Notes under the pieces: model-generated
Database searches by the model: none
Seen by the model: only the letters and a program-made list of their open reading frames with translations
What the model was told of the DNA's origin: nothing
Made by a program: the position numbers and the translations under genes
Shown: positions 1 through 64,000 of the stretch, piece by piece
Layout: each line of letters starts with the position of its first letter
How positions within the stretch are numbered: position 1 is the stretch's first letter
Source of the DNA: Alteromonas macleodii ATCC 27126
GTDB taxonomy: Bacteria > Pseudomonadota > Gammaproteobacteria > Enterobacterales > Alteromonadaceae
Length of the DNA stretch: 64,000 nt
Direction of reading: 5' to 3'
NCBI RefSeq assembly: GCF_000172635.2
Contig: NC_018632.1
Location: forward strand, 1,116,001-1,180,000

Positions 1-1
1 C

Positions 2-226
2 TTATCCTGCCGTTTTTGATTCAATAAATAGTGACGGACGCAGCCACAGGTTACTTCGGGTTTGGGCAAGATTTATTGAACAACCATTTTCTCGCATAGT
101 AACATCGAATAACAAATGAAAACGATTTTCATCGCCCGGTGGGCGCAATGCGCTGTCGAATTGGTTGGCAAACAGTTCGGGTGAGCTAATATAGTCCTTG
201 TGTAATCCGAAAAGTAAGTGGCTCAA
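2..226 (-). CDS. Small hypothetical ORF, possible gene remnant
   Basis: A 74-codon frame with both a start and a stop inside the window. I do not recognise the product. The translated text is protein-like (mixed hydrophobic and charged, not low complexity), but it has no motif I can name. There is no clear ribosome binding site before the ATG. The DNA to its right up to 581 also lacks a gene, so this may be the surviving part of a decayed gene at the edge of the glycan island. It could equally be a chance open frame. Confidence 0.2.
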   Translation of the reverse strand: MSHLLFGLHKDYISSPELFANQFDSALRPPGDENRFHLLFDVTMRENGCSINLAQTRSNLWLRPSLFIESKTAG

Positions 227-581
227 AAATATATGCTGAAGAGCGGTTTAAGGAGGACATTCGTCAGACTCCGTCAGTCAAGTATGATAAATGGATTTTT
301 TGAGTGGCATCCAGCACGGTTGCCGCTGCATACCTTCGTTCAATATTATTGATGATTTCAATCACGCTGAACTCGAGATAGGTGTCGATTTATCGTTGCC
401 AAATAGTCGGTTACCCTTTCGTTAGAGCGAATAATTGAATGTCGAGGGAAACTCAGCGGTGGAAATCACATCAATGTTATGGTGTTATCTTTTGAGGGAA
501 AAGGTCACTGAATTTTTTTTTAGCGAATACTGAAGTTTCAGATAATATTAAACAATTTTCTTATACTAAAGGATTGCAAAA
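227..581. other. Intergenic stretch, no gene seen
   Basis: About 355 bases without a convincing reading frame on either strand. The right end becomes AT-rich and holds a possible -10 box (TATACT, 562-567) and a ribosome binding site (AAAGGA, 568-573) eight bases before the GT8 gene. No good -35 box is visible. I found no repeats, inverted ends or tRNA. The interrupted frames suggest decayed coding DNA. Confidence 0.4.
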
Positions 582-1667
582 ATGATTAGTGTCGCTTTTT
601 GCATAGATGATAAGTTTGCACCTTATGCGGCAGTTAGCGTAATTAGTATACTCTCCAATACAAAGTCATTTGTAAATATCTATTTTATAGGGAATTTGTC
701 AGAGGGAGTTAGAGAGAAACTGCTAACGTTAAAAAATGATAGATCAGCAATGGTTTTTGTGGCTCATAATTTACCTCTTTCGACCATGCCTTTGAGTGAC
801 CGTTATGTTGAACGGCTAAACAAAATAACATTTGTTAGATATGCTATTGCTGAAGTCTTAACAAAGTTAGACAAAGTCATTTATTTAGATGCTGATGTTT
901 TGGTTTGTGGAGATATTAAACGTCTATGGGAACAGCCCCTCAAAAAGTCATATGTGGGGGCCGTTTTAGATCACTCATTAATGTCACAGAAGCGACATAT
1001 TACTCTTTCTTTAAAATCAAAATCATATTTCAACGCAGGGGTGTTGCTTGTTGATTTGAAAATTTGGCGCGATAGGAGAATATTTCAATATCTGAGCCGC
1101 ACACATAATACTAGAGAAAGGTGGGAGTATAACGATCAAGACGTTTTAAATGTCGTACTTGATGAGAAAGTACAGTATTTGGGAGCAGATATGAATGTTC
1201 AGACCTATAGTTTGAAGCATATTAATATAAAAGAGCCCCTTATTGTTCATTTTACCGGCCAAGAAAAGCCATGGCATACTTCATCAGTGCACCCTTACAA
1301 AGACCAATATAGAGTGCTGCTTGAATCTGTTCCCTTTAAAAACAACAAGTTATCGCTATATCTTGATAAAGAGGATAGAACAATATTGGCAAGGTTAACT
1401 GCTCAATTTGAAAATGGCGGAAATTTGATCGTTTGGGGAGCGGGAGCTAGAGGTAGACGAATAGTTAAGGCTATAGAGCAAGAGTTTCCGGCTATTGTGA
1501 TTAAACAAGTTGTCGACACTTATCTTATAGGTAAATGTTTTTCATATCCAATTGTCTCTCCAGAAAATATGACAATCGAAGCAATTGATGCTGTTGTTGT
1601 AGCTACGCTTCCTCACAAACAAGACATCAGAAATTTACTACGCGATAAAGCGTTAACCGTTATATAG
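582..1667 (+). CDS. GT8-family glycosyltransferase with C-terminal Rossmann-like domain
   Basis: 361 residues. The N-terminal ~270 residues match the glycosyltransferase family 8 pattern (LgtC/GspA type): an opening strand of the MISVAFCIDD type and a YLDADVLV segment whose D103-A-D105 is the DxD motif that binds Mn2+ and the nucleotide sugar. Residues about 285-361 form a separate domain beginning with a WGAGARGRR dinucleotide-binding-like loop. The same kind of domain occurs in the next gene and in the LicD-like gene of this island. The likely role is transfer of a hexose to a surface glycan or the flagellin glycan; donor and acceptor are unknown. The gene is more AT-rich than the flagellar genes, which suggests transfer. 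The methyltransferase gene follows after 8 bases, so the two are probably co-transcribed. Confidence 0.8.
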   Translation: MISVAFCIDDKFAPYAAVSVISILSNTKSFVNIYFIGNLSEGVREKLLTLKNDRSAMVFVAHNLPLSTMPLSDRYVERLNKITFVRYAIAEVLTKLDKVIYLDADVLVCGDIKRLWEQPLKKSYVGAVLDHSLMSQKRHITLSLKSKSYFNAGVLLVDLKIWRDRRIFQYLSRTHNTRERWEYNDQDVLNVVLDEKVQYLGADMNVQTYSLKHINIKEPLIVHFTGQEKPWHTSSVHPYKDQYRVLLESVPFKNNKLSLYLDKEDRTILARLTAQFENGGNLIVWGAGARGRRIVKAIEQEFPAIVIKQVVDTYLIGKCFSYPIVSPENMTIEAIDAVVVATLPHKQDIRNLLRDKALTVI

Positions 1668-1675
1668 GAAGTTGT

Positions 1676-2620
1676 ATGTTTTATCTTTTTCCTTTCGGCA
1701 ATGTATCTCAAAATGAGGGGATTATTGTCTACGGGGCTGGCGCTATTGGCCAATCTTTCTTAAAGCAGCTTGAGGTAACTCTGCCTTTTGCTGTTATCTA
1801 CGTGACCGATAAGAAAATAGTATCGTCAAAAAAAGTCGGTAATGTTGTTTTTCTTCCGGAAAAAGATGTTTTTCAGCTTCCAGCTTATCAAATCGTCGTC
1901 GCGTCGTTAAAATTTGGTGAAGAAATCAAACAGCGTTTGATTCAACAAGGTATTGAGGCCGAGAGAGTTGTTATGCTTGCCGAAAATCATGCTATGGAAG
2001 AGAGCCAGTTTGAGCCGCATTCCTTTGACTGGAATGAATACTATAGCGATGCAGAAGGGCATAATGAGGTTCAATTTCAAACTTACCTCGAACCTCTTAT
2101 TCGAAAATATGACTTCAGTTTTTCCAGAGTAGTCGACTTTGCTTGCGGCAAAGGCCGGATTGCAGAACTCTTGAGTAGTTTCTCCGATTCTCTTGTTTGC
2201 GTTGATACCAGTCGCGAAGCGATCGATTATTGTGTCCAAAGATTTCGTGAAAAAAGCAACGTTGAGTGTATAGTTAGTGAACCAGAATGGATCCCTCTGG
2301 ATAAAAATAGCATTGACCTGCTTTACAGTTGGGATGCGATGGTGCATTTTGATTACAGAAGCATTGATTATATTTTAACTGGGTTTTCACGCATCTTAAA
2401 AAGTGGTGGATTTGCGGTTATTCATCATTCCAATGCAAGAGAGCATAATAGTTTCAAAGCAGATAAAAATTGGAGAAAAAATCCTCATTGTCGCAGCGAA
2501 TTTAACGCTAAAGATATGCGTCATTTGTGTGAAAAGAGTGGTTTCACTGTGGAAGAACAGCAAATAATGGATTGGGGGATAGAAGCACTAGATTGCATTT
2601 CAGTTATAAGAAAGTGCTAA
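1676..2620 (+). CDS. SAM-dependent methyltransferase with N-terminal Rossmann-like domain
   Basis: 314 residues. An N-terminal domain (about 12-105) starts with YGAGAIGQ and resembles the accessory nucleotide-binding-like domain in the neighbouring GT8 and LicD-like proteins. The C-terminal half is a class I methyltransferase of the Methyltransf_11 type: VVDFACGKGR is motif I, followed by an acidic residue in VCVDTS and a YSWDAMVHFD segment at motif IV. It probably O- or N-methylates a sugar of the surface glycan. It lies 8 bases after the GT8 gene and converges on pseC with only 32 bases between, where no terminator is visible. The substrate cannot be read from sequence. Confidence 0.75.
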   Translation: MFYLFPFGNVSQNEGIIVYGAGAIGQSFLKQLEVTLPFAVIYVTDKKIVSSKKVGNVVFLPEKDVFQLPAYQIVVASLKFGEEIKQRLIQQGIEAERVVMLAENHAMEESQFEPHSFDWNEYYSDAEGHNEVQFQTYLEPLIRKYDFSFSRVVDFACGKGRIAELLSSFSDSLVCVDTSREAIDYCVQRFREKSNVECIVSEPEWIPLDKNSIDLLYSWDAMVHFDYRSIDYILTGFSRILKSGGFAVIHHSNAREHNSFKADKNWRKNPHCRSEFNAKDMRHLCEKSGFTVEEQQIMDWGIEALDCISVIRKC

Positions 2621-2652
2621 TGCGATCAGTGTGGTGACAGAGAGTTTGCTGG

Positions 2653-3824
2653 TTACTTGCTATAAACGGTGTTGACTGCGTTTAAGAGCGTATCAACAAC
2701 CTGCTCTACTTCTTCTAGCGTCAAATCGGGGAATAATGGTAGAGTGACTGCTTGTTGATAGTAATTCTCTGCGTTTGGGTAGTCGCCTTTTTTAAAGCCC
2801 AAACTCTTGTAATGAGGCTGCAAGTGAATGGGGATATAGTGAACATGAGCAAAAATACCTCGCTCTCTCAGTTCGCTTATAAGCTTTGCGTGTTTGTCAC
2901 TATCTAGCGAATCCACTTTTACCACGTATAGATGATAACTTGAGTAGTTGTCGTTGCTCTGCGTTAGCGGGAAAATATTTGAGTAGGGGCGGAAAAGGCT
3001 GTCGTAATGCCTAGCTAAAATATTTCTCTTTTCCAAAAAATCTCCGAGTTTGTTTAACTGACTTAACCCAAGCGCAGCTTCTACGTCAGTCATACGATAA
3101 TTAAAGCCCAATGCTATCTGTTGATAGTACCAAGGGCCATGACTGTCCTCAGTCATCTTCTCTGGATCATTGGTTATGCCGTGACTGCGCAACATACGCA
3201 TCTTTTCAGCCCATTCACTGTTATTTGTAAGTGCCATTCCCCCCTCCATAGTGGTAATAATCTTTACCGGGTGGAAACTAAACACACAAATATCTGAGAA
3301 TTCGCAGCTGCCTACGAATTTCTCCTGGTATTTTGCGCCTACTGCATGTGATGCATCTTCAATAACAAAGAAGCCATATTGCTTTGAAAGTGCACGAATT
3401 TCTTTCATATCGCAGGGCTGACCAGCAAAATGAACGGGAATAACCACCTTTGGTAAGGCGTTGGTGGATTCAGCTAGGGCAAGTTTGTTTCGTAAAGCAT
3501 CAACGCACATGTTACCGGTGTAAAGGTCAATATCTACAAAATCGACCTTGGCACCACAGTAGAGCGCGCAGTTTGACGACGCAACAAATGAGTTCGGCGA
3601 TGTCCATACTCTATCGCCTTCACTCACACCTAGTGCAAGGCAAGCAATGTGTAGAGCAGACGTAGCGCTATTAACTGCAATCCCAAAATTAGCGCCACAA
3701 TAATCAGCAAGAGCGGTTTCAAATTTAGGAATAGCCGGGCCTTGCGTTAACCAATTTGATGTTAAGGTTTCGACCACAGCTTTTACATCATCTTCATCTA
3801 GGTGTTGTCGCCCATAAGGAATCA

Positions 3825-3825
<1 letters not shown>
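2653..3825 (-). CDS. pseC: UDP-4-amino-4,6-dideoxy-N-acetyl-beta-L-altrosamine transaminase PseC
   Basis: 390 residues, a DegT/DnrJ/EryC1 PLP aminotransferase. The opening MIPYGRQHLDEDDV, the LTQGP segment, NSATSALH and the SFHPVK motif (K188 is the Schiff-base lysine) are typical of PseC. The enzyme aminates the 4-keto sugar made by PseB, the second step of CMP-pseudaminic acid synthesis. The start is GTG, and its G is the last base of the pseB TAG stop (one-base overlap), so pseB and pseC are translationally coupled. It is the last gene of the leftward island. Confidence 0.93.
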
Positions 3826-4916
<1,091 letters not shown>

Positions 4917-5034
4917 TTATTAGTCCTAAAGGTGTAGATTTCTTCGTGTTTAGGTAGAACTTGTTGTTTGTCAGCAGGTAGGTTAAGCATTGATTTTATT
5001 TTATTAAATATGCTGGGATGCCGCCTAATAAAGT

Positions 5035-5691
5035 TCAAAGACTGAGGGCTGGAAGTTCATTTAGGTTTTGTATTGTAAACTTTGCATCAAAACCTGGTTT
5101 TGCAGGTGCGTTTTTGTGAACCCCAGTTAGCACCCTAACAGTCGGCATTCCAAGTTTATTTAAATTAACGAAGTCTTTTGCTGGGTTGTCACCAATGTAA
5201 ACCATTTCGTGCCACTGACATTGTTCTGCTTGTTTAATCTTTTCAAAGCAGTAAGTAGAAGGTTTAGCATGTTGCACTCCAAAGCGGTGAGTGACAAACA
5301 CGCGCTTGAAGTAGTGCGCTATGTTGAGTGCTTCCACTTTCTTACTTTGTACTACTTTATTTCCGTCAGTGACGAGGTAAAGCGGCTTTGGCAAACGTTC
5401 TAGCAACGTTGGGTGATTGTCGGGCAAAGTCAAAGTGGGCTGGTGTAAGCGATATGCTGAAAGGCAGGCACGTACATTTCTCTTATTGACTGCTATGCCA
5501 TGGTTAGCTAAGTAATCATTGAAAATTCGGCCACGACCATTTCGATCAAGCAGAGTAACTAATTCTTGAAAGCCACTTCGCTTATCAACGTTCCAGGTTT
5601 TTTCCACAAATGAGGCAACCGCTGCAAGGCCAGACTCTACGTATTGGCGCTCATCATAAAGGGTGTCATCTAGGTCGAAGATATAAATCAT
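5035..5691 (-). CDS. HAD-superfamily hydrolase
   Basis: 218 residues. Motif I is FDLDDTLYDE at the N-terminus (nucleophile D6 and acid/base D8), a threonine-containing YLVTDGNK is motif II, and YIGDNPAKDF near residue 165-175 is motif IV. A helical cap follows motif I, as in the HAD-IA subfamily of small-molecule phosphatases. The ATG overlaps the stop of the ATP-grasp gene (ATGA), so the pair is coupled. The sequence does not say whether the substrate is a sugar phosphate, a polyol phosphate or an intermediate made by the ATP-grasp ligase. It is not a canonical pse gene. Confidence 0.75.
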   Translation of the reverse strand: MIYIFDLDDTLYDERQYVESGLAAVASFVEKTWNVDKRSGFQELVTLLDRNGRGRIFNDYLANHGIAVNKRNVRACLSAYRLHQPTLTLPDNHPTLLERLPKPLYLVTDGNKVVQSKKVEALNIAHYFKRVFVTHRFGVQHAKPSTYCFEKIKQAEQCQWHEMVYIGDNPAKDFVNLNKLGMPTVRVLTGVHKNAPAKPGFDAKFTIQNLNELPALSL

Positions 5692-6638
5692 AGGTAATAG
5701 TCGGTAGCAGCTCTAATCTGCGTTATTTTATGAGATGCGAGATCTACGGGCAACGAATCGATATCTACACCTATACTCTCACACAAGCTCCAATAAAGAC
5801 TATCAACACCCGCCTTGATCCCTAATGTTGAAGCGCCTCCAAATCGCGAATTACATTCAATGATGTGAAGTGCTCCATCATTTATGATGCCCTGTAATAC
5901 AACGGGGCCAGAGAGGGCTAGGTTGGAAAGTGTCTGTGTCACCTGTGCTGTAAAAGGGCAATTCGGTAAAGTATAAGTAATTTGGGATTCACCATTAACA
6001 ACTAAGTCTCGCACACGGCACACGGCCGCTTTAACCAAATGATCTTTTGTTAGCCAAGCGTCTACGCTAATTTCTTTACCTGCTTTGAATAATTGAAAAA
6101 TAGGGGAGGACAGACCTTTAGCGTGCTGGACTGCGTCGTTTTCATTTAGATTAAGGCCAACTGCTTTACTACCCGCACCAAAACGTTCTTTGACCACATA
6201 ATGCAATGGCTGAGTGTCCTGAACAACCGTTTTCACCTCTTCGATGCTTTCAAATGAAGGGATGATAAAAGGCATACTGCATTGGCCGAATCTTAATTTA
6301 TCTAAACAAAGCTCAATTGCACTTTCATTAGAAATAAGTACGTGAATGTTAGCGCTTTTTAGGTCATTTTTTAGCCTTGCCCAAAAAAGGAGTTCGCCGT
6401 CTCTACTTGGGAGAACATGAGTAATGCTTCGACGCTTGAGCTGGGCAATAATCTCATCTGCGTTTTCTTGTTTTGTGGGTGGCATTTGCCAAAAAACATC
6501 GCAAAAGTGTCGTGTGAGTACTTGGCTACTTAAATCTCCCGCCGTAACTATGCCTTTGTTATCGATACGCTTAACTGCGCATTGAAGCGCTCTTAATAGT
6601 GGAACTTTATTGCTGGCACTTGAAAGTAATACGTTCAC
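5688..6638 (-). CDS. ATP-grasp domain ligase
   Basis: 316 residues with a GTG start preceded by AAGGTG. The fold is ATP-grasp of the carbamoyl-phosphate-synthase type: VVKERFGAGSKAVGL in the middle holds the ATP-binding lysine and glycine-rich loop, and IIECNSRFGG near residue 260-270 has the Glu and Asn Mg2+ ligands. N-terminal residues 1-100 resemble the pre-ATP-grasp Rossmann domain (LPSRDGEL). Such enzymes form amide or thioester bonds through acyl phosphates. In a sugar island the simplest guess is attachment of an acyl or amino-acid group to an amino sugar. It is placed between the LicD-like gene and the HAD gene. Confidence 0.7.
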   Translation of the reverse strand: MNVLLSSASNKVPLLRALQCAVKRIDNKGIVTAGDLSSQVLTRHFCDVFWQMPPTKQENADEIIAQLKRRSITHVLPSRDGELLFWARLKNDLKSANIHVLISNESAIELCLDKLRFGQCSMPFIIPSFESIEEVKTVVQDTQPLHYVVKERFGAGSKAVGLNLNENDAVQHAKGLSSPIFQLFKAGKEISVDAWLTKDHLVKAAVCRVRDLVVNGESQITYTLPNCPFTAQVTQTLSNLALSGPVVLQGIINDGALHIIECNSRFGGASTLGIKAGVDSLYWSLCESIGVDIDSLPVDLASHKITQIRAATDYYL

Positions 6639-6665
6639 GTTAATTTGACACCTTAACTATCACGC

Positions 6666-7574
6666 TCATTCACAAAGCGTGCGTTTTTGCACGCTTATAC
6701 CTGTTCTAGGTGCTGACATCGATGCTCTTCTATTTTCGTATTCCGTAATTTGTGTCGTCTTTTTGGGCGTTTGCCAATGTCCGTACATAAAAGTGAGAAA
6801 GCCTTCTGCATCGAATGGGGCAAGAAAGGTTTCACCTAAAAACTCGATTGGCTCGTAACTGTCGAAATGTGTAGCGGGGGCAAAAAACAGCCCGCCCGAG
6901 GACAAGAGTTCAGATAGACCATTTATCGACTCTCTGCGTTGTATGCTTATATCAAAAGGGACTAATTGGGTGTGAGATGAATTACTAAACTCTAGGTTAA
7001 TGCAACAGTCAATGTTGTTGACCGTGATAATGACGATATTCCATTTTACGTCATAGTTTGTGTTTAATAATTTATAAAGCTCAGGTAGCGATGCCTGTAA
7101 CCTTTCGTAATTGTCTTTATCTACAGCTAAATCTATATCGTCATCCCAAGGAATGAGCCCTTTATTTCTCACAGCACCTAGCAAAGTTCCAGAATCTAGA
7201 CACGCTGAAATGTTGTGGGAAACGAAGTATTGATTTAGCGTACGCATTACGGACTGGGCAAAGGCTAACGTTTCATTGTCTTCGAAAGGCAGGGCAGCTT
7301 TCACCGACTGCTTAGTCGGTACAATGATATTCGACTCATCAATACCCATTTCTTCGGTAAGTTGGGAATAGATTTGATCAACCCACTGACTGGTGATAAT
7401 TATGCTGTCGACTTCGTGAGTATTGATATCTGCGGGTGCAATGATGGGATAACCCATAAAACGAGTTCCGTGTTTCGCACTATCGTTATCCGTGAATGCC
7501 ACGACTTCTATATCTGGGTGATTAGAAACGTAGTTTTCTCCTGCCTTACTTGCACCGAACAGAATGGCTCTCAT
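6666..7574 (-). CDS. LicD-family phosphotransferase with N-terminal Rossmann-like domain
   Basis: 302 residues. Residues 1-85 form an accessory domain opening with ILFGASKAGENY and containing a FTDND segment. Residues about 100-250 are LicD/FKRP-like: SGTLLGAVRNKGLIPW is followed by DDDID (144-148), the metal-binding signature of this nucleotidyltransferase-fold family. LicD proteins transfer phosphocholine, and FKRP/fukutin transfer ribitol phosphate, from CDP-linked donors to glycans. The TagD-like cytidylyltransferase at the head of this operon could provide such a donor. The gene starts one base after the pseI stop. The transferred group is unknown. Confidence 0.72.
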   Translation of the reverse strand: MRAILFGASKAGENYVSNHPDIEVVAFTDNDSAKHGTRFMGYPIIAPADINTHEVDSIIITSQWVDQIYSQLTEEMGIDESNIIVPTKQSVKAALPFEDNETLAFAQSVMRTLNQYFVSHNISACLDSGTLLGAVRNKGLIPWDDDIDLAVDKDNYERLQASLPELYKLLNTNYDVKWNIVIITVNNIDCCINLEFSNSSHTQLVPFDISIQRRESINGLSELLSSGGLFFAPATHFDSYEPIEFLGETFLAPFDAEGFLTFMYGHWQTPKKTTQITEYENRRASMSAPRTGISVQKRTLCE

Positions 7575-7575
7575 C

Positions 7576-8625
7576 TCACAGTAGCTCCCAACTCATAGGG
7601 GTACCTTTTGGTGCGTCGCACTTGATTTGCTTTCCAAGCAAAAGGGGAAGGTATTTGGGAGGCAGTCCAAGTCCTGGACGAACAGAGCGTAAATTCTCCG
7701 CATTTAATGTATCGCCGGCTTTCATATCTTTGGCAATGTATAAAGAGCGTCGGTGTACCAACGAGGCCTTTTCTCGCTCGGTGGCGCCATAACTCACCTT
7801 GCCAATTGCTACCGCTGCCCGCGCCGTTTCCTCGACAAGCAGCTTAATTTCATGGGGTTCAAGAGAAAATTCTGCGTCGACCTCTCCGCCGTTTCTGTCT
7901 AAAACAAAATGCTTTTCAATGACTGTTGCGCCAAGTGCCACCGCAGCGACAGCTACCCCCACCCCCGGTGTATGGTCGGAAAGTCCAACATGACAGTTGA
8001 AAAGTTCGCTCAAATGAGGAATTGTCTTTAAGTTGGCGTCTACCGGGTTTGCTGGGTAATTACTGGTGCACTTGAGTAATATGATGTCATCACACCCATT
8101 GGAACGGAGTACTTCAACAGACTCGGCTATTTCTGCTTGGCTAGCCATGCCTGTAGAGACAATAACGGGTTTTCCTGTCTTTGCTACAGCCGCTAGGATA
8201 GCGTGGTCAGTATTTTCAAAAGACGCTACTTTGTAACAAGGAGGATTCAATGTTTCTAGGAAGTCGACAGCGGTTAAATCGAAGGGCGTGCTAAATGCTA
8301 ATAGGCCTTTCTCTTTGGCATAGTCGAATAGCTCCTTGTGCCATTCCCAAGGCGTCATCGCCTCTTTGTAGAGGTTATACAAAGAGTTTCCTTTCCAAAG
8401 ACTATTTGGGTCTTCAATAAAAAATTCGCCTTCATGACAATCCAAAGTGATCGTGTCTGGCGTATAGGTTTGCAATTTTATGGCATGTGCGCCAGCGTCT
8501 GCAGCTGCATCAATGAGTCGGTAGGCTTTTTCTAATGATTGTCCATGATTTCCAGACATTTCTGCGATGATAAAGGGAGCGAGACCCGGACCAATTTGAA
8601 TATCACCGATTGTGATTGGTTTCAT
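7576..8625 (-). CDS. pseI: Pseudaminic acid synthase PseI
   Basis: 349 residues. An NeuB-type TIM barrel (about 1-270: IIAEMSGNHGQSLEKA, AIKLQTYTPDTIT, FSTPFDLTAVDFL, GLSDHTPG) is followed by a C-terminal antifreeze-like SAF domain (about 285-349: RRSLYIAKDMKAGD). The enzyme condenses 2,4-diacetamido-2,4,6-trideoxy-L-altrose with phosphoenolpyruvate to give pseudaminic acid. The FSTPFD and GNHG segments are those of PseI rather than of sialic acid synthases. It stands between pseG (2 bases) and the LicD-like gene (1 base), within a tight operon. Confidence 0.92.
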   Translation of the reverse strand: MKPITIGDIQIGPGLAPFIIAEMSGNHGQSLEKAYRLIDAAADAGAHAIKLQTYTPDTITLDCHEGEFFIEDPNSLWKGNSLYNLYKEAMTPWEWHKELFDYAKEKGLLAFSTPFDLTAVDFLETLNPPCYKVASFENTDHAILAAVAKTGKPVIVSTGMASQAEIAESVEVLRSNGCDDIILLKCTSNYPANPVDANLKTIPHLSELFNCHVGLSDHTPGVGVAVAAVALGATVIEKHFVLDRNGGEVDAEFSLEPHEIKLLVEETARAAVAIGKVSYGATEREKASLVHRRSLYIAKDMKAGDTLNAENLRSVRPGLGLPPKYLPLLLGKQIKCDAPKGTPMSWELL

Positions 8626-8627
8626 GA

Positions 8628-9710
8628 CTACCTCGTTACAGTGTTCAATATAGTATCCATTACAAAAGATGGATTTTTGTTTGCGCTCACCAAAGATACC
8701 GCGTTGTTTGCTAGTTTACGCATTTCTTGCGGGAAATTTATCGCAAATTCAACGGCCTTGCTAATATCTTCATTTGTGACCTCGTCACATGCTCCTAGCC
8801 ACAAACAGCAATGCCGTTCGTGCAAGCACCGCGTCGTTTCAACTTGATTATCAGCCAATGTGATAATTATGCCCGCTACCCCCGATGCCGCGCGCTCCCA
8901 GTGCATCGAACCTCCAGCGCCAATCATTATATTGGCGGCTTTCATAAGCTCGGATATGTACCCGCAAGCGACATGAAGCTTCGCGTTAGGTAGGCGTTCA
9001 ACTTTTGCTTTAAGCGCACTAACGCCGGAATAAGCCGCTCCGACAACAATATCGGCTGAAAAAGTTAAAGACTTTAATTCAATCAAAACATCAACGACTC
9101 GCTCTGTTAAATTCCCAGGGTCGCTGCCGCCAAAGCAGACTAGAATATGATTGTCATTTCTAGGCATTGGTGGTACGTGGTAAAACTCATTTCTCAAAAT
9201 AGCGAACTCAGGTCCTAAAAGTTTTTGGCAATGAGGAGGGACAAGAAGATCGTATCGGAATTCAAAGTCCTCAAAGAGGTTTTGGTCCAAAATCACGTCA
9301 CAGTCGTGCTGGCGGTTAGCTAAATCGTCAATGACAACAATATGTTTGCAGCGACTGCGCATTACTTTACTAAACGAAGCTGATAGCTGATAGTGGTCGA
9401 CTATGAGCATGTCGATAGGCTCATCGTTCATATCATCAAGAAGCGCTATACAGTGAGCAGCATGAGAGGCTTGCTCTGCTTCATTCAAGACTGCCGAACC
9501 ATTACCTGCCCGTTCGCCTTTATGAAGCGATGGCGTGGTCAATGTTGTAATTCCAGCACGCTGTATCTGTTGTTGTAGAGTTGAAGGCAACGCACAACAA
9601 AGGAATGTTACGTTGTGTGAGGGAAGTAATTGTGTGGCCAAGGTTAAGCAACGCATAACGTGGCCGAGTCCTATTTGCGCTGTACCATCGACCCTAAAAA
9701 CAATCCTCAC
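8628..9710 (-). CDS. pseG: UDP-2,4-diacetamido-2,4,6-trideoxy-beta-L-altropyranose hydrolase PseG
   Basis: 360 residues. It is a GT-B-fold nucleotide-sugar hydrolase: the N-terminal GLGHVMRCLTLA contains the catalytic histidine, and FGGSDPGNLTERV in the second half binds the diphosphate. It releases UDP before PseI acts. The GTG start overlaps the pseF stop (GTGA). I looked for a fused acetyltransferase, because some PseG proteins carry PseH; the C-terminus ends within the GT-B fold and shows no GNAT-like extension, so PseH is not here. Confidence 0.9.
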   Translation of the reverse strand: MRIVFRVDGTAQIGLGHVMRCLTLATQLLPSHNVTFLCCALPSTLQQQIQRAGITTLTTPSLHKGERAGNGSAVLNEAEQASHAAHCIALLDDMNDEPIDMLIVDHYQLSASFSKVMRSRCKHIVVIDDLANRQHDCDVILDQNLFEDFEFRYDLLVPPHCQKLLGPEFAILRNEFYHVPPMPRNDNHILVCFGGSDPGNLTERVVDVLIELKSLTFSADIVVGAAYSGVSALKAKVERLPNAKLHVACGYISELMKAANIMIGAGGSMHWERAASGVAGIIITLADNQVETTRCLHERHCCLWLGACDEVTNEDISKAVEFAINFPQEMRKLANNAVSLVSANKNPSFVMDTILNTVTR

Positions 9711-10411
9711 TTTACGCTTTCGCTCTGCAAAAGCTTGTAAAGCAGTTCAGCTCTAACCCAATCTTCAGGTGTATCAATGTCTTGCACTAAGTGGTCTGGC
9801 ATTACTACCATTTTAGAGTTGGCACCGAAAATACGTTTAGTAGTATCAAGCCAGGTTTTTTGATGGCCCCAATACAACTGTCCTGCATCATGGAAGGCTG
9901 GTGGTAAATCCTGTGAGCGCTGAGTAATGCCAAATTCGTCAAAAGGTTTTACGCCGCCATTTTCGGTTTGTAATATCGCCCGTTGAATTGGAAATGAGAA
10001 TCTTGCCGCTGTAAATACGTAGTCTGTATTGTCAGCGTTCATTAGCATTTCATAGCAAGAATTAATTAAAGAAGTGGTCAGAAGAGGCGATGTTGCATAT
10101 ACACAGGCGCAATAATTTATATCCCAGCCTTTTTCTAACAGAGTGCTCAATGCATGGCGAACCACAGGACTAGTGCCTGTGTAATCATCTGCTAATTCTA
10201 CAGGTCTCATGAATGGCACCTCAGCACCATAATCTCTTGCTACGTTCGCAATAGATTCATCATCTGTTGAAACCACTACTTTGTCTACATAGGGGCTTGC
10301 CAACGCATTTTCTATTGCATGGGCAACCATAGGTTTACCGCAAAACGGTTTTATATTTTTTTTAGGAATGCGTTTGCTTCCGCCCCTTGCGGGGATTATG
10401 GCTACGTTCAT
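9707..10411 (-). CDS. pseF: Pseudaminic acid cytidylyltransferase PseF
   Basis: 234 residues, of the CMP-NeuAc-synthetase type. The N-terminal IPARGGSKRIPKKNIKPF binds CTP, followed by GKPMVAHAIENAL and VVVSTDDESIA. It activates pseudaminic acid to CMP-Pse, the donor used by the flagellin transferase. The stop overlaps the GTG of pseG. Upstream, 46 bases separate it from the TagD-like gene, so it is probably read from the same promoter. Confidence 0.92.
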   Translation of the reverse strand: MNVAIIPARGGSKRIPKKNIKPFCGKPMVAHAIENALASPYVDKVVVSTDDESIANVARDYGAEVPFMRPVELADDYTGTSPVVRHALSTLLEKGWDINYCACVYATSPLLTTSLINSCYEMLMNADNTDYVFTAARFSFPIQRAILQTENGGVKPFDEFGITQRSQDLPPAFHDAGQLYWGHQKTWLDTTKRIFGANSKMVVMPDHLVQDIDTPEDWVRAELLYKLLQSESVK

Positions 10412-10457
10412 TTACTTTTTCCGTTCAAAAAAGGCTAGCTCGAATCTGACAGCGAGC

Positions 10458-10913
10458 TCAAAGCCGCTGCATCAACGCATTTAAATGCTCTGTTAGACTT
10501 TGTAATTGGCGAATTTTCTCGTTTTGAATTTCGCTGATAACGGTTTTTAGTTCAGTTGTAGAGACATCTTGTGTGCGCGGTAGATACACAACTTTAACAA
10601 TATCTTGCAGATCATCGAACTTTCCAATCCAGTCATCACCCATCGCGAATATGTCAGCGCCTTCTCGCTCAAGGTCTTCTCGTTTCTGTTCCCAACAGTT
10701 TTCTTGAAATACATCGTCGACATAACGGCAGGAGAGCAAAATTTCTTTTCTGTCTTCATATGGTATGACTACGTTTTTACCTTTTACCGTATTGAATTCA
10801 TCAGAGGACAAGCCAACCACTAGCCTATCGCCTAAGCTGTGTAATCGCTTTAAAAGCCTTACATGCCCTATATGAAAAAGGTCGAAGGTGCCGTACGTCA
10901 CCACAGTAGTCAT
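10458..10913 (-). CDS. TagD-like cytidylyltransferase (glycerol-3-phosphate cytidylyltransferase family)
   Basis: 151 residues from the ATG at 10913. A longer frame from 10964 adds 17 residues ahead of the conserved start and runs through the candidate promoter. TYGTFDLFHIGHVRLLKR holds the HxGH motif, and RTQDVSTTELK near residue 120 is the RTxxxSTT signature of TagD/GCT enzymes. The family makes CDP-glycerol or related CDP-alcohols from CTP. It is the first gene of the leftward island; together with the LicD-like protein it could supply and transfer a phospho-alcohol. The C-terminal ~30 residues are a predicted helix beyond the usual TagD end. Confidence 0.8.
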   Translation of the reverse strand: MTTVVTYGTFDLFHIGHVRLLKRLHSLGDRLVVGLSSDEFNTVKGKNVVIPYEDRKEILLSCRYVDDVFQENCWEQKREDLEREGADIFAMGDDWIGKFDDLQDIVKVVYLPRTQDVSTTELKTVISEIQNEKIRQLQSLTEHLNALMQRL

Positions 10914-10938
10914 AGCATTAATCTCTGAAAATAAACAA

Positions 10939-10981
10939 ATTGTACACCCATAACTTATCGGCAAGTCAAACTATTCCATGA
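10939..10981 (-). promoter_or_regulatory. Candidate promoter of the leftward Pse island (sigma-28 and/or sigma-70)
   Basis: On the minus strand GCCGATAA (10962-10955) matches the sigma-28 -10 in all eight positions. TCATG upstream fits the Pseudomonas-type -35 (TCAAG) only partly. The same stretch also offers a sigma-70 reading: TTGACT (10969-10964), a 19-base spacer and TACAAT (10944-10939). Either would start about 25-45 bases before the cytidylyltransferase ATG. Confidence 0.4.
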
Positions 10982-11087
10982 GCGTATAGATTTGTTCGTA
11001 AAGGTATCGACTATCATACAAATGGCTGACTACATTTTGCTCAGCTTTCTGCTAAACTTAACGAGTTACATATTTTAGGAAAGCATC

Positions 11088-11882
11088 ATGCAAGTTAATA
11101 GTTCAACATCCTCACTTCTCAGCCAAGTGCAAGAGAAGCAAGAATCCTTGATGGAAAAGCTTGCCAGTGGTAAGAAAATTAACGATGCAACTGACGGCGC
11201 AGCGGCCCAGCAAATCATCGATCGGTTAACTTCAGAAGTAGAAGGCAACCGCCAGGCTATTAATAACGTTTACGACGGAATTTCGGTGGCGCAGGTTGCA
11301 GAGGGTGGTTTAGGCAGCATCAATGACGATGTAAACCGCATTCGCGAACTTACCTTACAATCTGGTAATGGTGTTTTGAGCAGTGGCGATCGCCGTGCTA
11401 TCCAATCTGAAATAACACAGCTACAAGAGAATATCTCCCAAACCATTGAGCAGACGAATTTTTCTGGCAAGCCGTTATTATCTGAAAATGGCTCACTTGA
11501 ATTCCAATCAGGTTCAAGTGCGGGCCAATCAATAAGCGTCAACACACAGGATGTTGCTGCTCAATTAAACGATGTACTGGCTATCGATATTACGTCGGGA
11601 ACCAGCATTGAAGATGCGCTAGGTGCAACTGATGCTGCAATTGAAACGCTCGGTAACGCGCGAGGCGATTTAGGTGCTACCCAAAACCGTTTCGAAAGTG
11701 CGGCGCGTTCTCTTACTCAAGCTAACGTGAACACCGCTGAAGCGCGTAGCCGCATTCAAGATCTTGATTTTGCTCAAGCTGTGTCACAGCAGGCGTCAAA
11801 CGATGTGCTTGGTCAGGCGGCGCTAACCGTTCAAGCGCAAGCGAATCAGCAGCAAAGTCAGGTTTTATCACTGTTGAGTTAA
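11088..11882 (+). CDS. Compact flagellin
   Basis: 264 residues. The N-terminal D0/D1 helices (KLASGKKIND, DGISVAQVAEGGL, VNRIRELTLQSGNG) and the C-terminal helix (RIQDLDFAQAVSQQ through QANQQQSQVLSLLS) are those of flagellin. The start MQVNSSTSSLLS departs from the usual flagellin opening, and KLASG lies at 24-28 rather than near 31-35, so D0 is a few residues shorter. The variable D2/D3 region is almost absent. It has AGGA before the ATG and its own terminator. It is probably the filament protein or a minor flagellin glycosylated with pseudaminic acid. No clear sigma-28 promoter was found upstream. Confidence 0.85.
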   Translation: MQVNSSTSSLLSQVQEKQESLMEKLASGKKINDATDGAAAQQIIDRLTSEVEGNRQAINNVYDGISVAQVAEGGLGSINDDVNRIRELTLQSGNGVLSSGDRRAIQSEITQLQENISQTIEQTNFSGKPLLSENGSLEFQSGSSAGQSISVNTQDVAAQLNDVLAIDITSGTSIEDALGATDAAIETLGNARGDLGATQNRFESAARSLTQANVNTAEARSRIQDLDFAQAVSQQASNDVLGQAALTVQAQANQQQSQVLSLLS

Positions 11883-11920
11883 ACCAACGTACGTTAATTT
11901 TGCTAAAATTAATCGAAAGA

Positions 11921-11942
11921 AGCAGGGTAACCTGCTTTTTTT
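11921..11942 (+). terminator. Intrinsic terminator of the flagellin gene
   Basis: AAGCAGG and CCTGCTT form a seven-pair stem around a GTAA loop, followed by a T run. It lies 38 bases after the flagellin stop and about 100 bases before flrA. Confidence 0.85.
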
Positions 11943-12045
11943 ATTGATACATTTCCGAAAACAGCGGTTGCGCTCCGATCTTTTGTCGTTACAATTTATA
12001 AATGCGCTAAACTGTAAATAATAACAAAGCGTTCTCGGGGAATTG

Positions 12046-13509
12046 ATGAAGAACATTTTGCTGGTTAGTGACAACCAGGAACTTATTCAAAACTTGGAAA
12101 CTATCGTTACCTTCATGGGAGAATCGTGTCAATCGCGAGGCTTTAGTGATTGCGAACGGTATTTGCAAGATAGTGGAGCTGATGCTGTTCTTATAGAGCA
12201 CTTATCGCCAGCCATAGTCAGTGGACTGGTTGAGAAGTTTCCTCACATACCATTTGTAGCATTGGTTGAAAATAATAGCCAAGCATCAGCAGGTTGTAAT
12301 CTCGTTAGCGTTATTGCAACGCCATTAACCTATCCCGTTTTGACCCAAGCTATCCATCGTTGCCAAGAATACTCAAGGCGCAAACCGAGCTTGTCTCGTA
12401 CATCGGGAACAAAGACGCGACTGTTTAGAAGCCTTATTGGTAAAAGCGAACAAATACAAATAGTTCGTCGATTAGTTGAACAGGTTGCTCCAACTGATGC
12501 CACTGTCTTGATTCTAGGTGAGTCTGGAACAGGTAAAGAGGTCGTTGCACGTAATGTTCACTTCTTATCTGAACGCAAAGACGGGCCATTTATTCCGGTA
12601 AACTGCGGTGCCATTCCTGGCGAACTGCTGGAAAGCGAGCTGTTTGGTCACGAAAAAGGCGCGTTTACTGGCGCAATCAGCGCGCGTAAAGGCCGTTTTG
12701 AGTTAGCGGAAGGCGGTACGTTGTTTCTGGATGAAATCGGCGATATGCCCCTTCAGATGCAGGTTAAATTATTGCGCGTGTTGCAAGAGCGTACCTTTGA
12801 GCGCGTAGGCGGCAACAAGCCCCTTCAGTGTAACGTACGCATCATCGCCGCGACGCACCGCAATTTGGAAACCATGATCAGTGAAGACAAGTTCCGTGAG
12901 GACTTGTATTACCGACTCAACGTGTTCCCAATTGATAGCCCTGCACTTAGACAAAGAAAAGACGATATCCCCTTACTGCTCCAAGAGCTAAATAGTCGTA
13001 TCCAAGGCGATGGGGTGGAAGGTGTACGCTTTACCGAGCAAGCGATTGCCTCCTTAATGGAGCACGAATGGGCGGGCAACGTTCGTGAGTTGTCTAACTT
13101 GGTTGAACGCCTAACAATCCTTTATCCTGGCCAAATTGTCGATATCGCCGATTTACCTGAGAAATATCAATACGGTGATGTACAGGCTTACGAGCCTGAT
13201 TATCCAGAAGAAATTCTTGAGCGTGAAGCATTCAATGCACTCTTTGCTGAAGCGGCCGCGCAAGAGCCAGAAGAAGACCTTAATGAGCAAAGCCATGAGG
13301 GTTTGAACGGGATGGTTTCTTCATCTTTACCTGAAGAAGGGGTTAATCTCAAAGAGTACCTTTCTGAGTTGGAAGTAAACCTCATTCGACAGGCATTAGA
13401 CAATCAAGATTGGGTGGTGGCTCGAGCTGCCGACAAACTTGGTATGCGCAGAACAACGCTTGTCGAGAAAATGCGGAAGTACGATATTCAACGTACTGAA
13501 GAAGCGTAA
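12046..13509 (+). CDS. flrA: Sigma-54-dependent flagellar master regulator FlrA/FleQ
   Basis: 487 residues. The ATG at 12046 is chosen because GGGG lies five bases upstream; an adjacent in-frame TTG is too close to it. The N-terminal ~110 residues resemble a receiver but lack the phosphoacceptor site, as in FleQ. The AAA+ domain has Walker A GESGTGKE (from residue 158) and the sigma-54 contact loop GAFTGA (205-210). A Fis-type helix-turn-helix ends the protein. In this family it opens class II promoters, and in Pseudomonas it binds c-di-GMP and FleN. The sigma-54 sites before flrB, fliE, fliK and flhA are the probable targets. Confidence 0.93.
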
Positions 13510-13581
13510 TGTCAGGTAATTGACGTTGCGCTTTCCTCTATAATTTCATCCTATCTAACTGAAAAATAAGCCAATGATGAA

Positions 13582-13598
13582 TTGGCACATCTTCTGCT
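13582..13598 (+). promoter_or_regulatory. Sigma-54 promoter of flrBC
   Basis: TTGGCACATCTTCTGCT: GG and GC are separated by exactly ten bases, with TTGGCAC a full -24 match and CTGCT a near match to TTGCT. It lies about 50 bases before the flrB ATG. Confidence 0.8.
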
Positions 13599-13645
13599 TT
13601 ATCTAAGTCATAGTTTAACAGCGTCTGCAATTTGACGAGGGCAAT

Positions 13646-14788
13646 ATGGCTTTTGACAGCACACCACAATCAACTGAGTACTCAGCATCAAGCTATGCGT
13701 TAGATAGTATTGATAATGCGATATCTCGTGATGAATACGACCCCTCAAGCAGTGACGATATTTCGTCTTTGCGGTTGCAGGCGAGTCGACTTGAACACTT
13801 ACTTCAGGTAATGCCTGCGGGCGTTATCGTTATAGACGGTAAAGGGATCGTACGCCAAGCCAATGAACAAGCGAAAGCACTGTTAGGTGAACCGCTGGAA
13901 GAGGAAGTGTGGCGAAGTATTATCACGCGCTCATTCAAGCCCCGCGCTGACGACGGCCACGAAGTCTCACTTGTTGACGGTCGCCGAGTGAAGCTTTCTA
14001 TCACGCCATTAGAAAATGAGCCTGGACAATTAATTGTTATTACCGACTTAACCGAAACGCGGCAGCTGCAAGCTCGCGTGAGTCATATGCAGCGTCTGTC
14101 TTCTCTTGGAAAAATGGTGGCATCCCTTGCTCACCAAATTCGTACGCCTCTTTCTGCGGCCATGCTCTATGCGTCTAATTTAACGCGCAAAGGCTTGGGA
14201 CAAGAAGCACAAACTCAATTTGCAAACAAGCTAACTGACAGGCTTAAAGAGCTAGAGAGTCAGGTTAACGACATGCTGCTTTTCGCTAAGTCAGGGGAAG
14301 AACAAGTGGTCAGCCAAATTAGCTTGGGAGAGTTGTTTACTTCAATTGAAGGCAGTGCCCAAACCATGACGGCTCAAGCACAGCAAACGCTAACTTTTAG
14401 CGGCTTCGATAAAAACGTATCTATCACCGGCAATCTTACAGCGCTTCAGGGCGCGTTATTAAACCTTGTTCACAACGCGAGCCAAGTTACTCCGAAAGGG
14501 GAGTGCGTGCACGTAGAAACTGCAGTGTCTGGTGAACGTTTGCATGTGGCCATTATAGATAAAGGTCCTGGCGTACCGGATAAACTCAAAAACAAAATTT
14601 TTGAACCGTTTTTCACAACTAAAACTCATGGCACGGGCCTTGGACTTGCGGTTGTTAAATCCGTCGTAAACGCCCACAACGGTTTGCTTAGCGTATCAAA
14701 TATGCCAGAAGGTGGGGCGTGCTTTAGTGTGTCTTTGCCGTGTGTGGTGAACGCTCAATCTTCACAAACATTGACTCATGTTGCGTAG
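13646..14788 (+). CDS. flrB: Flagellar sensor histidine kinase FlrB/FleS
   Basis: 380 residues, with no membrane segments, so a soluble kinase. A PAS-like domain (about 45-130, VMPAGVIVIDGKG) is followed by the H-box SLAHQIRTPLSAA with the phosphorylated H163, and by the ATPase domain with LNLVHNASQ (N box), DKGPGVP (G1), FEPFFTTKT (F box) and GTGLGLAV (G2). It phosphorylates FlrC to start class III genes. FlrC follows 16 bases downstream in the same operon. Confidence 0.93.
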   Translation: MAFDSTPQSTEYSASSYALDSIDNAISRDEYDPSSSDDISSLRLQASRLEHLLQVMPAGVIVIDGKGIVRQANEQAKALLGEPLEEEVWRSIITRSFKPRADDGHEVSLVDGRRVKLSITPLENEPGQLIVITDLTETRQLQARVSHMQRLSSLGKMVASLAHQIRTPLSAAMLYASNLTRKGLGQEAQTQFANKLTDRLKELESQVNDMLLFAKSGEEQVVSQISLGELFTSIEGSAQTMTAQAQQTLTFSGFDKNVSITGNLTALQGALLNLVHNASQVTPKGECVHVETAVSGERLHVAIIDKGPGVPDKLKNKIFEPFFTTKTHGTGLGLAVVKSVVNAHNGLLSVSNMPEGGACFSVSLPCVVNAQSSQTLTHVA

Positions 14789-14804
14789 GTCATAGGAGAG
14801 AATT

Positions 14805-16142
14805 ATGTCTAAAACTACCATTTTAATTGTTGAAGATGACGCAGGATTACGCGAAGCACTCCTAGACACCCTTCTGTTAGGTAACTATGAGGTTGTTGCC
14901 GCTGACTGTGCTGAAGAAGCGTTAATAGTGCTGTCTTCGCGCTCCGTCGATTTAGTGGTAAGCGATATTCAAATGGGCGAAATGAGCGGTTTAACGCTAC
15001 TTAAAAGTATCAAAACTAAGTACCCCAATATGCCGGTGTTATTGATGACAGCCTATGCCACTATTGATGATGCCGTGCAGGCAATGCGCGATGGCGCTAC
15101 AGACTATCTATCAAAACCGTTTGCCCCAGAAGTACTGCTTAATTTAGTGGGACGCTACGCGCCGGCTCAAAAAATAGAGTCTCGCACGCCTATTGTTGCT
15201 GACCCTTCAAGCTTGAAGTTACTTGAGCTTTCTCGCAAAGTCGCGAAGTCCGACGCCACTGTGATGGTAATGGGACCAAGCGGTTCGGGTAAAGAAGTGC
15301 TGTCTCGCTATATTCACGATCAGTCGCCGCGAAGTGATGCGCCATTTGTCGCCATCAACTGTGCAGCCATACCAGAGAACATGCTAGAAGCGACCTTGTT
15401 TGGTTACGAAAAAGGTGCGTTCACCGGCGCAATCCAAGCTTGCCCGGGTAAATTTGAACAAGCCCAAGACGGTACGCTGTTACTTGATGAAATAACCGAG
15501 ATGGATTTGGCGCTTCAAGCTAAACTGCTACGAGTGTTACAAGAGCGCGAAGTAGAGCGTCTTGGCGGACGTAAAACCGTTAAGCTCAACGTCCGTGTTA
15601 TTGCTACAAGTAACCGAGATTTGAGAAAAGCAGTGGATGCGGGAGAGTTCAGAGAAGATTTGTACTACCGCTTAAATGTATTCCCTATCGAGTGGCGCCC
15701 GCTTTCGGAACGTCCGGGTGATATTGTCCCTCTTGCCGAACACCTGGTTCAGCGTCACGCTAGTTCTCAAGGGCTGGGTACTATCAGGTTAAGCGCAGCA
15801 GCACGCAATAAGCTGTCACAATACAGCTGGCCAGGGAACGTTCGCGAACTAGAAAACGTGGTTCAACGGGCGCTTATTTTATGTGAACACAATGAAATCG
15901 ACGCCAGCGATTTAATGATTGACGAAGACATGACTGCACCTGTTGAAACACTGCAAGAGCATGTTGAAGAAAATAGGCTAGGGTCTGAGCTGCGCTACCA
16001 AGAACATCAAATTATCCTCGATACATTGGTGTCGTGTAACGGCAAGCGTAAAGATGTGGCAGAAAAGCTCGGCATTAGTCCAAGAACCCTTCGTTACAAA
16101 TTAGCGCGCATGCGCGAAGACGGTATTGAAGTGCCCGCATAA
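14805..16142 (+). CDS. flrC: Flagellar response regulator FlrC/FleR
   Basis: 445 residues. It has a complete receiver domain (acidic pair in VEDD, phosphoacceptor D54 in VSDIQMG, lysine in YLSKPF). The AAA+ domain has GPSGSGKE and GAFTGA, and a Fis-type helix-turn-helix (ISPRTLRYKLARM) ends the protein. Phosphorylated FlrC activates sigma-54 class III promoters (hook, basal body and flagellin genes) in vibrios. A terminator follows within 40 bases. Confidence 0.93.
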   Translation: MSKTTILIVEDDAGLREALLDTLLLGNYEVVAADCAEEALIVLSSRSVDLVVSDIQMGEMSGLTLLKSIKTKYPNMPVLLMTAYATIDDAVQAMRDGATDYLSKPFAPEVLLNLVGRYAPAQKIESRTPIVADPSSLKLLELSRKVAKSDATVMVMGPSGSGKEVLSRYIHDQSPRSDAPFVAINCAAIPENMLEATLFGYEKGAFTGAIQACPGKFEQAQDGTLLLDEITEMDLALQAKLLRVLQEREVERLGGRKTVKLNVRVIATSNRDLRKAVDAGEFREDLYYRLNVFPIEWRPLSERPGDIVPLAEHLVQRHASSQGLGTIRLSAAARNKLSQYSWPGNVRELENVVQRALILCEHNEIDASDLMIDEDMTAPVETLQEHVEENRLGSELRYQEHQIILDTLVSCNGKRKDVAEKLGISPRTLRYKLARMREDGIEVPA

Positions 16143-16178
16143 GGTCGCTTTCTACACTTTCGGTTTCCTCGTCCTTAT

Positions 16179-16214
16179 CCGTCGCCTCTGTAGTAAAGAA
16201 GGCGGCGGTTTTTT
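16179..16214 (+). terminator. Terminator after flrC
   Basis: CCGTCGCCT pairs with AGGCGGCGG (one G-T wobble) around a 12-base loop, followed by six T. It separates flrBC from the fliE operon. Confidence 0.75.
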
Positions 16215-16299
16215 GTTGCTCACACTAAGTCAAACGCCATAAATTTGGCTAACCCTCTTATTTTTGATTTATCTTCTTGATATGTATAGCTTTTTAAAG

Positions 16300-16316
16300 T
16301 TGGCAAGCCCTTTGCT
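16300..16316 (+). promoter_or_regulatory. Sigma-54 promoter of the fliE operon
   Basis: TTGGCAAGCCCTTTGCT: GG-N10-GC spacing, with TTGGCA at -24 and TTTGCT at -12. It lies about 68 bases before the fliE ATG and after the flrC terminator. It probably drives fliEFGHIJ under FlrA. Confidence 0.85.
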
Positions 16317-16383
16317 AAATCCCCTCTATACATAAGTTATACGCCGATGTTCAGGCGGTCTCGAAAAAGCACTAGGAGTGGTT

Positions 16384-16719
16384 ATGGACGTTAAAGCCAA
16401 TAGTTTGTATCAAGAAATGCAGAACATGATTGGGCAAACTCGTCTTCAAGTTAATGAGCCTCAACAGCAGCCGCTTAGTGAAGTTAATAGCTCGGCAAGT
16501 GATTTCTCGACCATGCTAAAGAATGCGGTAGATGGTGTAAACGGCATGCAGCTCGAATCAAAAGACGCGCAGCAGCGTTTTGAAATGGGCGACCCTAACT
16601 TAAGCCTAGCTCAAGTTATGCTGACGAAAGAAAAGGCGGGCATTGCTTTTGAAGCCACTGTTCAAGTACGTAACAAAGTACTTGAAGCCTATAAAACAAT
16701 AATGAATATGCCGGTGTAG
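16384..16719 (+). CDS. fliE: Flagellar hook-basal body protein FliE
   Basis: 111 residues from the ATG at 16384. AGGAG at 16374-16378 is five bases upstream, whereas an in-frame GTG at 16378 would overlap it. The C-terminal half (DPNLSLAQVMLTKEKAGIAFEA, then VRNKVLEAYKTIMNMPV) is the conserved FliE helix pair that joins the MS ring to the rod and is needed for export. It is the first gene of the sigma-54 operon; fliF follows after 12 bases. Confidence 0.93.
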   Translation: MDVKANSLYQEMQNMIGQTRLQVNEPQQQPLSEVNSSASDFSTMLKNAVDGVNGMQLESKDAQQRFEMGDPNLSLAQVMLTKEKAGIAFEATVQVRNKVLEAYKTIMNMPV

Positions 16720-16731
16720 GTGGAGTAGGTT

Positions 16732-18426
16732 ATGGCTGAAGCTACAGGTACAAACCTTACGGTTCCTGATCAAAATCAAGCAGTGGACAATGAGCCAGAA
16801 AACAAATCTGGTTTTATGGACACTTTAGGTAGCGCAGATATGATGCGCCAAATGGCCCTTGTGGTTGTTTTGGTAATCTGCGTCGCCATCGCTATTTTTA
16901 TTCTTATCTGGTCGCAAGAACCTGATTACCGTCCACTTGCGAAAATGGAAACCCAAGAGCTTATTGAAACCCTCGATTATATGGATGCGAACCAAATCGA
17001 CTATAAGCTTGAAGGCAATATTGTTTACGTAAGAAGTGACGAATTCCAAAACATTCGTTTAGGCATGACCCGCCAAGGGTTAACTAAGGCCTCTGATGCC
17101 GGTACCGATATCATTATGCAGGATATGGGGTTTGGTGTGAGCCAGCGTGTTGAGATGGAACGTCTAAAACACGCCCGCGAGCAACAAATCGCGGCTACCA
17201 TCGAAGATATCGCGAGTATTCAAAAAGCCCGTGTCTTGTTAGCTATGCCTAAAGAGAACGTATTTGCGCGAAGAGAGAAGAAAGCGTCGGCAACCGTTGT
17301 GCTAACGGCTAAGCGCGGTGCCGTTATTGCAGGTGAAGAAGTTGATGCTGTTGTCGATATCGTGGCGTCTGCAGTGCAAAATATGGAGCCGTCTAAGGTA
17401 ACCGTAACAGACAGCAATGGTCGTCTGCTTAACTCAGGCTCTCAAGATTCTATGAGTGCTCGTGCCAGAAAAGAATATGAAATTGAGCGCCAGCGTGAGC
17501 AAGAGTACTTAGAAAAAATTGACGCGATACTGATTCCAGTATTGGGCATAGGTAACTACACAGCACAAGCTGACGTTACCATGGACTTTACAGCTATGGA
17601 ACAAACACAGCGTAGCTACAACCCTGATTTACCTGCGGTTCGCAGTGAAATGATAATGGAAGAAAACAGCGTAGGTGGCGGTGTTGGCGGTATTCCTGGT
17701 GCACTGTCTAATCAACCTCCATTAGATTCTAACATTCCAGAAAATGCAGTGGGCGGCAGTCAACAAACTATGCCTGGGCGCACAGCAAAAGAGTCTACGC
17801 GCAACTACGAACTTGATACCACTATCAGTCATACCAAGAAACAGACAGGGGTTATTCGCAGATTAAGTGTATCTGTGGCGGTGGACTATACCCAAGTTGC
17901 GGGTGAAGACGGTGCGATGACGCCAACACCGCGTAAACAAGAAGAGATTCTCAACATTCGTAGGCTTTTACAGGGCGGCATTGGCTTTGACGTTACCCGT
18001 GGTGATTCGTTAGAAGTTGTAAGCGTGCCCTTTACTCGGATGGACGCAGGGGAAATTGAAGACGCGCCTATTTGGGAGCAGCCCGGATTTCTACCAATTC
18101 TAAAGCTAGTTGTTGGTGGCTTGGTTATAATAGTGCTTATCATCTTCGTGATTCGTCCTATGCTACGTCGTCTTATTAATCCTGATGAGTCGAACGACGC
18201 CGATGAATTTGATGCAGACGAGGGCTTAGATTTAGGCGATGACACCATTAGCATGTTAACGTCTGACTTTGATGAAGGACAGGTAGGTTTTGCGCCAGAT
18301 GGTTCACTCATGCTGCCTGACCTGCACAAAGATGAAGATGTACTTAAAGCCGTGCGTGCCCTTGTGGCCAATGAACCTGAGTTATCAGCCCAAGTAGTGA
18401 AGGGCTGGTTAATGCAAGACGAGTAG
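16732..18426 (+). CDS. fliF: Flagellar MS-ring protein FliF
   Basis: 564 residues. Two membrane segments (about 38-60, VVLVICVAIAIFILIW; about 452-475, VVGGLVIIVLIIFVI) flank a large periplasmic part that begins with the YscJ/FliF domain (DYRPLAKMETQELIETLDYM). The periplasmic linker around 310-350 is Gly/Pro/Asn-rich. The acidic C-terminal tail (LLPDLHKDEDVLKAVRALV ... VVKGWLMQD) binds FliG. It forms the inner-membrane MS ring, the base on which rotor and export gate assemble. fliG follows after 12 bases. Confidence 0.95.
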   Translation: MAEATGTNLTVPDQNQAVDNEPENKSGFMDTLGSADMMRQMALVVVLVICVAIAIFILIWSQEPDYRPLAKMETQELIETLDYMDANQIDYKLEGNIVYVRSDEFQNIRLGMTRQGLTKASDAGTDIIMQDMGFGVSQRVEMERLKHAREQQIAATIEDIASIQKARVLLAMPKENVFARREKKASATVVLTAKRGAVIAGEEVDAVVDIVASAVQNMEPSKVTVTDSNGRLLNSGSQDSMSARARKEYEIERQREQEYLEKIDAILIPVLGIGNYTAQADVTMDFTAMEQTQRSYNPDLPAVRSEMIMEENSVGGGVGGIPGALSNQPPLDSNIPENAVGGSQQTMPGRTAKESTRNYELDTTISHTKKQTGVIRRLSVSVAVDYTQVAGEDGAMTPTPRKQEEILNIRRLLQGGIGFDVTRGDSLEVVSVPFTRMDAGEIEDAPIWEQPGFLPILKLVVGGLVIIVLIIFVIRPMLRRLINPDESNDADEFDADEGLDLGDDTISMLTSDFDEGQVGFAPDGSLMLPDLHKDEDVLKAVRALVANEPELSAQVVKGWLMQDE

Positions 18427-18438
18427 TGAGATAAGATT

Positions 18439-19479
18439 ATGGCTGATGAACTTGCCAATGTTGACGAGCCGTCATACGACGTCAGTAAATTAGAAGGCGT
18501 AGAAAAAGCGGCCATCTTGCTGCTGAGTCTTTCTGAAGAAGACGCCGCCCAGATATTGAAACACTTAGAGCCCAAGCAAGTACAAAAGCTCGGTACTGAA
18601 ATGGCAAAAGTGGACGATATGACGCAAACCAAAATTACGGCGGTTCATAAGCACTTTATCGAAGAAATTCAGAATTACAGTACCATTGGCTTCCAAAGCC
18701 AAGACTTTGTTAAACGTGCGCTCACAGCCGCGTTAGGTGAAGATAAGGCCGCAAACCTAATTGATCAAATCCTGATGGGAAGCGGTGCAAAAGGCCTAGA
18801 CTCATTGAAGTGGATGGATTCTAAGCAAGTAGCCAGCATTATTCGCAATGAGCACCCGCAGATTCAAACTATCGTATTGTCTTATTTAGAGCCTGAACAA
18901 AGTGCTGAAATATTGGCGCAGTTCCCTGAAAAAGTGCGACTCGACTTGCTAATGCGTATAGCAAATCTAGAGGAAGTTCAGCCGGCTGCACTACAAGAGC
19001 TGAACGAAATCATGGAGAAACAGTTTGCAGGTCAAGCGGGTACACAAGCAGCCAAAATGGGCGGCCTGAAGTCTGCAGCGAACATTATGAACTACCTAGA
19101 TACCGCGATAGAAGGTCAGTTGATGGATGCTATTCGCGAGCAAGACGAAGAGATGAGCCAGCAAATTCAAGACCTGATGTTTGTATTCGACAATTTAGTC
19201 GATGTAGACGACAAGGGTATTCAGGCCATACTGCGCGAAGTACAGCAAGACGCGCTGCTTAAAGCCATTAAAGGTGCTGACGAAGAGCTTAAAGACAAAA
19301 TTATGCGCAATATGTCTAAGCGTGCTGCTGAAATGCTTAATGATGATTTGGAAGCGCTCGGTCCTGTGCGTATTAGTGAAGTGGAAACAGCGCAGAAAGA
19401 GATCCTTTCTGTTGCCCGTCGACTTTCTGACTCTGGTGAAATCATGCTTGGTGGTGGCGGTGGCGAAGAGTTCCTGTAG
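18439..19479 (+). CDS. fliG: Flagellar motor switch protein FliG
   Basis: 346 residues. The N-terminal domain (GVEKAAILLLSLSEEDAAQI) binds FliF. The middle domain has the EHPQ motif (RNEHPQIQTIV). The C-terminal domain holds the charged helix that meets the stator (DKIMRNMSKRAAEMLNDD, then LEALGPVRISEVE). The tail is unusually glycine-rich (GGGGGEEFL). It converts stator motion into rotor torque, with FliM and FliN below it. Gene order fliF-fliG-fliH is standard. Confidence 0.95.
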   Translation: MADELANVDEPSYDVSKLEGVEKAAILLLSLSEEDAAQILKHLEPKQVQKLGTEMAKVDDMTQTKITAVHKHFIEEIQNYSTIGFQSQDFVKRALTAALGEDKAANLIDQILMGSGAKGLDSLKWMDSKQVASIIRNEHPQIQTIVLSYLEPEQSAEILAQFPEKVRLDLLMRIANLEEVQPAALQELNEIMEKQFAGQAGTQAAKMGGLKSAANIMNYLDTAIEGQLMDAIREQDEEMSQQIQDLMFVFDNLVDVDDKGIQAILREVQQDALLKAIKGADEELKDKIMRNMSKRAAEMLNDDLEALGPVRISEVETAQKEILSVARRLSDSGEIMLGGGGGEEFL

Positions 19480-19518
19480 GAACGCTAGTCCCGTCACTCA
19501 TTTAGCCTAGGTAAATAT

Positions 19519-20301
19519 ATGACTGCCAAAAAAAGTTTCAGCGAAAACGAAGTAAATGAAGCTAAAAAATGGGACCTACCTTTCGTTGATGACCCCACTG
19601 CACCCCGAGAAAACGAGCCGACCAACGCGTTAAACAAACGTTCGGACTGGAAGTATGAACCGCCTGAAGTTGAGGAAGAGATTAAGCCGCCTACCGCTGA
19701 AGAAATAGAAGCTATACGTCAGGCTGCTTATGATGAAGGTTATCAGGAAGGCAAAGAAAAAGGTTTTGAAGAAGGAAAAGCGCAAGGTCTTGAAGCAGGT
19801 TTAGCGGAAGGTAAAGAGCAAGGTCACACCGAAGGGCTTGAACAAGGGCTTGAAGAAGGCCGCCAGCAAATGACGGCACAAGCCGAAGTGTGGCAAATGC
19901 TTGCTGAAAAATTTCACGACCCACTCTCGCAAGCCAACGATGAAACCCGAGATCAATTGGTAAAACTCGCCGTTACTCTTGCAAAAGCAGTTATTAAAAC
20001 AGAGGTAAGTACTAACCAACAGGTTATAATGCAGGCGTTAAGCGAAGGTATTAAGGCGCTACCAATTAATCAAGCTGACTATCAAATTCATATGAATCCT
20101 GAAGATATTGAATTGGTAAAAGAGCATTTTGGTGAAGAGGAAATGACCAAAAAAGGCTGGAATTTGGTTGAAGCACCAGCAATGGAACGCGGTGGCTGTG
20201 ACATTACCACTGCGCAAAATGCCGTAGATGTGTCGATTGAGCGTCGATGCCGCGACGTTATCGATAAGTTTCTTTTAAACCAAGGTTTATCTGATGACTA
20301 G
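19519..20301 (+). CDS. fliH: Flagellar export stator protein FliH
   Basis: 260 residues. The central helix (about 70-120) is built from glycine-spaced repeats of the GYxEGxxxGxxxG kind ([23 protein letters not shown]), a hallmark of FliH. The C-terminal domain resembles the ATP-synthase delta/peripheral-stalk fold that holds FliI at the export gate. The N-terminus is acidic and proline-rich and probably contacts the C ring. The stop overlaps the fliI start by 8 bases, so the two are coupled. Confidence 0.92.
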
Positions 20302-21628
20302 CCCTTGGCATGCCCATTTTGAATCACTTACTAAACAAGTGACATCGCCACCCGTTGTTGCGGCGGGAAAATTAGTCCGGGGCATAGGGCTTACCCTTGA
20401 AGCTGTAGGTTGCCAGCTGCCGGTGGGCAGTCAATGTTTAGTGCAAACCATCGAAGGCGAAATAGAAGCTGAAGTGGTTGGCTTTGGTGATGATATTACC
20501 TATTTGATGCCCACTGAAGCGGTTCGCGGTATTGTGCCAGGGAGTCGCGTTATGCCGTTAAACCGGCAAAGCGGTTTGCCGGTAGGTATGGGACTGTTGG
20601 GACGTGTAGTCGATGGCAACGGTCAGCCACTTGACGGACTGGGTGAAATCAATGCCGAAGCGCGAGCTCCCACTACGCGTCCTCCTATGAACCCGCTCAT
20701 TCGCCGTCCAATCAACACCCCTATGGATGTTGGCGTACGTGCCATCAATGCGTTAAATACGGTTGGCGTTGGTCAGCGTATGGGGCTTTTTGCAGGAAGT
20801 GGCGTGGGTAAAAGTGTGCTACTTGGCATGATGACCCGAGGCTGTGAAGCCGATGTGGTCGTGGTTGGGCTTGTAGGTGAGCGTGGCCGAGAAGTAAAAG
20901 AGTTTATCCACGAAATACTGACAGAAGAAGAACGCCAACGGGCGGTTGTAGTGGCAGCCCCAGCCGATACTTCACCGCTTATGCGTTTAAAGGGCTGTGA
21001 GACGGCGGTAACTATCGCTGAATATTTTCGTGATAAAGGCATGAAAGTACTGCTGCTGATTGATTCTTTAACACGCTATGCCATGGCGCAGCGCGAGATT
21101 GCGTTGGCTGTGGGTGAGCCACCGGCCACAAAAGGTTATCCACCTTCGGTATTTGCTCGGCTTCCCGCTTTGGTTGAGCGTGCAGGTAACGGTAGCGAGC
21201 GCCAAGGCTCTATCACGGCTTTTTATACGGTGCTAACCGAAGGTGACGATTTGCAAGACCCCATTGCCGACGCCGCTCGCGCTATATTAGATGGTCACGT
21301 AGTGTTGTCGCGAACCCTTGCCGATAGCGGTCATTACCCTGCTATTGATATTGAGGCGTCAATAAGCCGTGTAATGCCTATGGTCGTGAGCGAAGAACAT
21401 CAATTGATGGCGCGTCGTATTCGACAAGTTTATTCAAACTACAAACAAAACCAAGACCTCATTTCTATTGGCGCTTATGCGAAAGGTTCAGACCCGCGTA
21501 TTGATCTGGCTATTCGCGCAGAGCCTGCAATCAACGCTTTATTGCAGCAAGGGATGAAGCAAGTCATACCGTATGACGAGAGCTTAGAAGGCATGGCTGC
21601 ACTGGCTAAAGGGCTGGGGCAAGGCTAA
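20294..21628 (+). CDS. fliI: Flagellum-specific ATPase FliI
   Basis: 444 residues, an F1-beta-like ATPase. Walker A is AGSGVGKS (167-174). [16 protein letters not shown] and the [19 protein letters not shown] segment (Walker B Asp) are family signatures. The C-terminus [15 protein letters not shown] segment matches FliI. It energises loading of chaperone-substrate complexes onto the export gate with FliH and FliJ. It begins inside fliH, and fliJ follows 72 bases after the stop. Confidence 0.95.
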
Positions 21629-21700
21629 TGTATAGTGCTGCAATGCAAGTTAGCTTGCCTATGATCCAGAAGTCGTCAACTTTTCAAAAGGTATCGCATA

Positions 21701-22147
21701 ATGTCTAAACAACTAGAACGTTTAGCCGAATTCGAGCGCGAAAAAGAGCAGCGAGAAGCCCGATACTACAAACAGGCCCAACAGAACGTTAATCAGCAAA
21801 AGCAAAAGCTAACCAGTCTTGAGCAGTACCGCATTGACTACATAAAAGGTATTCAACAAACCGGTCAAGCAGGTGTTACCGCCACCTATTATCAGCAGCA
21901 TTTATCCTTCGTTGGAAAACTGGATAAAGCGTGCGAACAACAGATGCAAGTGATTGCTCGTGCACAAATGGCGGCGGATCAGCGAAAGCAACTTTGGCTA
22001 AAGCAACAACAAAAAGTGAAAGCTGTTACCTTGTTGCTAGATAAGAAAAAGTTGGCAGAGCAGAAAAAAGAAGCCAGAGCTGAGCAGGCCATGATGGATG
22101 AGTTTGCTACCCAACGATTTTTCAGAGCTAAGCGCTCGCCTTTCTGA
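21701..22147 (+). CDS. fliJ: Flagellar export protein FliJ
   Basis: 148 residues, almost wholly coiled coil and rich in Lys, Gln and Glu (LERLAEFEREKEQREARYYK, VNQQKQKLTSLEQYR). FliJ is an antiparallel coiled-coil that penetrates the FliI ring like the gamma subunit of F1 and carries chaperones. Identification rests on length, coiled-coil pattern and position after fliI rather than on catalytic motifs. It ends the fliE operon; a new sigma-54 promoter follows. Confidence 0.88.
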   Translation: MSKQLERLAEFEREKEQREARYYKQAQQNVNQQKQKLTSLEQYRIDYIKGIQQTGQAGVTATYYQQHLSFVGKLDKACEQQMQVIARAQMAADQRKQLWLKQQQKVKAVTLLLDKKKLAEQKKEARAEQAMMDEFATQRFFRAKRSPF

Positions 22148-22170
22148 TAATTAGTCGAGCCTCTGCCACT

Positions 22171-22188
22171 TTGGCTCAACCCTTGCAA
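22171..22188 (+). promoter_or_regulatory. Sigma-54 promoter upstream of fliK
   Basis: TTGGCTCAACCCTTGCAA has the GG-N10-GC spacing and a full TTGCA -12. It lies 24 bases after the fliJ stop, but about 310 bases before the fliK ATG, so the leader would be long. Confidence 0.75.
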
Positions 22189-22498
22189 AAACCATTTCAT
22201 AATGTACTAGCGCGACGTAATTACTTTGCAATCGCTACTACGGTAAATCATCGTTTCTTTGAGTTTCATCACACAGTATAGCGTTTGAAATTCAGCGAGG
22301 GCGACTAAGGGCAGTAGCGAAAAATCATAGCGATACATGCTGACTAAGTAATGCTAAGTGATTGTAATTAAAGTAAGCGTTGGTGGGTTTGCGATGAAAT
22401 GGCATCAAGTTTTTTGTAATAAAACGCCACGTGGATCATTCGCATCACGATACGTCTTCTTGGTGAAAGACGATTTAAATGTAGGACGGTAGGACAAT
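22189..22498 (+). other. Long leader between the sigma-54 site and fliK
   Basis: About 310 bases with no convincing reading frame. If transcription starts at the sigma-54 site this is a roughly 300-base 5' untranslated region. The DNA is AT-rich. AGGA at 22491-22494 serves fliK. I saw no strong long hairpin or known riboswitch pattern, but folding was not computed. Confidence 0.4.
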
Positions 22499-24802
22499 AT
22501 GCAACAAGTTGCCGCACATAAAACAGACATTGCCGCATTACCATTCTCTGCTTCTGGTACGGCGAAAGCCGTTGGAACGGGTATCGGAACTCAGCAACAA
22601 GCGAACAATGAAAATAACCAAGCATTTAACCGACTTTATCAAGACGCGAAAACGACCAAGTCAGATTTTGTTTTAAACGAAAAAGAAGATCAGGTTGCTC
22701 AATCTCGAACAGCAAACCGTTCGGACAGCGCGGCTCCCCAATCTTCAGTATCCAGTGACACGATCAAAAATGGTAAAGACCGCGATGCGGGACATACGGA
22801 TTTACCTGTTCGTGACGAAGTGACAGATATTCCAGCTGAGTCTGAAGCTGACTCTCACAATGCAAATCAAGAAGAAAATGCAACGCTTGATGCGCAAGGT
22901 TCAGCAACGACAACGCAGCCCTCGACTGACGGTGAAAATACCAATCTCGTTATTGACGACGCTGAAGGCGCCGTTGAACAAAAAAACGTGACCGACGCGC
23001 AGTATGTCATTGGAGAAGGCGGCAGGAAAGATGCCGAGGCTGGCGTTATTACCTCACCTGGCACGCCAGACGGAAAGCCAAGCAAAGACGACGGCGAGCC
23101 AGACTGGATTGCCTACGTCGAGACGGTAGCCAATCGTTTTGGAAAAAGTGATGAATCTTCAGGTGAATCAGGTACCACAGAAGATAAGAGTATCTCTGAA
23201 GCTGCAGGCGAGGCAGTTAACGTCGTATCTATAAAAGAAAGCGGAAAACTTTGGAAGCTTCCGGAGGATGTGGATACGAGCGATATGCCATCGGTCATGG
23301 CTCATCTTTTGTCGCAACTTAATAGTAACAATGATGGTGAATTAGCCATCGAATCCCTGTCGTCTGAAGCACAACAAACACTCACTGCACTAACTTCACT
23401 TCTTATTGGTGGCAACGCTAACAATCAACAGAGTGGAAGTGATAGTGAAGCGAACAATGCGTCTTCAAATGCGCAAACCGATATCAATACTAATTCAGAT
23501 AAAAAAGTAAAAAATGACAATGAGCTTTCAGCATTAATTGCCAAGCTCATGCAAACTGAGCACACAGAAAATCCCGAACAAGGTCTAGAGTCAGACACTG
23601 AAGCCGCAAATGCATTAAGCGGTATGTTAGAAACGTTAAATGGGCTATCTGAAAGCGGTAAAAAATCGGCCGATGAATCGCTCGTACTAAGTCTACTAGC
23701 AGATGAACTTAACAATATTCAGGCCAAATCTCTTGATGACAATCTCGCCGAGGCTCAAGAGTTATTGGCCGAGTTAACTTCAGAGGCAGCTGTTGCCGGC
23801 AGCGTGGCGGTAAATACAGCAGCATCAAACGACGCTAAATCAGTATCGTCTGAGGGGCTGTCAAACGTTGATAACAGCGGCGAGCAAACCAAGGTAGTTG
23901 ATTCTTTTGGTGCTACAGAAATCTCAAGCGACCTGCTTTCAGCGATAAGTGAGCTATCGCCACAAAGCGCGCAAAAGGCAACAGAAGCGTTTGCAGAGCG
24001 TGTAGTCGCGGCTCTGCCTGGTGGTGCACAGCAACAAGCGGTGAAGGCTAACATTATCGCTGGCATTAACGAGTTTCAGCAACAAGTCCAGCAAGGTAGA
24101 GAGCCTGGCATTGATTTATCAACTATTGTTGCCGATGCCGCAAAAGATGCTGCGGTAAGTGCTGATGTGGTTGCTTCAATGACAGCGCGTGTAGACGGTC
24201 AAGCCAGTCAATTCTTAAATTTGATGACGCAAACTCAAGCAAGTGCTCAACACGCTATTGCTGGATTGGTTAATCCAACTGAATCGGTTATGCAGGAAAA
24301 CTCTCAGCTTCGCGCTGAAGCGTCAAAAACTCAGCAGCAGTTTGAAGGTTTTGATAAAGCGGTCAATATTCATAAGAGCGACGGCCAGCAGCAGCTTAGT
24401 GAGAAAATTCGCTGGATGGTTAATGCGCGAAATACCATGGCTGAAATTCGCTTAGATCCTCCCGAGCTTGGCAGTATGCAGGTGAGAGTAAATGTGGCGG
24501 GTGACGCTGCAAGCGTGAGCTTTGTTGTGCAATCACAGCAAGCTAAAGATGCGTTGGCCGATGCTATGCCTAAGCTAAGGGATATGCTTTCAGAACAGGG
24601 TATTGAGTTAGGCGACGCCCAAGTTAGGAAAGATAATTCTTCTGGTCAAGAAAATGGCCAGCAACTTGCAGGAAGCAGTCACCAAGGTCAGGGAGCTGGG
24701 GATCGTGGAGAAAATGACGGTGTAGACGACACGGATGGCATGCGGGTTATTGAACACTCGATTTCGCGCGCGGACAAGGGCGGCATAGACTTTTACGCTT
24801 AA
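22499..24802 (+). CDS. fliK: Flagellar hook-length control protein FliK
   Basis: 767 residues, long for the family. The first ~580 residues are low complexity, acidic and rich in Ser, Asn, Ala and Glu, as expected of the unfolded ruler. The C-terminal Flg_hook domain (about 630-710) has the conserved MAEIRLDPPELGSMQVRV and SFVVQSQQAKDALADAMPKL segments, followed by a Gln/Gly-rich tail. FliK measures the hook and switches FlhB specificity from hook to filament substrates. It has its own sigma-54 promoter, apart from fliEFGHIJ. Confidence 0.9.
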   Translation: MQQVAAHKTDIAALPFSASGTAKAVGTGIGTQQQANNENNQAFNRLYQDAKTTKSDFVLNEKEDQVAQSRTANRSDSAAPQSSVSSDTIKNGKDRDAGHTDLPVRDEVTDIPAESEADSHNANQEENATLDAQGSATTTQPSTDGENTNLVIDDAEGAVEQKNVTDAQYVIGEGGRKDAEAGVITSPGTPDGKPSKDDGEPDWIAYVETVANRFGKSDESSGESGTTEDKSISEAAGEAVNVVSIKESGKLWKLPEDVDTSDMPSVMAHLLSQLNSNNDGELAIESLSSEAQQTLTALTSLLIGGNANNQQSGSDSEANNASSNAQTDINTNSDKKVKNDNELSALIAKLMQTEHTENPEQGLESDTEAANALSGMLETLNGLSESGKKSADESLVLSLLADELNNIQAKSLDDNLAEAQELLAELTSEAAVAGSVAVNTAASNDAKSVSSEGLSNVDNSGEQTKVVDSFGATEISSDLLSAISELSPQSAQKATEAFAERVVAALPGGAQQQAVKANIIAGINEFQQQVQQGREPGIDLSTIVADAAKDAAVSADVVASMTARVDGQASQFLNLMTQTQASAQHAIAGLVNPTESVMQENSQLRAEASKTQQQFEGFDKAVNIHKSDGQQQLSEKIRWMVNARNTMAEIRLDPPELGSMQVRVNVAGDAASVSFVVQSQQAKDALADAMPKLRDMLSEQGIELGDAQVRKDNSSGQENGQQLAGSSHQGQGAGDRGENDGVDDTDGMRVIEHSISRADKGGIDFYA

Positions 24803-24968
24803 CCACATCCCGTATGAATTATTACCAATAGGTCGCATAGAGAGAATACGTAAACGCTGCTATGTTTTGAATGAAGGGAGTGAGCAGTAGGTGGTATTAG
24901 AGGGTAATAGGAAGCGTGAAGACGCAAAAAATTACCCGTACACATATTGTTTTCCTCAAATAATGGCA

Positions 24969-24998
24969 TTGCCATTTTTGACGGAACCTTGATAATAC
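24969..24998 (+). promoter_or_regulatory. Possible sigma-70 promoter of fliL
   Basis: TTGCCA, an 18-base spacer, then TAATAC, 31 bases before the fliL ATG. There is no sigma-54 spacing in the 227-base fliK-fliL gap. Weak call, by eye only. Confidence 0.3.
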
Positions 24999-25029
24999 GT
25001 TTTTTCCGAGCATTACTGACGAGTTACAC

Positions 25030-25569
25030 ATGGCTGAAGAAGAATTACAAGTAGAAGAAGGCGGTAAAAAGAAAGGCAAAATGATGTTGATCATCATTAT
25101 CGCTGTGGTTCTTTTAGGAGGCGGTGCAGCTGCCTATTTCTTATTGTTCGCAGGCGGTGATGAGCCAGCAGCCGAACAGCTTGCCGAGACTGATGCCGCC
25201 GCAGCGGCTGCGAGTGCACCAGCATCAGCAGCAGGGAAAGCTGAAATGGGCACTGCGCTTTACGTAGCGATGCCACGACCATTTGTTTTTAACGTGCCGG
25301 GCGCAGGAAGAGACAGGTTGGTTCAGATAAAAGTGCAGTTGCTTGTGCGCGGTTCTGACAATGAAGAGCTGGCGAAGACGCATATACCGCTAATTGAAGG
25401 GACATTACTACAGGCTTTTAGTACTTCAAACGCAGACGATCTGGTTACCGAAGCCGGTAAAATTGAGCTTCGCGAGCAGGCAGTAACTGAAGTACAAAAA
25501 GCATTAAAGGACATTACGGGCAGCGATGTAGTTGAGCGCGTATTGTTCACTGGGTTTGTCATGCAGTAA
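25030..25569 (+). CDS. fliL: Flagellar basal body-associated protein FliL
   Basis: 179 residues. A Lys-rich cytoplasmic start is followed by one membrane segment (about 18-40, MMLIIIIAVVLLGGGAAAYF), an alanine-rich linker (about 48-70) and a periplasmic domain (RPFVFNVPGAGRDRLVQIKV onward) of the stomatin-like FliL fold. FliL surrounds the stator and supports torque under load. It is the first gene of fliLMNOPQR-flhB. Confidence 0.92.
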   Translation: MAEEELQVEEGGKKKGKMMLIIIIAVVLLGGGAAAYFLLFAGGDEPAAEQLAETDAAAAAASAPASAAGKAEMGTALYVAMPRPFVFNVPGAGRDRLVQIKVQLLVRGSDNEELAKTHIPLIEGTLLQAFSTSNADDLVTEAGKIELREQAVTEVQKALKDITGSDVVERVLFTGFVMQ

Positions 25570-25596
25570 TGCATTGACTAAGTAAGGTAGAAGACG

Positions 25597-26655
25597 GTGA
25601 GTGATTTATTATCTCAAGATGAAATCGATGCCCTATTACACGGGGTAGATGATGTAGAAGAAGAAGAGGTCGGCGGTAGCGACTCTGATGCTTCTACGCT
25701 CGAGTACGACTTCTCCTCGCAAGACAGAATTGTGCGTGGGCGTATGCCTACGCTTGAAATAGTTAATGAACGTTTCGCACGTCACATGCGTGTGAGTTTG
25801 TTCAACATGATGCGACGTTCAGCTGAAGTATCGATTAACGGTATTCAGATGATCAAGTTTGGCGAATATATTCATACGTTATTCGTTCCAACGAGTTTGA
25901 ACATGGTGCGTTTCCGTCCACTTAAAGGTACGGGGCTTATCACCATGGAAGCCCGCTTGGTATTTATTCTGGTAGACAACTTCTTTGGTGGTGATGGTCG
26001 CTATCATGCGAAAATTGAAGGCCGGGAGTTTACGCCAACGGAGCGCCGTATTATCCAGATGCTGCTTAAAATAATCTTTGAAGATTATAAAGAAGCCTGG
26101 GCACCAGTCATGGATGTGTCGTTTGAATATTTGGACTCAGAAGTAAACCCTGCGATGGCGAACATTGTGAGCCCGACCGAGGTGGTGGTCATCAGCTCGT
26201 TCCATATCGAACTAGATGGCGGCGGTGGCGACTTCCACGTGTCCTTGCCATACTCAATGTTAGAGCCCATTCGCGAATTGCTTGATGCAGGTGTTCAAAG
26301 CGATAAAGAAGATACAGACTTACGTTGGAGTAAGGCCCTTCGCGATGAAATCATGGACGTTAAAGTAGCGTTAACTACGCATATGCTAGACGTTGATGTA
26401 CCGCTTCGCGATGTGATGGAGTTTAAACCTGGCGATATCATCCCTGTGGAGATGCCAGAAACCATCACAGTATTAATTGAAGATTTACCCACGTTCAGGG
26501 CTAAATTAGGTCGCAGTCGCGACAATTTGGCACTGAAAATTGTAGAGAAGATTGCAAGACCGACTTCAGTGAAGTCTGAGCTACAGTTATTAACCCGCGG
26601 TGGGCGCATTATTGATAATGACGCAGAACTGCAAGTACTCGAAGAAGACCTGTAA
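25597..26655 (+). CDS. fliM: Flagellar motor switch protein FliM
   Basis: 352 residues with a GTG start preceded by AAGGTAG. The N-terminal peptide LLSQDEIDALLHG is the CheY-P docking site. The middle CheC-like domain includes GEYIHTLFVPTSLNMVRF and LVDNFFGGDGR, and the C-terminal SpoA domain ends the protein. It is the C-ring component that switches rotation sense on binding CheY-P. The docking peptide closely resembles the CheZ C-terminus and three repeats in CheA of this window (see findings). Confidence 0.96.
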   Translation: MSDLLSQDEIDALLHGVDDVEEEEVGGSDSDASTLEYDFSSQDRIVRGRMPTLEIVNERFARHMRVSLFNMMRRSAEVSINGIQMIKFGEYIHTLFVPTSLNMVRFRPLKGTGLITMEARLVFILVDNFFGGDGRYHAKIEGREFTPTERRIIQMLLKIIFEDYKEAWAPVMDVSFEYLDSEVNPAMANIVSPTEVVVISSFHIELDGGGGDFHVSLPYSMLEPIRELLDAGVQSDKEDTDLRWSKALRDEIMDVKVALTTHMLDVDVPLRDVMEFKPGDIIPVEMPETITVLIEDLPTFRAKLGRSRDNLALKIVEKIARPTSVKSELQLLTRGGRIIDNDAELQVLEEDL

Positions 26656-26672
26656 GGTAGAGGGGAGTTCCC

Positions 26673-27080
26673 ATGAGTGAAGACGGTATGGACGATTGGG
26701 CAGCGGCAATGGCCGAACAAGCCGAATCTGAAGCGGAACAAGAGGCTGGCGATAACGAAGACGTACAAGTTGCTGAACTTGACGAATTAACTGACGACGC
26801 GCCGATTACGCAAGAAGAAAAGAAAAAGCTAGATACCATTCTAGATATACCTGTGACTATTTCGATGGAAGTCGGTCGTAGTCAAATAAGTATCCGAAAT
26901 CTGCTACAGTTGAACCAGGGTTCTGTGGTGGAGCTGGATCGTGTTGCCGGTGAGCCACTAGATGTATTAGTTAATGGCACGTTGATTGCTCATGGAGAAG
27001 TAGTAGTGGTCAACGACAAATTCGGTATTCGATTAACGGATGTTATTAGTCAAATTGAGAGAATCAAGAAGCTCAGATAA
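26673..27080 (+). CDS. fliN: Flagellar motor switch protein FliN
   Basis: 135 residues. An acidic, disordered N-terminus (about 1-50) precedes a SpoA domain (ILDIPVTISMEVGRSQISIR, GSVVELDRVAGEPLDVLVNG) that dimerises at the base of the C ring and docks FliH-FliI. The start at 26673 has GGGGAG upstream. Confidence 0.95.
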   Translation: MSEDGMDDWAAAMAEQAESEAEQEAGDNEDVQVAELDELTDDAPITQEEKKKLDTILDIPVTISMEVGRSQISIRNLLQLNQGSVVELDRVAGEPLDVLVNGTLIAHGEVVVVNDKFGIRLTDVISQIERIKKLR

Positions 27081-27108
27081 AACTTCTTATAAAGTAAGGG
27101 GTTGCGCA

Positions 27109-27561
27109 ATGCTGCCCCTTTTATTTAGCCAGATAGCCGTCGCGCAGTCGACCCAGTCAATCACCAATCCCACGTCGGTACTGTCAATTTTCCTATCCTT
27201 GCTCGTCGTCGTTGGCGTCATTTTCGCCCTGGCTTATGTGATGCGTCGATTTAATGTCACTGCGATGGGTGGAAATCAAATGAAAGTCGCGGCCAGCATG
27301 GTTGTTGGCACAAAAGAAAAAATCATGGTGATTCAGGTAGGTGAAGAGCAGCACCTCATTGGTGTAACCAGTCACAACATCTCTCATTTAAGCAAATTAG
27401 ATAAGAATCTCGATGTGCCTGTGAAAGGTGTGAACAAAACCACAGGCGAGCAACAAAATGGTGCCGATGCGTTTAAACAAAAACTTGTTGCTGCCATGGC
27501 GGGAAAGCTCAACCCGAATATAGAAAAGAATAAAACAAAGGAAGAGTCGAGAGATGCGTAA
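27109..27561 (+). CDS. fliO: Flagellar biosynthesis protein FliO
   Basis: 150 residues from the ATG at 27109, chosen because AAGGGG lies about eight bases upstream; a longer frame from 27040 would overlap fliN. The N-terminus [14 protein letters not shown] resembles a short signal-like segment, followed by the membrane helix SILVVVGV-like stretch (about 27-46) and a cytoplasmic basic tail. FliO helps assemble the FliP ring of the export gate. It overlaps fliP by 8 bases. Confidence 0.88.
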
Positions 27562-28309
27562 GTTTGCCTGGCTACTTTTAATACTGCCCTTATTACTTCT
27601 CGTTGAGCCCGCCTATGCTCAACAGGGGATTTCTGCAGTCACGGTGACAACCAATCAAGATGGTTCTCAAGACTACACCATGACGCTTCAAGCGCTGTTT
27701 ATCATGACGGCGCTAAGCCTTATTCCTGCGTTTATCATGATGATGACCTCTTTCACGCGTATTATTGTGGTGTTGTCTATTTTGCGTCAGGCGATTGGCT
27801 TACAGCAATCACCGTCAAACCAGATACTCATTGGCGTTAGTTTGTTTCTATCCATGTTTATTATGGCGCCGGTGTTTGAAGAGGTGAACGAGCGAGCTTT
27901 ACAGCCTTACCTTAACGAGCAACTCACCAGTTTAGACGCTTTGGAGCAAGCCAAAGGCCCTATGCGCGCATTCATGCTTTCACAAACAAGGGTAAAAGAC
28001 TTAGAAACGTTTGTACGGATAGCCGGAGACGAAGGAAAATACGCTGACACCAATGAAGTACCGCTGACCATCCTTATTCCGGCTTTTGTAACCAGTGAAC
28101 TTAAAACCGCGTTTCAAATTGGTTTTATGCTATTTATTCCCTTTCTTATTATTGACTTGGTGGTAGCGTCTATATTGATGGCTATGGGTATGATGATGCT
28201 TTCACCTATGATTGTATCCTTGCCGTTTAAACTCATGTTGTTCGTGTTGGTTGATGGTTGGAACCTGATTTTCGGTACATTGGCGACCAGCTTCGGTATG
28301 GGCGTCTAG
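27554..28309 (+). CDS. fliP: Flagellar export gate protein FliP
   Basis: 251 residues. A cleavable signal peptide (about 1-22, [17 protein letters not shown]) is followed by a membrane helix with the conserved [20 protein letters not shown], a periplasmic loop (about 100-180) and two C-terminal helices ([20 protein letters not shown]). It forms the FliP5 ring of the export gate. fliQ follows after 8 bases. Confidence 0.96.
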
Positions 28310-28317
28310 GAGGGCTT

Positions 28318-28587
28318 ATGTCACCAGAAGTCTTTGTAGAAATACTGCGAGAAGCCATGTTCATGGTTATTGTGTTGGTATCTGCGGTGATTGTTCCAAG
28401 CTTGATCGTAGGTCTAGTTGTTGCTGTTTTCCAGGCGGCGACAAGTATCAACGAACAGACCATGAGTTTCTTGCCCCGCTTGCTTGTTACGCTTCTCGCA
28501 TTGAGCTGGGGAGGCAACTGGTTGGTGCAACAGCTTATGGACTTTACTTTCAGAATGGTTGATATGATCCCGCAGGTTGTGGGATAG
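28318..28587 (+). CDS. fliQ: Flagellar export gate protein FliQ
   Basis: 89 residues from the ATG at 28318. AGGAGGG is immediately upstream, while a longer in-frame start at 28258 lies inside fliP. Two membrane helices (about 15-40, MVIVLVSAVIVPSLIVGL; about 52-75) and the conserved FQAATSINEQTMSFLPRL between them are typical. It packs around FliP/FliR in the export gate. Confidence 0.95.
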   Translation: MSPEVFVEILREAMFMVIVLVSAVIVPSLIVGLVVAVFQAATSINEQTMSFLPRLLVTLLALSWGGNWLVQQLMDFTFRMVDMIPQVVG

Positions 28588-28599
28588 AAGGCTAAAGCT

Positions 28600-29379
28600 G
28601 TGGAAGTCGAACTTGCGACCATCAATCAATTTCTAGCAGACATGCTGCTGCCGTTTATGCGCATTAGCGGCTTATTCGTGGCCATGATTGGCTTGAGTGC
28701 TAAATCCATTCCCCCGCAGGTAAGAGCCTTGTTGGGTATAATGCTCACGCTCATTATCATGCCGGTAGTGCCTCCGTCACCCATAGAAAATTTGGTGGAT
28801 GTGGGCACATTTTTAATCGTTGTTCAGCAATTACTTATTGGCATTGCTATTGGTTTTATATCAATGATGGTGCTCAATACCTTTGTGCTTGCTGGCCAAG
28901 TTATAGCAATGCAAACCGGTTTGGGCTTTGCGTCTATTGTTGACCCAGTCAATGGTATTAACGTGCCAGCGGTAGGTCAGTTTTATCTGATATTGGCGAC
29001 TTTGTTGTTTTGGACTTTGGATGGGCATTTGTCCATGATCCAAATGATAGTCATGAGCTTTGAGGCGTTTCCCATAGGCGAAGCATGGTGGACCGGTGAA
29101 CAGTTCCGCGATATTGCCCATTGGGCCGGCTGGATGTTTATATCGGCAGTGACCCTCTCCCTTGCGCCAATCGTCTCGCTGCTTATCGTGAACTTGGCGT
29201 TTGGCGTAATGACCAAAGCTGCACCACAGCTAAACATTTTTAGTATTGGTTTTTCCATTGCTCAGGTAATGGGATTACTGATTATTTGGATAACACTTGA
29301 TAACTTTACTGCACACTTCGAAACCCAATGGTTTAGAGCCGAACAGTTTATGTGTGAACTATTGAATATTTGTTCGTAG
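28600..29379 (+). CDS. fliR: Flagellar export gate protein FliR
   Basis: 259 residues with a GTG start. Five or six membrane helices can be seen, including LPFMRISGLFVAMIGLS, LLIGIAIGFISMMVLNTFVL and a C-terminal MGLLIIWITL. The GQVIAMQTGLGFASIVDP segment is conserved in FliR. It completes the FliPQR export channel. The start lies 12 bases after fliQ, and flhB starts 6 bases after the stop. Confidence 0.95.
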   Translation: MEVELATINQFLADMLLPFMRISGLFVAMIGLSAKSIPPQVRALLGIMLTLIIMPVVPPSPIENLVDVGTFLIVVQQLLIGIAIGFISMMVLNTFVLAGQVIAMQTGLGFASIVDPVNGINVPAVGQFYLILATLLFWTLDGHLSMIQMIVMSFEAFPIGEAWWTGEQFRDIAHWAGWMFISAVTLSLAPIVSLLIVNLAFGVMTKAAPQLNIFSIGFSIAQVMGLLIIWITLDNFTAHFETQWFRAEQFMCELLNICS

Positions 29380-29385
29380 GAAAAC

Positions 29386-30510
29386 ATGGCAGATTCAAGC
29401 GAAAAAACAGAAGACCCCACGGGGAAAAAACTCGAAGATGCCCGAAAAAAAGGGCAGCTAGCCCGATCCCGTGAACTCTCTACGACCCTAGTACTTATCG
29501 TCAGTGCTTTTATGTTCTTGTTTGTGGGCGGGTGGATTGCTGAATCTGTTTTTAAACTTACTCAGAGAATGTTCATTCTCTCTCGTGACGAAACCTATGA
29601 TATCACCCACATGTTTGGCGCATGGGGTGAAGCCTTTTCGGCAGTAGGTCCTACCGTGCTGCTATACATGGTTGTGGCAATGATAGCGGGCATTTATGGC
29701 TCTATCGCCCTTGGCGGTTTTAACTTTACCTGGGAAGGTGCAAAACCTAAGGGTTCAAAAATGAGCCCTATTCAAGGCTTCAAGCGTATGTTCGGCATGA
29801 ACGGCTTGGTTGAGTTACTCAAGTCTATAGCGAAAGTGGTGGTCATAATTGGCATGGCTATCGGAGCGTTACTGTTCTTTGAAGATGAAGCGCTCCACCT
29901 TGATATGGAGCTTTATCCGGGAAACATCTTTCACGCACTCGACATGCTTAAGTGGGCGTTTCTTATTCTGGTGTGCGGTATGATCCCTATCGCGCTCATT
30001 GATGTGCCTTATCAAATGTATAAGCACAACAAAGAAATGAAGATGACCAAGCAAGAGGTTAAAGACGAACGGAAAAATGCGGAAGGCGACCCTATGGTTA
30101 AAGGCCGAATTCGCCGTCTGCAATATCAGGCTGCAACCAAGCGCATGATGCAGGAAGTGCCACAAGCAGACGTAGTGGTGACTAACCCGACCCATTTCTC
30201 GGTTGCTATCAAGTATGATGAGAAGGGAGTGAGGGCGCCGGTTGTGGTCGCTAAAGGTGCTGATGAGCTAGCGATGCACATCAGAAAAATTGCTACCGCC
30301 AACGATGTGCCGTTGATCCCTTCTCCCATGCTTGCCCGCGCCATTTTCTACTCCACTGAAGTGGACGATGAGATCCCTAATGCGTTATTTATGGCGGTAG
30401 CGCAGGTGCTCGCACATGTTTATCAGTTAAAAGCGCATAGAGCAGGTAAGGGCAAACGTCCTAAGCCACTTAAACGGGATTTGCCTATCCCACCAGAGTA
30501 CCGACGCTAA
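29386..30510 (+). CDS. flhB: Flagellar export switch protein FlhB
   Basis: 374 residues. The N-terminus SSEKTEDPTGKKLEDARKKG is the family signature. Four membrane helices follow (about 30-210), then a cytoplasmic domain with the self-cleavage site N267-P-T-H270 in VVTNPTHFSVAIKYD. Cleavage there, guided by FliK, changes export from hook to filament substrates. It ends the fliL operon; the next two genes are on the opposite strand. Confidence 0.96.
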   Translation: MADSSEKTEDPTGKKLEDARKKGQLARSRELSTTLVLIVSAFMFLFVGGWIAESVFKLTQRMFILSRDETYDITHMFGAWGEAFSAVGPTVLLYMVVAMIAGIYGSIALGGFNFTWEGAKPKGSKMSPIQGFKRMFGMNGLVELLKSIAKVVVIIGMAIGALLFFEDEALHLDMELYPGNIFHALDMLKWAFLILVCGMIPIALIDVPYQMYKHNKEMKMTKQEVKDERKNAEGDPMVKGRIRRLQYQAATKRMMQEVPQADVVVTNPTHFSVAIKYDEKGVRAPVVVAKGADELAMHIRKIATANDVPLIPSPMLARAIFYSTEVDDEIPNALFMAVAQVLAHVYQLKAHRAGKGKRPKPLKRDLPIPPEYRR

Positions 30511-30547
30511 CCCAACTGCTGAATGGGTGAAAATTGACTTTGAAGGT

Positions 30548-30567
30548 GGGGCATAGCTATTTGCCCC
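30548..30567. terminator. Possible bidirectional hairpin between flhB and the M15 gene
   Basis: GGGGCA and TGCCCC form a six-pair stem around an eight-base loop in the 69-base gap between converging genes. There is no T run on either side, so terminator function is uncertain. Confidence 0.3.
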
Positions 30568-30579
30568 GAACCAACAGTT

Positions 30580-31554
30580 CTACCAGCGCGCTAGGGTTCC
30601 TCTCACATCCACATGAACAAAAGGCCCGTGCGCCGCATTAGCACCGTAAATACCAAGCCCACCGATTCTTGGGCCGAAAGCGCCTTGTTTAGACATGTTT
30701 GATATAAAGTTCGCAAGCCATACCGCGTCTTCGCGGTTTACCACACCGTCTTTATTGAGGTCATCCATCACCCCATCTTTCGGTGACTGATCGATATAGA
30801 AATCCGCTGCGCCACCCCAAACGTGACGGCTGTACTGAACATTGCCAATAGCTTTGTTGTAGAACGGAGTGCGATATCCACTCATTATGGTTAAGCCTTC
30901 AACAGCATGCCCTTCGTCATTTAAGGTGTGCAGTATTTTTTCCAGTTTCAACAAAAGGCCTGCTCGCAAATGTACATATTTGGGAAATCCTTGTTGCTGC
31001 TTGGATAGAAATTGACCTAGGGTGAAATTGGGCGACAACCTTACGTCCGTTTGTTCTGGCGATACCTCAATAAGTCCTGATGGGGGTAAATAAATGGGAT
31101 TGTTTTTTAAAGGCTTATCAGGATATTTACCAATTGTGTAGCCGTTTAACTTACCTGTTTTGTCTACCTTTTCCAAAGATGTCATCACAAAGACGTTGAG
31201 CGTCGCAGTTTCACCTGACTGCGCGTTGGTGGTTTTAAGTACATAGTGCCCTGATTTCTTAGGTGCCATTATTGGCGCTTTCCCCACAACCCCGCTAACT
31301 ATTGGTAGGTTCGAACTCGTCTTTAGTGCTTCACCGTTCGCATGGTGAAATTGAAAATTCCCAGTATGGCTTTTATTGTCAAACTCAACAGTGAACGTTT
31401 TATTCGGCATTACAAAAATAGAGAAAATAGGGTAGGGAACCATATTTCCATTAATAGCAAGCTTAGAGTTGAGCGTGTCATTGTCAAAGGAGCACGCATC
31501 ACCGGCGCGCACTACAGTTAAAAGAGCAATCAGTACTAACAAACACTTACGCAC
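30580..31554 (-). CDS. Secreted M15-type peptidase (DUF882/YcbK-like)
   Basis: 324 residues, GTG start that overlaps the transpeptidase stop by 8 bases. A signal peptide (about 1-20, LLVLIALLTVVRAGDAC) is followed by an Ig-like N-terminal part and a C-terminal zinc-peptidase domain of the Peptidase_M15_3 type: SGYRTPFYNKA, SRHVWGGAADFYID (His and Asp ligands) and HVDVRG (His ligand). Between these, DLNKDGVVNREDA is an EF-hand/dockerin-like calcium loop. The family cleaves D-Ala cross-links in peptidoglycan. It is paired with an L,D-transpeptidase and inserted within the flagellar genes. A wall-remodelling role is inferred. Confidence 0.78.
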   Translation of the reverse strand: MRKCLLVLIALLTVVRAGDACSFDNDTLNSKLAINGNMVPYPIFSIFVMPNKTFTVEFDNKSHTGNFQFHHANGEALKTSSNLPIVSGVVGKAPIMAPKKSGHYVLKTTNAQSGETATLNVFVMTSLEKVDKTGKLNGYTIGKYPDKPLKNNPIYLPPSGLIEVSPEQTDVRLSPNFTLGQFLSKQQQGFPKYVHLRAGLLLKLEKILHTLNDEGHAVEGLTIMSGYRTPFYNKAIGNVQYSRHVWGGAADFYIDQSPKDGVMDDLNKDGVVNREDAVWLANFISNMSKQGAFGPRIGGLGIYGANAAHGPFVHVDVRGTLARW

Positions 31555-33154
31555 GTTTAAACTCCTTCAATTTCTCAATAATATAGCTGTCGCGATTGTA
31601 TGCATCGCGGCGAAATACAATGGTTCCTGCTTCATCTGCAAACGCTGTGAAGTACACAATAAGAACCGGTATCGGTTTCTTCAAATACAGTGTACTGGTC
31701 TCTTCACTTTGAAGTAATTGCTCAGCTTGCGGTATTGCCTCTGTCTGGCCTGAATGAGTGAGTACCCATTGAGACAGCTTCAAAGGGTTGGAGACTCTGA
31801 TACAGCCAGAGCTGAAGTTCCTTTCTAATTTCGAAAAAAGGCTGTGATCGGGCGTGTCGTGAAGATAAATGGCATGCTTATTTGGAAGCATGAATTTCAC
31901 TTTACCAAGGGCATTGTGCGGCCCGGGCTTTTGTCTGAGTGTATAGTGAAACGTACCACGGCTAACATTTGTCCAATCAAACTTATCGACAGGGCTGAAG
32001 CCGCTGACACCGGCGGGCTGGGCTTCGTAACCTTGCTCGACCAATAAAGAAGGATTGGTTTTTAATTTCGCCAGCTTGTCTTTAGTGGCAATACTAAAAG
32101 GCACGGTCCAGTAGGGGTTAAACACCATATACTTCATTGATTCAGCGAAAACGGGCGTTTGCCTCACTGGTGTACCGACAATCACAGGCATTCCCAGTGT
32201 TTCTTCACCTTCAGTAAATCCTCTCAACTGAAACGACGCAATGTTAACGCGTAAATATGTTGACCAAGTTTGATGAGGAAGCCATCGCCAACGCTCTAAG
32301 TTTGCATCGATTCTTTCTAACCAAGAAAACGTGGTGGCATTTAATGCTTCTAAAGTGGAACTTCCCACAATACCATCTGGCTCTATGCCCGCAGACATTT
32401 GAAACTGCTTAACCGCGTCCAGTAAATCTTTATCGAATAACTCTGAATAGGTGCCTGGCCCTAAAAGACGAGACTTCAGCAACACAACTCTTTCGCTCGT
32501 TGAGTTCAGCTTAAGTGTTGGGCCAACTGGAATTTGCGTGGTAACTGTAGAAACTGCCGTGAGTAAACTACGCTTTTTTTCTAACAGTAACTGGTATTCA
32601 TGGTGTGATGGCCACATGGCCCGCAATGTTGCAGAAACACCGTTAGTTAATGCGTGATTTAGCGATGCCACAGGATCCGCTTCTCTTTGCTTAAGGAACC
32701 ACTGCGAATCTGCATTGGCGGGGCTAACAAGCCCATTTAATCGATGCAGAGTTTGACTGATGAAGGCATCGGTTGCTAGTACATCTAAGAGTGCCGTATT
32801 GGCGTCGCGACTTTCGAGCATTGACGCGTGGTAATACTCGGGCGAGAAGCCATGTAACTCTGAATCAGCAATTTCATGGAGGAGTTCCTGAAGACGGTTT
32901 TCAGCATCACTAGTACCAAACCATATAAGCTGATAGCCCTGTTGAGTGTAGACCTCGCTTACCAAAACTCTATTGTGCACACGAGATGGGTTACTATTTT
33001 GTGAACCGTATATCTCCACTGAATCAACTAGCAAATTCTCCACACGCTGTCGTAAGTTAGGTTGCTTAGATGCATGAGCTACATGACTAAAAGTCAGCAT
33101 GATGACAAGGCTGACCCAACAAAACGTTGCAACACGGTTTTGTAGCACTACCAT
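31547..33154 (-). CDS. L,D-transpeptidase of the YcbB/LdtD type
   Basis: 535 residues with an N-terminal signal peptide (VSLVIMLTFSHVAHAS). Domains in order: an LdtD-like scaffold (about 60-190), a PG_binding_1 peptidoglycan-binding helix bundle (about 220-280, KQFQMSAGIEPDGIVGSSTL), and a YkuD catalytic domain (about 295-470) with HDTPDHSLF and the SGCIRVSNP motif, which holds the catalytic cysteine. It makes 3-3 peptidoglycan cross-links or attaches proteins to the wall in the periplasm. It is transcribed away from flhA and together with the M15 gene. Confidence 0.85.
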   Translation of the reverse strand: MVVLQNRVATFCWVSLVIMLTFSHVAHASKQPNLRQRVENLLVDSVEIYGSQNSNPSRVHNRVLVSEVYTQQGYQLIWFGTSDAENRLQELLHEIADSELHGFSPEYYHASMLESRDANTALLDVLATDAFISQTLHRLNGLVSPANADSQWFLKQREADPVASLNHALTNGVSATLRAMWPSHHEYQLLLEKKRSLLTAVSTVTTQIPVGPTLKLNSTSERVVLLKSRLLGPGTYSELFDKDLLDAVKQFQMSAGIEPDGIVGSSTLEALNATTFSWLERIDANLERWRWLPHQTWSTYLRVNIASFQLRGFTEGEETLGMPVIVGTPVRQTPVFAESMKYMVFNPYWTVPFSIATKDKLAKLKTNPSLLVEQGYEAQPAGVSGFSPVDKFDWTNVSRGTFHYTLRQKPGPHNALGKVKFMLPNKHAIYLHDTPDHSLFSKLERNFSSGCIRVSNPLKLSQWVLTHSGQTEAIPQAEQLLQSEETSTLYLKKPIPVLIVYFTAFADEAGTIVFRRDAYNRDSYIIEKLKEFKRA

Positions 33155-33323
33155 GAATAATCCTTTTAAAACGAAGAGTAGGCCCTAGGAATAGTGACGT
33201 AATTATAAACTGTTCGTATGTCCCTCGGATACAAAATCTTAATCGCCCTATACAAGTCACTGTAGACAGTAATCACGCATGATTACAGCTCAGATTTGGA
33301 TAACTTTTGCGTAAAACACAAAG

Positions 33324-33340
33324 CTGGCACGTTAGTTGAA
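33324..33340 (+). promoter_or_regulatory. Sigma-54 promoter candidate of the flhA operon
   Basis: CTGGCACGTTAGTTGAA has a perfect TGGCACG -24 element. The -12 element is TTGA where TTGC is expected, so the invariant C is replaced by A. Position (57 bases before flhA) supports the call. Confidence 0.6.
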
Positions 33341-33396
33341 AACTCACTAGAAGATTCACATAAAGCGTCAATTTTCTGATAGAGAGACACCAAGCC

Positions 33397-35496
33397 ATGC
33401 AGTTATCCGGTTATCTTCAGCGATTCGATAAAAATCAGCTGCAAAATTTTACCAGTGGTTTAGGCGCACCCATCGTCCTTTTGGCAATTATGGGCATGGT
33501 TATATTGCCTATGCCGCCATTCTTACTGGACGTGCTGTTTAGCTTTAATATTGCGTTGTCGCTAGTCATTATCTTGGTGGCTGTACTTACCCAGCGTCCA
33601 GTAGATTTCGGCATTTTCCCCTTGGTGTTACTTATCGCTACCGTTTTGAGACTAGCGCTTAACGTGGCTTCTACTCGCGTTGTCTTACTTTACGGACATG
33701 AAGGCGGCGATGCAGCAGGTAAGGTTATTGAAGCCTTTGGTGCGGTCGTTATTGGTGGTAACTACGCCGTAGGTATTGTTGTTTTCGCCATTCTTCTTAT
33801 TATCAACTTTAAAGTAGTGACCGCAGGTGCAGGACGTATCTCAGAGGTAAGTGCTCGCTTTACGTTAGATGCTATGCCTGGTAAGCAGATGGCAATCGAT
33901 GCCGACTTGAATGCTGGTTATATTGACCAGGACCAAGCGCGCAAGCGCCGCGAAGAAATTACTGCAGAGGCCGACTTTTACGGGTCGATGGACGGTGCCT
34001 CAAAATTTGTAAAAGGTGACGCGGTAGCGGGTCTTTTTATCATGCTAATCAACATTGTTGGTGGTCTTTTCATAGGCATGATTCAGCACGGTCTTTCATT
34101 CGGTAACGCCATAGAAATCTATACGATACTGACCATAGGTGATGGTCTGGTGGCGCAAATCCCTTCATTATTACTTTCGGTCGCTACAGCCATTATCGTG
34201 ACTCGTGAAAACGAGACTCAGGAAATGGGCAAAGAAATCCGCGGTCAGCTTGGTAATAATCAAGCTCTTTATATAGCCTCGGGCGTTCTATTTGTGATGG
34301 GTATAATTCCTGGGATGCCTCATATCGCATTCTTAGGGTTCTCATTCTTGATTGCAGGCTTTGCTTACTGGCAGTCGGTCCAAGAAAAGAGAAAGGCCGC
34401 AGAGCCCAAAGTGCCAGACAATGTGGTAAAAGATGAATCGGTTGCGCCTGAAGTGAAAGAGCTTGGCTGGGATGATGTTCAGCAGGTAGATACCATCGGA
34501 TTGGAAGTGGGCTATCGCTTAATTCCTCTTGTCGATAAATCCCAAGGTGGCGAGTTGTTGACGCGCATTAAAGGCGTACGTAAGAAACTATCGCAAGAGC
34601 TGGGTTTCCTTATTCCGCCTGTCCACATTCGCGATAACTTGGATTTAGAGCCCAACACTTACACCATCGCTATGCTAGGCGTAACGATTGGGGATTCCAT
34701 CATCAGTCACGATGAAGAACTTGCTATTAATCCAGGGCAAGTGTTCGGTAAATTAGAAGGGCGTGCCACTAAAGACCCCGCGTTTGGCTTGGACGCAGTA
34801 TGGATTAAGCCCAATAAACGGGAGCATGCACAAACCCTTGGATACACAGTAGTAGACGCTGCGACCGTTGTAGCGACCCATTTAAGCCAATTACTCTCTA
34901 ACAATGCATATCAACTATTAGGGCACGAGGAAGCGCAACAACTTCTTGATATGCTTGCCAAGCAGCATCCGAAACTGGTTGAAGGATTAGTACCAGACAT
35001 TCTTCCTCTAAGCACCGTCGTGAAGGTACTGCAAACCTTATTGTTTGAAGGCGTGCCTATTCGCGATATGCGTACAATCGTACAAACACTCAGTGAGTAC
35101 GGCACGCGCAGCCAAGACCCCGATGTTTTAGTGTCTGCAGTGCGTATTGCCCTTAAACGTTTAATTGTCCAAGAAATTACTCAAGGTGCAAAAGAGATAC
35201 CTGTCATAACCTTGGCGCCAGAGTTGGAACAGATGTTGCACCAGTCACTTCAAGCAGGTGGCGAAGATGGCGCTGGCATAGAACCAGGTCTGGCAGACAA
35301 GCTGCAAAAATCATTGCAGCAAGCCAGTCAGCAGCAAGAGTTAGAAGGAGAGCCTGCAGTACTCCTTACCTCAGGCATGCTACGACCCGTTCTGTCTCGC
35401 TTCTTAAAATATTCGGTTGTTGGGCTTCATGTTCTGTCTTACCAAGAAGTGCCTGACGACAAACAAATAAAAATAGTCAGTTCGGTCGGTCAATAA
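33397..35496 (+). CDS. flhA: Flagellar export gate protein FlhA
   Basis: 699 residues. The N-terminal half has seven or eight membrane helices and the FHIPEP signature region (RFTLDAMPGKQMAIDADLNA). The cytoplasmic half (about 350-690) forms the nonameric ring that receives chaperone-substrate complexes. It is the first gene of flhA-flhF-flhG-fliA. Upstream sits a sigma-54 candidate rather than flhB, because two cell-wall genes separate the pair. Confidence 0.96.
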   Translation: MQLSGYLQRFDKNQLQNFTSGLGAPIVLLAIMGMVILPMPPFLLDVLFSFNIALSLVIILVAVLTQRPVDFGIFPLVLLIATVLRLALNVASTRVVLLYGHEGGDAAGKVIEAFGAVVIGGNYAVGIVVFAILLIINFKVVTAGAGRISEVSARFTLDAMPGKQMAIDADLNAGYIDQDQARKRREEITAEADFYGSMDGASKFVKGDAVAGLFIMLINIVGGLFIGMIQHGLSFGNAIEIYTILTIGDGLVAQIPSLLLSVATAIIVTRENETQEMGKEIRGQLGNNQALYIASGVLFVMGIIPGMPHIAFLGFSFLIAGFAYWQSVQEKRKAAEPKVPDNVVKDESVAPEVKELGWDDVQQVDTIGLEVGYRLIPLVDKSQGGELLTRIKGVRKKLSQELGFLIPPVHIRDNLDLEPNTYTIAMLGVTIGDSIISHDEELAINPGQVFGKLEGRATKDPAFGLDAVWIKPNKREHAQTLGYTVVDAATVVATHLSQLLSNNAYQLLGHEEAQQLLDMLAKQHPKLVEGLVPDILPLSTVVKVLQTLLFEGVPIRDMRTIVQTLSEYGTRSQDPDVLVSAVRIALKRLIVQEITQGAKEIPVITLAPELEQMLHQSLQAGGEDGAGIEPGLADKLQKSLQQASQQQELEGEPAVLLTSGMLRPVLSRFLKYSVVGLHVLSYQEVPDDKQIKIVSSVGQ

Positions 35497-35525
35497 TCTG
35501 ACACTGGGTGATTGGAGAGGTTGCA

Positions 35526-36935
35526 ATGAAAATTAGACGTTTCTTCGGCAAAGATATGCGTGAGGCGTTAAGCCAAGTTAAAGCTGAATTGGGCAGTGAC
35601 GCTGTGATCATGTCAAATCGCAAAGTCGCTGACGGTATTGAGCTTGTCGCAGCCTACGACAAAGAACCTGAGGCGAAGTTATTTACGCCGAAAGCGTCTC
35701 CACAAGCCGCTGCAAAAACACCTGGTCAAAAGGCAGTGCCTAGCTTGAGCGAAATCATTGGTGACGACGGTCCTGATAGCCTTAAAGCACTGCTAGAAAA
35801 GCAGCACGGTGGAAATAATGGCGTAGCGAGTCCCGCGCAACCCAACCAACCAATGACAGCGAATGCTAAGCACGCCAATGAAATTGCTTCGCACTTAGAC
35901 TTCTCAGAAGCCTTTATTGACGACGTAGAAGCACAGCAGTCTTCTCATGAACCAGTTCGTCAGAACGCTTTCCCAGAGCATCAAGCGTCAAGTATGGATG
36001 ATACCTCTGTGACGCAGTCAGCGGAGCTTGCGCAAATCAAGGAAGAGCTAGCGTCTCTTCGCGATGTATTGCAATATCAAGTGGCCGACTTGATGGAAGC
36101 TAAGAACAAACGTCAAAAACCTGTTCATCAATATCTAATCACCCGTTTAACCGATATGGGGTTAAGCAACGCGTTAGCGAAACAGCTTATTAGCTATACG
36201 CCGTCACATTACAACGAACGAGATGCATGGGTATATCTTCTTAACCTATTGGCTAATCGCATAAATGTGACAGGAAACGATATACTTAGCGCACAAGGTG
36301 CTGTTGCATTAGTAGGACCAACAGGTACCGGTAAAACAACTACCGTTGCGAAACTTGCTGCCCGCTATGCGCAAAAATACGGTGCAGAGTCGGTTGCGAT
36401 GATTACCATCGATACGTATAGAATTGCCGCCTATGAGCAGCTAGCGACATACGGAAAGATTATTGGCTGCACGGTGAGAAAAGCGCAGACTAGTGAAGAA
36501 CTTGCGGATTTATTATTCCAACTTCGTCATAAGCGACTAGTATTGATTGATACGGCTGGATTTAGTCAAAGAGACAGTCGATTAATTAAACAAATTAAGC
36601 AGTTTGATAACGGACAAATGCCAAATGTTAAAAAATATTTGGTAGCGCAAGCAAATACGCAATATCCTGCTTTGCAGAGAATCATTCAAGCGTATGATGA
36701 TATTGAACTAAGTGGCTGTATTTTCACAAAGTTAGATGAGTGCTACTCTTTAGGAGAGGTGCTTAGTGCAGCGGTTGAATACCAATTACCGGTTAGTTAT
36801 GTCACCGATGGTCAAAAAGTACCTGAAGACATTAAGATTGCAGAAGCGAAATCTTTGGTTTCCGCTGCTGCAAAGCTTTATAAAAAGTACGGTTTGAATC
36901 ATACTAGTGGTAACAACGCAATTAAAACAGCATAA
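35526..36935 (+). CDS. flhF: Polar flagellum GTPase FlhF
   Basis: 469 residues from the ATG at 35526, just after GGAGAGG; an in-frame GTG at 35508 precedes that site. The N-terminal B domain (KIRRFFGKDMREALSQVK) is followed by a variable linker (about 60-190) and an SRP-type NG domain with GPTGTGKTT (from 264), DTYRIAAYEQL, LIDTAGFSQRD and TKLDE. FlhF places the flagellum at the cell pole and works with FlhG. It is 5 bases before flhG. Confidence 0.95.
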   Translation: MKIRRFFGKDMREALSQVKAELGSDAVIMSNRKVADGIELVAAYDKEPEAKLFTPKASPQAAAKTPGQKAVPSLSEIIGDDGPDSLKALLEKQHGGNNGVASPAQPNQPMTANAKHANEIASHLDFSEAFIDDVEAQQSSHEPVRQNAFPEHQASSMDDTSVTQSAELAQIKEELASLRDVLQYQVADLMEAKNKRQKPVHQYLITRLTDMGLSNALAKQLISYTPSHYNERDAWVYLLNLLANRINVTGNDILSAQGAVALVGPTGTGKTTTVAKLAARYAQKYGAESVAMITIDTYRIAAYEQLATYGKIIGCTVRKAQTSEELADLLFQLRHKRLVLIDTAGFSQRDSRLIKQIKQFDNGQMPNVKKYLVAQANTQYPALQRIIQAYDDIELSGCIFTKLDECYSLGEVLSAAVEYQLPVSYVTDGQKVPEDIKIAEAKSLVSAAAKLYKKYGLNHTSGNNAIKTA

Positions 36936-36940
36936 GCAGT

Positions 36941-37807
36941 ATGATTGACGACCAAGCGAGTAGCTTAAGAAAAATGAAGCAATCACGGTTAATCAAAGTA
37001 ATCGCCGTCACCGGTGGCAAAGGTGGCGTAGGTAAAACAAACATTACATTGAACACCGCTATCGCCATGGCGAAGCAAGGTAAACGTGTAATGGTTCTCG
37101 ATGCGGACCTCGGTCTTGCTAACGTAGACGTTATGTTAGGTTTGCGTGTTGAGAAAAACTTATCCCACGTGCTTTCCGGCGAATGTACACTTGATGAAGT
37201 ATTAGTGACCGGTCCGCACGGAATAAAGATCGCCCCTGCCACATCAGGCACGCAGTCGATGGCAGAATTGTCGCCAACGCAACACGCTGGCCTAATTCGT
37301 GCCTTTAGTGAGCTGCGCTCGCAAATTGACGTGCTAATCGTTGATACAGCGGCAGGTATTTCAGACATGGTGTTGAGCTTTTCAAAAGCCTCACAAGACA
37401 TCATGGTCGTTGTGTGTGACGAGCCTACTTCATTGACAGATGCGTATGCATTGATAAAAATTCTGAATAGAGAGCACGGTGTTTTCCGCTTCAAAGTTGT
37501 GGCTAATATGGTGCGCGACGTGCGAGAAGGCCAAGAGCTATTTAGTAAATTAAGCAAAGTGACAGGGCGTTTTTTAGATGTTGCACTAGAATTAGTGGCG
37601 ACAGTACCGTTTGACGAGAACATTCGTAAAGCAGTGCGTAAACAAACAGCCATTGTCGATGCTTACCCAGGTTCACCGGCAGCCGTTGCAATAACACAGT
37701 TGGCGAGTAAAGCCTTAACATGGCCTATTCCAGCGCAGCCAGGTGGCCATTTAGAGTTTTTCATTGAACAATTAGTTGCAGAAAAAGCCGTAGGAAGTCA
37801 GCGTTGA
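36941..37807 (+). CDS. flhG: Flagellar number regulator FlhG (FleN), MinD-like ATPase
   Basis: 288 residues. The N-terminal DQASSLR motif is the known FlhF-GTPase activating helix. The deviant Walker A is TGGKGGVGKTN, with a VLDADLGLANVDVMLGL segment. In Pseudomonas and Vibrio the protein limits flagellum number by acting on FlhF and FleQ/FlrA. The C-terminus ends in a membrane-targeting-like hydrophobic helix (LEFFIEQLV). The stop overlaps the fliA start. Confidence 0.94.
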   Translation: MIDDQASSLRKMKQSRLIKVIAVTGGKGGVGKTNITLNTAIAMAKQGKRVMVLDADLGLANVDVMLGLRVEKNLSHVLSGECTLDEVLVTGPHGIKIAPATSGTQSMAELSPTQHAGLIRAFSELRSQIDVLIVDTAAGISDMVLSFSKASQDIMVVVCDEPTSLTDAYALIKILNREHGVFRFKVVANMVRDVREGQELFSKLSKVTGRFLDVALELVATVPFDENIRKAVRKQTAIVDAYPGSPAAVAITQLASKALTWPIPAQPGGHLEFFIEQLVAEKAVGSQR

Positions 37808-38535
37808 ACAGCAAGGCAGCCGCTTATCAACAACAAACCGATAAAGCGCAGTTAGTCGAAAGACATGCGCCATTGGTTAAGCGTATAGCGCATCACTTGA
37901 TAGCGCGATTGCCGGCTAGTGTTCTTGTAGACGATTTAATTCAATCAGGCATGATTGGATTATTAGAAGCCGCGCGAAACTTTGATGGTTCAAAAGGAGC
38001 CAGCTTTGAAACGTTTGCCGGTATTCGCATTCGCGGTGCTATGCTAGATGAAATTCGCAAAGGGGATTGGACACCGCGTTCAGTTCACCGAAATGGCCGA
38101 GCGATCACTGAAGCAATTTCGCAAGTAGAAAGCGAAACAGGTCGCGATGCTAGAGATTCTGATATTGCTGATAAGCTTAATGTAAGCTTGCAGGACTATC
38201 ACCAAATGCTTAATGAAGTAAATGCCGGAAAGCTGGTAGGTATTGAAGATTTAGGTGTGTCAGAAGATGTTATTTCGACAGAGCAAAATCGAGGTAGCGA
38301 CGCACCACTGGAAGATTTAATGCAAGGCGCTTTCCAAAAAGCGCTTGCCCATGCAATTACGACATTACCTGAAAGAGAAGCGATTGTACTTTCGCTGTAT
38401 TATGATGAAGAGCTGAACCTAAGAGAAATTGGTGAGGTTCTTGATGTAAGTGAATCGAGAGTCAGTCAAATTCACAGTCAGGCCATGTTAAAACTCAAAT
38501 CACGAATGAAGTCGTGGCAAGCTGACGAAGAATAG
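37804..38535 (+). CDS. fliA: Flagellar sigma factor FliA (sigma-28)
   Basis: 243 residues. Regions 2 (LVKRIAHHLIARLPASVLVDDLIQ), 3 and 4 (REIGEVLDVSESRVSQIHSQAM) of a sigma-28 factor are all present. The start is TTG, overlapping the flhG stop, with AGGAAG upstream, so expression depends on flhG translation. It would drive flagellin, chemotaxis and perhaps pse promoters (see the GCCGA sites before pseB and the island head). Confidence 0.95.
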   Translation: MNSKAAAYQQQTDKAQLVERHAPLVKRIAHHLIARLPASVLVDDLIQSGMIGLLEAARNFDGSKGASFETFAGIRIRGAMLDEIRKGDWTPRSVHRNGRAITEAISQVESETGRDARDSDIADKLNVSLQDYHQMLNEVNAGKLVGIEDLGVSEDVISTEQNRGSDAPLEDLMQGAFQKALAHAITTLPEREAIVLSLYYDEELNLREIGEVLDVSESRVSQIHSQAMLKLKSRMKSWQADEE

Positions 38536-38571
38536 AAATTAATAACAATTAACCCCTCACTGGAGGCTATT

Positions 38572-38955
38572 TTGGACAAAAGCATGAAAATTCTCGTGGT
38601 CGATGATTTTTCTACCATGAGACGTATCATCAAAAACCTACTTAAAGATTTGGGTTTTTCCAACATCCAGGAAGCGGATGACGGAAGTACTGCATTGCCT
38701 ATGTTGCAGCAAGGTGATTTCGATTTCGTAGTTACCGATTGGAACATGCCTGGAATGCAGGGTATTGACTTGCTTCGCGCGATTAGAGCCGATGACAAGC
38801 TCAAGCACCTACCAGTACTTATGGTTACTGCTGAAGCGAAGAAAGAGCAAATTGTTGCCGCTGCGCAAGCAGGTGTTAATGGCTACGTTGTTAAGCCGTT
38901 CACTGCAGCAACACTTAAAGAAAAATTAGATAAAATATTCGAACGTTTAGGTTGA
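38572..38955 (+). CDS. cheY: Chemotaxis response regulator CheY
   Basis: 127 residues. TTG at 38572 is chosen as start because TGGAGG lies five bases upstream; the next ATG (38584) would be 17 bases away. It is a receiver domain only: acidic pair in VVDDFST, phosphoacceptor Asp in [11 protein letters not shown], Thr in MVTAEAKK and Lys in VVKPFTA. It carries the signal from CheA to FliM. A probable promoter for cheY was not seen; it follows fliA in the same direction. Confidence 0.95.
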
Positions 38956-38989
38956 TCCAGACGCTCACCAGAGAAATGAGGTTTACTGG

Positions 38990-39745
38990 ATGTCAACGAA
39001 TGTAAACGTTCCAATTTCGTTGGAAGAAGCAAAACAGCTTGTCACCTACCTTGAAGAGGGTGACAACGCTTCAGCCAATGCCCTATTAGAAGCGGCCTCA
39101 ATGAAAGAAAACGTTGAGTTATTTGCCGAAGTAGGGAAACTGACGCGTCAGCTCCATGACGCGCTGAATAATTTCCAAATAGACGACCGCATTAAAAATC
39201 TCGCGACCGATGATATTCCCGATGCACAATCCCGCCTAACCTACGTAATTGAAGAAACTGAAAAAGCTGCTAATACTACTATGGATGCAGTTGAAGCGAG
39301 CATGCCTATAGCTGAAATGCTGTCGGCGCGCATCGAAAAGGTTATGCCTGAGTGGAAGAAGCTGATGAATCGCCAAATAGAGTTGGGTGAATTCAAGGCT
39401 TTATGCGCAGACTTAGACGAATTGTTGGAAGAAGGTTCGGCACAGTCAGCTAAACTTACACAGTTACTTACAGAAGTATTGATGGCTCAAGGTTATCAAG
39501 ACTTAACTGGTCAGGTTATTCGCCGCGTTATCGACTTGGTTAAAGAAGTGGAAGACAGCTTAGTTAACATGCTTACCATGTTTGGTGAACGCGACGGTGC
39601 AGAACAAACTAAACCATCTAGCGTTAAGGCCGATAAGGTTGATGGTGTAGAGGCAGAAGGCCCTATCATTGATGCCGATAAGCGCGACGACGTCGTGTCA
39701 GGCCAAGATGATGTAGATGATCTTCTGTCTAGCTTAGGTTTTTAG
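38990..39745 (+). CDS. cheZ: CheY-P phosphatase CheZ
   Basis: 251 residues, mostly long helices. GYQDLTGQVIRRVIDLVKEVE contains the catalytic Asp and Gln segment (DLTGQ). The C-terminal peptide (GQDDVDDLLSSLGF) is the CheY-docking helix. It removes the phosphate from CheY-P. It lies 35 bases after cheY and 13 bases before cheA. Confidence 0.93.
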   Translation: MSTNVNVPISLEEAKQLVTYLEEGDNASANALLEAASMKENVELFAEVGKLTRQLHDALNNFQIDDRIKNLATDDIPDAQSRLTYVIEETEKAANTTMDAVEASMPIAEMLSARIEKVMPEWKKLMNRQIELGEFKALCADLDELLEEGSAQSAKLTQLLTEVLMAQGYQDLTGQVIRRVIDLVKEVEDSLVNMLTMFGERDGAEQTKPSSVKADKVDGVEAEGPIIDADKRDDVVSGQDDVDDLLSSLGF

Positions 39746-39757
39746 GGGAGCGGGCGC

Positions 39758-40840
39758 ATGTCGTTTGATGTTGACGAGGATATATTACAGGACTTTCTAG
39801 TTGAGGCTGGAGAGATACTTGAACAATTACAAGAACAGCTCGTTGATCTTGAGAACAATCCTGAAGATGCGGATTTGCTGAATGCAATTTTCCGTGGTTA
39901 TCACACAGTTAAAGGGGGAGCAGGGTTCCTGTCTCTTACCGAGTTAGTAGAAATTTGTCACGGTGCAGAAAACGTCTTTGACGTAATGCGTAACGGTCAA
40001 CGAACACTAACCCCTGAACTGATGGATATTATTCTGCAAGCCACAGATGTTGTGGTTGAAATGTTTGAACGAGTGAAAGCTCGGGATCCATTAGAGCCAG
40101 CAGATGCACACCTAGTAGACTTGTTACACAAACTAAGTCGCCCGGAATCTCCAGATGAGAATATTTTTGGTGAACAAAGCGCGCCGGCGTCAGAACCTGA
40201 GCCCGCGATTGAAGAGCCAGAATTAGTTGTTGAAGAGCCTACTGCACAGGCACCAAGTTCTGGTGATAGCGGCGGTATTGACGAAATCACTGAAGATGAG
40301 TTTGAAGCGCTGCTTGATGAGCTTCATGGCTCTGGGGCACCAGGACAGTCCTCAGCGGCTAAAAGCGAACCTGCAAAGGCTGCTGCACCTGCTGCCGCTA
40401 GTGATAACGACGATATCACCGACGAAGAATTTGAAGCGCTGCTCGATGATTTACATGGCAAAGGCAAGTTTGGTGGTGAAGAAGCTGCGCCAAAGGCAAA
40501 TACACCAGCTCCAGCACCAGTTACGCCGAGTGCAGCTGGTGATGAAGAAATCACCGATGACGAATTTGAAGCACTGCTTGACCAACTGCATGGTTCAGGG
40601 CAAGGGCCTACCAAGCAGGGAGCCGTTTCAAAGGCGCCAGAGCCTCCTGTAGATAAGGCAGCAACAGAAGCGGTTCAAAAAGCGAAACAAGCAGCGCCAG
40701 CTGCGCCAAAAGCGACGCCTGCTCCTAGCGCCGCAGCGCCAGCTAAAGCAAGCGCGCCTGCTGCACCAAAAGTAGCGCCTAGAAAAGATGAGAAGAAGGC
40801 GGACCAGCTGCGCCTCCAGCTGAGACTACAGTACGTGTAG
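39758..40840 (+). CDS. cheA: CheA histidine kinase, N-terminal fragment (P1 and linker) before a frameshift
   Basis: 360 codons. The P1 Hpt domain (residues 1-105) contains FRGYHTVKGGAGFLSL with the phosphorylated His49. The rest is an Ala/Pro/Glu-rich linker with three copies of an ITxxEFEALLDxLHG motif (175-191, 218-234, 263-279) where a P2 domain would be. After about residue 347 the true CheA frame is lost: the last residues (DQLRLQLRLQYV, then stop) are out-of-frame translation of DNA that in the next frame reads PAAPPAETTVRVDTKRLDQ. The dimerisation, ATPase and CheW-binding domains are in the following fragment. Confidence 0.85.
   Translation: MSFDVDEDILQDFLVEAGEILEQLQEQLVDLENNPEDADLLNAIFRGYHTVKGGAGFLSLTELVEICHGAENVFDVMRNGQRTLTPELMDIILQATDVVVEMFERVKARDPLEPADAHLVDLLHKLSRPESPDENIFGEQSAPASEPEPAIEEPELVVEEPTAQAPSSGDSGGIDEITEDEFEALLDELHGSGAPGQSSAAKSEPAKAAAPAAASDNDDITDEEFEALLDDLHGKGKFGGEEAAPKANTPAPAPVTPSAAGDEEITDDEFEALLDQLHGSGQGPTKQGAVSKAPEPPVDKAATEAVQKAKQAAPAAPKATPAPSAAAPAKASAPAAPKVAPRKDEKKADQLRLQLRLQYV
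40280..40594 (+). repeat. Three FliM-like peptide repeats in the CheA linker
   Basis: Three 17-codon units at 40280-40330, 40409-40459 and 40544-40594, spaced 129 and 135 bases apart. They encode DEITEDEFEALLDELHG, DDITDEEFEALLDDLHG and EEITDDEFEALLDQLHG. The spacers are Ala/Pro-rich. The motif resembles the FliM N-terminus (SQDEIDALLHG) and CheZ C-terminus (DDVDDLL) of this window. Confidence 0.9.
40792..40840 (+). other. cheA frameshift window
   Basis: The upstream frame ends at the TAG 40838-40840. The frame of the downstream domains is open only from 40792 (after a TGA at 40789). Sense continuity requires the switch near 40795-40805, where one base appears to be missing in GGCGGACCAGCTG. 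No slippery heptamer is visible. Confidence 0.85.
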
Positions 40841-40863
40841 ATACCAAGCGCCTTGACCAAATT

Positions 40864-41991
40864 ATGAACATGGTGGGTGAACTCGTACTAGTGAGAAACA
40901 GGCTAATAAGCTTGGGTATCAACAGTAACGACGAAAGCATGTCCAAAGCCATTGCCAACTTAGATGTGGTAACGGGCGACTTGCAAGGTGCGGTAATGAA
41001 AACCCGCATGCAACCTATCAAGAAGGTGTTTGGTCGTTTCCCTCGCGTTGTTCGAGACCTCGCTAGAAGCTTGAAGAAGGAAATAACCCTTGAGCTTGTG
41101 GGTGAGGAAACTGATTTAGACAAAAACCTGGTTGAAGCACTGGCCGATCCACTTGTGCATTTGGTGAGAAACTCCGTCGACCATGGTATTGAAATGCCTG
41201 ATGACCGTGCTGCAGCGGGTAAACCGCGCATGGGTACGGTTCAGCTATCGGCATCTCAAGAAGGCGATCATATTCTTCTAACCATCGAAGATGATGGTAA
41301 AGGAATGGATCCTGAAAAGCTTAAAGAAATTGCTATTAGTCGCGGTGTACTAGACGCAGACGCAGCTGCACGGATGTCGGATGTTGAAGCGTTTAACTTG
41401 ATATTCGCGCCAGGGTTCTCAACCAAAACAGAAATTAGTGATATTTCTGGTCGCGGTGTGGGCATGGACGTGGTTAAGACTAAAATTAACCAACTTAACG
41501 GCACCGTGAACATAGATTCACAGCTAGGAAAAGGCACGCGACTGGATATCAAAGTTCCGCTAACGCTAGCCATTCTTCCGACGCTAATGATTGTTGTAGG
41601 AAAACAAACCTTTGCGTTACCATTAGGTGCGGTGAACGAAATAATAAATATGGACATCAAAAAGACCAACACGGTCGATGGCCAGCTAACAATGATAGTT
41701 CGTTCAAAAGCAATTCCGTTGTTCTTCCTTGGTGAATGGTTGATTCGAGGTCCCAAAAACATCGATAGAGAAAAGGGACACGTTGTTGTAGTGCAAATTG
41801 GTACACAACAAGTAGGATTCGTAGTAGACGCGCTAATAGGCCAAGAAGAAGTGGTTATTAAACCTCTTGATGCATTATTGCAAGGCACGCCTGGTATGGC
41901 GGGAGCCACGATTACATCAGACGGTGGAATTGCACTAATTTTAGATATTCCGAGCCTGCTTAAACGGTATGCGCGTAAACCCATCAAGTAA
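40864..41991 (+). CDS. cheA: CheA histidine kinase, C-terminal fragment (P3-P4-P5) after a frameshift
   Basis: 375 codons from the first ATG; the open frame extends back to 40792 and includes TTVRVDTKRLDQI, the normal start of the P3 dimerisation domain. The ATPase domain shows HLVRNSVDHGIE (N box), DDGKGMD (G1), FAPGFSTKTE (F box) and GRGVGMDVV (G2); the P5 CheW-like domain ends the protein (PTLMIVVGKQTFALPLGAVN onward). The ATG at 40864 has no ribosome binding site and cuts into P3, so independent expression is doubtful. All catalytic residues are intact, which suggests a recent mutation or a sequence error. Confidence 0.85.
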   Translation: MNMVGELVLVRNRLISLGINSNDESMSKAIANLDVVTGDLQGAVMKTRMQPIKKVFGRFPRVVRDLARSLKKEITLELVGEETDLDKNLVEALADPLVHLVRNSVDHGIEMPDDRAAAGKPRMGTVQLSASQEGDHILLTIEDDGKGMDPEKLKEIAISRGVLDADAAARMSDVEAFNLIFAPGFSTKTEISDISGRGVGMDVVKTKINQLNGTVNIDSQLGKGTRLDIKVPLTLAILPTLMIVVGKQTFALPLGAVNEIINMDIKKTNTVDGQLTMIVRSKAIPLFFLGEWLIRGPKNIDREKGHVVVVQIGTQQVGFVVDALIGQEEVVIKPLDALLQGTPGMAGATITSDGGIALILDIPSLLKRYARKPIK

Positions 41992-42019
41992 GGCGATGAA
42001 TTAACAGGAATAATAATCC

Positions 42020-43150
42020 ATGGTCTTTAAAGTCCTTGTCGTGGACGACTCGACTTTTTATCGTCGTCGAGTAAAAGAAATACTCGATGGCGATAGGGAA
42101 CTTGAAGTTGTTGGGGAAGCGAGAAATGGGCGCGATGCACTTGAAAAAGCAGAAGCGCTTAAGCCGGATGTGATAACGATGGATGTTGAAATGCCTGTCA
42201 TGGACGGCATTTCAGCTGTAAAGGCCATAATGGACAAACGGCCTACACCTATTCTTATGTTTTCTTCGCTTACGCATCATGGTGCGCAAGCGACATTAGA
42301 TGCGTTAGAAGCGGGCGCGCTCGATTTCTTACCTAAGAAATTTGAAGATATCGCGCAGGACAGAAAAGACGCATCGCGCTTGTTGTGTACAAAAGTACGC
42401 TTAATAGCGCGTCGTGGTATTGGTCTTAAGCGTCCGTCGTTTCGCTCTACAGAGGCAAGAAAGCTTCCTGATAATGCGCCAAAGCAGGCGTTTTTTAAAA
42501 CATCAGGGTTGCTATCAGGGCATAAAGACGCAGCTAAACAACCAACCGTTTCGTCTGTAAGAGCGACGGGAAAGCACTACAAGTGTTTGGCAATTGGGGC
42601 TTCTACAGGCGGGCCTGTGGCGCTTCAAAAAGTGCTGTCTCCTTTACCTGCAGAGTTTCCATACCCCATTTTGCTTGTACAACACATGCCAGGAACATTT
42701 ACTACGGCATTTGCACAGCGTTTAGACACAAACTGTAAGATTAGAGTAAAAGAAGCCGAGCACGGCGACATTCTAAAACCAGGTCATGCGTATCTTGCTC
42801 CCGGTGGGAAGCAAATGTTGCTAGAAACCATAGGTGCGAATAAACGCATTGCCATTGTTGATGCAAGTGCGAGTGACAAGGTGAATTATAAGCCCAGTGT
42901 TGATCTCACTTTCAGTTCTCTGGCTAAAGCTTATGGTGGGGATGTATTAGGAATTATATTAACGGGTATGGGGGCTGACGGCAGAGAAGGATGCCGAATG
43001 CTCAAGGAAAAAGGCGCAACGATTTGGGCTCAAGACCAAGATTCCTGTGTTGTGTACGGTATGCCTCAAGCTGTAGCCGTTGCCAATATATCCAGTAAAA
43101 ATATAAACATTGATGATATGAGCAGTTGCGTTCAAACCGAAATGCGATAG
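42020..43150 (+). CDS. cheB: Chemotaxis protein-glutamate methylesterase CheB
   Basis: 376 residues. The N-terminal receiver (VVDDSTFYRR, phosphoacceptor Asp in TMDVEMPVMDG) is joined by a linker (about 135-185) to the methylesterase domain: GASTGGPVALQ has the catalytic serine, QHMPGTFTTAFAQRL the histidine and TGMGADGREG the aspartate. It removes methyl groups from chemoreceptors to reset adaptation. No cheR occurs in this window. Confidence 0.95.
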   Translation: MVFKVLVVDDSTFYRRRVKEILDGDRELEVVGEARNGRDALEKAEALKPDVITMDVEMPVMDGISAVKAIMDKRPTPILMFSSLTHHGAQATLDALEAGALDFLPKKFEDIAQDRKDASRLLCTKVRLIARRGIGLKRPSFRSTEARKLPDNAPKQAFFKTSGLLSGHKDAAKQPTVSSVRATGKHYKCLAIGASTGGPVALQKVLSPLPAEFPYPILLVQHMPGTFTTAFAQRLDTNCKIRVKEAEHGDILKPGHAYLAPGGKQMLLETIGANKRIAIVDASASDKVNYKPSVDLTFSSLAKAYGGDVLGIILTGMGADGREGCRMLKEKGATIWAQDQDSCVVYGMPQAVAVANISSKNINIDDMSSCVQTEMR

Positions 43151-43178
43151 CAGTTTGAAAAGTAATGGAACAGCAAAT

Positions 43179-43943
43179 ATGAAAGTGTGGACAGTAGCGA
43201 ATCAGAAAGGTGGTGTAGGAAAGACTACCACTACGGTGAGCCTTGGCGGCTTGCTTGCACAGCAAGGCAAGCGAGTGCTCATGATTGATACTGATCCACA
43301 TGCATCGCTGAGTTATTACTTCGGTATCGATGCAGAAGCGTCAAGTCATTCAGTTTACGATATTTTTATTAAGTCTAATGACATTACGGCCGATAATGTT
43401 ATGGATTGTCTTTGCCCGACAAAGTTAGACAACTTATATGTGCTTCCTGCAACAATGGCGCTCGCGACCTTAGATAGAACGATGGGTAGCGAACAAGGTA
43501 TGGGCTTAGTCCTAAAAAAAGCGTTGGCAAAAATCGCAGGGGAATTCGATGTTGCTATCATCGATTGCCCTCCAGTGCTTGGGGTGCTGATGGTTAACGC
43601 TCTTGCAGCGTGTGACAAGGTTATTGTGCCTACCCAAACGGAGTATCTGGCGCTTAAAGGGCTAGACAGAATGATTCGTACCATGGAAATTATGGGACGT
43701 TCGTTGGACAAATCCTTTGATACTGTGATTATTCCAACTATGTTTGATAAGCGCACTAACGCGGCGCTTGCATCGCGAAAGCGCTTAATGAATGACTATG
43801 GTGAGCGCGTGTGGGAAGGGGTTATTCCCGTCGACACGCACTTCAGGGATGCAAGTTTAGTACAGCTTCCCATTTCCGCAGCGTACCCCAAAACACGTGG
43901 TGTGTCTGCGTACGAGAAACTATTAGCGGTATTGGAGAAATAA
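43179..43943 (+). CDS. parC: ParA-family ATPase, ParC-like chemotaxis localiser
   Basis: 254 residues from the ATG at 43179 (GGAA upstream); an earlier in-frame TTG adds eight unconserved residues. The deviant Walker A is NQKGGVGKTTTTV, followed by IDTDPHASLSYYFG and IIDCPPVLG. In vibrios the ParA-like ATPase in this gene position (ParC) moves chemotaxis arrays to the flagellated pole. Followed 7 bases later by the ParP-like gene, as in vibrios. It is not the topoisomerase IV subunit of the same name. Confidence 0.88.
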   Translation: MKVWTVANQKGGVGKTTTTVSLGGLLAQQGKRVLMIDTDPHASLSYYFGIDAEASSHSVYDIFIKSNDITADNVMDCLCPTKLDNLYVLPATMALATLDRTMGSEQGMGLVLKKALAKIAGEFDVAIIDCPPVLGVLMVNALAACDKVIVPTQTEYLALKGLDRMIRTMEIMGRSLDKSFDTVIIPTMFDKRTNAALASRKRLMNDYGERVWEGVIPVDTHFRDASLVQLPISAAYPKTRGVSAYEKLLAVLEK

Positions 43944-43950
43944 CGAGAAC

Positions 43951-44757
43951 ATGAGCAAGCAATCGCCTTTTGCCCGTGAAGAAGTGATGGAGGCATACCT
44001 TGATAGTCTCCTCAAAGAGCCAGAAGCACCGGAAGATGTGACTGCGCGCACGGCAAAATTGCTCGAGCAGGCTTCTCAGCAGATGGCTGAAACGGCACTT
44101 GCTTCTACCGCCAATGAAAGTGAGCCGCAATCAAATGAACAAGAAGCGATAGCGGAAAAGGTTACATCGTTAATTGAAACGCAAAAAGCAGAGACAATTG
44201 AAGATGAACAGCAACAGTCTCACGCAGAAACTTTAGTAGAAAATGAACAAGAAGCTGCGTTAAACCGCGCTGAAAAAACAAAAGTTCCACTAAAGGATAC
44301 TCTCGGTTTTCGCTTTCAGGCGCTATTCTTTGAGGTTGCAGGGTTAACACTTGCGGTGCCTTTGACGTCGCTAGGTGGGATCCACCAAATTGAGAAGATT
44401 GGCCCTTTATTTGGAAAACCTGATTGGTTTATGGGTGTAATGTTGCACAGAGAGTCTAAACTAAGTGTTGTTGACTCTGCAAAATGGGTAATGCCAGAAA
44501 AATATGACGAAAACCTCGCACAATCGCTTAACTACCGATATCTTATAATGTTAGGGGAAAGTGCGTGGGGTCTGGCTAGTGAAAAGCTAGTCAATACGGT
44601 CAATTTGACTACCGATGATGTTAAATGGCGCGAGTCCACAGGTAAGCGTCCCTGGTTAGCAGGGATGGTTAAAGAAAAAATGTGCGCGTTAATTGACGTT
44701 GAAGAATTAATATCTATGCTTAACAAAGGCTTAGGCAGTAACGACCAGACGCCATAG
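43951..44757 (+). CDS. parP: CheW-like array protein ParP
   Basis: 268 residues. The N-terminal ~110 residues are acidic and Gln/Ala-rich (predicted disordered or helical) and would contact ParC. The C-terminal half (FRFQALFFEVAGLTLAVPL onward to DVEELISML) is a CheW-like domain, the AIF domain that in Vibrio ParP binds CheA and integrates it into arrays. Position between the ParA-like gene and cheW supports the assignment. Confidence 0.82.
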   Translation: MSKQSPFAREEVMEAYLDSLLKEPEAPEDVTARTAKLLEQASQQMAETALASTANESEPQSNEQEAIAEKVTSLIETQKAETIEDEQQQSHAETLVENEQEAALNRAEKTKVPLKDTLGFRFQALFFEVAGLTLAVPLTSLGGIHQIEKIGPLFGKPDWFMGVMLHRESKLSVVDSAKWVMPEKYDENLAQSLNYRYLIMLGESAWGLASEKLVNTVNLTTDDVKWRESTGKRPWLAGMVKEKMCALIDVEELISMLNKGLGSNDQTP

Positions 44758-44774
44758 TATTGGGAGCCAGGTTC

Positions 44775-45266
44775 ATGAGCGACGAAAGAATAAATAATAA
44801 CGCCACCGACAGCAACGACGAAGTCCTTCAATGGGTAACGTACCGCTTAGGTGAAGAAACTTACGGTATCAACGTGATGCAAGTTCAAGAGGTCTTGCGT
44901 TATACCGAAATAGCCCCTGTACCCGGTGCACCTGACTATGTACTTGGTATTATCAATCTGCGTGGTAACGTAGTAACGGTTATTGATACACGTGCTCGTT
45001 TCGGATTACCGCCAACAGAAATTACTGACAATACCCGTATCGTTATTATTGAGTCTGACGAGCAGGTGGTTGGTATTCTGGTGGATAGTGTCGCTGAGGT
45101 GGTTTACTTGAAATCTTCAGAGATTGACAGTGCCCCTAACGTAGGTACTGAAGAGAGTGCTAAGTTTATCCAAGGTGTAAGTAATCGCGACGGCGAACTG
45201 CTTATTCTTGTAGATCTTAATAAATTGTTAAGCGACGAAGAGTGGGATGAGCTTAGCAACATCTAA
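44775..45266 (+). CDS. cheW: Chemotaxis coupling protein CheW
   Basis: 163 residues from the ATG at 44775, eight bases after GGGAG; an earlier TTG lies before that site. A single CheW domain: VTYRLGEETYGINVMQVQEV, PDYVLGIINLRGNVVTVID and ILVDSVAEVV are typical. It links chemoreceptors to CheA. A DUF2802 gene follows 59 bases after its stop. Confidence 0.95.
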   Translation: MSDERINNNATDSNDEVLQWVTYRLGEETYGINVMQVQEVLRYTEIAPVPGAPDYVLGIINLRGNVVTVIDTRARFGLPPTEITDNTRIVIIESDEQVVGILVDSVAEVVYLKSSEIDSAPNVGTEESAKFIQGVSNRDGELLILVDLNKLLSDEEWDELSNI

Positions 45267-45325
45267 ATAAATGAATAGGCGGTATTGATTGTAATACTGC
45301 CTACATTTCCCCAAGGGTTATGTCC

Positions 45326-45760
45326 ATGGATTGGCAGCTTGCTGCACCTACCTTATTAGAACTCATACTGTGTATTCTTGTAGTTATACTCATCGCCGCG
45401 ATGGGTGTGCTGTATTCACACATTAAGCAGTTGCGTTCTGCATTAAGCGAAAGCGAACATGCTAACGCAGAGGCTATTGCCCGCACTGAAGCCCTTGCTA
45501 AAAATGCAAATAATCAACAAACTGAGGCGCAAGCACGCACGTTGGTGATCACTCGACACCTTCAAGAGTTAGACGAAAAGCAAACTGATATTGAAAACCA
45601 GCTTCGAGAACTCAAGCTTCAAGATCCTTCCCTACGCCTATATCAGCGTGCGGCGGACTTAGTCAAGCAAGGCGCTAGCATTGATGAAATTATAGAAGCC
45701 TGCGACATTCCTCGTGCCGAAGCTGAGATGTTGGTAATGGTGCATAAACAAAATAATTAG
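45326..45760 (+). CDS. DUF2802 membrane-anchored protein
   Basis: 144 residues from the ATG at 45326; the ATG at 45320 is only two bases after AAGGG, too close. One N-terminal membrane helix (about 10-32, LLELILCILVVILIAAMG) is followed by a coiled coil (about 35-95) and a C-terminal domain (DPSLRLYQRAADLVKQGASI, IEACDIPRAEAEMLV) of the DUF2802 family, a predicted helix-turn-helix-like fold. The family regularly follows cheW in polar-flagellated gammaproteobacteria. Function unknown. Confidence 0.75.
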   Translation: MDWQLAAPTLLELILCILVVILIAAMGVLYSHIKQLRSALSESEHANAEAIARTEALAKNANNQQTEAQARTLVITRHLQELDEKQTDIENQLRELKLQDPSLRLYQRAADLVKQGASIDEIIEACDIPRAEAEMLVMVHKQNN

Positions 45761-45781
45761 TATTTTTGAGCACCAGAGAAA

Positions 45782-45813
45782 AAACGTTTAGACGTCTAGA
45801 CGTAAAGATGTTG
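45782..45813 (+). promoter_or_regulatory. Four tandem MetJ boxes over the metA promoter
   Basis: Adjoining 8-base units AAACGTTT, AGACGTCT, AGACGTAA and AGATGTTG match the MetJ consensus AGACGTCT with 6, 8, 6 and 5 bases. TTGACA (45811-45816) overlaps the last unit and, with CACAAT (45833-45838) 16 bases on, gives a sigma-70 promoter. MetJ with SAM would block it. Confidence 0.85.
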
Positions 45814-45870
45814 ACATATCGCCAGTTATAGACACAATACAGATATTGTAATTTATCACTGGAGCCCTCT

Positions 45871-46809
45871 ATGCCAATTCGTATTCCTGAGCAGTTACCC
45901 GCGCAGAATGTACTACTAGGTGAAAATATTTTTACCATGGACATGGACAGGGCTGCCAATCAGGATATTCGTCCTCTTGAAGTCGGTATTCTTAATTTAA
46001 TGCCGAACAAGATAGAAACAGAGGTACAGTTACTTCGCCTGTTATCGAACACGCCACTGCAAATAAACGTGGATTTAATTCGAATTGATAATCAAGCGCC
46101 GAAGAATACCCCGCAATCGCACATGGATGCTTTCTATCACGACTTTTCAGCGGTAGCGAATAAGAAATACGATGGCCTCATTGTCACCGGTGCGCCTCTC
46201 GCGCTTATCGATTACGAGGAAGTAAAGTATTGGGAAACCATGACCACCATATTGGAGTGGGCGCAGCGTCACGTGAACTCAACCCTTTACTTGTGTTGGG
46301 CTGCTCACGCCGCCATGTATCACTTTTACGGCATTACACGAGAGCTTAGAAACGAAAAGTTTTCAGGTGTCTTTAAACACAAAGTGAATGACCCGAATAA
46401 TGAGCTATTAAGGGGCTTTGATCCTTCTTTTTACGCACCACATTCCCGTTATGGGCATATTAACACCTCGTTGTATAACAGCGTCGATGGACTTAGTGTT
46501 GTTGCAGAGTCTGACGATGTAGGCGCTTATATTGTGGCGTCAGAAGATAAGCGCATGGTATTTGTAACGGGTCACCCGGAATACGATCCAGATACACTTA
46601 AAGATGAGTATTTTCGAGATATTGCCGCGGGACAAACGCCAGTAATTCCAAAAAACTATTTTGAAGGGGATGATCCAGCCAAGTCTCCTATTGTACAGTG
46701 GCGCTCACACGGTAGCCTATTGTTTACAAACTGGCTGAATTATTATGTCTATCAGACCACGCCTTACGATTTAAGTCAGCTTGCTGAAAAGTCACAGCCA
46801 AAGAGGTAG
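45871..46809 (+). CDS. metA: Homoserine O-succinyltransferase MetA
   Basis: 312 residues. Conserved segments GILNLMPNKIETE, VTGAPLALIDYEEVKYW, the catalytic Cys142 in LCWAAHA and a His/Glu pair in GHPEYDP are all present. Residue 111, which is Gly in succinyl-specific and Glu in acetyl-specific enzymes, is Ala here, a small residue consistent with succinyl-CoA use. It catalyses the first committed step of methionine synthesis. It shares an operon with the split metH genes; metH begins 3 bases after its stop. Confidence 0.93.
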   Translation: MPIRIPEQLPAQNVLLGENIFTMDMDRAANQDIRPLEVGILNLMPNKIETEVQLLRLLSNTPLQINVDLIRIDNQAPKNTPQSHMDAFYHDFSAVANKKYDGLIVTGAPLALIDYEEVKYWETMTTILEWAQRHVNSTLYLCWAAHAAMYHFYGITRELRNEKFSGVFKHKVNDPNNELLRGFDPSFYAPHSRYGHINTSLYNSVDGLSVVAESDDVGAYIVASEDKRMVFVTGHPEYDPDTLKDEYFRDIAAGQTPVIPKNYFEGDDPAKSPIVQWRSHGSLLFTNWLNYYVYQTTPYDLSQLAEKSQPKR

Positions 46810-46812
46810 CAC

Positions 46813-47880
46813 GTGAGCCAAAGACCAAATTCTAGCGCGCAAGCAACGCTTACAGAAGCCGCTAAAAAGCGCATCCTTATATTAGATGGCGCCATGGGCA
46901 CCATGATCCAGCGCCATAAGTTAGAAGAAGAAGATTATCGCGGAACACAGTTTGCCGACTGGCACTGCGATGTTAAGGGTAACAACGATTTGTTGGTTCT
47001 TACCCAGCCCGATATCATCTATCAAATTCACTGTGATTACTTTGAGGCTGGCGCGGACATTATTGAAACGAATACGTTTAATGCTACGACTATCGCTATG
47101 GCCGATTACGATATGCAGGCTCAATCACGTGACATTAATTTAGCTGCAGCTAAATTGGCGCGTAAAGCTGCCGATGAGTTCACAGCAAAGACACCCGACA
47201 AACCCCGTTTCGTGGCGGGCGTACTTGGGCCAACAAACCGCACTGCTTCAATTTCGCCTGACGTTAACGACCCAGGCAAACGCAATGTTACTTTTGACGA
47301 ACTCGTGGAAGCGTATAGCGAGTCTACCGAAGCGCTCATTGAAGGCGGTGCAGATTTAATCATGCTGGAAACCATCTTCGATACACTTAATGCGAAAGCG
47401 GCAGCCTATGCGGTAGAGTCGGTTTTTGAAAAGCTAGGTATATCGCTGCCCGTTATGGTGTCTGGCACGATTACCGATGCCTCAGGGCGCACGCTGTCTG
47501 GTCAAACCGCGGAAGCGTTTTATTATTCCATGCGACACATCAGTCCATTCTCATTCGGCTTAAACTGTGCTCTTGGACCAGACTTACTGCGCCAATACGT
47601 AGATGAAGTGGCTACTGTTAGTGAGTGCTTAATTTCAGCGCACCCTAACGCTGGTTTACCCAACGAGTTTGGTGAATACGACATGGAAGGCCCTGAAATG
47701 GCCGAGCACATCAAAGAATGGGCGCAGTCTGGGCTAGTGAATATTGTAGGTGGCTGCTGCGGCAGTACGCCGGAACACATTCGCGATATTGCTAACGCGG
47801 TCAATGGGATTGCGCCAAGAAAAGTGCCAAAGTTTGAACCCAAAATGCGTTTGTCAGGCCTAGAGCCGTTTGTACACTAG
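46813..47880 (+). CDS. metH: Methionine synthase MetH, homocysteine-binding subunit
   Basis: 355 residues, GTG start with AAGAGGT upstream. It corresponds to the first ~350 residues of E. coli MetH: the TIM barrel with zinc-binding cysteines in GLNCALGP and [11 protein letters not shown]. It ends at [11 protein letters not shown], the linker that in one-piece MetH leads to the folate domain. The TAG stop is followed in the same frame by a strong ribosome binding site and the second metH gene, so methionine synthase is made from two polypeptides. Confidence 0.9.
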
Positions 47881-47889
47881 GAGGGCATA

Positions 47890-50514
47890 ATGAGCGCAGA
47901 ATTTTCTACATTTATTAATATCGGTGAGCGTACCAACGTAACAGGCTCCGCTCGCTTTAAACGACTTATTCTTGAAGGCGATTATGAAACTGCACTTGAT
48001 GTCGCAAGGCAACAAGTAGAGAACGGCGCGCAGATCATCGATATCAATATGGATGAGGCCATGCTTGATTCAAAGCAGGCCATGATCACCTTTTTAAACC
48101 TGATTGCCTCTGAGCCAGATATTAGCCGAGTTCCCATTATGATCGACTCGTCTAAATGGGAGATCATCGAAGCAGGGCTTAAGTGTGTGCAGGGCAAAGC
48201 GATTGTTAACTCTATTAGCTTAAAAGAAGGGGAAGCGCTCTTCTTAAACCAAGCCAAGCTAATAAAGCGCTATGGTGCTGCAACCGTAGTTATGGCCTTT
48301 GACGAGACCGGCCAGGCCGATACACAAGCCCGCAAAGTTGAGATTTGTCAGCGTAGCTACAAGTTGCTGACAGAAGAAGTCGGCTTTCCTCCTGAAGATA
48401 TTATCTTTGACCCCAATATTTTTGCTGTAGCGACAGGTATTGAAGAGCACGATAACTACGCGGTTGATTTTATTGAAGCGACCCGCGAGATACGTAAAAC
48501 CTGTCCGTACTCACATATTTCTGGTGGCCTTTCTAATATTTCATTCTCGTTCAGAGGGAACAATCCGGTTCGCGAAGCTATGCACTCGGTATTCCTATAT
48601 CACGCTATTCGAGCGGGTATGGATATGGCTATTGTGAATGCAGGTCAGCTAGAAGTATACGACGAAATACCCGCTGAATTGCGCGATGCGGTTGAAGACG
48701 TGATTTTAAACCGCAGAAGTGATGCTACTGAACGCTTACTCGATATTGCACCGAACTATCAAGGAGACGGTAAAGCGGCCGCAAAGGAAGATTTATCCTG
48801 GCGCGAGCAAGAAGTGAATAAGCGCTTAGAGCATGCGCTTGTTAAAGGCATTACCGATTACATCATTGAAGATACTGAAGAAGCGCGTCAACAAGCTGAG
48901 CGTCCGTTACATGTTATTGAAGGGCCGTTAATGGACGGCATGAACGTAGTAGGGGATTTGTTCGGCGAAGGAAAAATGTTTCTTCCTCAGGTAGTAAAGT
49001 CGGCCCGTGTAATGAAAAAGGCGGTAGCCCATTTACAGCCATACATTGAAGAAGAAAAGTCAGACGATGCGAAAAGCAACGGTAAAATTCTATTAGCCAC
49101 GGTAAAGGGCGATGTTCACGATATCGGTAAAAATATCGTAGGCGTGGTACTTCAGTGCAATAACTTTGAAGTGATTGATCTTGGCGTAATGGTGCCAGCG
49201 GCGACAATCTTACAGACCGCCAAAGATGAAAACGTCGACATGATTGGTTTGTCAGGCCTAATTACACCATCACTTGACGAGATGGTTCACGTAGCTAAAG
49301 AAATGGAGCGTCAGGGCTTTGATATTCCGCTTCTTATTGGCGGGGCGACGACGTCTAAAGCGCACACTGCGGTAAAAATTGAACAAAATTATCATGCACC
49401 TGTGGCTTATGTTCCAAACGCAAGTAGAGCAGTAGGCGTGTGCCAGCGTCTTTTAAACAAAGCGTCTCGCGATATTTACGCGCAGGAACTGGCAAAAGAA
49501 TACGATACGGTACGCGAACAGCACGCCCGTAAGAAGCCGCGCAGCAAGCCGGTGACGTTAGAACAGGCCAGAGAAAACGCTTTTAGGCCAGATTTTACGA
49601 CTTTGCCAGTAAAACCTGCGAGCCTGGGTGTAACACCGGTAACCGCCGATTTGGCTAACCTGCGTAACTACATCGACTGGACACCTTTCTTCTTAACTTG
49701 GTCGTTAGCAGGTAAATACCCGCGTATACTTGAAGATGAGGTGGTGGGAGAGCAGGCACAGTCACTGTTTAACGACGCCAACGCCATGTTAGATAAAGTT
49801 ATTGAAGAGAACAGCCTTCAGGCGAAAGGCGTTATTGGTTTGTTTCCTGCTAACCGCGTTAATGACGATGTTGAAATTTACACTGATGAGTCGAGAAACC
49901 AGGTTCAAGGTGTTGCCCATCATTTGCGTCAGCAAACGCTAAAAGACAAATTTGCTAATTATTGTTTAGCAGACTTTGTGGCTGAAAAGTCGAGTGGCAT
50001 AAATGATTATGTGGGCGCTTTTGCCGTTACCGGTGGTATAGGGGAAGACGAGCTTGCTGAGAGCTATATTCAAGCAGGCGATGACTACAACGGTATTATG
50101 GTTAAAGCGGTGGCAGACAGGCTTGCCGAAGCGTTTGCGGAATATCTGCACGAGCAGGTGCGTAAGCACTATTGGGGCTACGCCGCTAACGAATCACTGA
50201 GTAACGAAGAACTTATCCGCGAAAAATATCAGGGCATTAGACCGGCACCAGGCTACGCTGCGTGTCCAGAACACACCGAAAAGCAGCTTATTTGGGATTT
50301 ATTGTCAGCAGAGCAGCATACAGGTATGAAGCTTACGGAAAGTTACGCCATGTGGCCGGGGGCGTCAGTATCGGGTTGGTATTTTGCTCACCCTGATGCC
50401 AAATACTTTGCGGTTGCCAAAATTCAAGCCGACCAAGTAGAAGATTACGCCACACGTAAAGGCTGGACCTTAGAAGAGGCTGAAAAGTGGTTGGGTCCAA
50501 ACTTAAGTGATTAA
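47890..50514 (+). CDS. metH: Methionine synthase MetH, folate/cobalamin/activation subunit
   Basis: 874 residues. Domains in order: pterin-binding (about 1-290, [19 protein letters not shown]), cobalamin cap and B12 domain (about 330-590, with D-x-H-x-x-G in [11 protein letters not shown]), and the SAM activation domain (about 600-874, with [15 protein letters not shown]). These are the remaining E. coli MetH modules in order. AGGAGGG overlaps the previous stop five bases before this ATG. Completes the metA-metH operon. Confidence 0.93.
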
Positions 50515-50537
50515 TGTTGATTAGGCAGGTAACGTGT

Positions 50538-51128
50538 ATGCAAATCGAAAAGCCTTTTAGTCAGGCTTGTGAGAACAACAAGCGCGCCATTTTGAGCGTG
50601 CTTGAACGTAAATTTGCCAATTGCCGACAGGTATTAGAGATAGGGAGTGGAACAGGTCAGCACGCCGTATTTTTGGCTGAGCATTTGCCCCATCTTATTT
50701 GGCACACAAGCGATCAACCACACTATCACGAAGGTATTGCCGCGTGGCTGAGTGATTCAAATACGCGGAATGTGAAACCTCCCATAGCATTTACCGTTGG
50801 GCAAGATGACTTTCCCAACCTCGACATAGACGGGATTTTTACGGCAAACACCGCGCATATCATGCAAAAAGAAGAGGCGAAGCTGCTCATGGAATCAGTA
50901 GCGTTGCACTTACCCAAAGGGGGCGTATTCTGTCAGTATGGCCCTTTTACACATAGTGGTAAGTTTACTTCTGAAAGTAACCAAGCCTTCCATACTTCGC
51001 TTTTAGCGCGTGGTTATGGTGGCTACCGCGATATCAATGAGCTTACTGCTTGGGCAGGCGAGTTAAGCTTGCAAGACATAATCGACATGCCCGCCAATAA
51101 CCATATGCTTATTTGGCAAAAACGCTAA
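50538..51128 (+). CDS. DUF938 SAM-dependent methyltransferase
   Basis: 196 residues from the ATG at 50538; an upstream ATG at 50514 overlaps the metH stop and adds eight unconserved residues. [19 protein letters not shown] is motif I, and [16 protein letters not shown] and [20 protein letters not shown] are the conserved segments of the DUF938 family. Substrate unknown. It could share the metA transcript. Confidence 0.82.
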
Positions 51129-51207
51129 AGAAGTATCAAGGCTGCAGCACTTTGCTTTAAAAACAGTTAAAGCAAAGAAAGTCAGCACTCACATTAAAGG
51201 AGTAACT

Positions 51208-51492
51208 ATGAGCTTTAAAGTAAACCATTATTTCGACAATAAAGTGAGCTCGATTGGGTTTGAATCTGCAAACGGCCCCTGCACCTCGGGCGTGATGTCG
51301 CCGGGTGAATATACATTTTCTACATCACAAAAAGAGCTAATGAAAGTGGTTGAAGGTGAGCTAGTTGTGAAGCTTCCGGGAAGTGACGAATGGCAATCTT
51401 TTGCTACAGGCACCAGCTTTAATGTACCCGCCGATGCTTCTTTTGACGTAAAAGTGTCTACGCCTACCGCTTATCTTTGCTTTTACAGCTAA
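51208..51492 (+). CDS. ppnP: Pyrimidine/purine nucleoside phosphorylase PpnP
   Basis: 94 residues, a single cupin of the DUF1255/YaiE family: [36 protein letters not shown] and [14 protein letters not shown]. coli PpnP splits nucleosides with phosphate. It has GGAG upstream and a hairpin terminator about 90 bases downstream. Confidence 0.92.
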
Positions 51493-51585
51493 TTCTTAAA
51501 AGCGTTTAATTCACTCTGTATTTAAACTTTCGTAGAATTGACTTTCAGAGGTTGTAAAATTTCTCTGTATATCTCAAAGTATTAG

Positions 51586-51618
51586 AAGTGCAAGCGAGCT
51601 CGGCTCACTTGCGCTTTT
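51586..51618 (+). terminator. Terminator after ppnP
   Basis: AAGTGCAAGCGAG pairs with CTCACTTGCGCTT, with two imperfect positions, around a five-base loop and runs into TTTTAT. Confidence 0.65.
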
Positions 51619-51657
51619 ATACTAATAAAACTAAACCTGAAATGTGTGCGAATTATC

Positions 51658-51861
51658 AGGGCCTGTTGACCTTTGATGTACGAATTTCGGTCTAAATGGA
51701 AGCCTTTTAATCGCGAAACAGTCCTGCAAGCCTAGTGGGCTAAGTTAAAGGGTACTGCGTTGAATGTTTTCGACTTAGAACCACGAAACCGTCAAACATC
51801 CGCCTTGTCTAGATGGCACAAAGACCGCTGCAAAAACGTACTAAAAAGGTCAACAGGCCCT
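51658..51861. mobile_element. 204-bp MITE-like element with 17-bp terminal inverted repeats
   Basis: The ends AGGGCCTGTTGACCTTT (51658-51674) and AAAGGTCAACAGGCCCT (51845-51861) are perfect inverse complements. GTACG recurs three bases further in on both sides. The interior has no long reading frame. I see no clear target-site duplication. It fills most of the 426-base gap between ppnP and the chemoreceptor gene; the rest of that gap is the ppnP terminator and the chemoreceptor leader. Confidence 0.55.
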
Positions 51862-51918
51862 AGTGCTGGAATACACTTTTCACACGTTGTGGCGTTTAGT
51901 AAACAATGAGAAGTACAA

Positions 51919-53940
51919 ATGAAATCCATATCACTCCAAAAAAAGTTCATGCTTATCGTTGGCGGTAGCATAGCTTTGATGTTACTCATTACGGCGTTTT
52001 TCTTAGTCAATACCGTTGCAGATAACACCCGCAGTCGCGTAGAAAAAGAGCTTAAATCCTTAGTTGCACGTGAGGCTAATGACGTTGAAGGATTCTTCGC
52101 AACCTATGGCGGCGTTGCTAGAGCATTCCTAAGTAGTCCTTTTCTACAAGATTTTTTTACGCGCCATAACACGCGAGGGGCGCCCGAAAGCCAACTGACT
52201 CAATCCAAAGATATCTATGCCACATTTGAGGGCATCAGCAGTCAAGATCCCATTATTAAATCGGCGTTCTTTGGTTCAGCTAAGACGGGTGAATACTTCT
52301 ATGAAGAGGGCCGAGTCGGCGTCGACACTTCGGGTCCTGATGCTGGCAATCCTAACGCCGGTTACTTTGCAACTAAGCGTCCGTGGTTTACTACTGCCGT
52401 TGAAAAAGGAAAGCTATATGTAACGCCTCCTGCTGTCGATTCCCAAGATGGAAGCGTATCTGCAGTAGTACAAACCCCGATATACAAAAATGGAGCGTTA
52501 CTAGGCGTTGGCGGTGTCGATATTCTTATTAGCACGGTGGGTAAGGTCATAGATGCCATTCGTTATGAAGAACAAGGCACGGCGTTTTTACTCGATGAAA
52601 ACCAAAACATTGTTTACTTTCCAAAACAGAGCAAAGCGTTGCCACTAAGCTCCTCTATTCGCAACTTTGACAGCGTGTTTGATAGCACTGAAGGGTTTGG
52701 CAAGTTGGCAAGTAATATAGCGGCTAATGAATCTGGTATTGTGCACGTAACCTGGAAGGGGGAAGACTATGTTGCGGTTTTTGAGCACGCTCAGTTAACT
52801 AACCCACAAATGAATTGGTCGCTGGGCATTCTTATCCCTGCAAGCATCATTGATAGCCCTATAAATAATGCAATTACTACGGCAATTATCGTCGCCTTTG
52901 TGATTATTGGATTAATAGCGCTTATTACTTATTTTGCGAGTGCTAAAGTCACTCAACCTTTGGTCGAAATGCGCAACGCAATGGCGGAAATAGCGCATGG
53001 CGACGGCGACTTAACCAAGCGTCTGGAAGTTAAGAGCAACGACGAAATCGGTGCGCTTGCCATAGAGTTTAATACCTTTACCGATAAACTAAGATCATTG
53101 CTAAAAGATACTGCCGCTAACACTAAGGCTGTTTCTGATGCAGCGGATCACCTTCGAGATGTGAGTCACGCGACTAGCAAGGAAATTAACCAAGAGCGTA
53201 GTCAGGTGGACAATGTGTCTACGGCAGTCACGCAGATGGCTGCTACCGTCGTTGAAATTTCAAAAAATGCGGCACAGTCCAGTGACGCTGCGACTAAAGC
53301 AGATGAATTGGTACAAGCCGGCAGTGAGCAAGTGCAAGATGCCATGAGGGAAATTCGCGCGCTGGCTGACGCCATCAGTCAGGGTGTTGAAGTTGTGGGC
53401 GGATTGAGCAAAGAGTCAGATAGCATCGGTGCTGTAGTCGATGTAATTAACAGCATTGCTGAACAAACTAATTTACTGGCATTAAACGCAGCCATTGAAG
53501 CGGCGAGAGCCGGTGAACAGGGGCGCGGCTTTGCCGTTGTTGCAGATGAAGTTCGCTCATTAGCAAGTCGTACACAAGAATCGACGACTGATATACGAAA
53601 AATGGTAGAGCGATTGCAGGCGATGTCTGAGCAGACCAACAGTGTTATGCAGGAAGGACAAACCCGTTCTCAATCTGGTGTCGATAAGACAGAGAAAGTG
53701 GTCGAAACGCTTAAAGACATTACCCAGTCTATAGGTTTGGTTCACGAGCAAAGTACTCACATAGCACTGGCGACCGAGCAGCAAACGGAGGTGGCGCAAG
53801 ATATTAATAAGTCGCTCGTAGCTATCACTGGTTTAAGTGATAAAACTAGTCAGCATGCAGAAGAGTTAGCTGTGGAAGCTACGCAGCTAAGTGCCGTCTC
53901 TGGTGACTTAAAAGAATTGGTGGGGCAGTTTAAAATTTAG
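51919..53940 (+). CDS. Methyl-accepting chemotaxis protein with dCache sensor
   Basis: 673 residues. An N-terminal membrane helix (about 10-33), a large periplasmic dCache_1 domain (about 40-310, with the [15 protein letters not shown] segment), a second helix (about 315-340), a HAMP domain (about 345-400) and a cytoplasmic signalling part whose hairpin tip (about 514-555) has [20 protein letters not shown] and [17 protein letters not shown]. Ligand unknown; dCache domains often bind amino acids or amines. Located just after the MITE-like element. Confidence 0.92.
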
Positions 53941-53997
53941 CGCCATTCATACCGTTAACCGCGCATAATGCGCGACAGTCTTTAATTAGAGCGTTGT

Positions 53998-54030
53998 CGC
54001 TTGCCAACATTGTTGGCAAGCGAATTATTT
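53998..54030 (+). terminator. Terminator after the chemoreceptor gene
   Basis: CGCTTGCCAACA and TGTTGGCAAGCG form a 12-pair inverted repeat, followed by an AT-rich tract. It may also serve the converging LysR gene. Confidence 0.7.
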
Positions 54031-54076
54031 TATTCCCTAGTTTGACATAAGTTTTCCGAAATACAGTTTGGAACAC

Positions 54077-54964
54077 CTATGGCTTGTGCGTTTGCGAAAG
54101 GGCAATGAAATCATCTACAAACCCCAATACGTCCTGCGCTTTTCTATGACCCAAGTACAGCGTTTTTGATACGCCTTGTTCACCAAGCGACCGACAAGTC
54201 AGGAGATCGCTTTCTTTTGATTCATCAATCAACCATTTAGGTAGCGCAGTAACACCACGTCCCGCTGCTACCATTTGTAAGATGATCTCTGTGGTTTCAA
54301 TCGTTTTATGTTGCCTCACTGTGCAATTGGCAGGAGTAAGAAAATGCGTGAATACGTCCAGTCGACTGAGTTCTACGGGGTAGGTGATAAGGGTCTCATT
54401 GCTTAAGTCTTTCGGTGTAACAAATGGTTTCTCTGCCAAAGGGTGGTGCTTATCCATTACCAACACTTGTTCATATTCGAACACTGGCGTGTAGGTAATG
54501 GTTTCAAGTGAAAGAGGGTCTGGCGTGAGCAATATATCAATATCGTACCCGTGAAGCGCTTGTAAACCGCCAAAAGAGAACGCGCGGCGTACATCTACAT
54601 CAACATCTGGAAAGGCTTTCAAAAAAGGCGCCACTACCTTGAGCAACCATTCAAAACACGGGTAGCACTCCATCCCAATACGTAATATGCCCTGTTTACC
54701 ATCGGCGAATCTGCGTAATTGGGCTTCAGTATGCTCAAACTGGGGTAAAACTCGGTGAGCTAAGCCCAATACACTCTGACCCGCCTGAGTCAGCGTGAGT
54801 CTTCTGCCGTCTTTTTTCCAAAGCGGTACGTCAAAATGGGCTTCCAACTTTTTCATTGCGTGGCTTAACGCTGACTGGGTTAGAAAAAGCGATTTTGCCG
54901 CTTCTGTCATCGTGCCTTCAGCATCTATCGCTCTTACTATTCGTAAATGTTGTCTATCAATCAT
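54077..54964 (-). CDS. LysR-family regulator, MetR-like
   Basis: 295 residues. The N-terminal winged helix (MTEAAKSLFLTQSALSHAMKKLE) is followed by a periplasmic-binding-type effector domain. RIGMECYPCFEWLLKVV matches the MetR signature (ECxxCxxWL) that binds homocysteine. In E. coli MetR activates metE and metH. Here it lies 17 bases after the OxyR-like gene, as its second cistron, about 3.5 kb from metH on the opposite strand; the target genes cannot be assigned. Confidence 0.8.
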   Translation of the reverse strand: MIDRQHLRIVRAIDAEGTMTEAAKSLFLTQSALSHAMKKLEAHFDVPLWKKDGRRLTLTQAGQSVLGLAHRVLPQFEHTEAQLRRFADGKQGILRIGMECYPCFEWLLKVVAPFLKAFPDVDVDVRRAFSFGGLQALHGYDIDILLTPDPLSLETITYTPVFEYEQVLVMDKHHPLAEKPFVTPKDLSNETLITYPVELSRLDVFTHFLTPANCTVRQHKTIETTEIILQMVAAGRGVTALPKWLIDESKESDLLTCRSLGEQGVSKTLYLGHRKAQDVLGFVDDFIALSQTHKP

Positions 54965-54981
54965 AATAAATTACAACCAGT

Positions 54982-55950
54982 TTAACGTTTTTGAAGAGGG
55001 CTTGGGGCAGCACTGACTATAGTCACGGCGTCCGACAGGCGAGTTTCAATTATCTCTTTTATGATAATTGATATTTCTCTAAAGGTCTTTCGTCCAGGCG
55101 CAGTGTTTCTCCACGCTAATGAGTGCTGACGCTCAATAGGCATATCGGCAATCTCACACACGTGTAATGCTTCAGGCTTGTGCAACTCAGAATGAATATA
55201 AAGCCCGGGTAGGAAGGCTACACCCATGCCCATTACCACCATTTGACGCAAAGTATCTAGGCTGGTGCCCTCATAATCTCGCTGTAAATCTGCCCCAATC
55301 TCATCGCAAATGCGCTGCACTTGATGATGAAAGTGATGTCGGTCTTCTAGTGTTAACACTTTCTCGCCGCTTATTTCTTCTGGCTTAACATAGGCTTTTC
55401 CTGACAATTTGTGATCAGAAGGCGTGACGAATTTTAAAGGCTCTTTGAAGAGTGGTTGCGTGATTAATTGAGAGTTTTCGCCTGAAAGTGGCGAAAGAAT
55501 TAGGTCATATTCACCACGCAGTAGACCGTGTTGCAATGCGTTAGGGGCGCCTTCTCGAACATAGAAGCGCAAGCCGGGCTTCCGTTTGTGCAGATCTGGT
55601 AGCACAAAGGGAAGTAAATAAGGCCCTAGCGTTGGCGGTATCCCTAACCGGTAGGTTACAACTTCACCCTCGGACAAGTCTCGTGCAATTTCGCTGAACC
55701 GTTGAGAGGCCTGCAGCACCTCTTCCGCTGCATCAAGCAAGGCTTTACCTTGGGGAGATAACAGCGTTCCTGTGCGTGAACGTTCAAAAAGCGTTAGCCC
55801 TAAGAGGTTCTCTAGCGCACTGATCTGACTGGTCAGAGTAGGCTGACTAATTCCCAGTATTCCCGCTGCTTGCCTGAAGCTTAGGTATTTAGCCACTGCA
55901 ACAAAATAGCGGATTTGGTTAATTGACGGGGTCTTTCCGTTGAATTGCAT
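54982..55950 (-). CDS. LysR-family regulator, OxyR-like without peroxidatic cysteine
   Basis: 322 residues. The winged helix (SFRQAAGILGISQPTLTSQI) and effector domain follow OxyR closely, for example VLTLEDRHHFHHQVQRIC aligns with the E. coli redox region. However, E. coli Cys199 is His206 here, while Cys208 is kept as Cys215. So the OxyR disulfide cannot form, and H2O2 sensing by that mechanism is unlikely. It is divergent from a carbonic anhydrase-SulP pair with an OxyR-type operator between, so it probably controls those genes, perhaps in response to CO2 or a metabolite. Confidence 0.85.
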   Translation of the reverse strand: MQFNGKTPSINQIRYFVAVAKYLSFRQAAGILGISQPTLTSQISALENLLGLTLFERSRTGTLLSPQGKALLDAAEEVLQASQRFSEIARDLSEGEVVTYRLGIPPTLGPYLLPFVLPDLHKRKPGLRFYVREGAPNALQHGLLRGEYDLILSPLSGENSQLITQPLFKEPLKFVTPSDHKLSGKAYVKPEEISGEKVLTLEDRHHFHHQVQRICDEIGADLQRDYEGTSLDTLRQMVVMGMGVAFLPGLYIHSELHKPEALHVCEIADMPIERQHSLAWRNTAPGRKTFREISIIIKEIIETRLSDAVTIVSAAPSPLQKR

Positions 55951-56002
55951 GGTGAAAATGGCTCTCTATTACTATGCTTATGGGTAGTGATACGTAAGCG
56001 GT

Positions 56003-56041
56003 GATAGTATTTAGCTATCGCGAGTTAGTATATTAAACTAT
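56003..56041. promoter_or_regulatory. OxyR/LysR-type operator between the OxyR-like gene and carbonic anhydrase
   Basis: ATAG-N7-CTAT (56004-56018, within GATAGTATTTAGCTATC) fits the OxyR half-operator. TTAG (56025-56028) and CTAT (56038-56041) continue it at the 10-11 base spacing of a four-contact LysR site. It is 68 bases before the carbonic anhydrase ATG and 53 bases before the divergent gene. Confidence 0.65.
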
Positions 56042-56108
56042 TAATCTATCAGGTGAAACTGGCGTAATTACATAATCATTACAATTATTAAAAAATTGGG
56101 AGTTATAT

Positions 56109-56762
56109 ATGGATCACGTTATCTCAGGTGTTGCCAAATTCCAGAAAGAAGTTTACCCAAACAAAAAAGCTACGTTTCAAAAACTAGCTACTGGGCAGAA
56201 CCCTGAAGTGCTTTTCATTACGTGCTCTGATTCACGTATCGACCCGAACTTAGTAACACAAACTGATCCGGGTGAGCTATTTATCTGCCGTAATGCGGGC
56301 AACATCGTACCTCCTCACAGCAACCAAACTGGTGGCATGACAGCGTCTATTGAATTTGCAGTTGCTGCACTGGGCGTTTCTCACATTGTTATTTGTGGCC
56401 ATACTGACTGTGGTGCGATGAAAGGCGCCATCAACCCTGAAGGCTTAAGTGCGCTTCCGCATGTAAAAGAGTGGCTAGGTCATTGCCGTGTTGCAACTGA
56501 AGTTGTTAAAGAGCGCTGTGGCCATTCAGACCTTTCTATTGACGACCTAGAAGCGGTAACGAAAGAGAACGTTGTTCAGCAAATTCAGCACCTTCGTACT
56601 CACCCTGCTGTTGCTGCAAAAATTGCAACAGGTCAGGTTAAGCTCCACGGATGGGTTTATAACATTGGTTCAGGTGAAGTACTTTACTACAACACTGAGT
56701 CTGGTGAATTCGATGTAATGGACGAGTCAACTGCCGAAGCACAACTTGCTCGCGGTGAATAA
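56109..56762 (+). CDS. Beta-class carbonic anhydrase
   Basis: 217 residues. Zinc ligands are Cys39 (ITCSDSR, with Asp41 and Arg43), His98 and Cys101 (ICGHTDCGAMKG). It interconverts CO2 and bicarbonate in the cytoplasm. GGGAG precedes the ATG. Followed 11 bases later by a SulP transporter, the arrangement expected of a bicarbonate uptake and interconversion unit. Confidence 0.94.
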   Translation: MDHVISGVAKFQKEVYPNKKATFQKLATGQNPEVLFITCSDSRIDPNLVTQTDPGELFICRNAGNIVPPHSNQTGGMTASIEFAVAALGVSHIVICGHTDCGAMKGAINPEGLSALPHVKEWLGHCRVATEVVKERCGHSDLSIDDLEAVTKENVVQQIQHLRTHPAVAAKIATGQVKLHGWVYNIGSGEVLYYNTESGEFDVMDESTAEAQLARGE

Positions 56763-56773
56763 GGTCTATAACT

Positions 56774-58411
56774 ATGGTAAAAATTAACCTTTCAAACCTA
56801 CGAGGCGATTTTACCGGCGGTTTAACAGCCGGTATCGTTGCTTTACCACTGGCGCTTGCACTTGGTGTAGCGTCAGGCTTAGGCCCAATGGCGGGTCTGT
56901 ACGGTGCTATTGCGGTTGGCTTCTTTGCCGCACTTTTCGGTGGTACACCAGCACAGATTTCTGGTCCAACGGGGCCTATGGTTGTTGTTCTTGCAGGCTT
57001 GTTCGCAAGTCTATCAGGCGACGCCAGCCTTATATTCACAGCTGTGATATTGGCCGGTATATTCCAGATTGTTTTTGGTGTCCTTGGCGTTGGTCAATAC
57101 ATTCGCCTGGTGCCTTACCCGGTAATATCGGGCTTTATGTCGGGCATCGGTGCAATCATCATCATTCTTCAAATCGGCCGCTTGCTGGGCCATGAGCCGC
57201 CAGGCGGAACAATCGGCGCATTGACATATTTGCCAACCGCGCTTGCCGATATTGATTTTGCAACCTTGGCGTTAGGCCTTGGTACCTTGGTTATTGCCTA
57301 CAAATGGCCACCGCAATTAGGCAAGTATGTGCCTGGCGCACTGGCTGCACTTATCATTGGCACGCTTGTAAGTTTAGCGCTGTCTGTGCCAATCCTTGGT
57401 GATATCCCGACGGGTTTACCTAGCCTTCACCTTCCAGTATTTGACCAAAGCAAAGCACTGCTTATTCTTGAAGCCGCGTTTATTCTAGCTGTGCTGGGAG
57501 CCATCGATAGTCTACTTACATCTCTTGTTGCTGATAACATGACGCGTACCCGTCACGATAGTAACAAAGAGCTAATCGGCCAAGGTATTGGTAATACATT
57601 TGCTGGTCTTATCGGCGGTATCGCAGGTGCAGGCGCAACGATGCGTACTGTTGTAAATATCCGAAGCGGTGGTAAGTACAACATATCAGGCATGGTACAC
57701 GCGCTAGTTCTTCTAGCAATTGTGTTAGGTCTTAGCCCGCTAGCAGCGCAAATTCCTCACGCTGTTCTTGCTGGTATCTTGGTCAAAGTTGGCTTAGATA
57801 TCATCGACTGGAGTTACTTGAAGCGCGCTCACAAAGGCCCACGTTGGGACTTCGGCCTAATGATTATGGTGCTTGCGCTAACGGTATTTGTAGATCTGAT
57901 CACAGCAGTTGGTGTTGGCGTGGTATTCGCAGCATTAGCTTACGTTAAGCAAATCGCACAGCTGCAAATTGAAGAGCTTAAGAAAATCCCTGAGTCGTTA
58001 AACGACCCTAAAGAAAATGAGCTATTGGAATCTCTTAAAGACAAAGTATCAATCTTTAGTTTTGGCGGACCACTAAGCTTTGGTGCGGCTGCCGATTTGG
58101 GCCACCACGTTCGTGAGCGTGTGAAACCGGGTTCTAAAGTCACCATTTTAGATTTCTCGCGCGTTCCACTTATGGATGTTTCTGCTGCGATGGCAGTTGA
58201 TACAGTTACCTCAGATGCACTAGCGGCAGGTCGTCAGCTGGTTATTTGTGGTGCTAATGCAGAAGTCAATAAGGTGCTTGAGGGCGTAAACGAAGCGCAC
58301 CCAGGTATCCCCAACTTTGACACGCTACACGACGCCTTGCTTTACGCAGAAAAGCAAGTAGCCGGGACTGAAAGCAAAAACACCCGTTTTCAAGCCGCAA
58401 CGCAGTCGTGA
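56774..58411 (+). CDS. SulP-family anion transporter (putative bicarbonate transporter)
   Basis: 545 residues. About twelve to fourteen membrane segments (residues ~10-395, with GIVALPLALALGVASG and QISGPTGPMVVVL typical of SulP) precede a cytoplasmic STAS domain (about 415-520). SulP proteins carry sulfate, bicarbonate or dicarboxylates. Being co-transcribed with a carbonic anhydrase argues for bicarbonate, as with BicA, and Na+ dependence would be expected; this is inference. Confidence 0.88.
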   Translation: MVKINLSNLRGDFTGGLTAGIVALPLALALGVASGLGPMAGLYGAIAVGFFAALFGGTPAQISGPTGPMVVVLAGLFASLSGDASLIFTAVILAGIFQIVFGVLGVGQYIRLVPYPVISGFMSGIGAIIIILQIGRLLGHEPPGGTIGALTYLPTALADIDFATLALGLGTLVIAYKWPPQLGKYVPGALAALIIGTLVSLALSVPILGDIPTGLPSLHLPVFDQSKALLILEAAFILAVLGAIDSLLTSLVADNMTRTRHDSNKELIGQGIGNTFAGLIGGIAGAGATMRTVVNIRSGGKYNISGMVHALVLLAIVLGLSPLAAQIPHAVLAGILVKVGLDIIDWSYLKRAHKGPRWDFGLMIMVLALTVFVDLITAVGVGVVFAALAYVKQIAQLQIEELKKIPESLNDPKENELLESLKDKVSIFSFGGPLSFGAAADLGHHVRERVKPGSKVTILDFSRVPLMDVSAAMAVDTVTSDALAAGRQLVICGANAEVNKVLEGVNEAHPGIPNFDTLHDALLYAEKQVAGTESKNTRFQAATQS

Positions 58412-58446
58412 AGTAATATCAAGGTAAGATAAACCTTTCCCTTTTG

Positions 58447-58470
58447 GCCCTCCTTAGTGAGGGCTTTTTT
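58447..58470 (+). terminator. Terminator after the carbonic anhydrase-SulP operon
   Basis: GCCCTC and GAGGGC form a six-pair stem around CTTAGT, followed by six T, 36 bases after the SulP stop. Confidence 0.85.
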
Positions 58471-58574
58471 GTGTCTGTTAGGCAAAGATTTCTTTGCTAA
58501 ATTTCTGGGTCCGTTTATAGCTGGTGCGTGTTTACTTGGATGTCATTGAATAAACAAACATGGAAAATGTTTTA

Positions 58575-58594
58575 TTAATTGATTGTTCAATTAA
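58575..58594. promoter_or_regulatory. 20-bp palindrome upstream of the TonB-dependent receptor, candidate BetI operator
   Basis: TTAATTGATTGTTCAATTAA: eight-base arms (TTAATTGA and TCAATTAA) around TTGT. It resembles the AT-rich TTGA...TCAA dyads bound by BetI-type repressors. It lies 71 bases before the receptor ATG. Confidence 0.55.
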
Positions 58595-58664
58595 ACTTAA
58601 CGCTACTGTAACAATTCCTCCCTAGAGTAGTGAGTAAACATTACACAACTACTTTGGGAAACAC

Positions 58665-61088
58665 ATGAAAACACACAATAAACTCTCGTTAGCTGTACTT
58701 GCAGCACTTTCGTCTATGACTACACCTACAGTGGCGTGGGCAGAGGAAGCAGAGCGTGCTGACGAAGAGCGCATAGAAGAAATTACCGTTGTTGGGCGAA
58801 GCGTTTCTTACGCGAATAACGCAACGAGCGACGATATGTTTAAACAACAGGCTAATCTTAGCAGTGTGTTAGCCGCGGTTGATAACCTGCCGGGTGTGCT
58901 TATTAACGAAGGTGATACCTTTGGGGCTGATGACTGGTCAACGTCTATTGTTATTCGTGGCTTTCAAGTAAACCTAAACGAGCAGCAAATTGGCATGACG
59001 GTAGATGGCATCGCCAACGGTAACTCGAATTACGGTGGTGGCGCGAAAGCGAATCGCTATATCGATACCGAAAACGTAAAAGGCGTTGAAGTTTCTCAGG
59101 GTACGGCGGATATCGCTTCCCGTTCACACGAAGCCTTGGGCGGCACACTGAATTTCACCACCATTAACCCGTCTGCGGAGCAGGGCTTAATAACCAGTGT
59201 AACTGCGGGTTCATTTGATGCGTCAAAATACTATGTACGCTACGAAACAGGCGAAATCTTTAAAGATACTTACGCGTGGATAAGCCTTTCAAGTCAAGAA
59301 AGTTCTGACTTTATGCAGCAGGCAGCAGAGAACACCCGTGATCATTTAGCCATGAAGTTTATCTCTACCGTTAACGACGTGTCTCTTACAGGTTACCTGT
59401 CTTACGACGATACCCACGAAGATAACTACCAGCGCATATACGGGCTGGCGCAATATGAGCAAAATCCAGATTGGGACCAGTTAACTGACGAGTGGACAGG
59501 CGTGCCTTATCAAGATCAGGCGTATCGTCGAGGTTGGTCTACCCTACGCGAAAACCTTTTCGCTTATTTACAGGCTGACTTTACTATTGGCCAGGTCGAT
59601 TTTATGACTAACGTGTATTATCACGACAATGAAGGACGCGGCGAATGGGTTCCACCCTATATTGTTGATATCACTGATGACGGAGCAGAAGGGCACTCAG
59701 AGCTTATTGTTGGAAATACGGTATTCGGTGGAGAGGAGCTGGGACAAATCTACTTTGTTGATAGACAAGGTAACCAGCTAAGCCCTATCGAGGGTTGTCA
59801 AAGCTCACTGACCTTCCCTTATGGTGGTGCAGGTGCAGAATATGACCCAGGCTGTCATGCGCAAGGCGCTATTCCCGTGGGCTCATATCGTCACACCCAT
59901 TATGATAAAGAGCGTTTTGGCATTAATGCTGATGCTGTGTGGTACACCAAAATTGGTGATTTTGATAATACCGTACGTTTTGGTATTTGGTGGGAAGACT
60001 ATGAGCGTGGCGAGTCTCGCGATTGGCATAAAATTACCAACTCGTCTATTAGCGTCGATTATGACAACGTGCCTTACTGGGTGCAGTACGACAGAACCTT
60101 CCCAGTTGATACCTTGATGTACTATGTGGAAGATGAGCTTGATCTAGGCTTTGCCCGCATTCGCGCTGGTGCCAAGAAGTTTAACGTAGATATCGAGAAA
60201 ACGGACAACTTTGATTCAGCCAACAACTTAGCGGTCAATACTGACTCAGATACCTTATTCTCAGCCGGTATCGTTGCACCTTTACCCATTGAAGGAGTTG
60301 AAGTTTTCGCAGGTTACGGTGAGAACTTTGCGGCAATCAAAGATGCACAACTAGAGCGCAACGATACTGACCTTCGCTTTATAAAGCCAGAAACCGCTGA
60401 CAACATTGACGTAGGTTTCCGCTACTCTTCACCTGGTTTCAATGCCAGCGTGACCTACTACAATATTGAGTTTAACGACCGTATTCAATTTACCAGTAAC
60501 GAAACCTCAGAGGGTATAGACTTTCTTGAAGCAGCCGCGGGTGGATACAAAAACGTGGGCGGTATTGAGTCTAGCGGTTTTGAAATTTCAGCAGACATTA
60601 TGCTAACCGAAGAGTTCTCGTTGTTCACTTCTATTACCTTAAGCGAGTCAGAATATGTTGCGACGGTAGGTAGTTCAGGTACGCAATACGATACACTTGA
60701 CGATGCGCTGGCAGCCATCGCTGACCCTGAAAACCCTGAAGTGTCACTGGTAGCTATTGAAGGTAATACGGTTATCGGTACGCCTGACACTATGGCGGTA
60801 ATTAGCCTTGATTGGGCACGCGATAACTACTTTGCAGGCCTGTCTACCAAGTACGTTGATAGCCGCTACCTGGATATTGATAATGCAGCACAAGTTGATG
60901 ACTATATCGTTAGCGACTTCTATATTGGCGGCTTTATCGAAAACATTGGTTCAGGTGCTGAAGAGCTAGAAGTGCGTTTAACAGTAAACAACCTGTTTGA
61001 TGAAGACTATGCGTCTACCATTGCACCAGGTGCATTTTGGATTGGCGCACCTCGCGCTGTTGCAGTCAACGCACGCTTAACCTTTTAA
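58665..61088 (+). CDS. TonB-dependent outer-membrane receptor
   Basis: 807 residues. A signal peptide (about 1-26, LAVLAALSSMTTPTVAWA) is followed by a TonB box (EEITVVG, about 39-45), the plug domain (VLAAVDNLPGVLINEGD, IVIRGFQVN) and a beta-barrel ending in NARLTF with a terminal Phe. It imports a substrate with TonB energy. The adjacent BetI-like gene and upstream palindrome suggest a choline-related or other cationic substrate, but I do not recognise the receptor subfamily. Iron is possible. Confidence 0.88.
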   Translation: MKTHNKLSLAVLAALSSMTTPTVAWAEEAERADEERIEEITVVGRSVSYANNATSDDMFKQQANLSSVLAAVDNLPGVLINEGDTFGADDWSTSIVIRGFQVNLNEQQIGMTVDGIANGNSNYGGGAKANRYIDTENVKGVEVSQGTADIASRSHEALGGTLNFTTINPSAEQGLITSVTAGSFDASKYYVRYETGEIFKDTYAWISLSSQESSDFMQQAAENTRDHLAMKFISTVNDVSLTGYLSYDDTHEDNYQRIYGLAQYEQNPDWDQLTDEWTGVPYQDQAYRRGWSTLRENLFAYLQADFTIGQVDFMTNVYYHDNEGRGEWVPPYIVDITDDGAEGHSELIVGNTVFGGEELGQIYFVDRQGNQLSPIEGCQSSLTFPYGGAGAEYDPGCHAQGAIPVGSYRHTHYDKERFGINADAVWYTKIGDFDNTVRFGIWWEDYERGESRDWHKITNSSISVDYDNVPYWVQYDRTFPVDTLMYYVEDELDLGFARIRAGAKKFNVDIEKTDNFDSANNLAVNTDSDTLFSAGIVAPLPIEGVEVFAGYGENFAAIKDAQLERNDTDLRFIKPETADNIDVGFRYSSPGFNASVTYYNIEFNDRIQFTSNETSEGIDFLEAAAGGYKNVGGIESSGFEISADIMLTEEFSLFTSITLSESEYVATVGSSGTQYDTLDDALAAIADPENPEVSLVAIEGNTVIGTPDTMAVISLDWARDNYFAGLSTKYVDSRYLDIDNAAQVDDYIVSDFYIGGFIENIGSGAEELEVRLTVNNLFDEDYASTIAPGAFWIGAPRAVAVNARLTF

Positions 61089-61101
61089 TCGTGATATCAT
61101 G

Positions 61102-61137
61102 CCTGCGGCGGCATTGTGCTGTCGCAGGTTATTTTTT
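61102..61137 (+). terminator. Terminator between the TonB receptor and betI
   Basis: CCTGCG and CGCAGG pair at the base, and the inner bases continue the stem to 11 pairs with wobbles around ATTGT, followed by TTATTTTTT. It lies only 24 bases before the betI ATG. Confidence 0.75.
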
Positions 61138-61161
61138 AGATTTAAGGTTTGGAGTTGTAGC

Positions 61162-61737
61162 ATGCCCAAGGTGGGAATGGAGCCAGTTCGCAAGAAGCAA
61201 TTAATAGAAGCAACGCTAGAAGTGATGGCAGAAGTTGGCTATCACGGTACAACGATTAGCTTAATTAGTAGAAGAGCTGGGCTTTCTTCAGGGATAATTA
61301 GTCACTATTTTGGTGACAAGCAAGGTTTAATTGAAGCAACGATGCACCACCTTCTCGATGCGCTAAAAATCACGCAGCGTATTGACGATCCCCTAGAGCG
61401 GATAGATTTCATTATTGAAAATAACTTTTCACAAACGCAAGGGGCGAGTTCCGCCACCAATACCTGGTTTAACTTCTGGGCGTTGTCACTACACAACGAA
61501 GGCTTGCATCGTTTGCAGTGTATTAACCACAAACGCTTAGAGCGTAATTTAGCGTTTAGTTACCGCAAGCTACTTAAACCTGAGCAGGTCAAAAACGCCG
61601 CTGCGTCTACCGCTGCATTAATTGATGGGTATTGGCTTCGTTATTCCATGGGCAGTGTGGGTAACGGTGATTTTTCAGAAGCTGTAGCCCGTTGTAAGCA
61701 ATACGTTCGCGATTTAGTTGCCCAATACGGAAGATAA
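61162..61737 (+). CDS. betI: TetR-family repressor, BetI-like
   Basis: 191 residues from the ATG at 61162, seven bases after GGAG; the frame opens further upstream inside a terminator hairpin, so that part is not coding. The N-terminal MPKVGMEPVRKKQLIEATL and the helix-turn-helix ISLISRRAGLSSGIISHYFGDKQGL match BetI, the choline-sensing repressor of betaine synthesis. No betA/betB/betT is in the window, so its target may be the neighbouring receptor and genes elsewhere. Confidence 0.82.
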   Translation: MPKVGMEPVRKKQLIEATLEVMAEVGYHGTTISLISRRAGLSSGIISHYFGDKQGLIEATMHHLLDALKITQRIDDPLERIDFIIENNFSQTQGASSATNTWFNFWALSLHNEGLHRLQCINHKRLERNLAFSYRKLLKPEQVKNAAASTAALIDGYWLRYSMGSVGNGDFSEAVARCKQYVRDLVAQYGR

Positions 61738-61812
61738 ATAAGCAAACGGAAGTTAAACAAGTACTCGCGGCTGGCGTATAAGTACCACCGAGCGAATACT
61801 TATTAGAAAAAT

Positions 61813-61850
61813 AAAAAGGGCGGTTCGAGATAAGTCGAACCGCCCTTTTT
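61813..61850. terminator. Bidirectional terminator between betI and the M13 peptidase gene
   Basis: A 16-pair stem with arms AAAAAGGGCGGTTCGA and TCGAACCGCCCTTTTT around GATAAG, with A and T runs at both ends. It serves converging transcription. Confidence 0.9.
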
Positions 61851-61974
61851 AATTATCTACACTTTCTAAATGAGCTACATGATCTATGCGGACTGGTATT
61901 AGCTGGCGCCAGATACAAATCGCTATCCGGCGCGAGAGGCTAGCATGTGCTCACTAAGTGCTAAACTCAATGAG

Positions 61975-64000
61975 CTACCAAATTCTTACGCGCTCTTCTG
62001 GCGCAAGATAAAGTGCATCACCTGGTTTCACGTCAAACGCTTCATACCATGCATCATGGTTTCTTGGAGCTTGTGCACGATAACGACCTGGCGCGTGTGT
62101 ACCTGCGCGAAGTTGATTCAGCATGCTTTCTTCAGTGCGTTTTTCTTTCCACACTTGTGCCCATGCAAGGAAGAAACGCTGATCGCCTGTTAGGCCGTCA
62201 ATTACCGGCGCTTCTTTGCCGTTAAGGCTAAGTTTGTAGGCGTGGTAAGCCATGGCTAGACCACCCACGTCACCAATGTTTTCACCCAAGCTGTTGCGAC
62301 CATTTACGAAGTTACCTTCGATAGGCTCGTACTGGCTGTATTGCTCGGCTAGCATATCCGCTTTTTCTTCAAACGCTGCGCGGTCAGCATCGGTCCACCA
62401 GTTGCGCTGAATACCGTTTGCATCTGACTTCGAGCCTTGATCGTCAAAACCATGTCCCATTTCGTGACCAATTACCGCACCGATTGCACCGTAGTTAACT
62501 GCTGCGTCGGCGTTTGGATCAAAGAATGGTGGTTGCAAAATAGCCGCTGGGAATACAATTTCATTGAACGAGCTATTGTAGTAGGCATTAACGCGCTGCG
62601 GTGTCATACCCCAGCGATTGCGATCTGTTTTCTCTAGCTCACGTTCTACCGATTGGTCTTGGAAGAATGTGCGTAGGTTTCGAACATTGCCTACTAAGTC
62701 TTTGTCGCTGATGGTTACGCCGTCGAAAGACTGCCATTCGTCTGGGTAGCCAATTTTAGGGTTAAATGCCATTAGCTTTTCTTTGGCATTTACCTTGGTT
62801 TCTTCGCTCATCCAGTCTAGGTTTTCAATACGCTCACCTAGTGCTGTACGCAAGTTCTCAACCAGCTCCGCCATCTGCTCTTTTGAGCTTTCTGGGAAGT
62901 ATTCGTTTACGTAAATCTTGCCGATAGCAAAACCAAGTGACTCAGTACCAGACATTTGGCTCACTGCGCGTTTCCAACGAGGACGAGGCTCTTGCTGTCC
63001 GCTTAGTGTACGACCAAAGAAGTCAAAGTTGGCTAGGTAGATATCTTCAGAAAGGAAATCCGCATTGTTTGAAATAGTGTGATATTTCAAGTACGACTTC
63101 CAATCAGCGAGATCAGCTTCGTTAATAATTTTAATAACGTCTTTTACTGGCTCAGGCTGTGTAATATTTAGCTCAGGTACCTTATAACCGGTTTGAGCAA
63201 AATATGTATCCCAATCAAAGCCAGGGTACTCGTCAGACAGCTTGCTACGTTCAATCTGGTTAAGAGTAAGGTCGCGGTCACGGCGTTTTTCGCGAGGCCA
63301 CTGAATTTCTGCAATTTGTGTTTCAAGGGCAAGAATATTCGCCGCTTTTTCAGCTGCGTTTTCTTCGCCTGCAAAATTTAGCATCTGCTCGATGTGCGCT
63401 ACATAAGCTTCACGAATTTTAACAAAACGTTCGCTATCGCTCAGGTAGTAGTCGCGATCAGGAAGGCCTAAACCACCAACACCAACACTTAATTGGTATT
63501 CATTTGGGTCAAGGCGGTTGTACCACATACCGCCGCCAATTGGCGTGGTTGAGCCTACTAACCAGCTGTTACCAAATGCTTTGGTTAGGTCAGTTTTGTT
63601 TTCAATGCTATCGATAGACGTGAGTACGTCTTTAATTGGCTCAATACCTTTCTCGTTGATAGTATCGGTATCCATGTAAGCAACAAAAAAGTCGTGAACA
63701 AGCTTCTCTTCTGCATTAAGCGAAGACTTTTCCATTAGCCCATCAATGATGTTTTTAACTTGCTCTTCACTACGCTCTGCAAGACCCGTAAACGCGCCGT
63801 AGCGAGTTTTGTCAGCGGGCAGCTCGTAGTTGTCGTACCATGTACCGCTCGCGTACATGAAGAAGTCATCACCAGGTTTTACCGCTTCATTACGAGCGGT
63901 CAAGTCTATGCCAAAAGAGCCTAGTTCCGCTTCGCCCTTCATTTCTGGCGCTTCAACATTGCTGGTTTGTTCTTGGGCTTGTTCAGGCTGACCGCAACCA
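61975..64000 (-). CDS. M13 family metallopeptidase lipoprotein, 5' end cut by the window
   Basis: At least 674 residues; the frame runs past 64000. The zinc motif HEMGH (in VIGHEMGHGFDDQG) and the ENIGDVGGL segment with the third ligand Glu place it with PepO/neprilysin. An internal ATG at 63942 is not the start: in-frame codons upstream read GCGQPEQAQEQTSNVEAPE, where G-C after the window edge looks like a lipobox. It is therefore an outer-membrane or periplasmic lipoprotein endopeptidase that trims peptides. It converges on betI. Confidence 0.9.
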   Translation of the reverse strand, partial: GCGQPEQAQEQTSNVEAPEMKGEAELGSFGIDLTARNEAVKPGDDFFMYASGTWYDNYELPADKTRYGAFTGLAERSEEQVKNIIDGLMEKSSLNAEEKLVHDFFVAYMDTDTINEKGIEPIKDVLTSIDSIENKTDLTKAFGNSWLVGSTTPIGGGMWYNRLDPNEYQLSVGVGGLGLPDRDYYLSDSERFVKIREAYVAHIEQMLNFAGEENAAEKAANILALETQIAEIQWPREKRRDRDLTLNQIERSKLSDEYPGFDWDTYFAQTGYKVPELNITQPEPVKDVIKIINEADLADWKSYLKYHTISNNADFLSEDIYLANFDFFGRTLSGQQEPRPRWKRAVSQMSGTESLGFAIGKIYVNEYFPESSKEQMAELVENLRTALGERIENLDWMSEETKVNAKEKLMAFNPKIGYPDEWQSFDGVTISDKDLVGNVRNLRTFFQDQSVERELEKTDRNRWGMTPQRVNAYYNSSFNEIVFPAAILQPPFFDPNADAAVNYGAIGAVIGHEMGHGFDDQGSKSDANGIQRNWWTDADRAAFEEKADMLAEQYSQYEPIEGNFVNGRNSLGENIGDVGGLAMAYHAYKLSLNGKEAPVIDGLTGDQRFFLAWAQVWKEKRTEESMLNQLRAGTHAPGRYRAQAPRNHDAWYEAFDVKPGDALYLAPEERVRIW

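Follow-up and report, generated by a model that had tools for sequence, protein, structure and literature searches.

Genes for a predicted glycerol phosphate transfer step lie within a pseudaminic acid operon of Alteromonas macleodii

Phosphate on flagellin glycans that bear pseudaminic acid (Pse) is already known from Aeromonas: in Aeromonas piscicola AH-3 the polar flagellin is reported to carry a Pse derivative as its linking sugar, and a HexNAc of its longer glycan bears phosphate (+80 Da) (PMC7874193). For C. difficile type A, it is proposed that a phosphodiester-linked group is installed on a flagellin sugar by a cytidylyltransferase together with a TagF-like transferase (PMC10714395). 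The inner sugar of Shewanella oneidensis flagellin is described, in the portion of the paper at hand, as resembling a Campylobacter nonulosonic acid (PMC3765264), and Fom1 is presented in the available text as a cytidylyltransferase-PEP mutase fusion (PMC6697681). Within the accessible literature on related flagellin glycans and phosphonates, we found no description of the cassette reported here.

The cassette lies in a stretch of 64,000 nucleotides of Alteromonas macleodii ATCC 27126 (the window), in which the ORF listing places tagD-pseF-pseG-pseI-licD-ATP-grasp-HAD in one tight operon adjoining a flagellin gene. All seven genes, as named in the initial annotation of this DNA, are present and intact on the minus strand. 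By their coordinates they are separated by 46 bp (TagD/PseF), 2 bp (PseG/PseI), 1 bp (PseI/LicD) and 27 bp (LicD/ATP-grasp), and overlap by 4 bp at PseF/PseG and again at ATP-grasp/HAD, where the HAD start overlaps the end of the ATP-grasp gene. The range 6666..10913 to which the set had been assigned encloses TagD through LicD, but the ATP-grasp and HAD genes lie to its left. The HxGH and RTxxxSTT motifs reported for the TagD-like protein (here FHIGH and RTQDVSTT) and the DDDID of LicD were recovered in the translations. Of the canonical CMP-Pse pathway, five enzymes are encoded, PseB, PseC, PseG and PseI scoring over their NCBIfam cut-offs and PseF recognised by Pfam. The operon, flanked by flagellin genes, Maf and an flrA-like gene, is part of a flagellin glycosylation island. 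Since the order pseF-pseG-pseI-licD-ATP-grasp-HAD is repeated identically in 11 other genomes, it is not due to chance.

Table. Features of the glycosylation island in the window, with the evidence for each assignment
Feature	Coordinates	Strand	Evidence
GT8 glycosyltransferase, far side of cluster	582..1667	+	PF01501 161.1 bits
Methyltransferase	1676..2620	+	PF13649 55 bits
PseC	2653..3825	-	TIGR03588 550.2 bits (cut-off 423.5)
PseB	3825..4865	-	TIGR03589 550.2 bits (cut-off 407.75)
HAD-IA phosphatase	5035..5691	-	PF13419 49.7 bits (cut-off 23.8)
ATP-grasp carboxylate-amine ligase; proposed N-acyl ligase in PseH role	5688..6638	-	PF02655 31.9 bits (cut-off 23.2); PF15632 34.3 bits (cut-off 29.1)
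Rossmann-LicD; proposed CDP-glycerol:glycan glycerophosphotransferase	6666..7574	-	PF04991 69.0 bits (cut-off 22.6); DDDID
PseI, pseudaminic acid synthase	7576..8625	-	TIGR03586 487.8 bits (cut-off 340.25)
PseG, UDP-sugar hydrolase, 360 aa	8628..9710	-	TIGR03590 259.4 bits (cut-off 153.55)
PseF, CMP-Pse synthase	9707..10411	-	PF02348 109.5 bits plus pse gene order; cytidylyltransferase by Pfam only
TagD-like; likely CTP:glycerol-3-phosphate cytidylyltransferase giving CDP-glycerol	10458..10910	-	TIGR01518; 1COZ
Flagellin-like gene bordering the operon	11088..11882	+	PF00669 and PF00700

We consider it probable that the predicted TagD makes CDP-glycerol and that LicD places glycerol phosphate on the flagellin glycan. 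TagD would join glycerol-3-phosphate and CTP into CDP-glycerol, and LicD would move glycerol phosphate from this donor onto the glycan. We infer CDP-glycerol as the donor, the flagellin glycan as the acceptor and the choice of the modified sugar; Pse itself, or another sugar, may be the putative acceptor.

No PseH was found over the cut-off anywhere in the genome, the best TIGR03585 match reaching 34.9 bits against a required 93.1. This absence, which is the best clue to the role of the ATP-grasp ligase, did not figure in the initial annotation. Neither PseH nor another GNAT acetyltransferase was detected in the fetched stretches of the 12 loci with a close ATP-grasp/HAD pair (the search being genome-wide for G000 and G062), and in 12 of 12 such loci the HAD gene follows the ATP-grasp gene. 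Each of the 11 remaining loci in the PseI clade carries an acetyltransferase, counted as a BLAST match to PseH (at least 29%) or to the GNAT of G068 (at least 30%), or as any match to the GNAT profile. As PseH is missing here while the other loci of the clade have an acetyltransferase, the ATP-grasp ligase may replace PseH. It would form an amide on the 4-amine of the UDP-sugar, the usual site of acetylation by PseH, with the HAD phosphatase perhaps supplying the small acid. We hold it as a tentative reading, somewhat short of an even chance, that this substitution yields a Pse derivative whose 7-N-acyl group is other than acetyl. In A3 and A4 the stretch ECN.RFGGAS of the ligase is invariant. 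Fusion of PseH into PseG was rejected as an explanation, the window PseG (360 aa) giving no GNAT profile match.

On the PseI tree, which deliberately omits L197 to L202 and was built without L124 (no PseI), L009 to L011 and 16 later loci, the ATP-grasp cassette fits one origin with weak support (61/43), so the PseH absences are not independent. Ten other pseI loci of the tree, and four of the 16 later ones (L221, L224, L225 and L230), have neither PseH/GNAT nor a close ATP-grasp gene. Among the 98 family genomes, six gave ATP-grasp matches at E<=1e-8, two of them close (G000 and G062) and four at 24-26% identity. A class-wide search at E<=1e-45, scoring no more than five candidates per genome in the matches listed, returned one of 369 genomes, the window's own, and hence no independent replication there.

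An alternative comes close to an even chance: an unlinked GNAT would acetylate the 4-amine in place of PseH, and the ATP-grasp/HAD pair would contribute an additional acyl or aminoacyl group. Distant ATP-grasp/HAD pairs coexist with PseH: two of the four distant genomes have an adjoining HAD gene, G040 together with a PseG-GNAT fusion and G093 in an island with PseH. Some ATP-grasp relatives are themselves fused to a GNAT. Four weak TIGR03585 matches lie elsewhere in the genome, and the best, at 34.9 bits, falls just below the GNAT found at the G068 pse locus (36.9 bits). However, the two best of these four are RimJ-like and RimI-like by eye, the G068 GNAT as a query found nothing in the four loci, in the window or in the 40 kb to its left, and a GNAT profile was unmatched in the flanking sequence and in positions 20001-64000 of the window. 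That one of the genome's four best GNAT loci holds a close copy of the G068 GNAT was thereby rejected.

Returning to the predicted synthesis of CDP-glycerol, the ORF list starts TagD at a TTG at 10964, and the ATG opening MTTVVTYGTFD gives a start at 10910. Residues 3-125 align with the Bacillus subtilis glycerol-3-phosphate cytidylyltransferase 1COZ (129 residues) at E=1.8e-41. The predicted substrate is likelier to be glycerol than choline, because TagD scores 144.5 bits against the glycerol-3-phosphate enzyme and no more than 42 with choline-phosphate cytidylyltransferase; ribitol phosphate may also be the product group. The phosphodiester originally proposed (glycerol, choline or ribitol phosphate) is retained as to a likely CDP-alcohol donor and transfer by LicD onto the flagellar glycan, with choline now less favoured than glycerol. 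A second TIGR01518 match was sought at E<=1e-20 and none was found in the genome besides TagD of the window. LicD matches PF04991 over profile positions 3-73 of 227 and its C-terminal half is unmatched; the profile of this Rossmann-LicD family matches fukutin-related protein (6kaj, E=4.7e-7) and the Rossmann-type chain 3nkl (E=1e-6). Comparison by hhalign for a common accessory Rossmann domain among several island transferases was weak (probability 58, 32 and 31%) and gave no match to the PF04464 protein.

We surveyed LicD in 98 family genomes and a 59-genome genus set, counting genus matches below 1e-70 and leaving out the weaker G137 and G147. The Rossmann-LicD subfamily occurs in 18 of the 98, and in 14 further genomes of the genus set, 32 in total. 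In 31 of the 32, pseI lies by coordinates at most 11.3 kb from LicD, and in the 32nd (G138) it reads in two pieces adjoining LicD; the co-occurrence survey that the initial annotation had suggested thus places pseI near LicD in every LicD genome. TagD is found no more than 15.0 kb from LicD in 15 of the 32 and adjoins it directly, 24-110 bp apart, in seven. All 18 family genomes with LicD have TagD somewhere, versus 32 of the 80 without (p=8.8e-7, kinship ignored). In 11 of the 32, TagD is unlinked and neither TagD nor phosphonate genes stand near LicD; this unlinked TagD may serve another polymer.

The donor and transferase genes are exchanged among relatives, an observation absent from the initial annotation. 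LicD adjoins PntC-PEP mutase, Ppd and Fe-ADH, a CMP-phosphonate route, in 6 of the 32 genomes. Seven genus genomes have at the pse locus a protein of PF04464 (the CDP-glycerol transferase family), with LicD not found there; all seven have TagD, which in two of them is 78 and 96% identical to that of the window and adjoins a flagellin-like gene. The donor partner of LicD in relatives is either TagD or a CMP-phosphonate synthase, and PF04464 can stand at the locus instead. What the genomes display directly is this gene content and order, and a conserved association with donor and transferase genes that replace one another; relatives likely exchange parts of the cassette, including a phosphonate version. 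From the co-occurrence of LicD, TagD and PF04464 at pse loci, TagD is likely a CDP-glycerol maker and LicD a glycerol phosphate transferase. That the transferred group is instead another CDP-linked unit (ribitol, ethanolamine, an amino acid or a phosphonate) appears improbable. The phosphonate pairing just described speaks for it, as do the TIGR01518 score of the window TagD, 148.1 bits and below the curated cut-off of 165.4, and the CDP-threonine proposed, in the available text, for C. difficile type A (PMC10714395). Against it, the solved structures nearest to TagD are glycerol-3-phosphate enzymes, the TagDs of four relatives within 15 kb of LicD (G062, G093, G096 and G112) do pass the cut-off, and PF04464 proteins occur at the locus in relatives.

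The LicD alignment was also run over named genomes, giving 80 loci. Only three of them (L009, L010 and L011) covered most of the Rossmann-LicD protein, and they stand outside the survey counts; the remaining 77 were not used. In L010 (Pseudomonas composti) flagellin genes and a NeuB-like gene (32% to PseI) lie in the vicinity of LicD. L011 (Glaciecola) has PseH and lux-like genes, but its LicD is split in two and the stretch contains no pseI. In L009 (Aliidiomarina) a LicD at 41% adjoins TagD, and neither pseI nor a flagellin gene was recognised within 20.9 kb, so the pair is not tied to Pse everywhere. The usual targets of TagD and LicD are LPS, capsule and teichoic acids. That the two serve such another surface polymer (O-antigen or capsule), their place in the flagellar pse cluster being incidental, is favoured by these usual targets, by L009 and by the many surveyed genomes with TagD away from pse, but is distinctly unlikely given the proximity of pseI in the survey, the setting of the operon among flagellin genes, Maf and the flrA-like gene, and a genome with one pseI (a single match at E<=1e-70) and one LicD (a single PF04991 match).

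Taken jointly, the glycerol phosphate reading and the PseH replacement sketch a wider picture that we offer as speculative: Pse flagellin glycans of marine Gammaproteobacteria would carry exchangeable phosphorus groups, with PseH also replaced in one Alteromonas clade. Under this doubtful scheme, glycerol phosphate would be added from CDP-glycerol by LicD or a PF04464 transferase, and a phosphonate (probably 2-hydroxyethylphosphonate) by LicD from a CMP donor. Equally conjecturally, the ATP-grasp amide ligase in the place of PseH would leave the nonulosonic acid itself with a non-acetyl acyl group. If true, the flagella of marine bacteria expose sugars with phosphodiester and phosphonate groups. 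The unassigned phosphate of flagellin glycans could then be accounted for, marine phosphonate could gain a protein-bound pool, and phages and grazers could meet a surface target that varies. The locus is a direct test case for replacement of PseH by an ATP-grasp ligase in the Pse pathway.

Each described system shares part of this arrangement. Aeromonas group II islands likewise contain variable transferases, including phosphotransferases, and PseG-PseH chimeras, whereas the main text contains none of the terms LicD, glycerol, cytidylyl and ATP-grasp, and the accessible part links the phosphate to no enzyme (PMC7874193). Geobacillus Pse islands, as far as the available text describes them, also lack a PseH orthologue and in one strain include tagD, which there adjoins a phosphatidylglycerophosphate synthase; that paper uses neither the term LicD nor ATP-grasp (PMC5109656). 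In the Shewanella oneidensis sfm cluster the ATP-grasp gene SO_3265 affects flagellin modification but, by the accessible account, encodes a larger protein of 412 aa, and the word phosphate is absent from the paper (PMC3765264). The flagellin glycan locus of C. difficile type B also has a putative ATP-grasp carboxylate-amine ligase, although its glycan is a sulfonated peptidylamido glycan with GlcNAc and rhamnose, Pse being mentioned in the available text for Campylobacter alone (PMC5207246). PntC systems resemble those of the relatives in that, in the part of the paper at hand, nucleotide-activated phosphonates have LicD-like transferases nearby; flagella go unmentioned (PMC6697681). In C. 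difficile type A the sugar is GlcNAc and the group, according to the accessible text, phospho-N-methylthreonine, i.e., an amino acid (PMC10714395), and where that system has a TagF-like (PF04464-type) transferase the window has LicD instead, with PF04464 standing at the pse locus in seven relatives.

The operon lies in a genome of 4.65 Mb assembled as one contig (window G000:C1:1116001-1180000), where the minus-strand genes follow the order tagD, pseF, pseG, pseI, licD, ATP-grasp, HAD and then pseB and pseC; the gene set reported by the initial annotation was correct. Gene coordinates show no gap wider than 46 bp among the seven genes from tagD to HAD, and two of the junctions overlap by 4 bp. 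Searches of the whole genome gave a single copy of LicD and single matches for Maf-type PF01973, PseI (E≤1e-70) and TagD (E≤1e-20). Two genes of locus L002, one a PF00685 sulfotransferase and the other sulfotransferase-like, suggest that the glycan may be sulfated as well.

Features of the window genome and of related loci
Feature	Position	Basis or remark
Flagellin-like gene	right side of operon	
FlrA-like regulator, 488 aa	right side of operon	by eye
flgI to flgL, two flagellins, fliD, fliS	20 kb left flank of window	by eye
Maf, 1114 aa	20 kb left flank of window	PF20157, PF01973
GT2	20 kb left flank of window	Pfam
Methyltransferase-glycosyltransferase protein	20 kb left flank of window	Pfam
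Sulfotransferase	20 kb left flank of window	Pfam
Sulfotransferase	L002:19199-19894	PF00685
Second P-loop sulfotransferase-like gene	L002:15696-16844	by eye; without Pfam match
Island transferases, Rossmann-like part	window 582-2620; L002:14485-16844	
LicD and TagD, Aliidiomarina	L009:9424-10918	
ATP-grasp protein, G116	L166:11380-12438	in-frame six-residue repeat LDTHQS, about 7 copies, within domain
pseG and pseI, G138	L197:7553-9633	each in two pieces, beside intact LicD-ATP-grasp-HAD cassette
Large protein, 718 aa	L157:15527-17683	CxxxCxxC stretch by eye
Large protein, 721 aa	L197:12206-14371	CxxxCxxC stretch by eye
ORF, 719 aa	L158	same place as the large proteins of L157 and L197

Residues 3-125 of TagD align with the Bacillus subtilis glycerol-3-phosphate cytidylyltransferase (1COZ) at 144.5 bits, compared with 78 bits for an ethanolamine-phosphate enzyme and 42 bits at most for choline-phosphate enzymes. 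The window protein falls below the curated TIGR01518 cut-off (148.1 versus 165.4), which is passed by the TagDs of G062, G093, G096 and G112 that lie about 15 kb or less from LicD. LicD combines an N-terminal Rossmann part with a LicD part, and its match to the Pfam LicD profile is confined to the first third of that profile. The LicD family profile matches fukutin-related protein (6kaj) over the DDDID region (E=4.7e-7), an enzyme that uses CDP-ribitol as donor and transfers ribitol phosphate. LicD is 98% identical to a large protein cluster and 76% identical to a protein of Alteromonas sp. 345S023, and the genome is accordingly taken as Alteromonas-like. An additional Rossmann-like part, similar to the LicD N terminus, seems to be present in several island transferases; for three of them hhalign gave weak support (31-58%).

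Using a LicD profile built from 48 members (A1), we detected LicD in 18/98 family genomes and, at E<1e-70, in 15/59 genus genomes, of which 14 were new, giving 32 LicD genomes in total. In 31 of them the distance between pseI and LicD is at most 11.3 kb, and in the 32nd, G138, pseI is read as two pieces directly adjoining LicD. TagD is found within 15.0 kb of LicD in 15/32 genomes, only 24-110 bp away in seven of these (G044, G096, G023, G058, G082, G009 and G093). A phosphonate cassette, consisting of a PntC-PEP mutase fusion, phosphonopyruvate decarboxylase (Ppd) and an iron alcohol dehydrogenase, adjoins LicD in six (G047, G075, G123, G133, G115 and G149); family names were checked on G047, whose iron alcohol dehydrogenase scores under the PsrA cut-off, and the other five genomes were assigned by BLAST. 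The remaining 11 have no TagD or phosphonate gene nearby and carry TagD elsewhere. In the flagellar pse islands of six relatives (L108, L118, L198, L199, L200 and L201), where the fusion, Ppd and the iron alcohol dehydrogenase occur together with LicD, gene content makes a phosphonate on the flagellin glycans likely.

Across whole family genomes, TagD is present in 18/18 with LicD versus 32/80 others (Fisher p=8.8e-7, kinship ignored), and among genomes with PseI over cut-off in 18/18 versus 22/54 (p=2.7e-6, kinship ignored). Outside these surveys, an Aliidiomarina locus (L009) has a LicD of this subfamily, at 41% identity, adjoining a TagD 61% identical to that of the window; no pseI or flagellin gene was recognised in its 20.9 kb, which indicates that the LicD-TagD pair can occur away from Pse.

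Seven genus genomes in which the survey of 59 found no LicD (G106, G118, G153, G141, G142, G120 and G107) encode at their pse locus a member of PF04464 (CDP-glycerol glycerophosphotransferase family) that is 482-515 aa long and scores 125-133 bits, where the cut-off is 22.1. This locus borders a flagellin-like gene in each of the seven, and all possess TagD; the locus TagDs of G106 and G118 (78 and 96% identical to that of the window, respectively) occupy the same position beside the flagellin-like gene. Throughout the genus, TagD occurs in 18/18 genomes with either LicD without phosphonate genes or PF04464, versus 25/37 of the rest (p=0.004), and in 2/4 phosphonate genomes. The pairing of a single donor with either of two unrelated transferases of the CDP-glycerol type, and of a single transferase with either of two donors, is the strongest argument that an activated phosphorus group is what LicD would move and that this group is glycerol phosphate here. 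The initial annotation had proposed that TagD and LicD may place a phosphodiester-linked group on the flagellin glycan, and comparison, not chemistry, lends that proposal good support.

No PseH match over cut-off was obtained in the whole window genome, and the best two of four weak matches look RimJ- and RimI-type by eye. In 16/18 family LicD genomes PseH (E≤1e-12) is encoded no more than 1.6 kb from pseI; it is missing there only in G000 (the window genome) and G062, the only two of 98 family genomes with a close ATP-grasp copy; ATP-grasp matches at E≤1e-8 occur in 6/98, the other four at 24-26% identity. The order pseF-pseG-pseI-licD-ATP-grasp-HAD recurs in 11 genus loci, window included, all adjoined by flagellin-like and flrA-like genes, and G062 provides a 12th cassette locus, with no flagellin seen in its stretch. 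Neither PseH nor a related GNAT was found in any of the 12 cassette stretches; coverage was genome-wide for G000 and G062. A PseI tree of 86 proteins, with G138 left out, brings the 11 cassette loci that it includes into one weakly supported group (61/43), nested in a clade of 22; PseH or a GNAT is present at each of the remaining 11 loci of that clade. Near them on the tree, G068 has a GNAT exactly at the licD position of the window. In an additional locus outside the tree, from G081 (L226; PseI 78%), a GNAT adjoins pseI as well. The simplest reading would be that the cassette was gained once and the acetyltransferase lost once.

PseH is also undetected in ten loci elsewhere on the tree that lack the ATP-grasp gene, one of which (L175) has a hexapeptide acyltransferase, and GNAT was not found in 4/16 additional loci (L221, L224, L225 and L230). 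Distant ATP-grasp/HAD pairs coexist with acetyltransferases in two genomes, which counts against replacement of PseH by the ATP-grasp enzyme: the G040 pair (23 and 25% identity) neighbours pseI at a locus that has a PseG-GNAT fusion, and the G093 pair (25 and 28%) shares a LicD-TagD island with PseH. Natural fusions of ATP-grasp relatives to GNAT or NDP-sugar epimerase (P0202, P0203, P0208, P0219, P0225; P0169, P0204), one with a GNAT part weakly matching PseH (22.3 bits), place the family in nucleotide-sugar pathways. Weighing PseH absence, single gain, the G040 and G093 pairs and the fusions together, we consider such replacement a real possibility at somewhat less than an even chance. The amide previously ascribed to the ATP-grasp enzyme stays plausible, in the sharper form of a stand-in for the missing PseH.

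The split pseG and pseI of G138 reflect decay or an assembly error. The large CxxxCxxC protein of L157 and L197, both loci with the ATP-grasp cassette, looks like a radical SAM enzyme.

We found no literature linking LicD to pseudaminic acid and flagellin, or to flagellin glycosylation, and no published description of the LicD/ATP-grasp/HAD pse cassette, in a search of mainly freely accessible papers. The PntC study reports LicD-like neighbours without mention of flagella (PMC6697681). ATP-grasp genes are present in flagellin loci of Shewanella (PMC3765264) and Clostridioides difficile type B (PMC5207246), and Geobacillus islands are without PseH, one having tagD (PMC5109656). In C. difficile type A, flagellin modification has been proposed to involve a group activated with CDP and a transferase resembling TagF (PMC10714395), and Aeromonas piscicola AH-3 has a Pse-bearing flagellin glycan with phosphate, its islands encoding phosphotransferases and PseG-PseH chimeras (PMC7874193). 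Set beside these systems, and by the literature searched, the cassette would represent flagellin glycan decoration in a new form.
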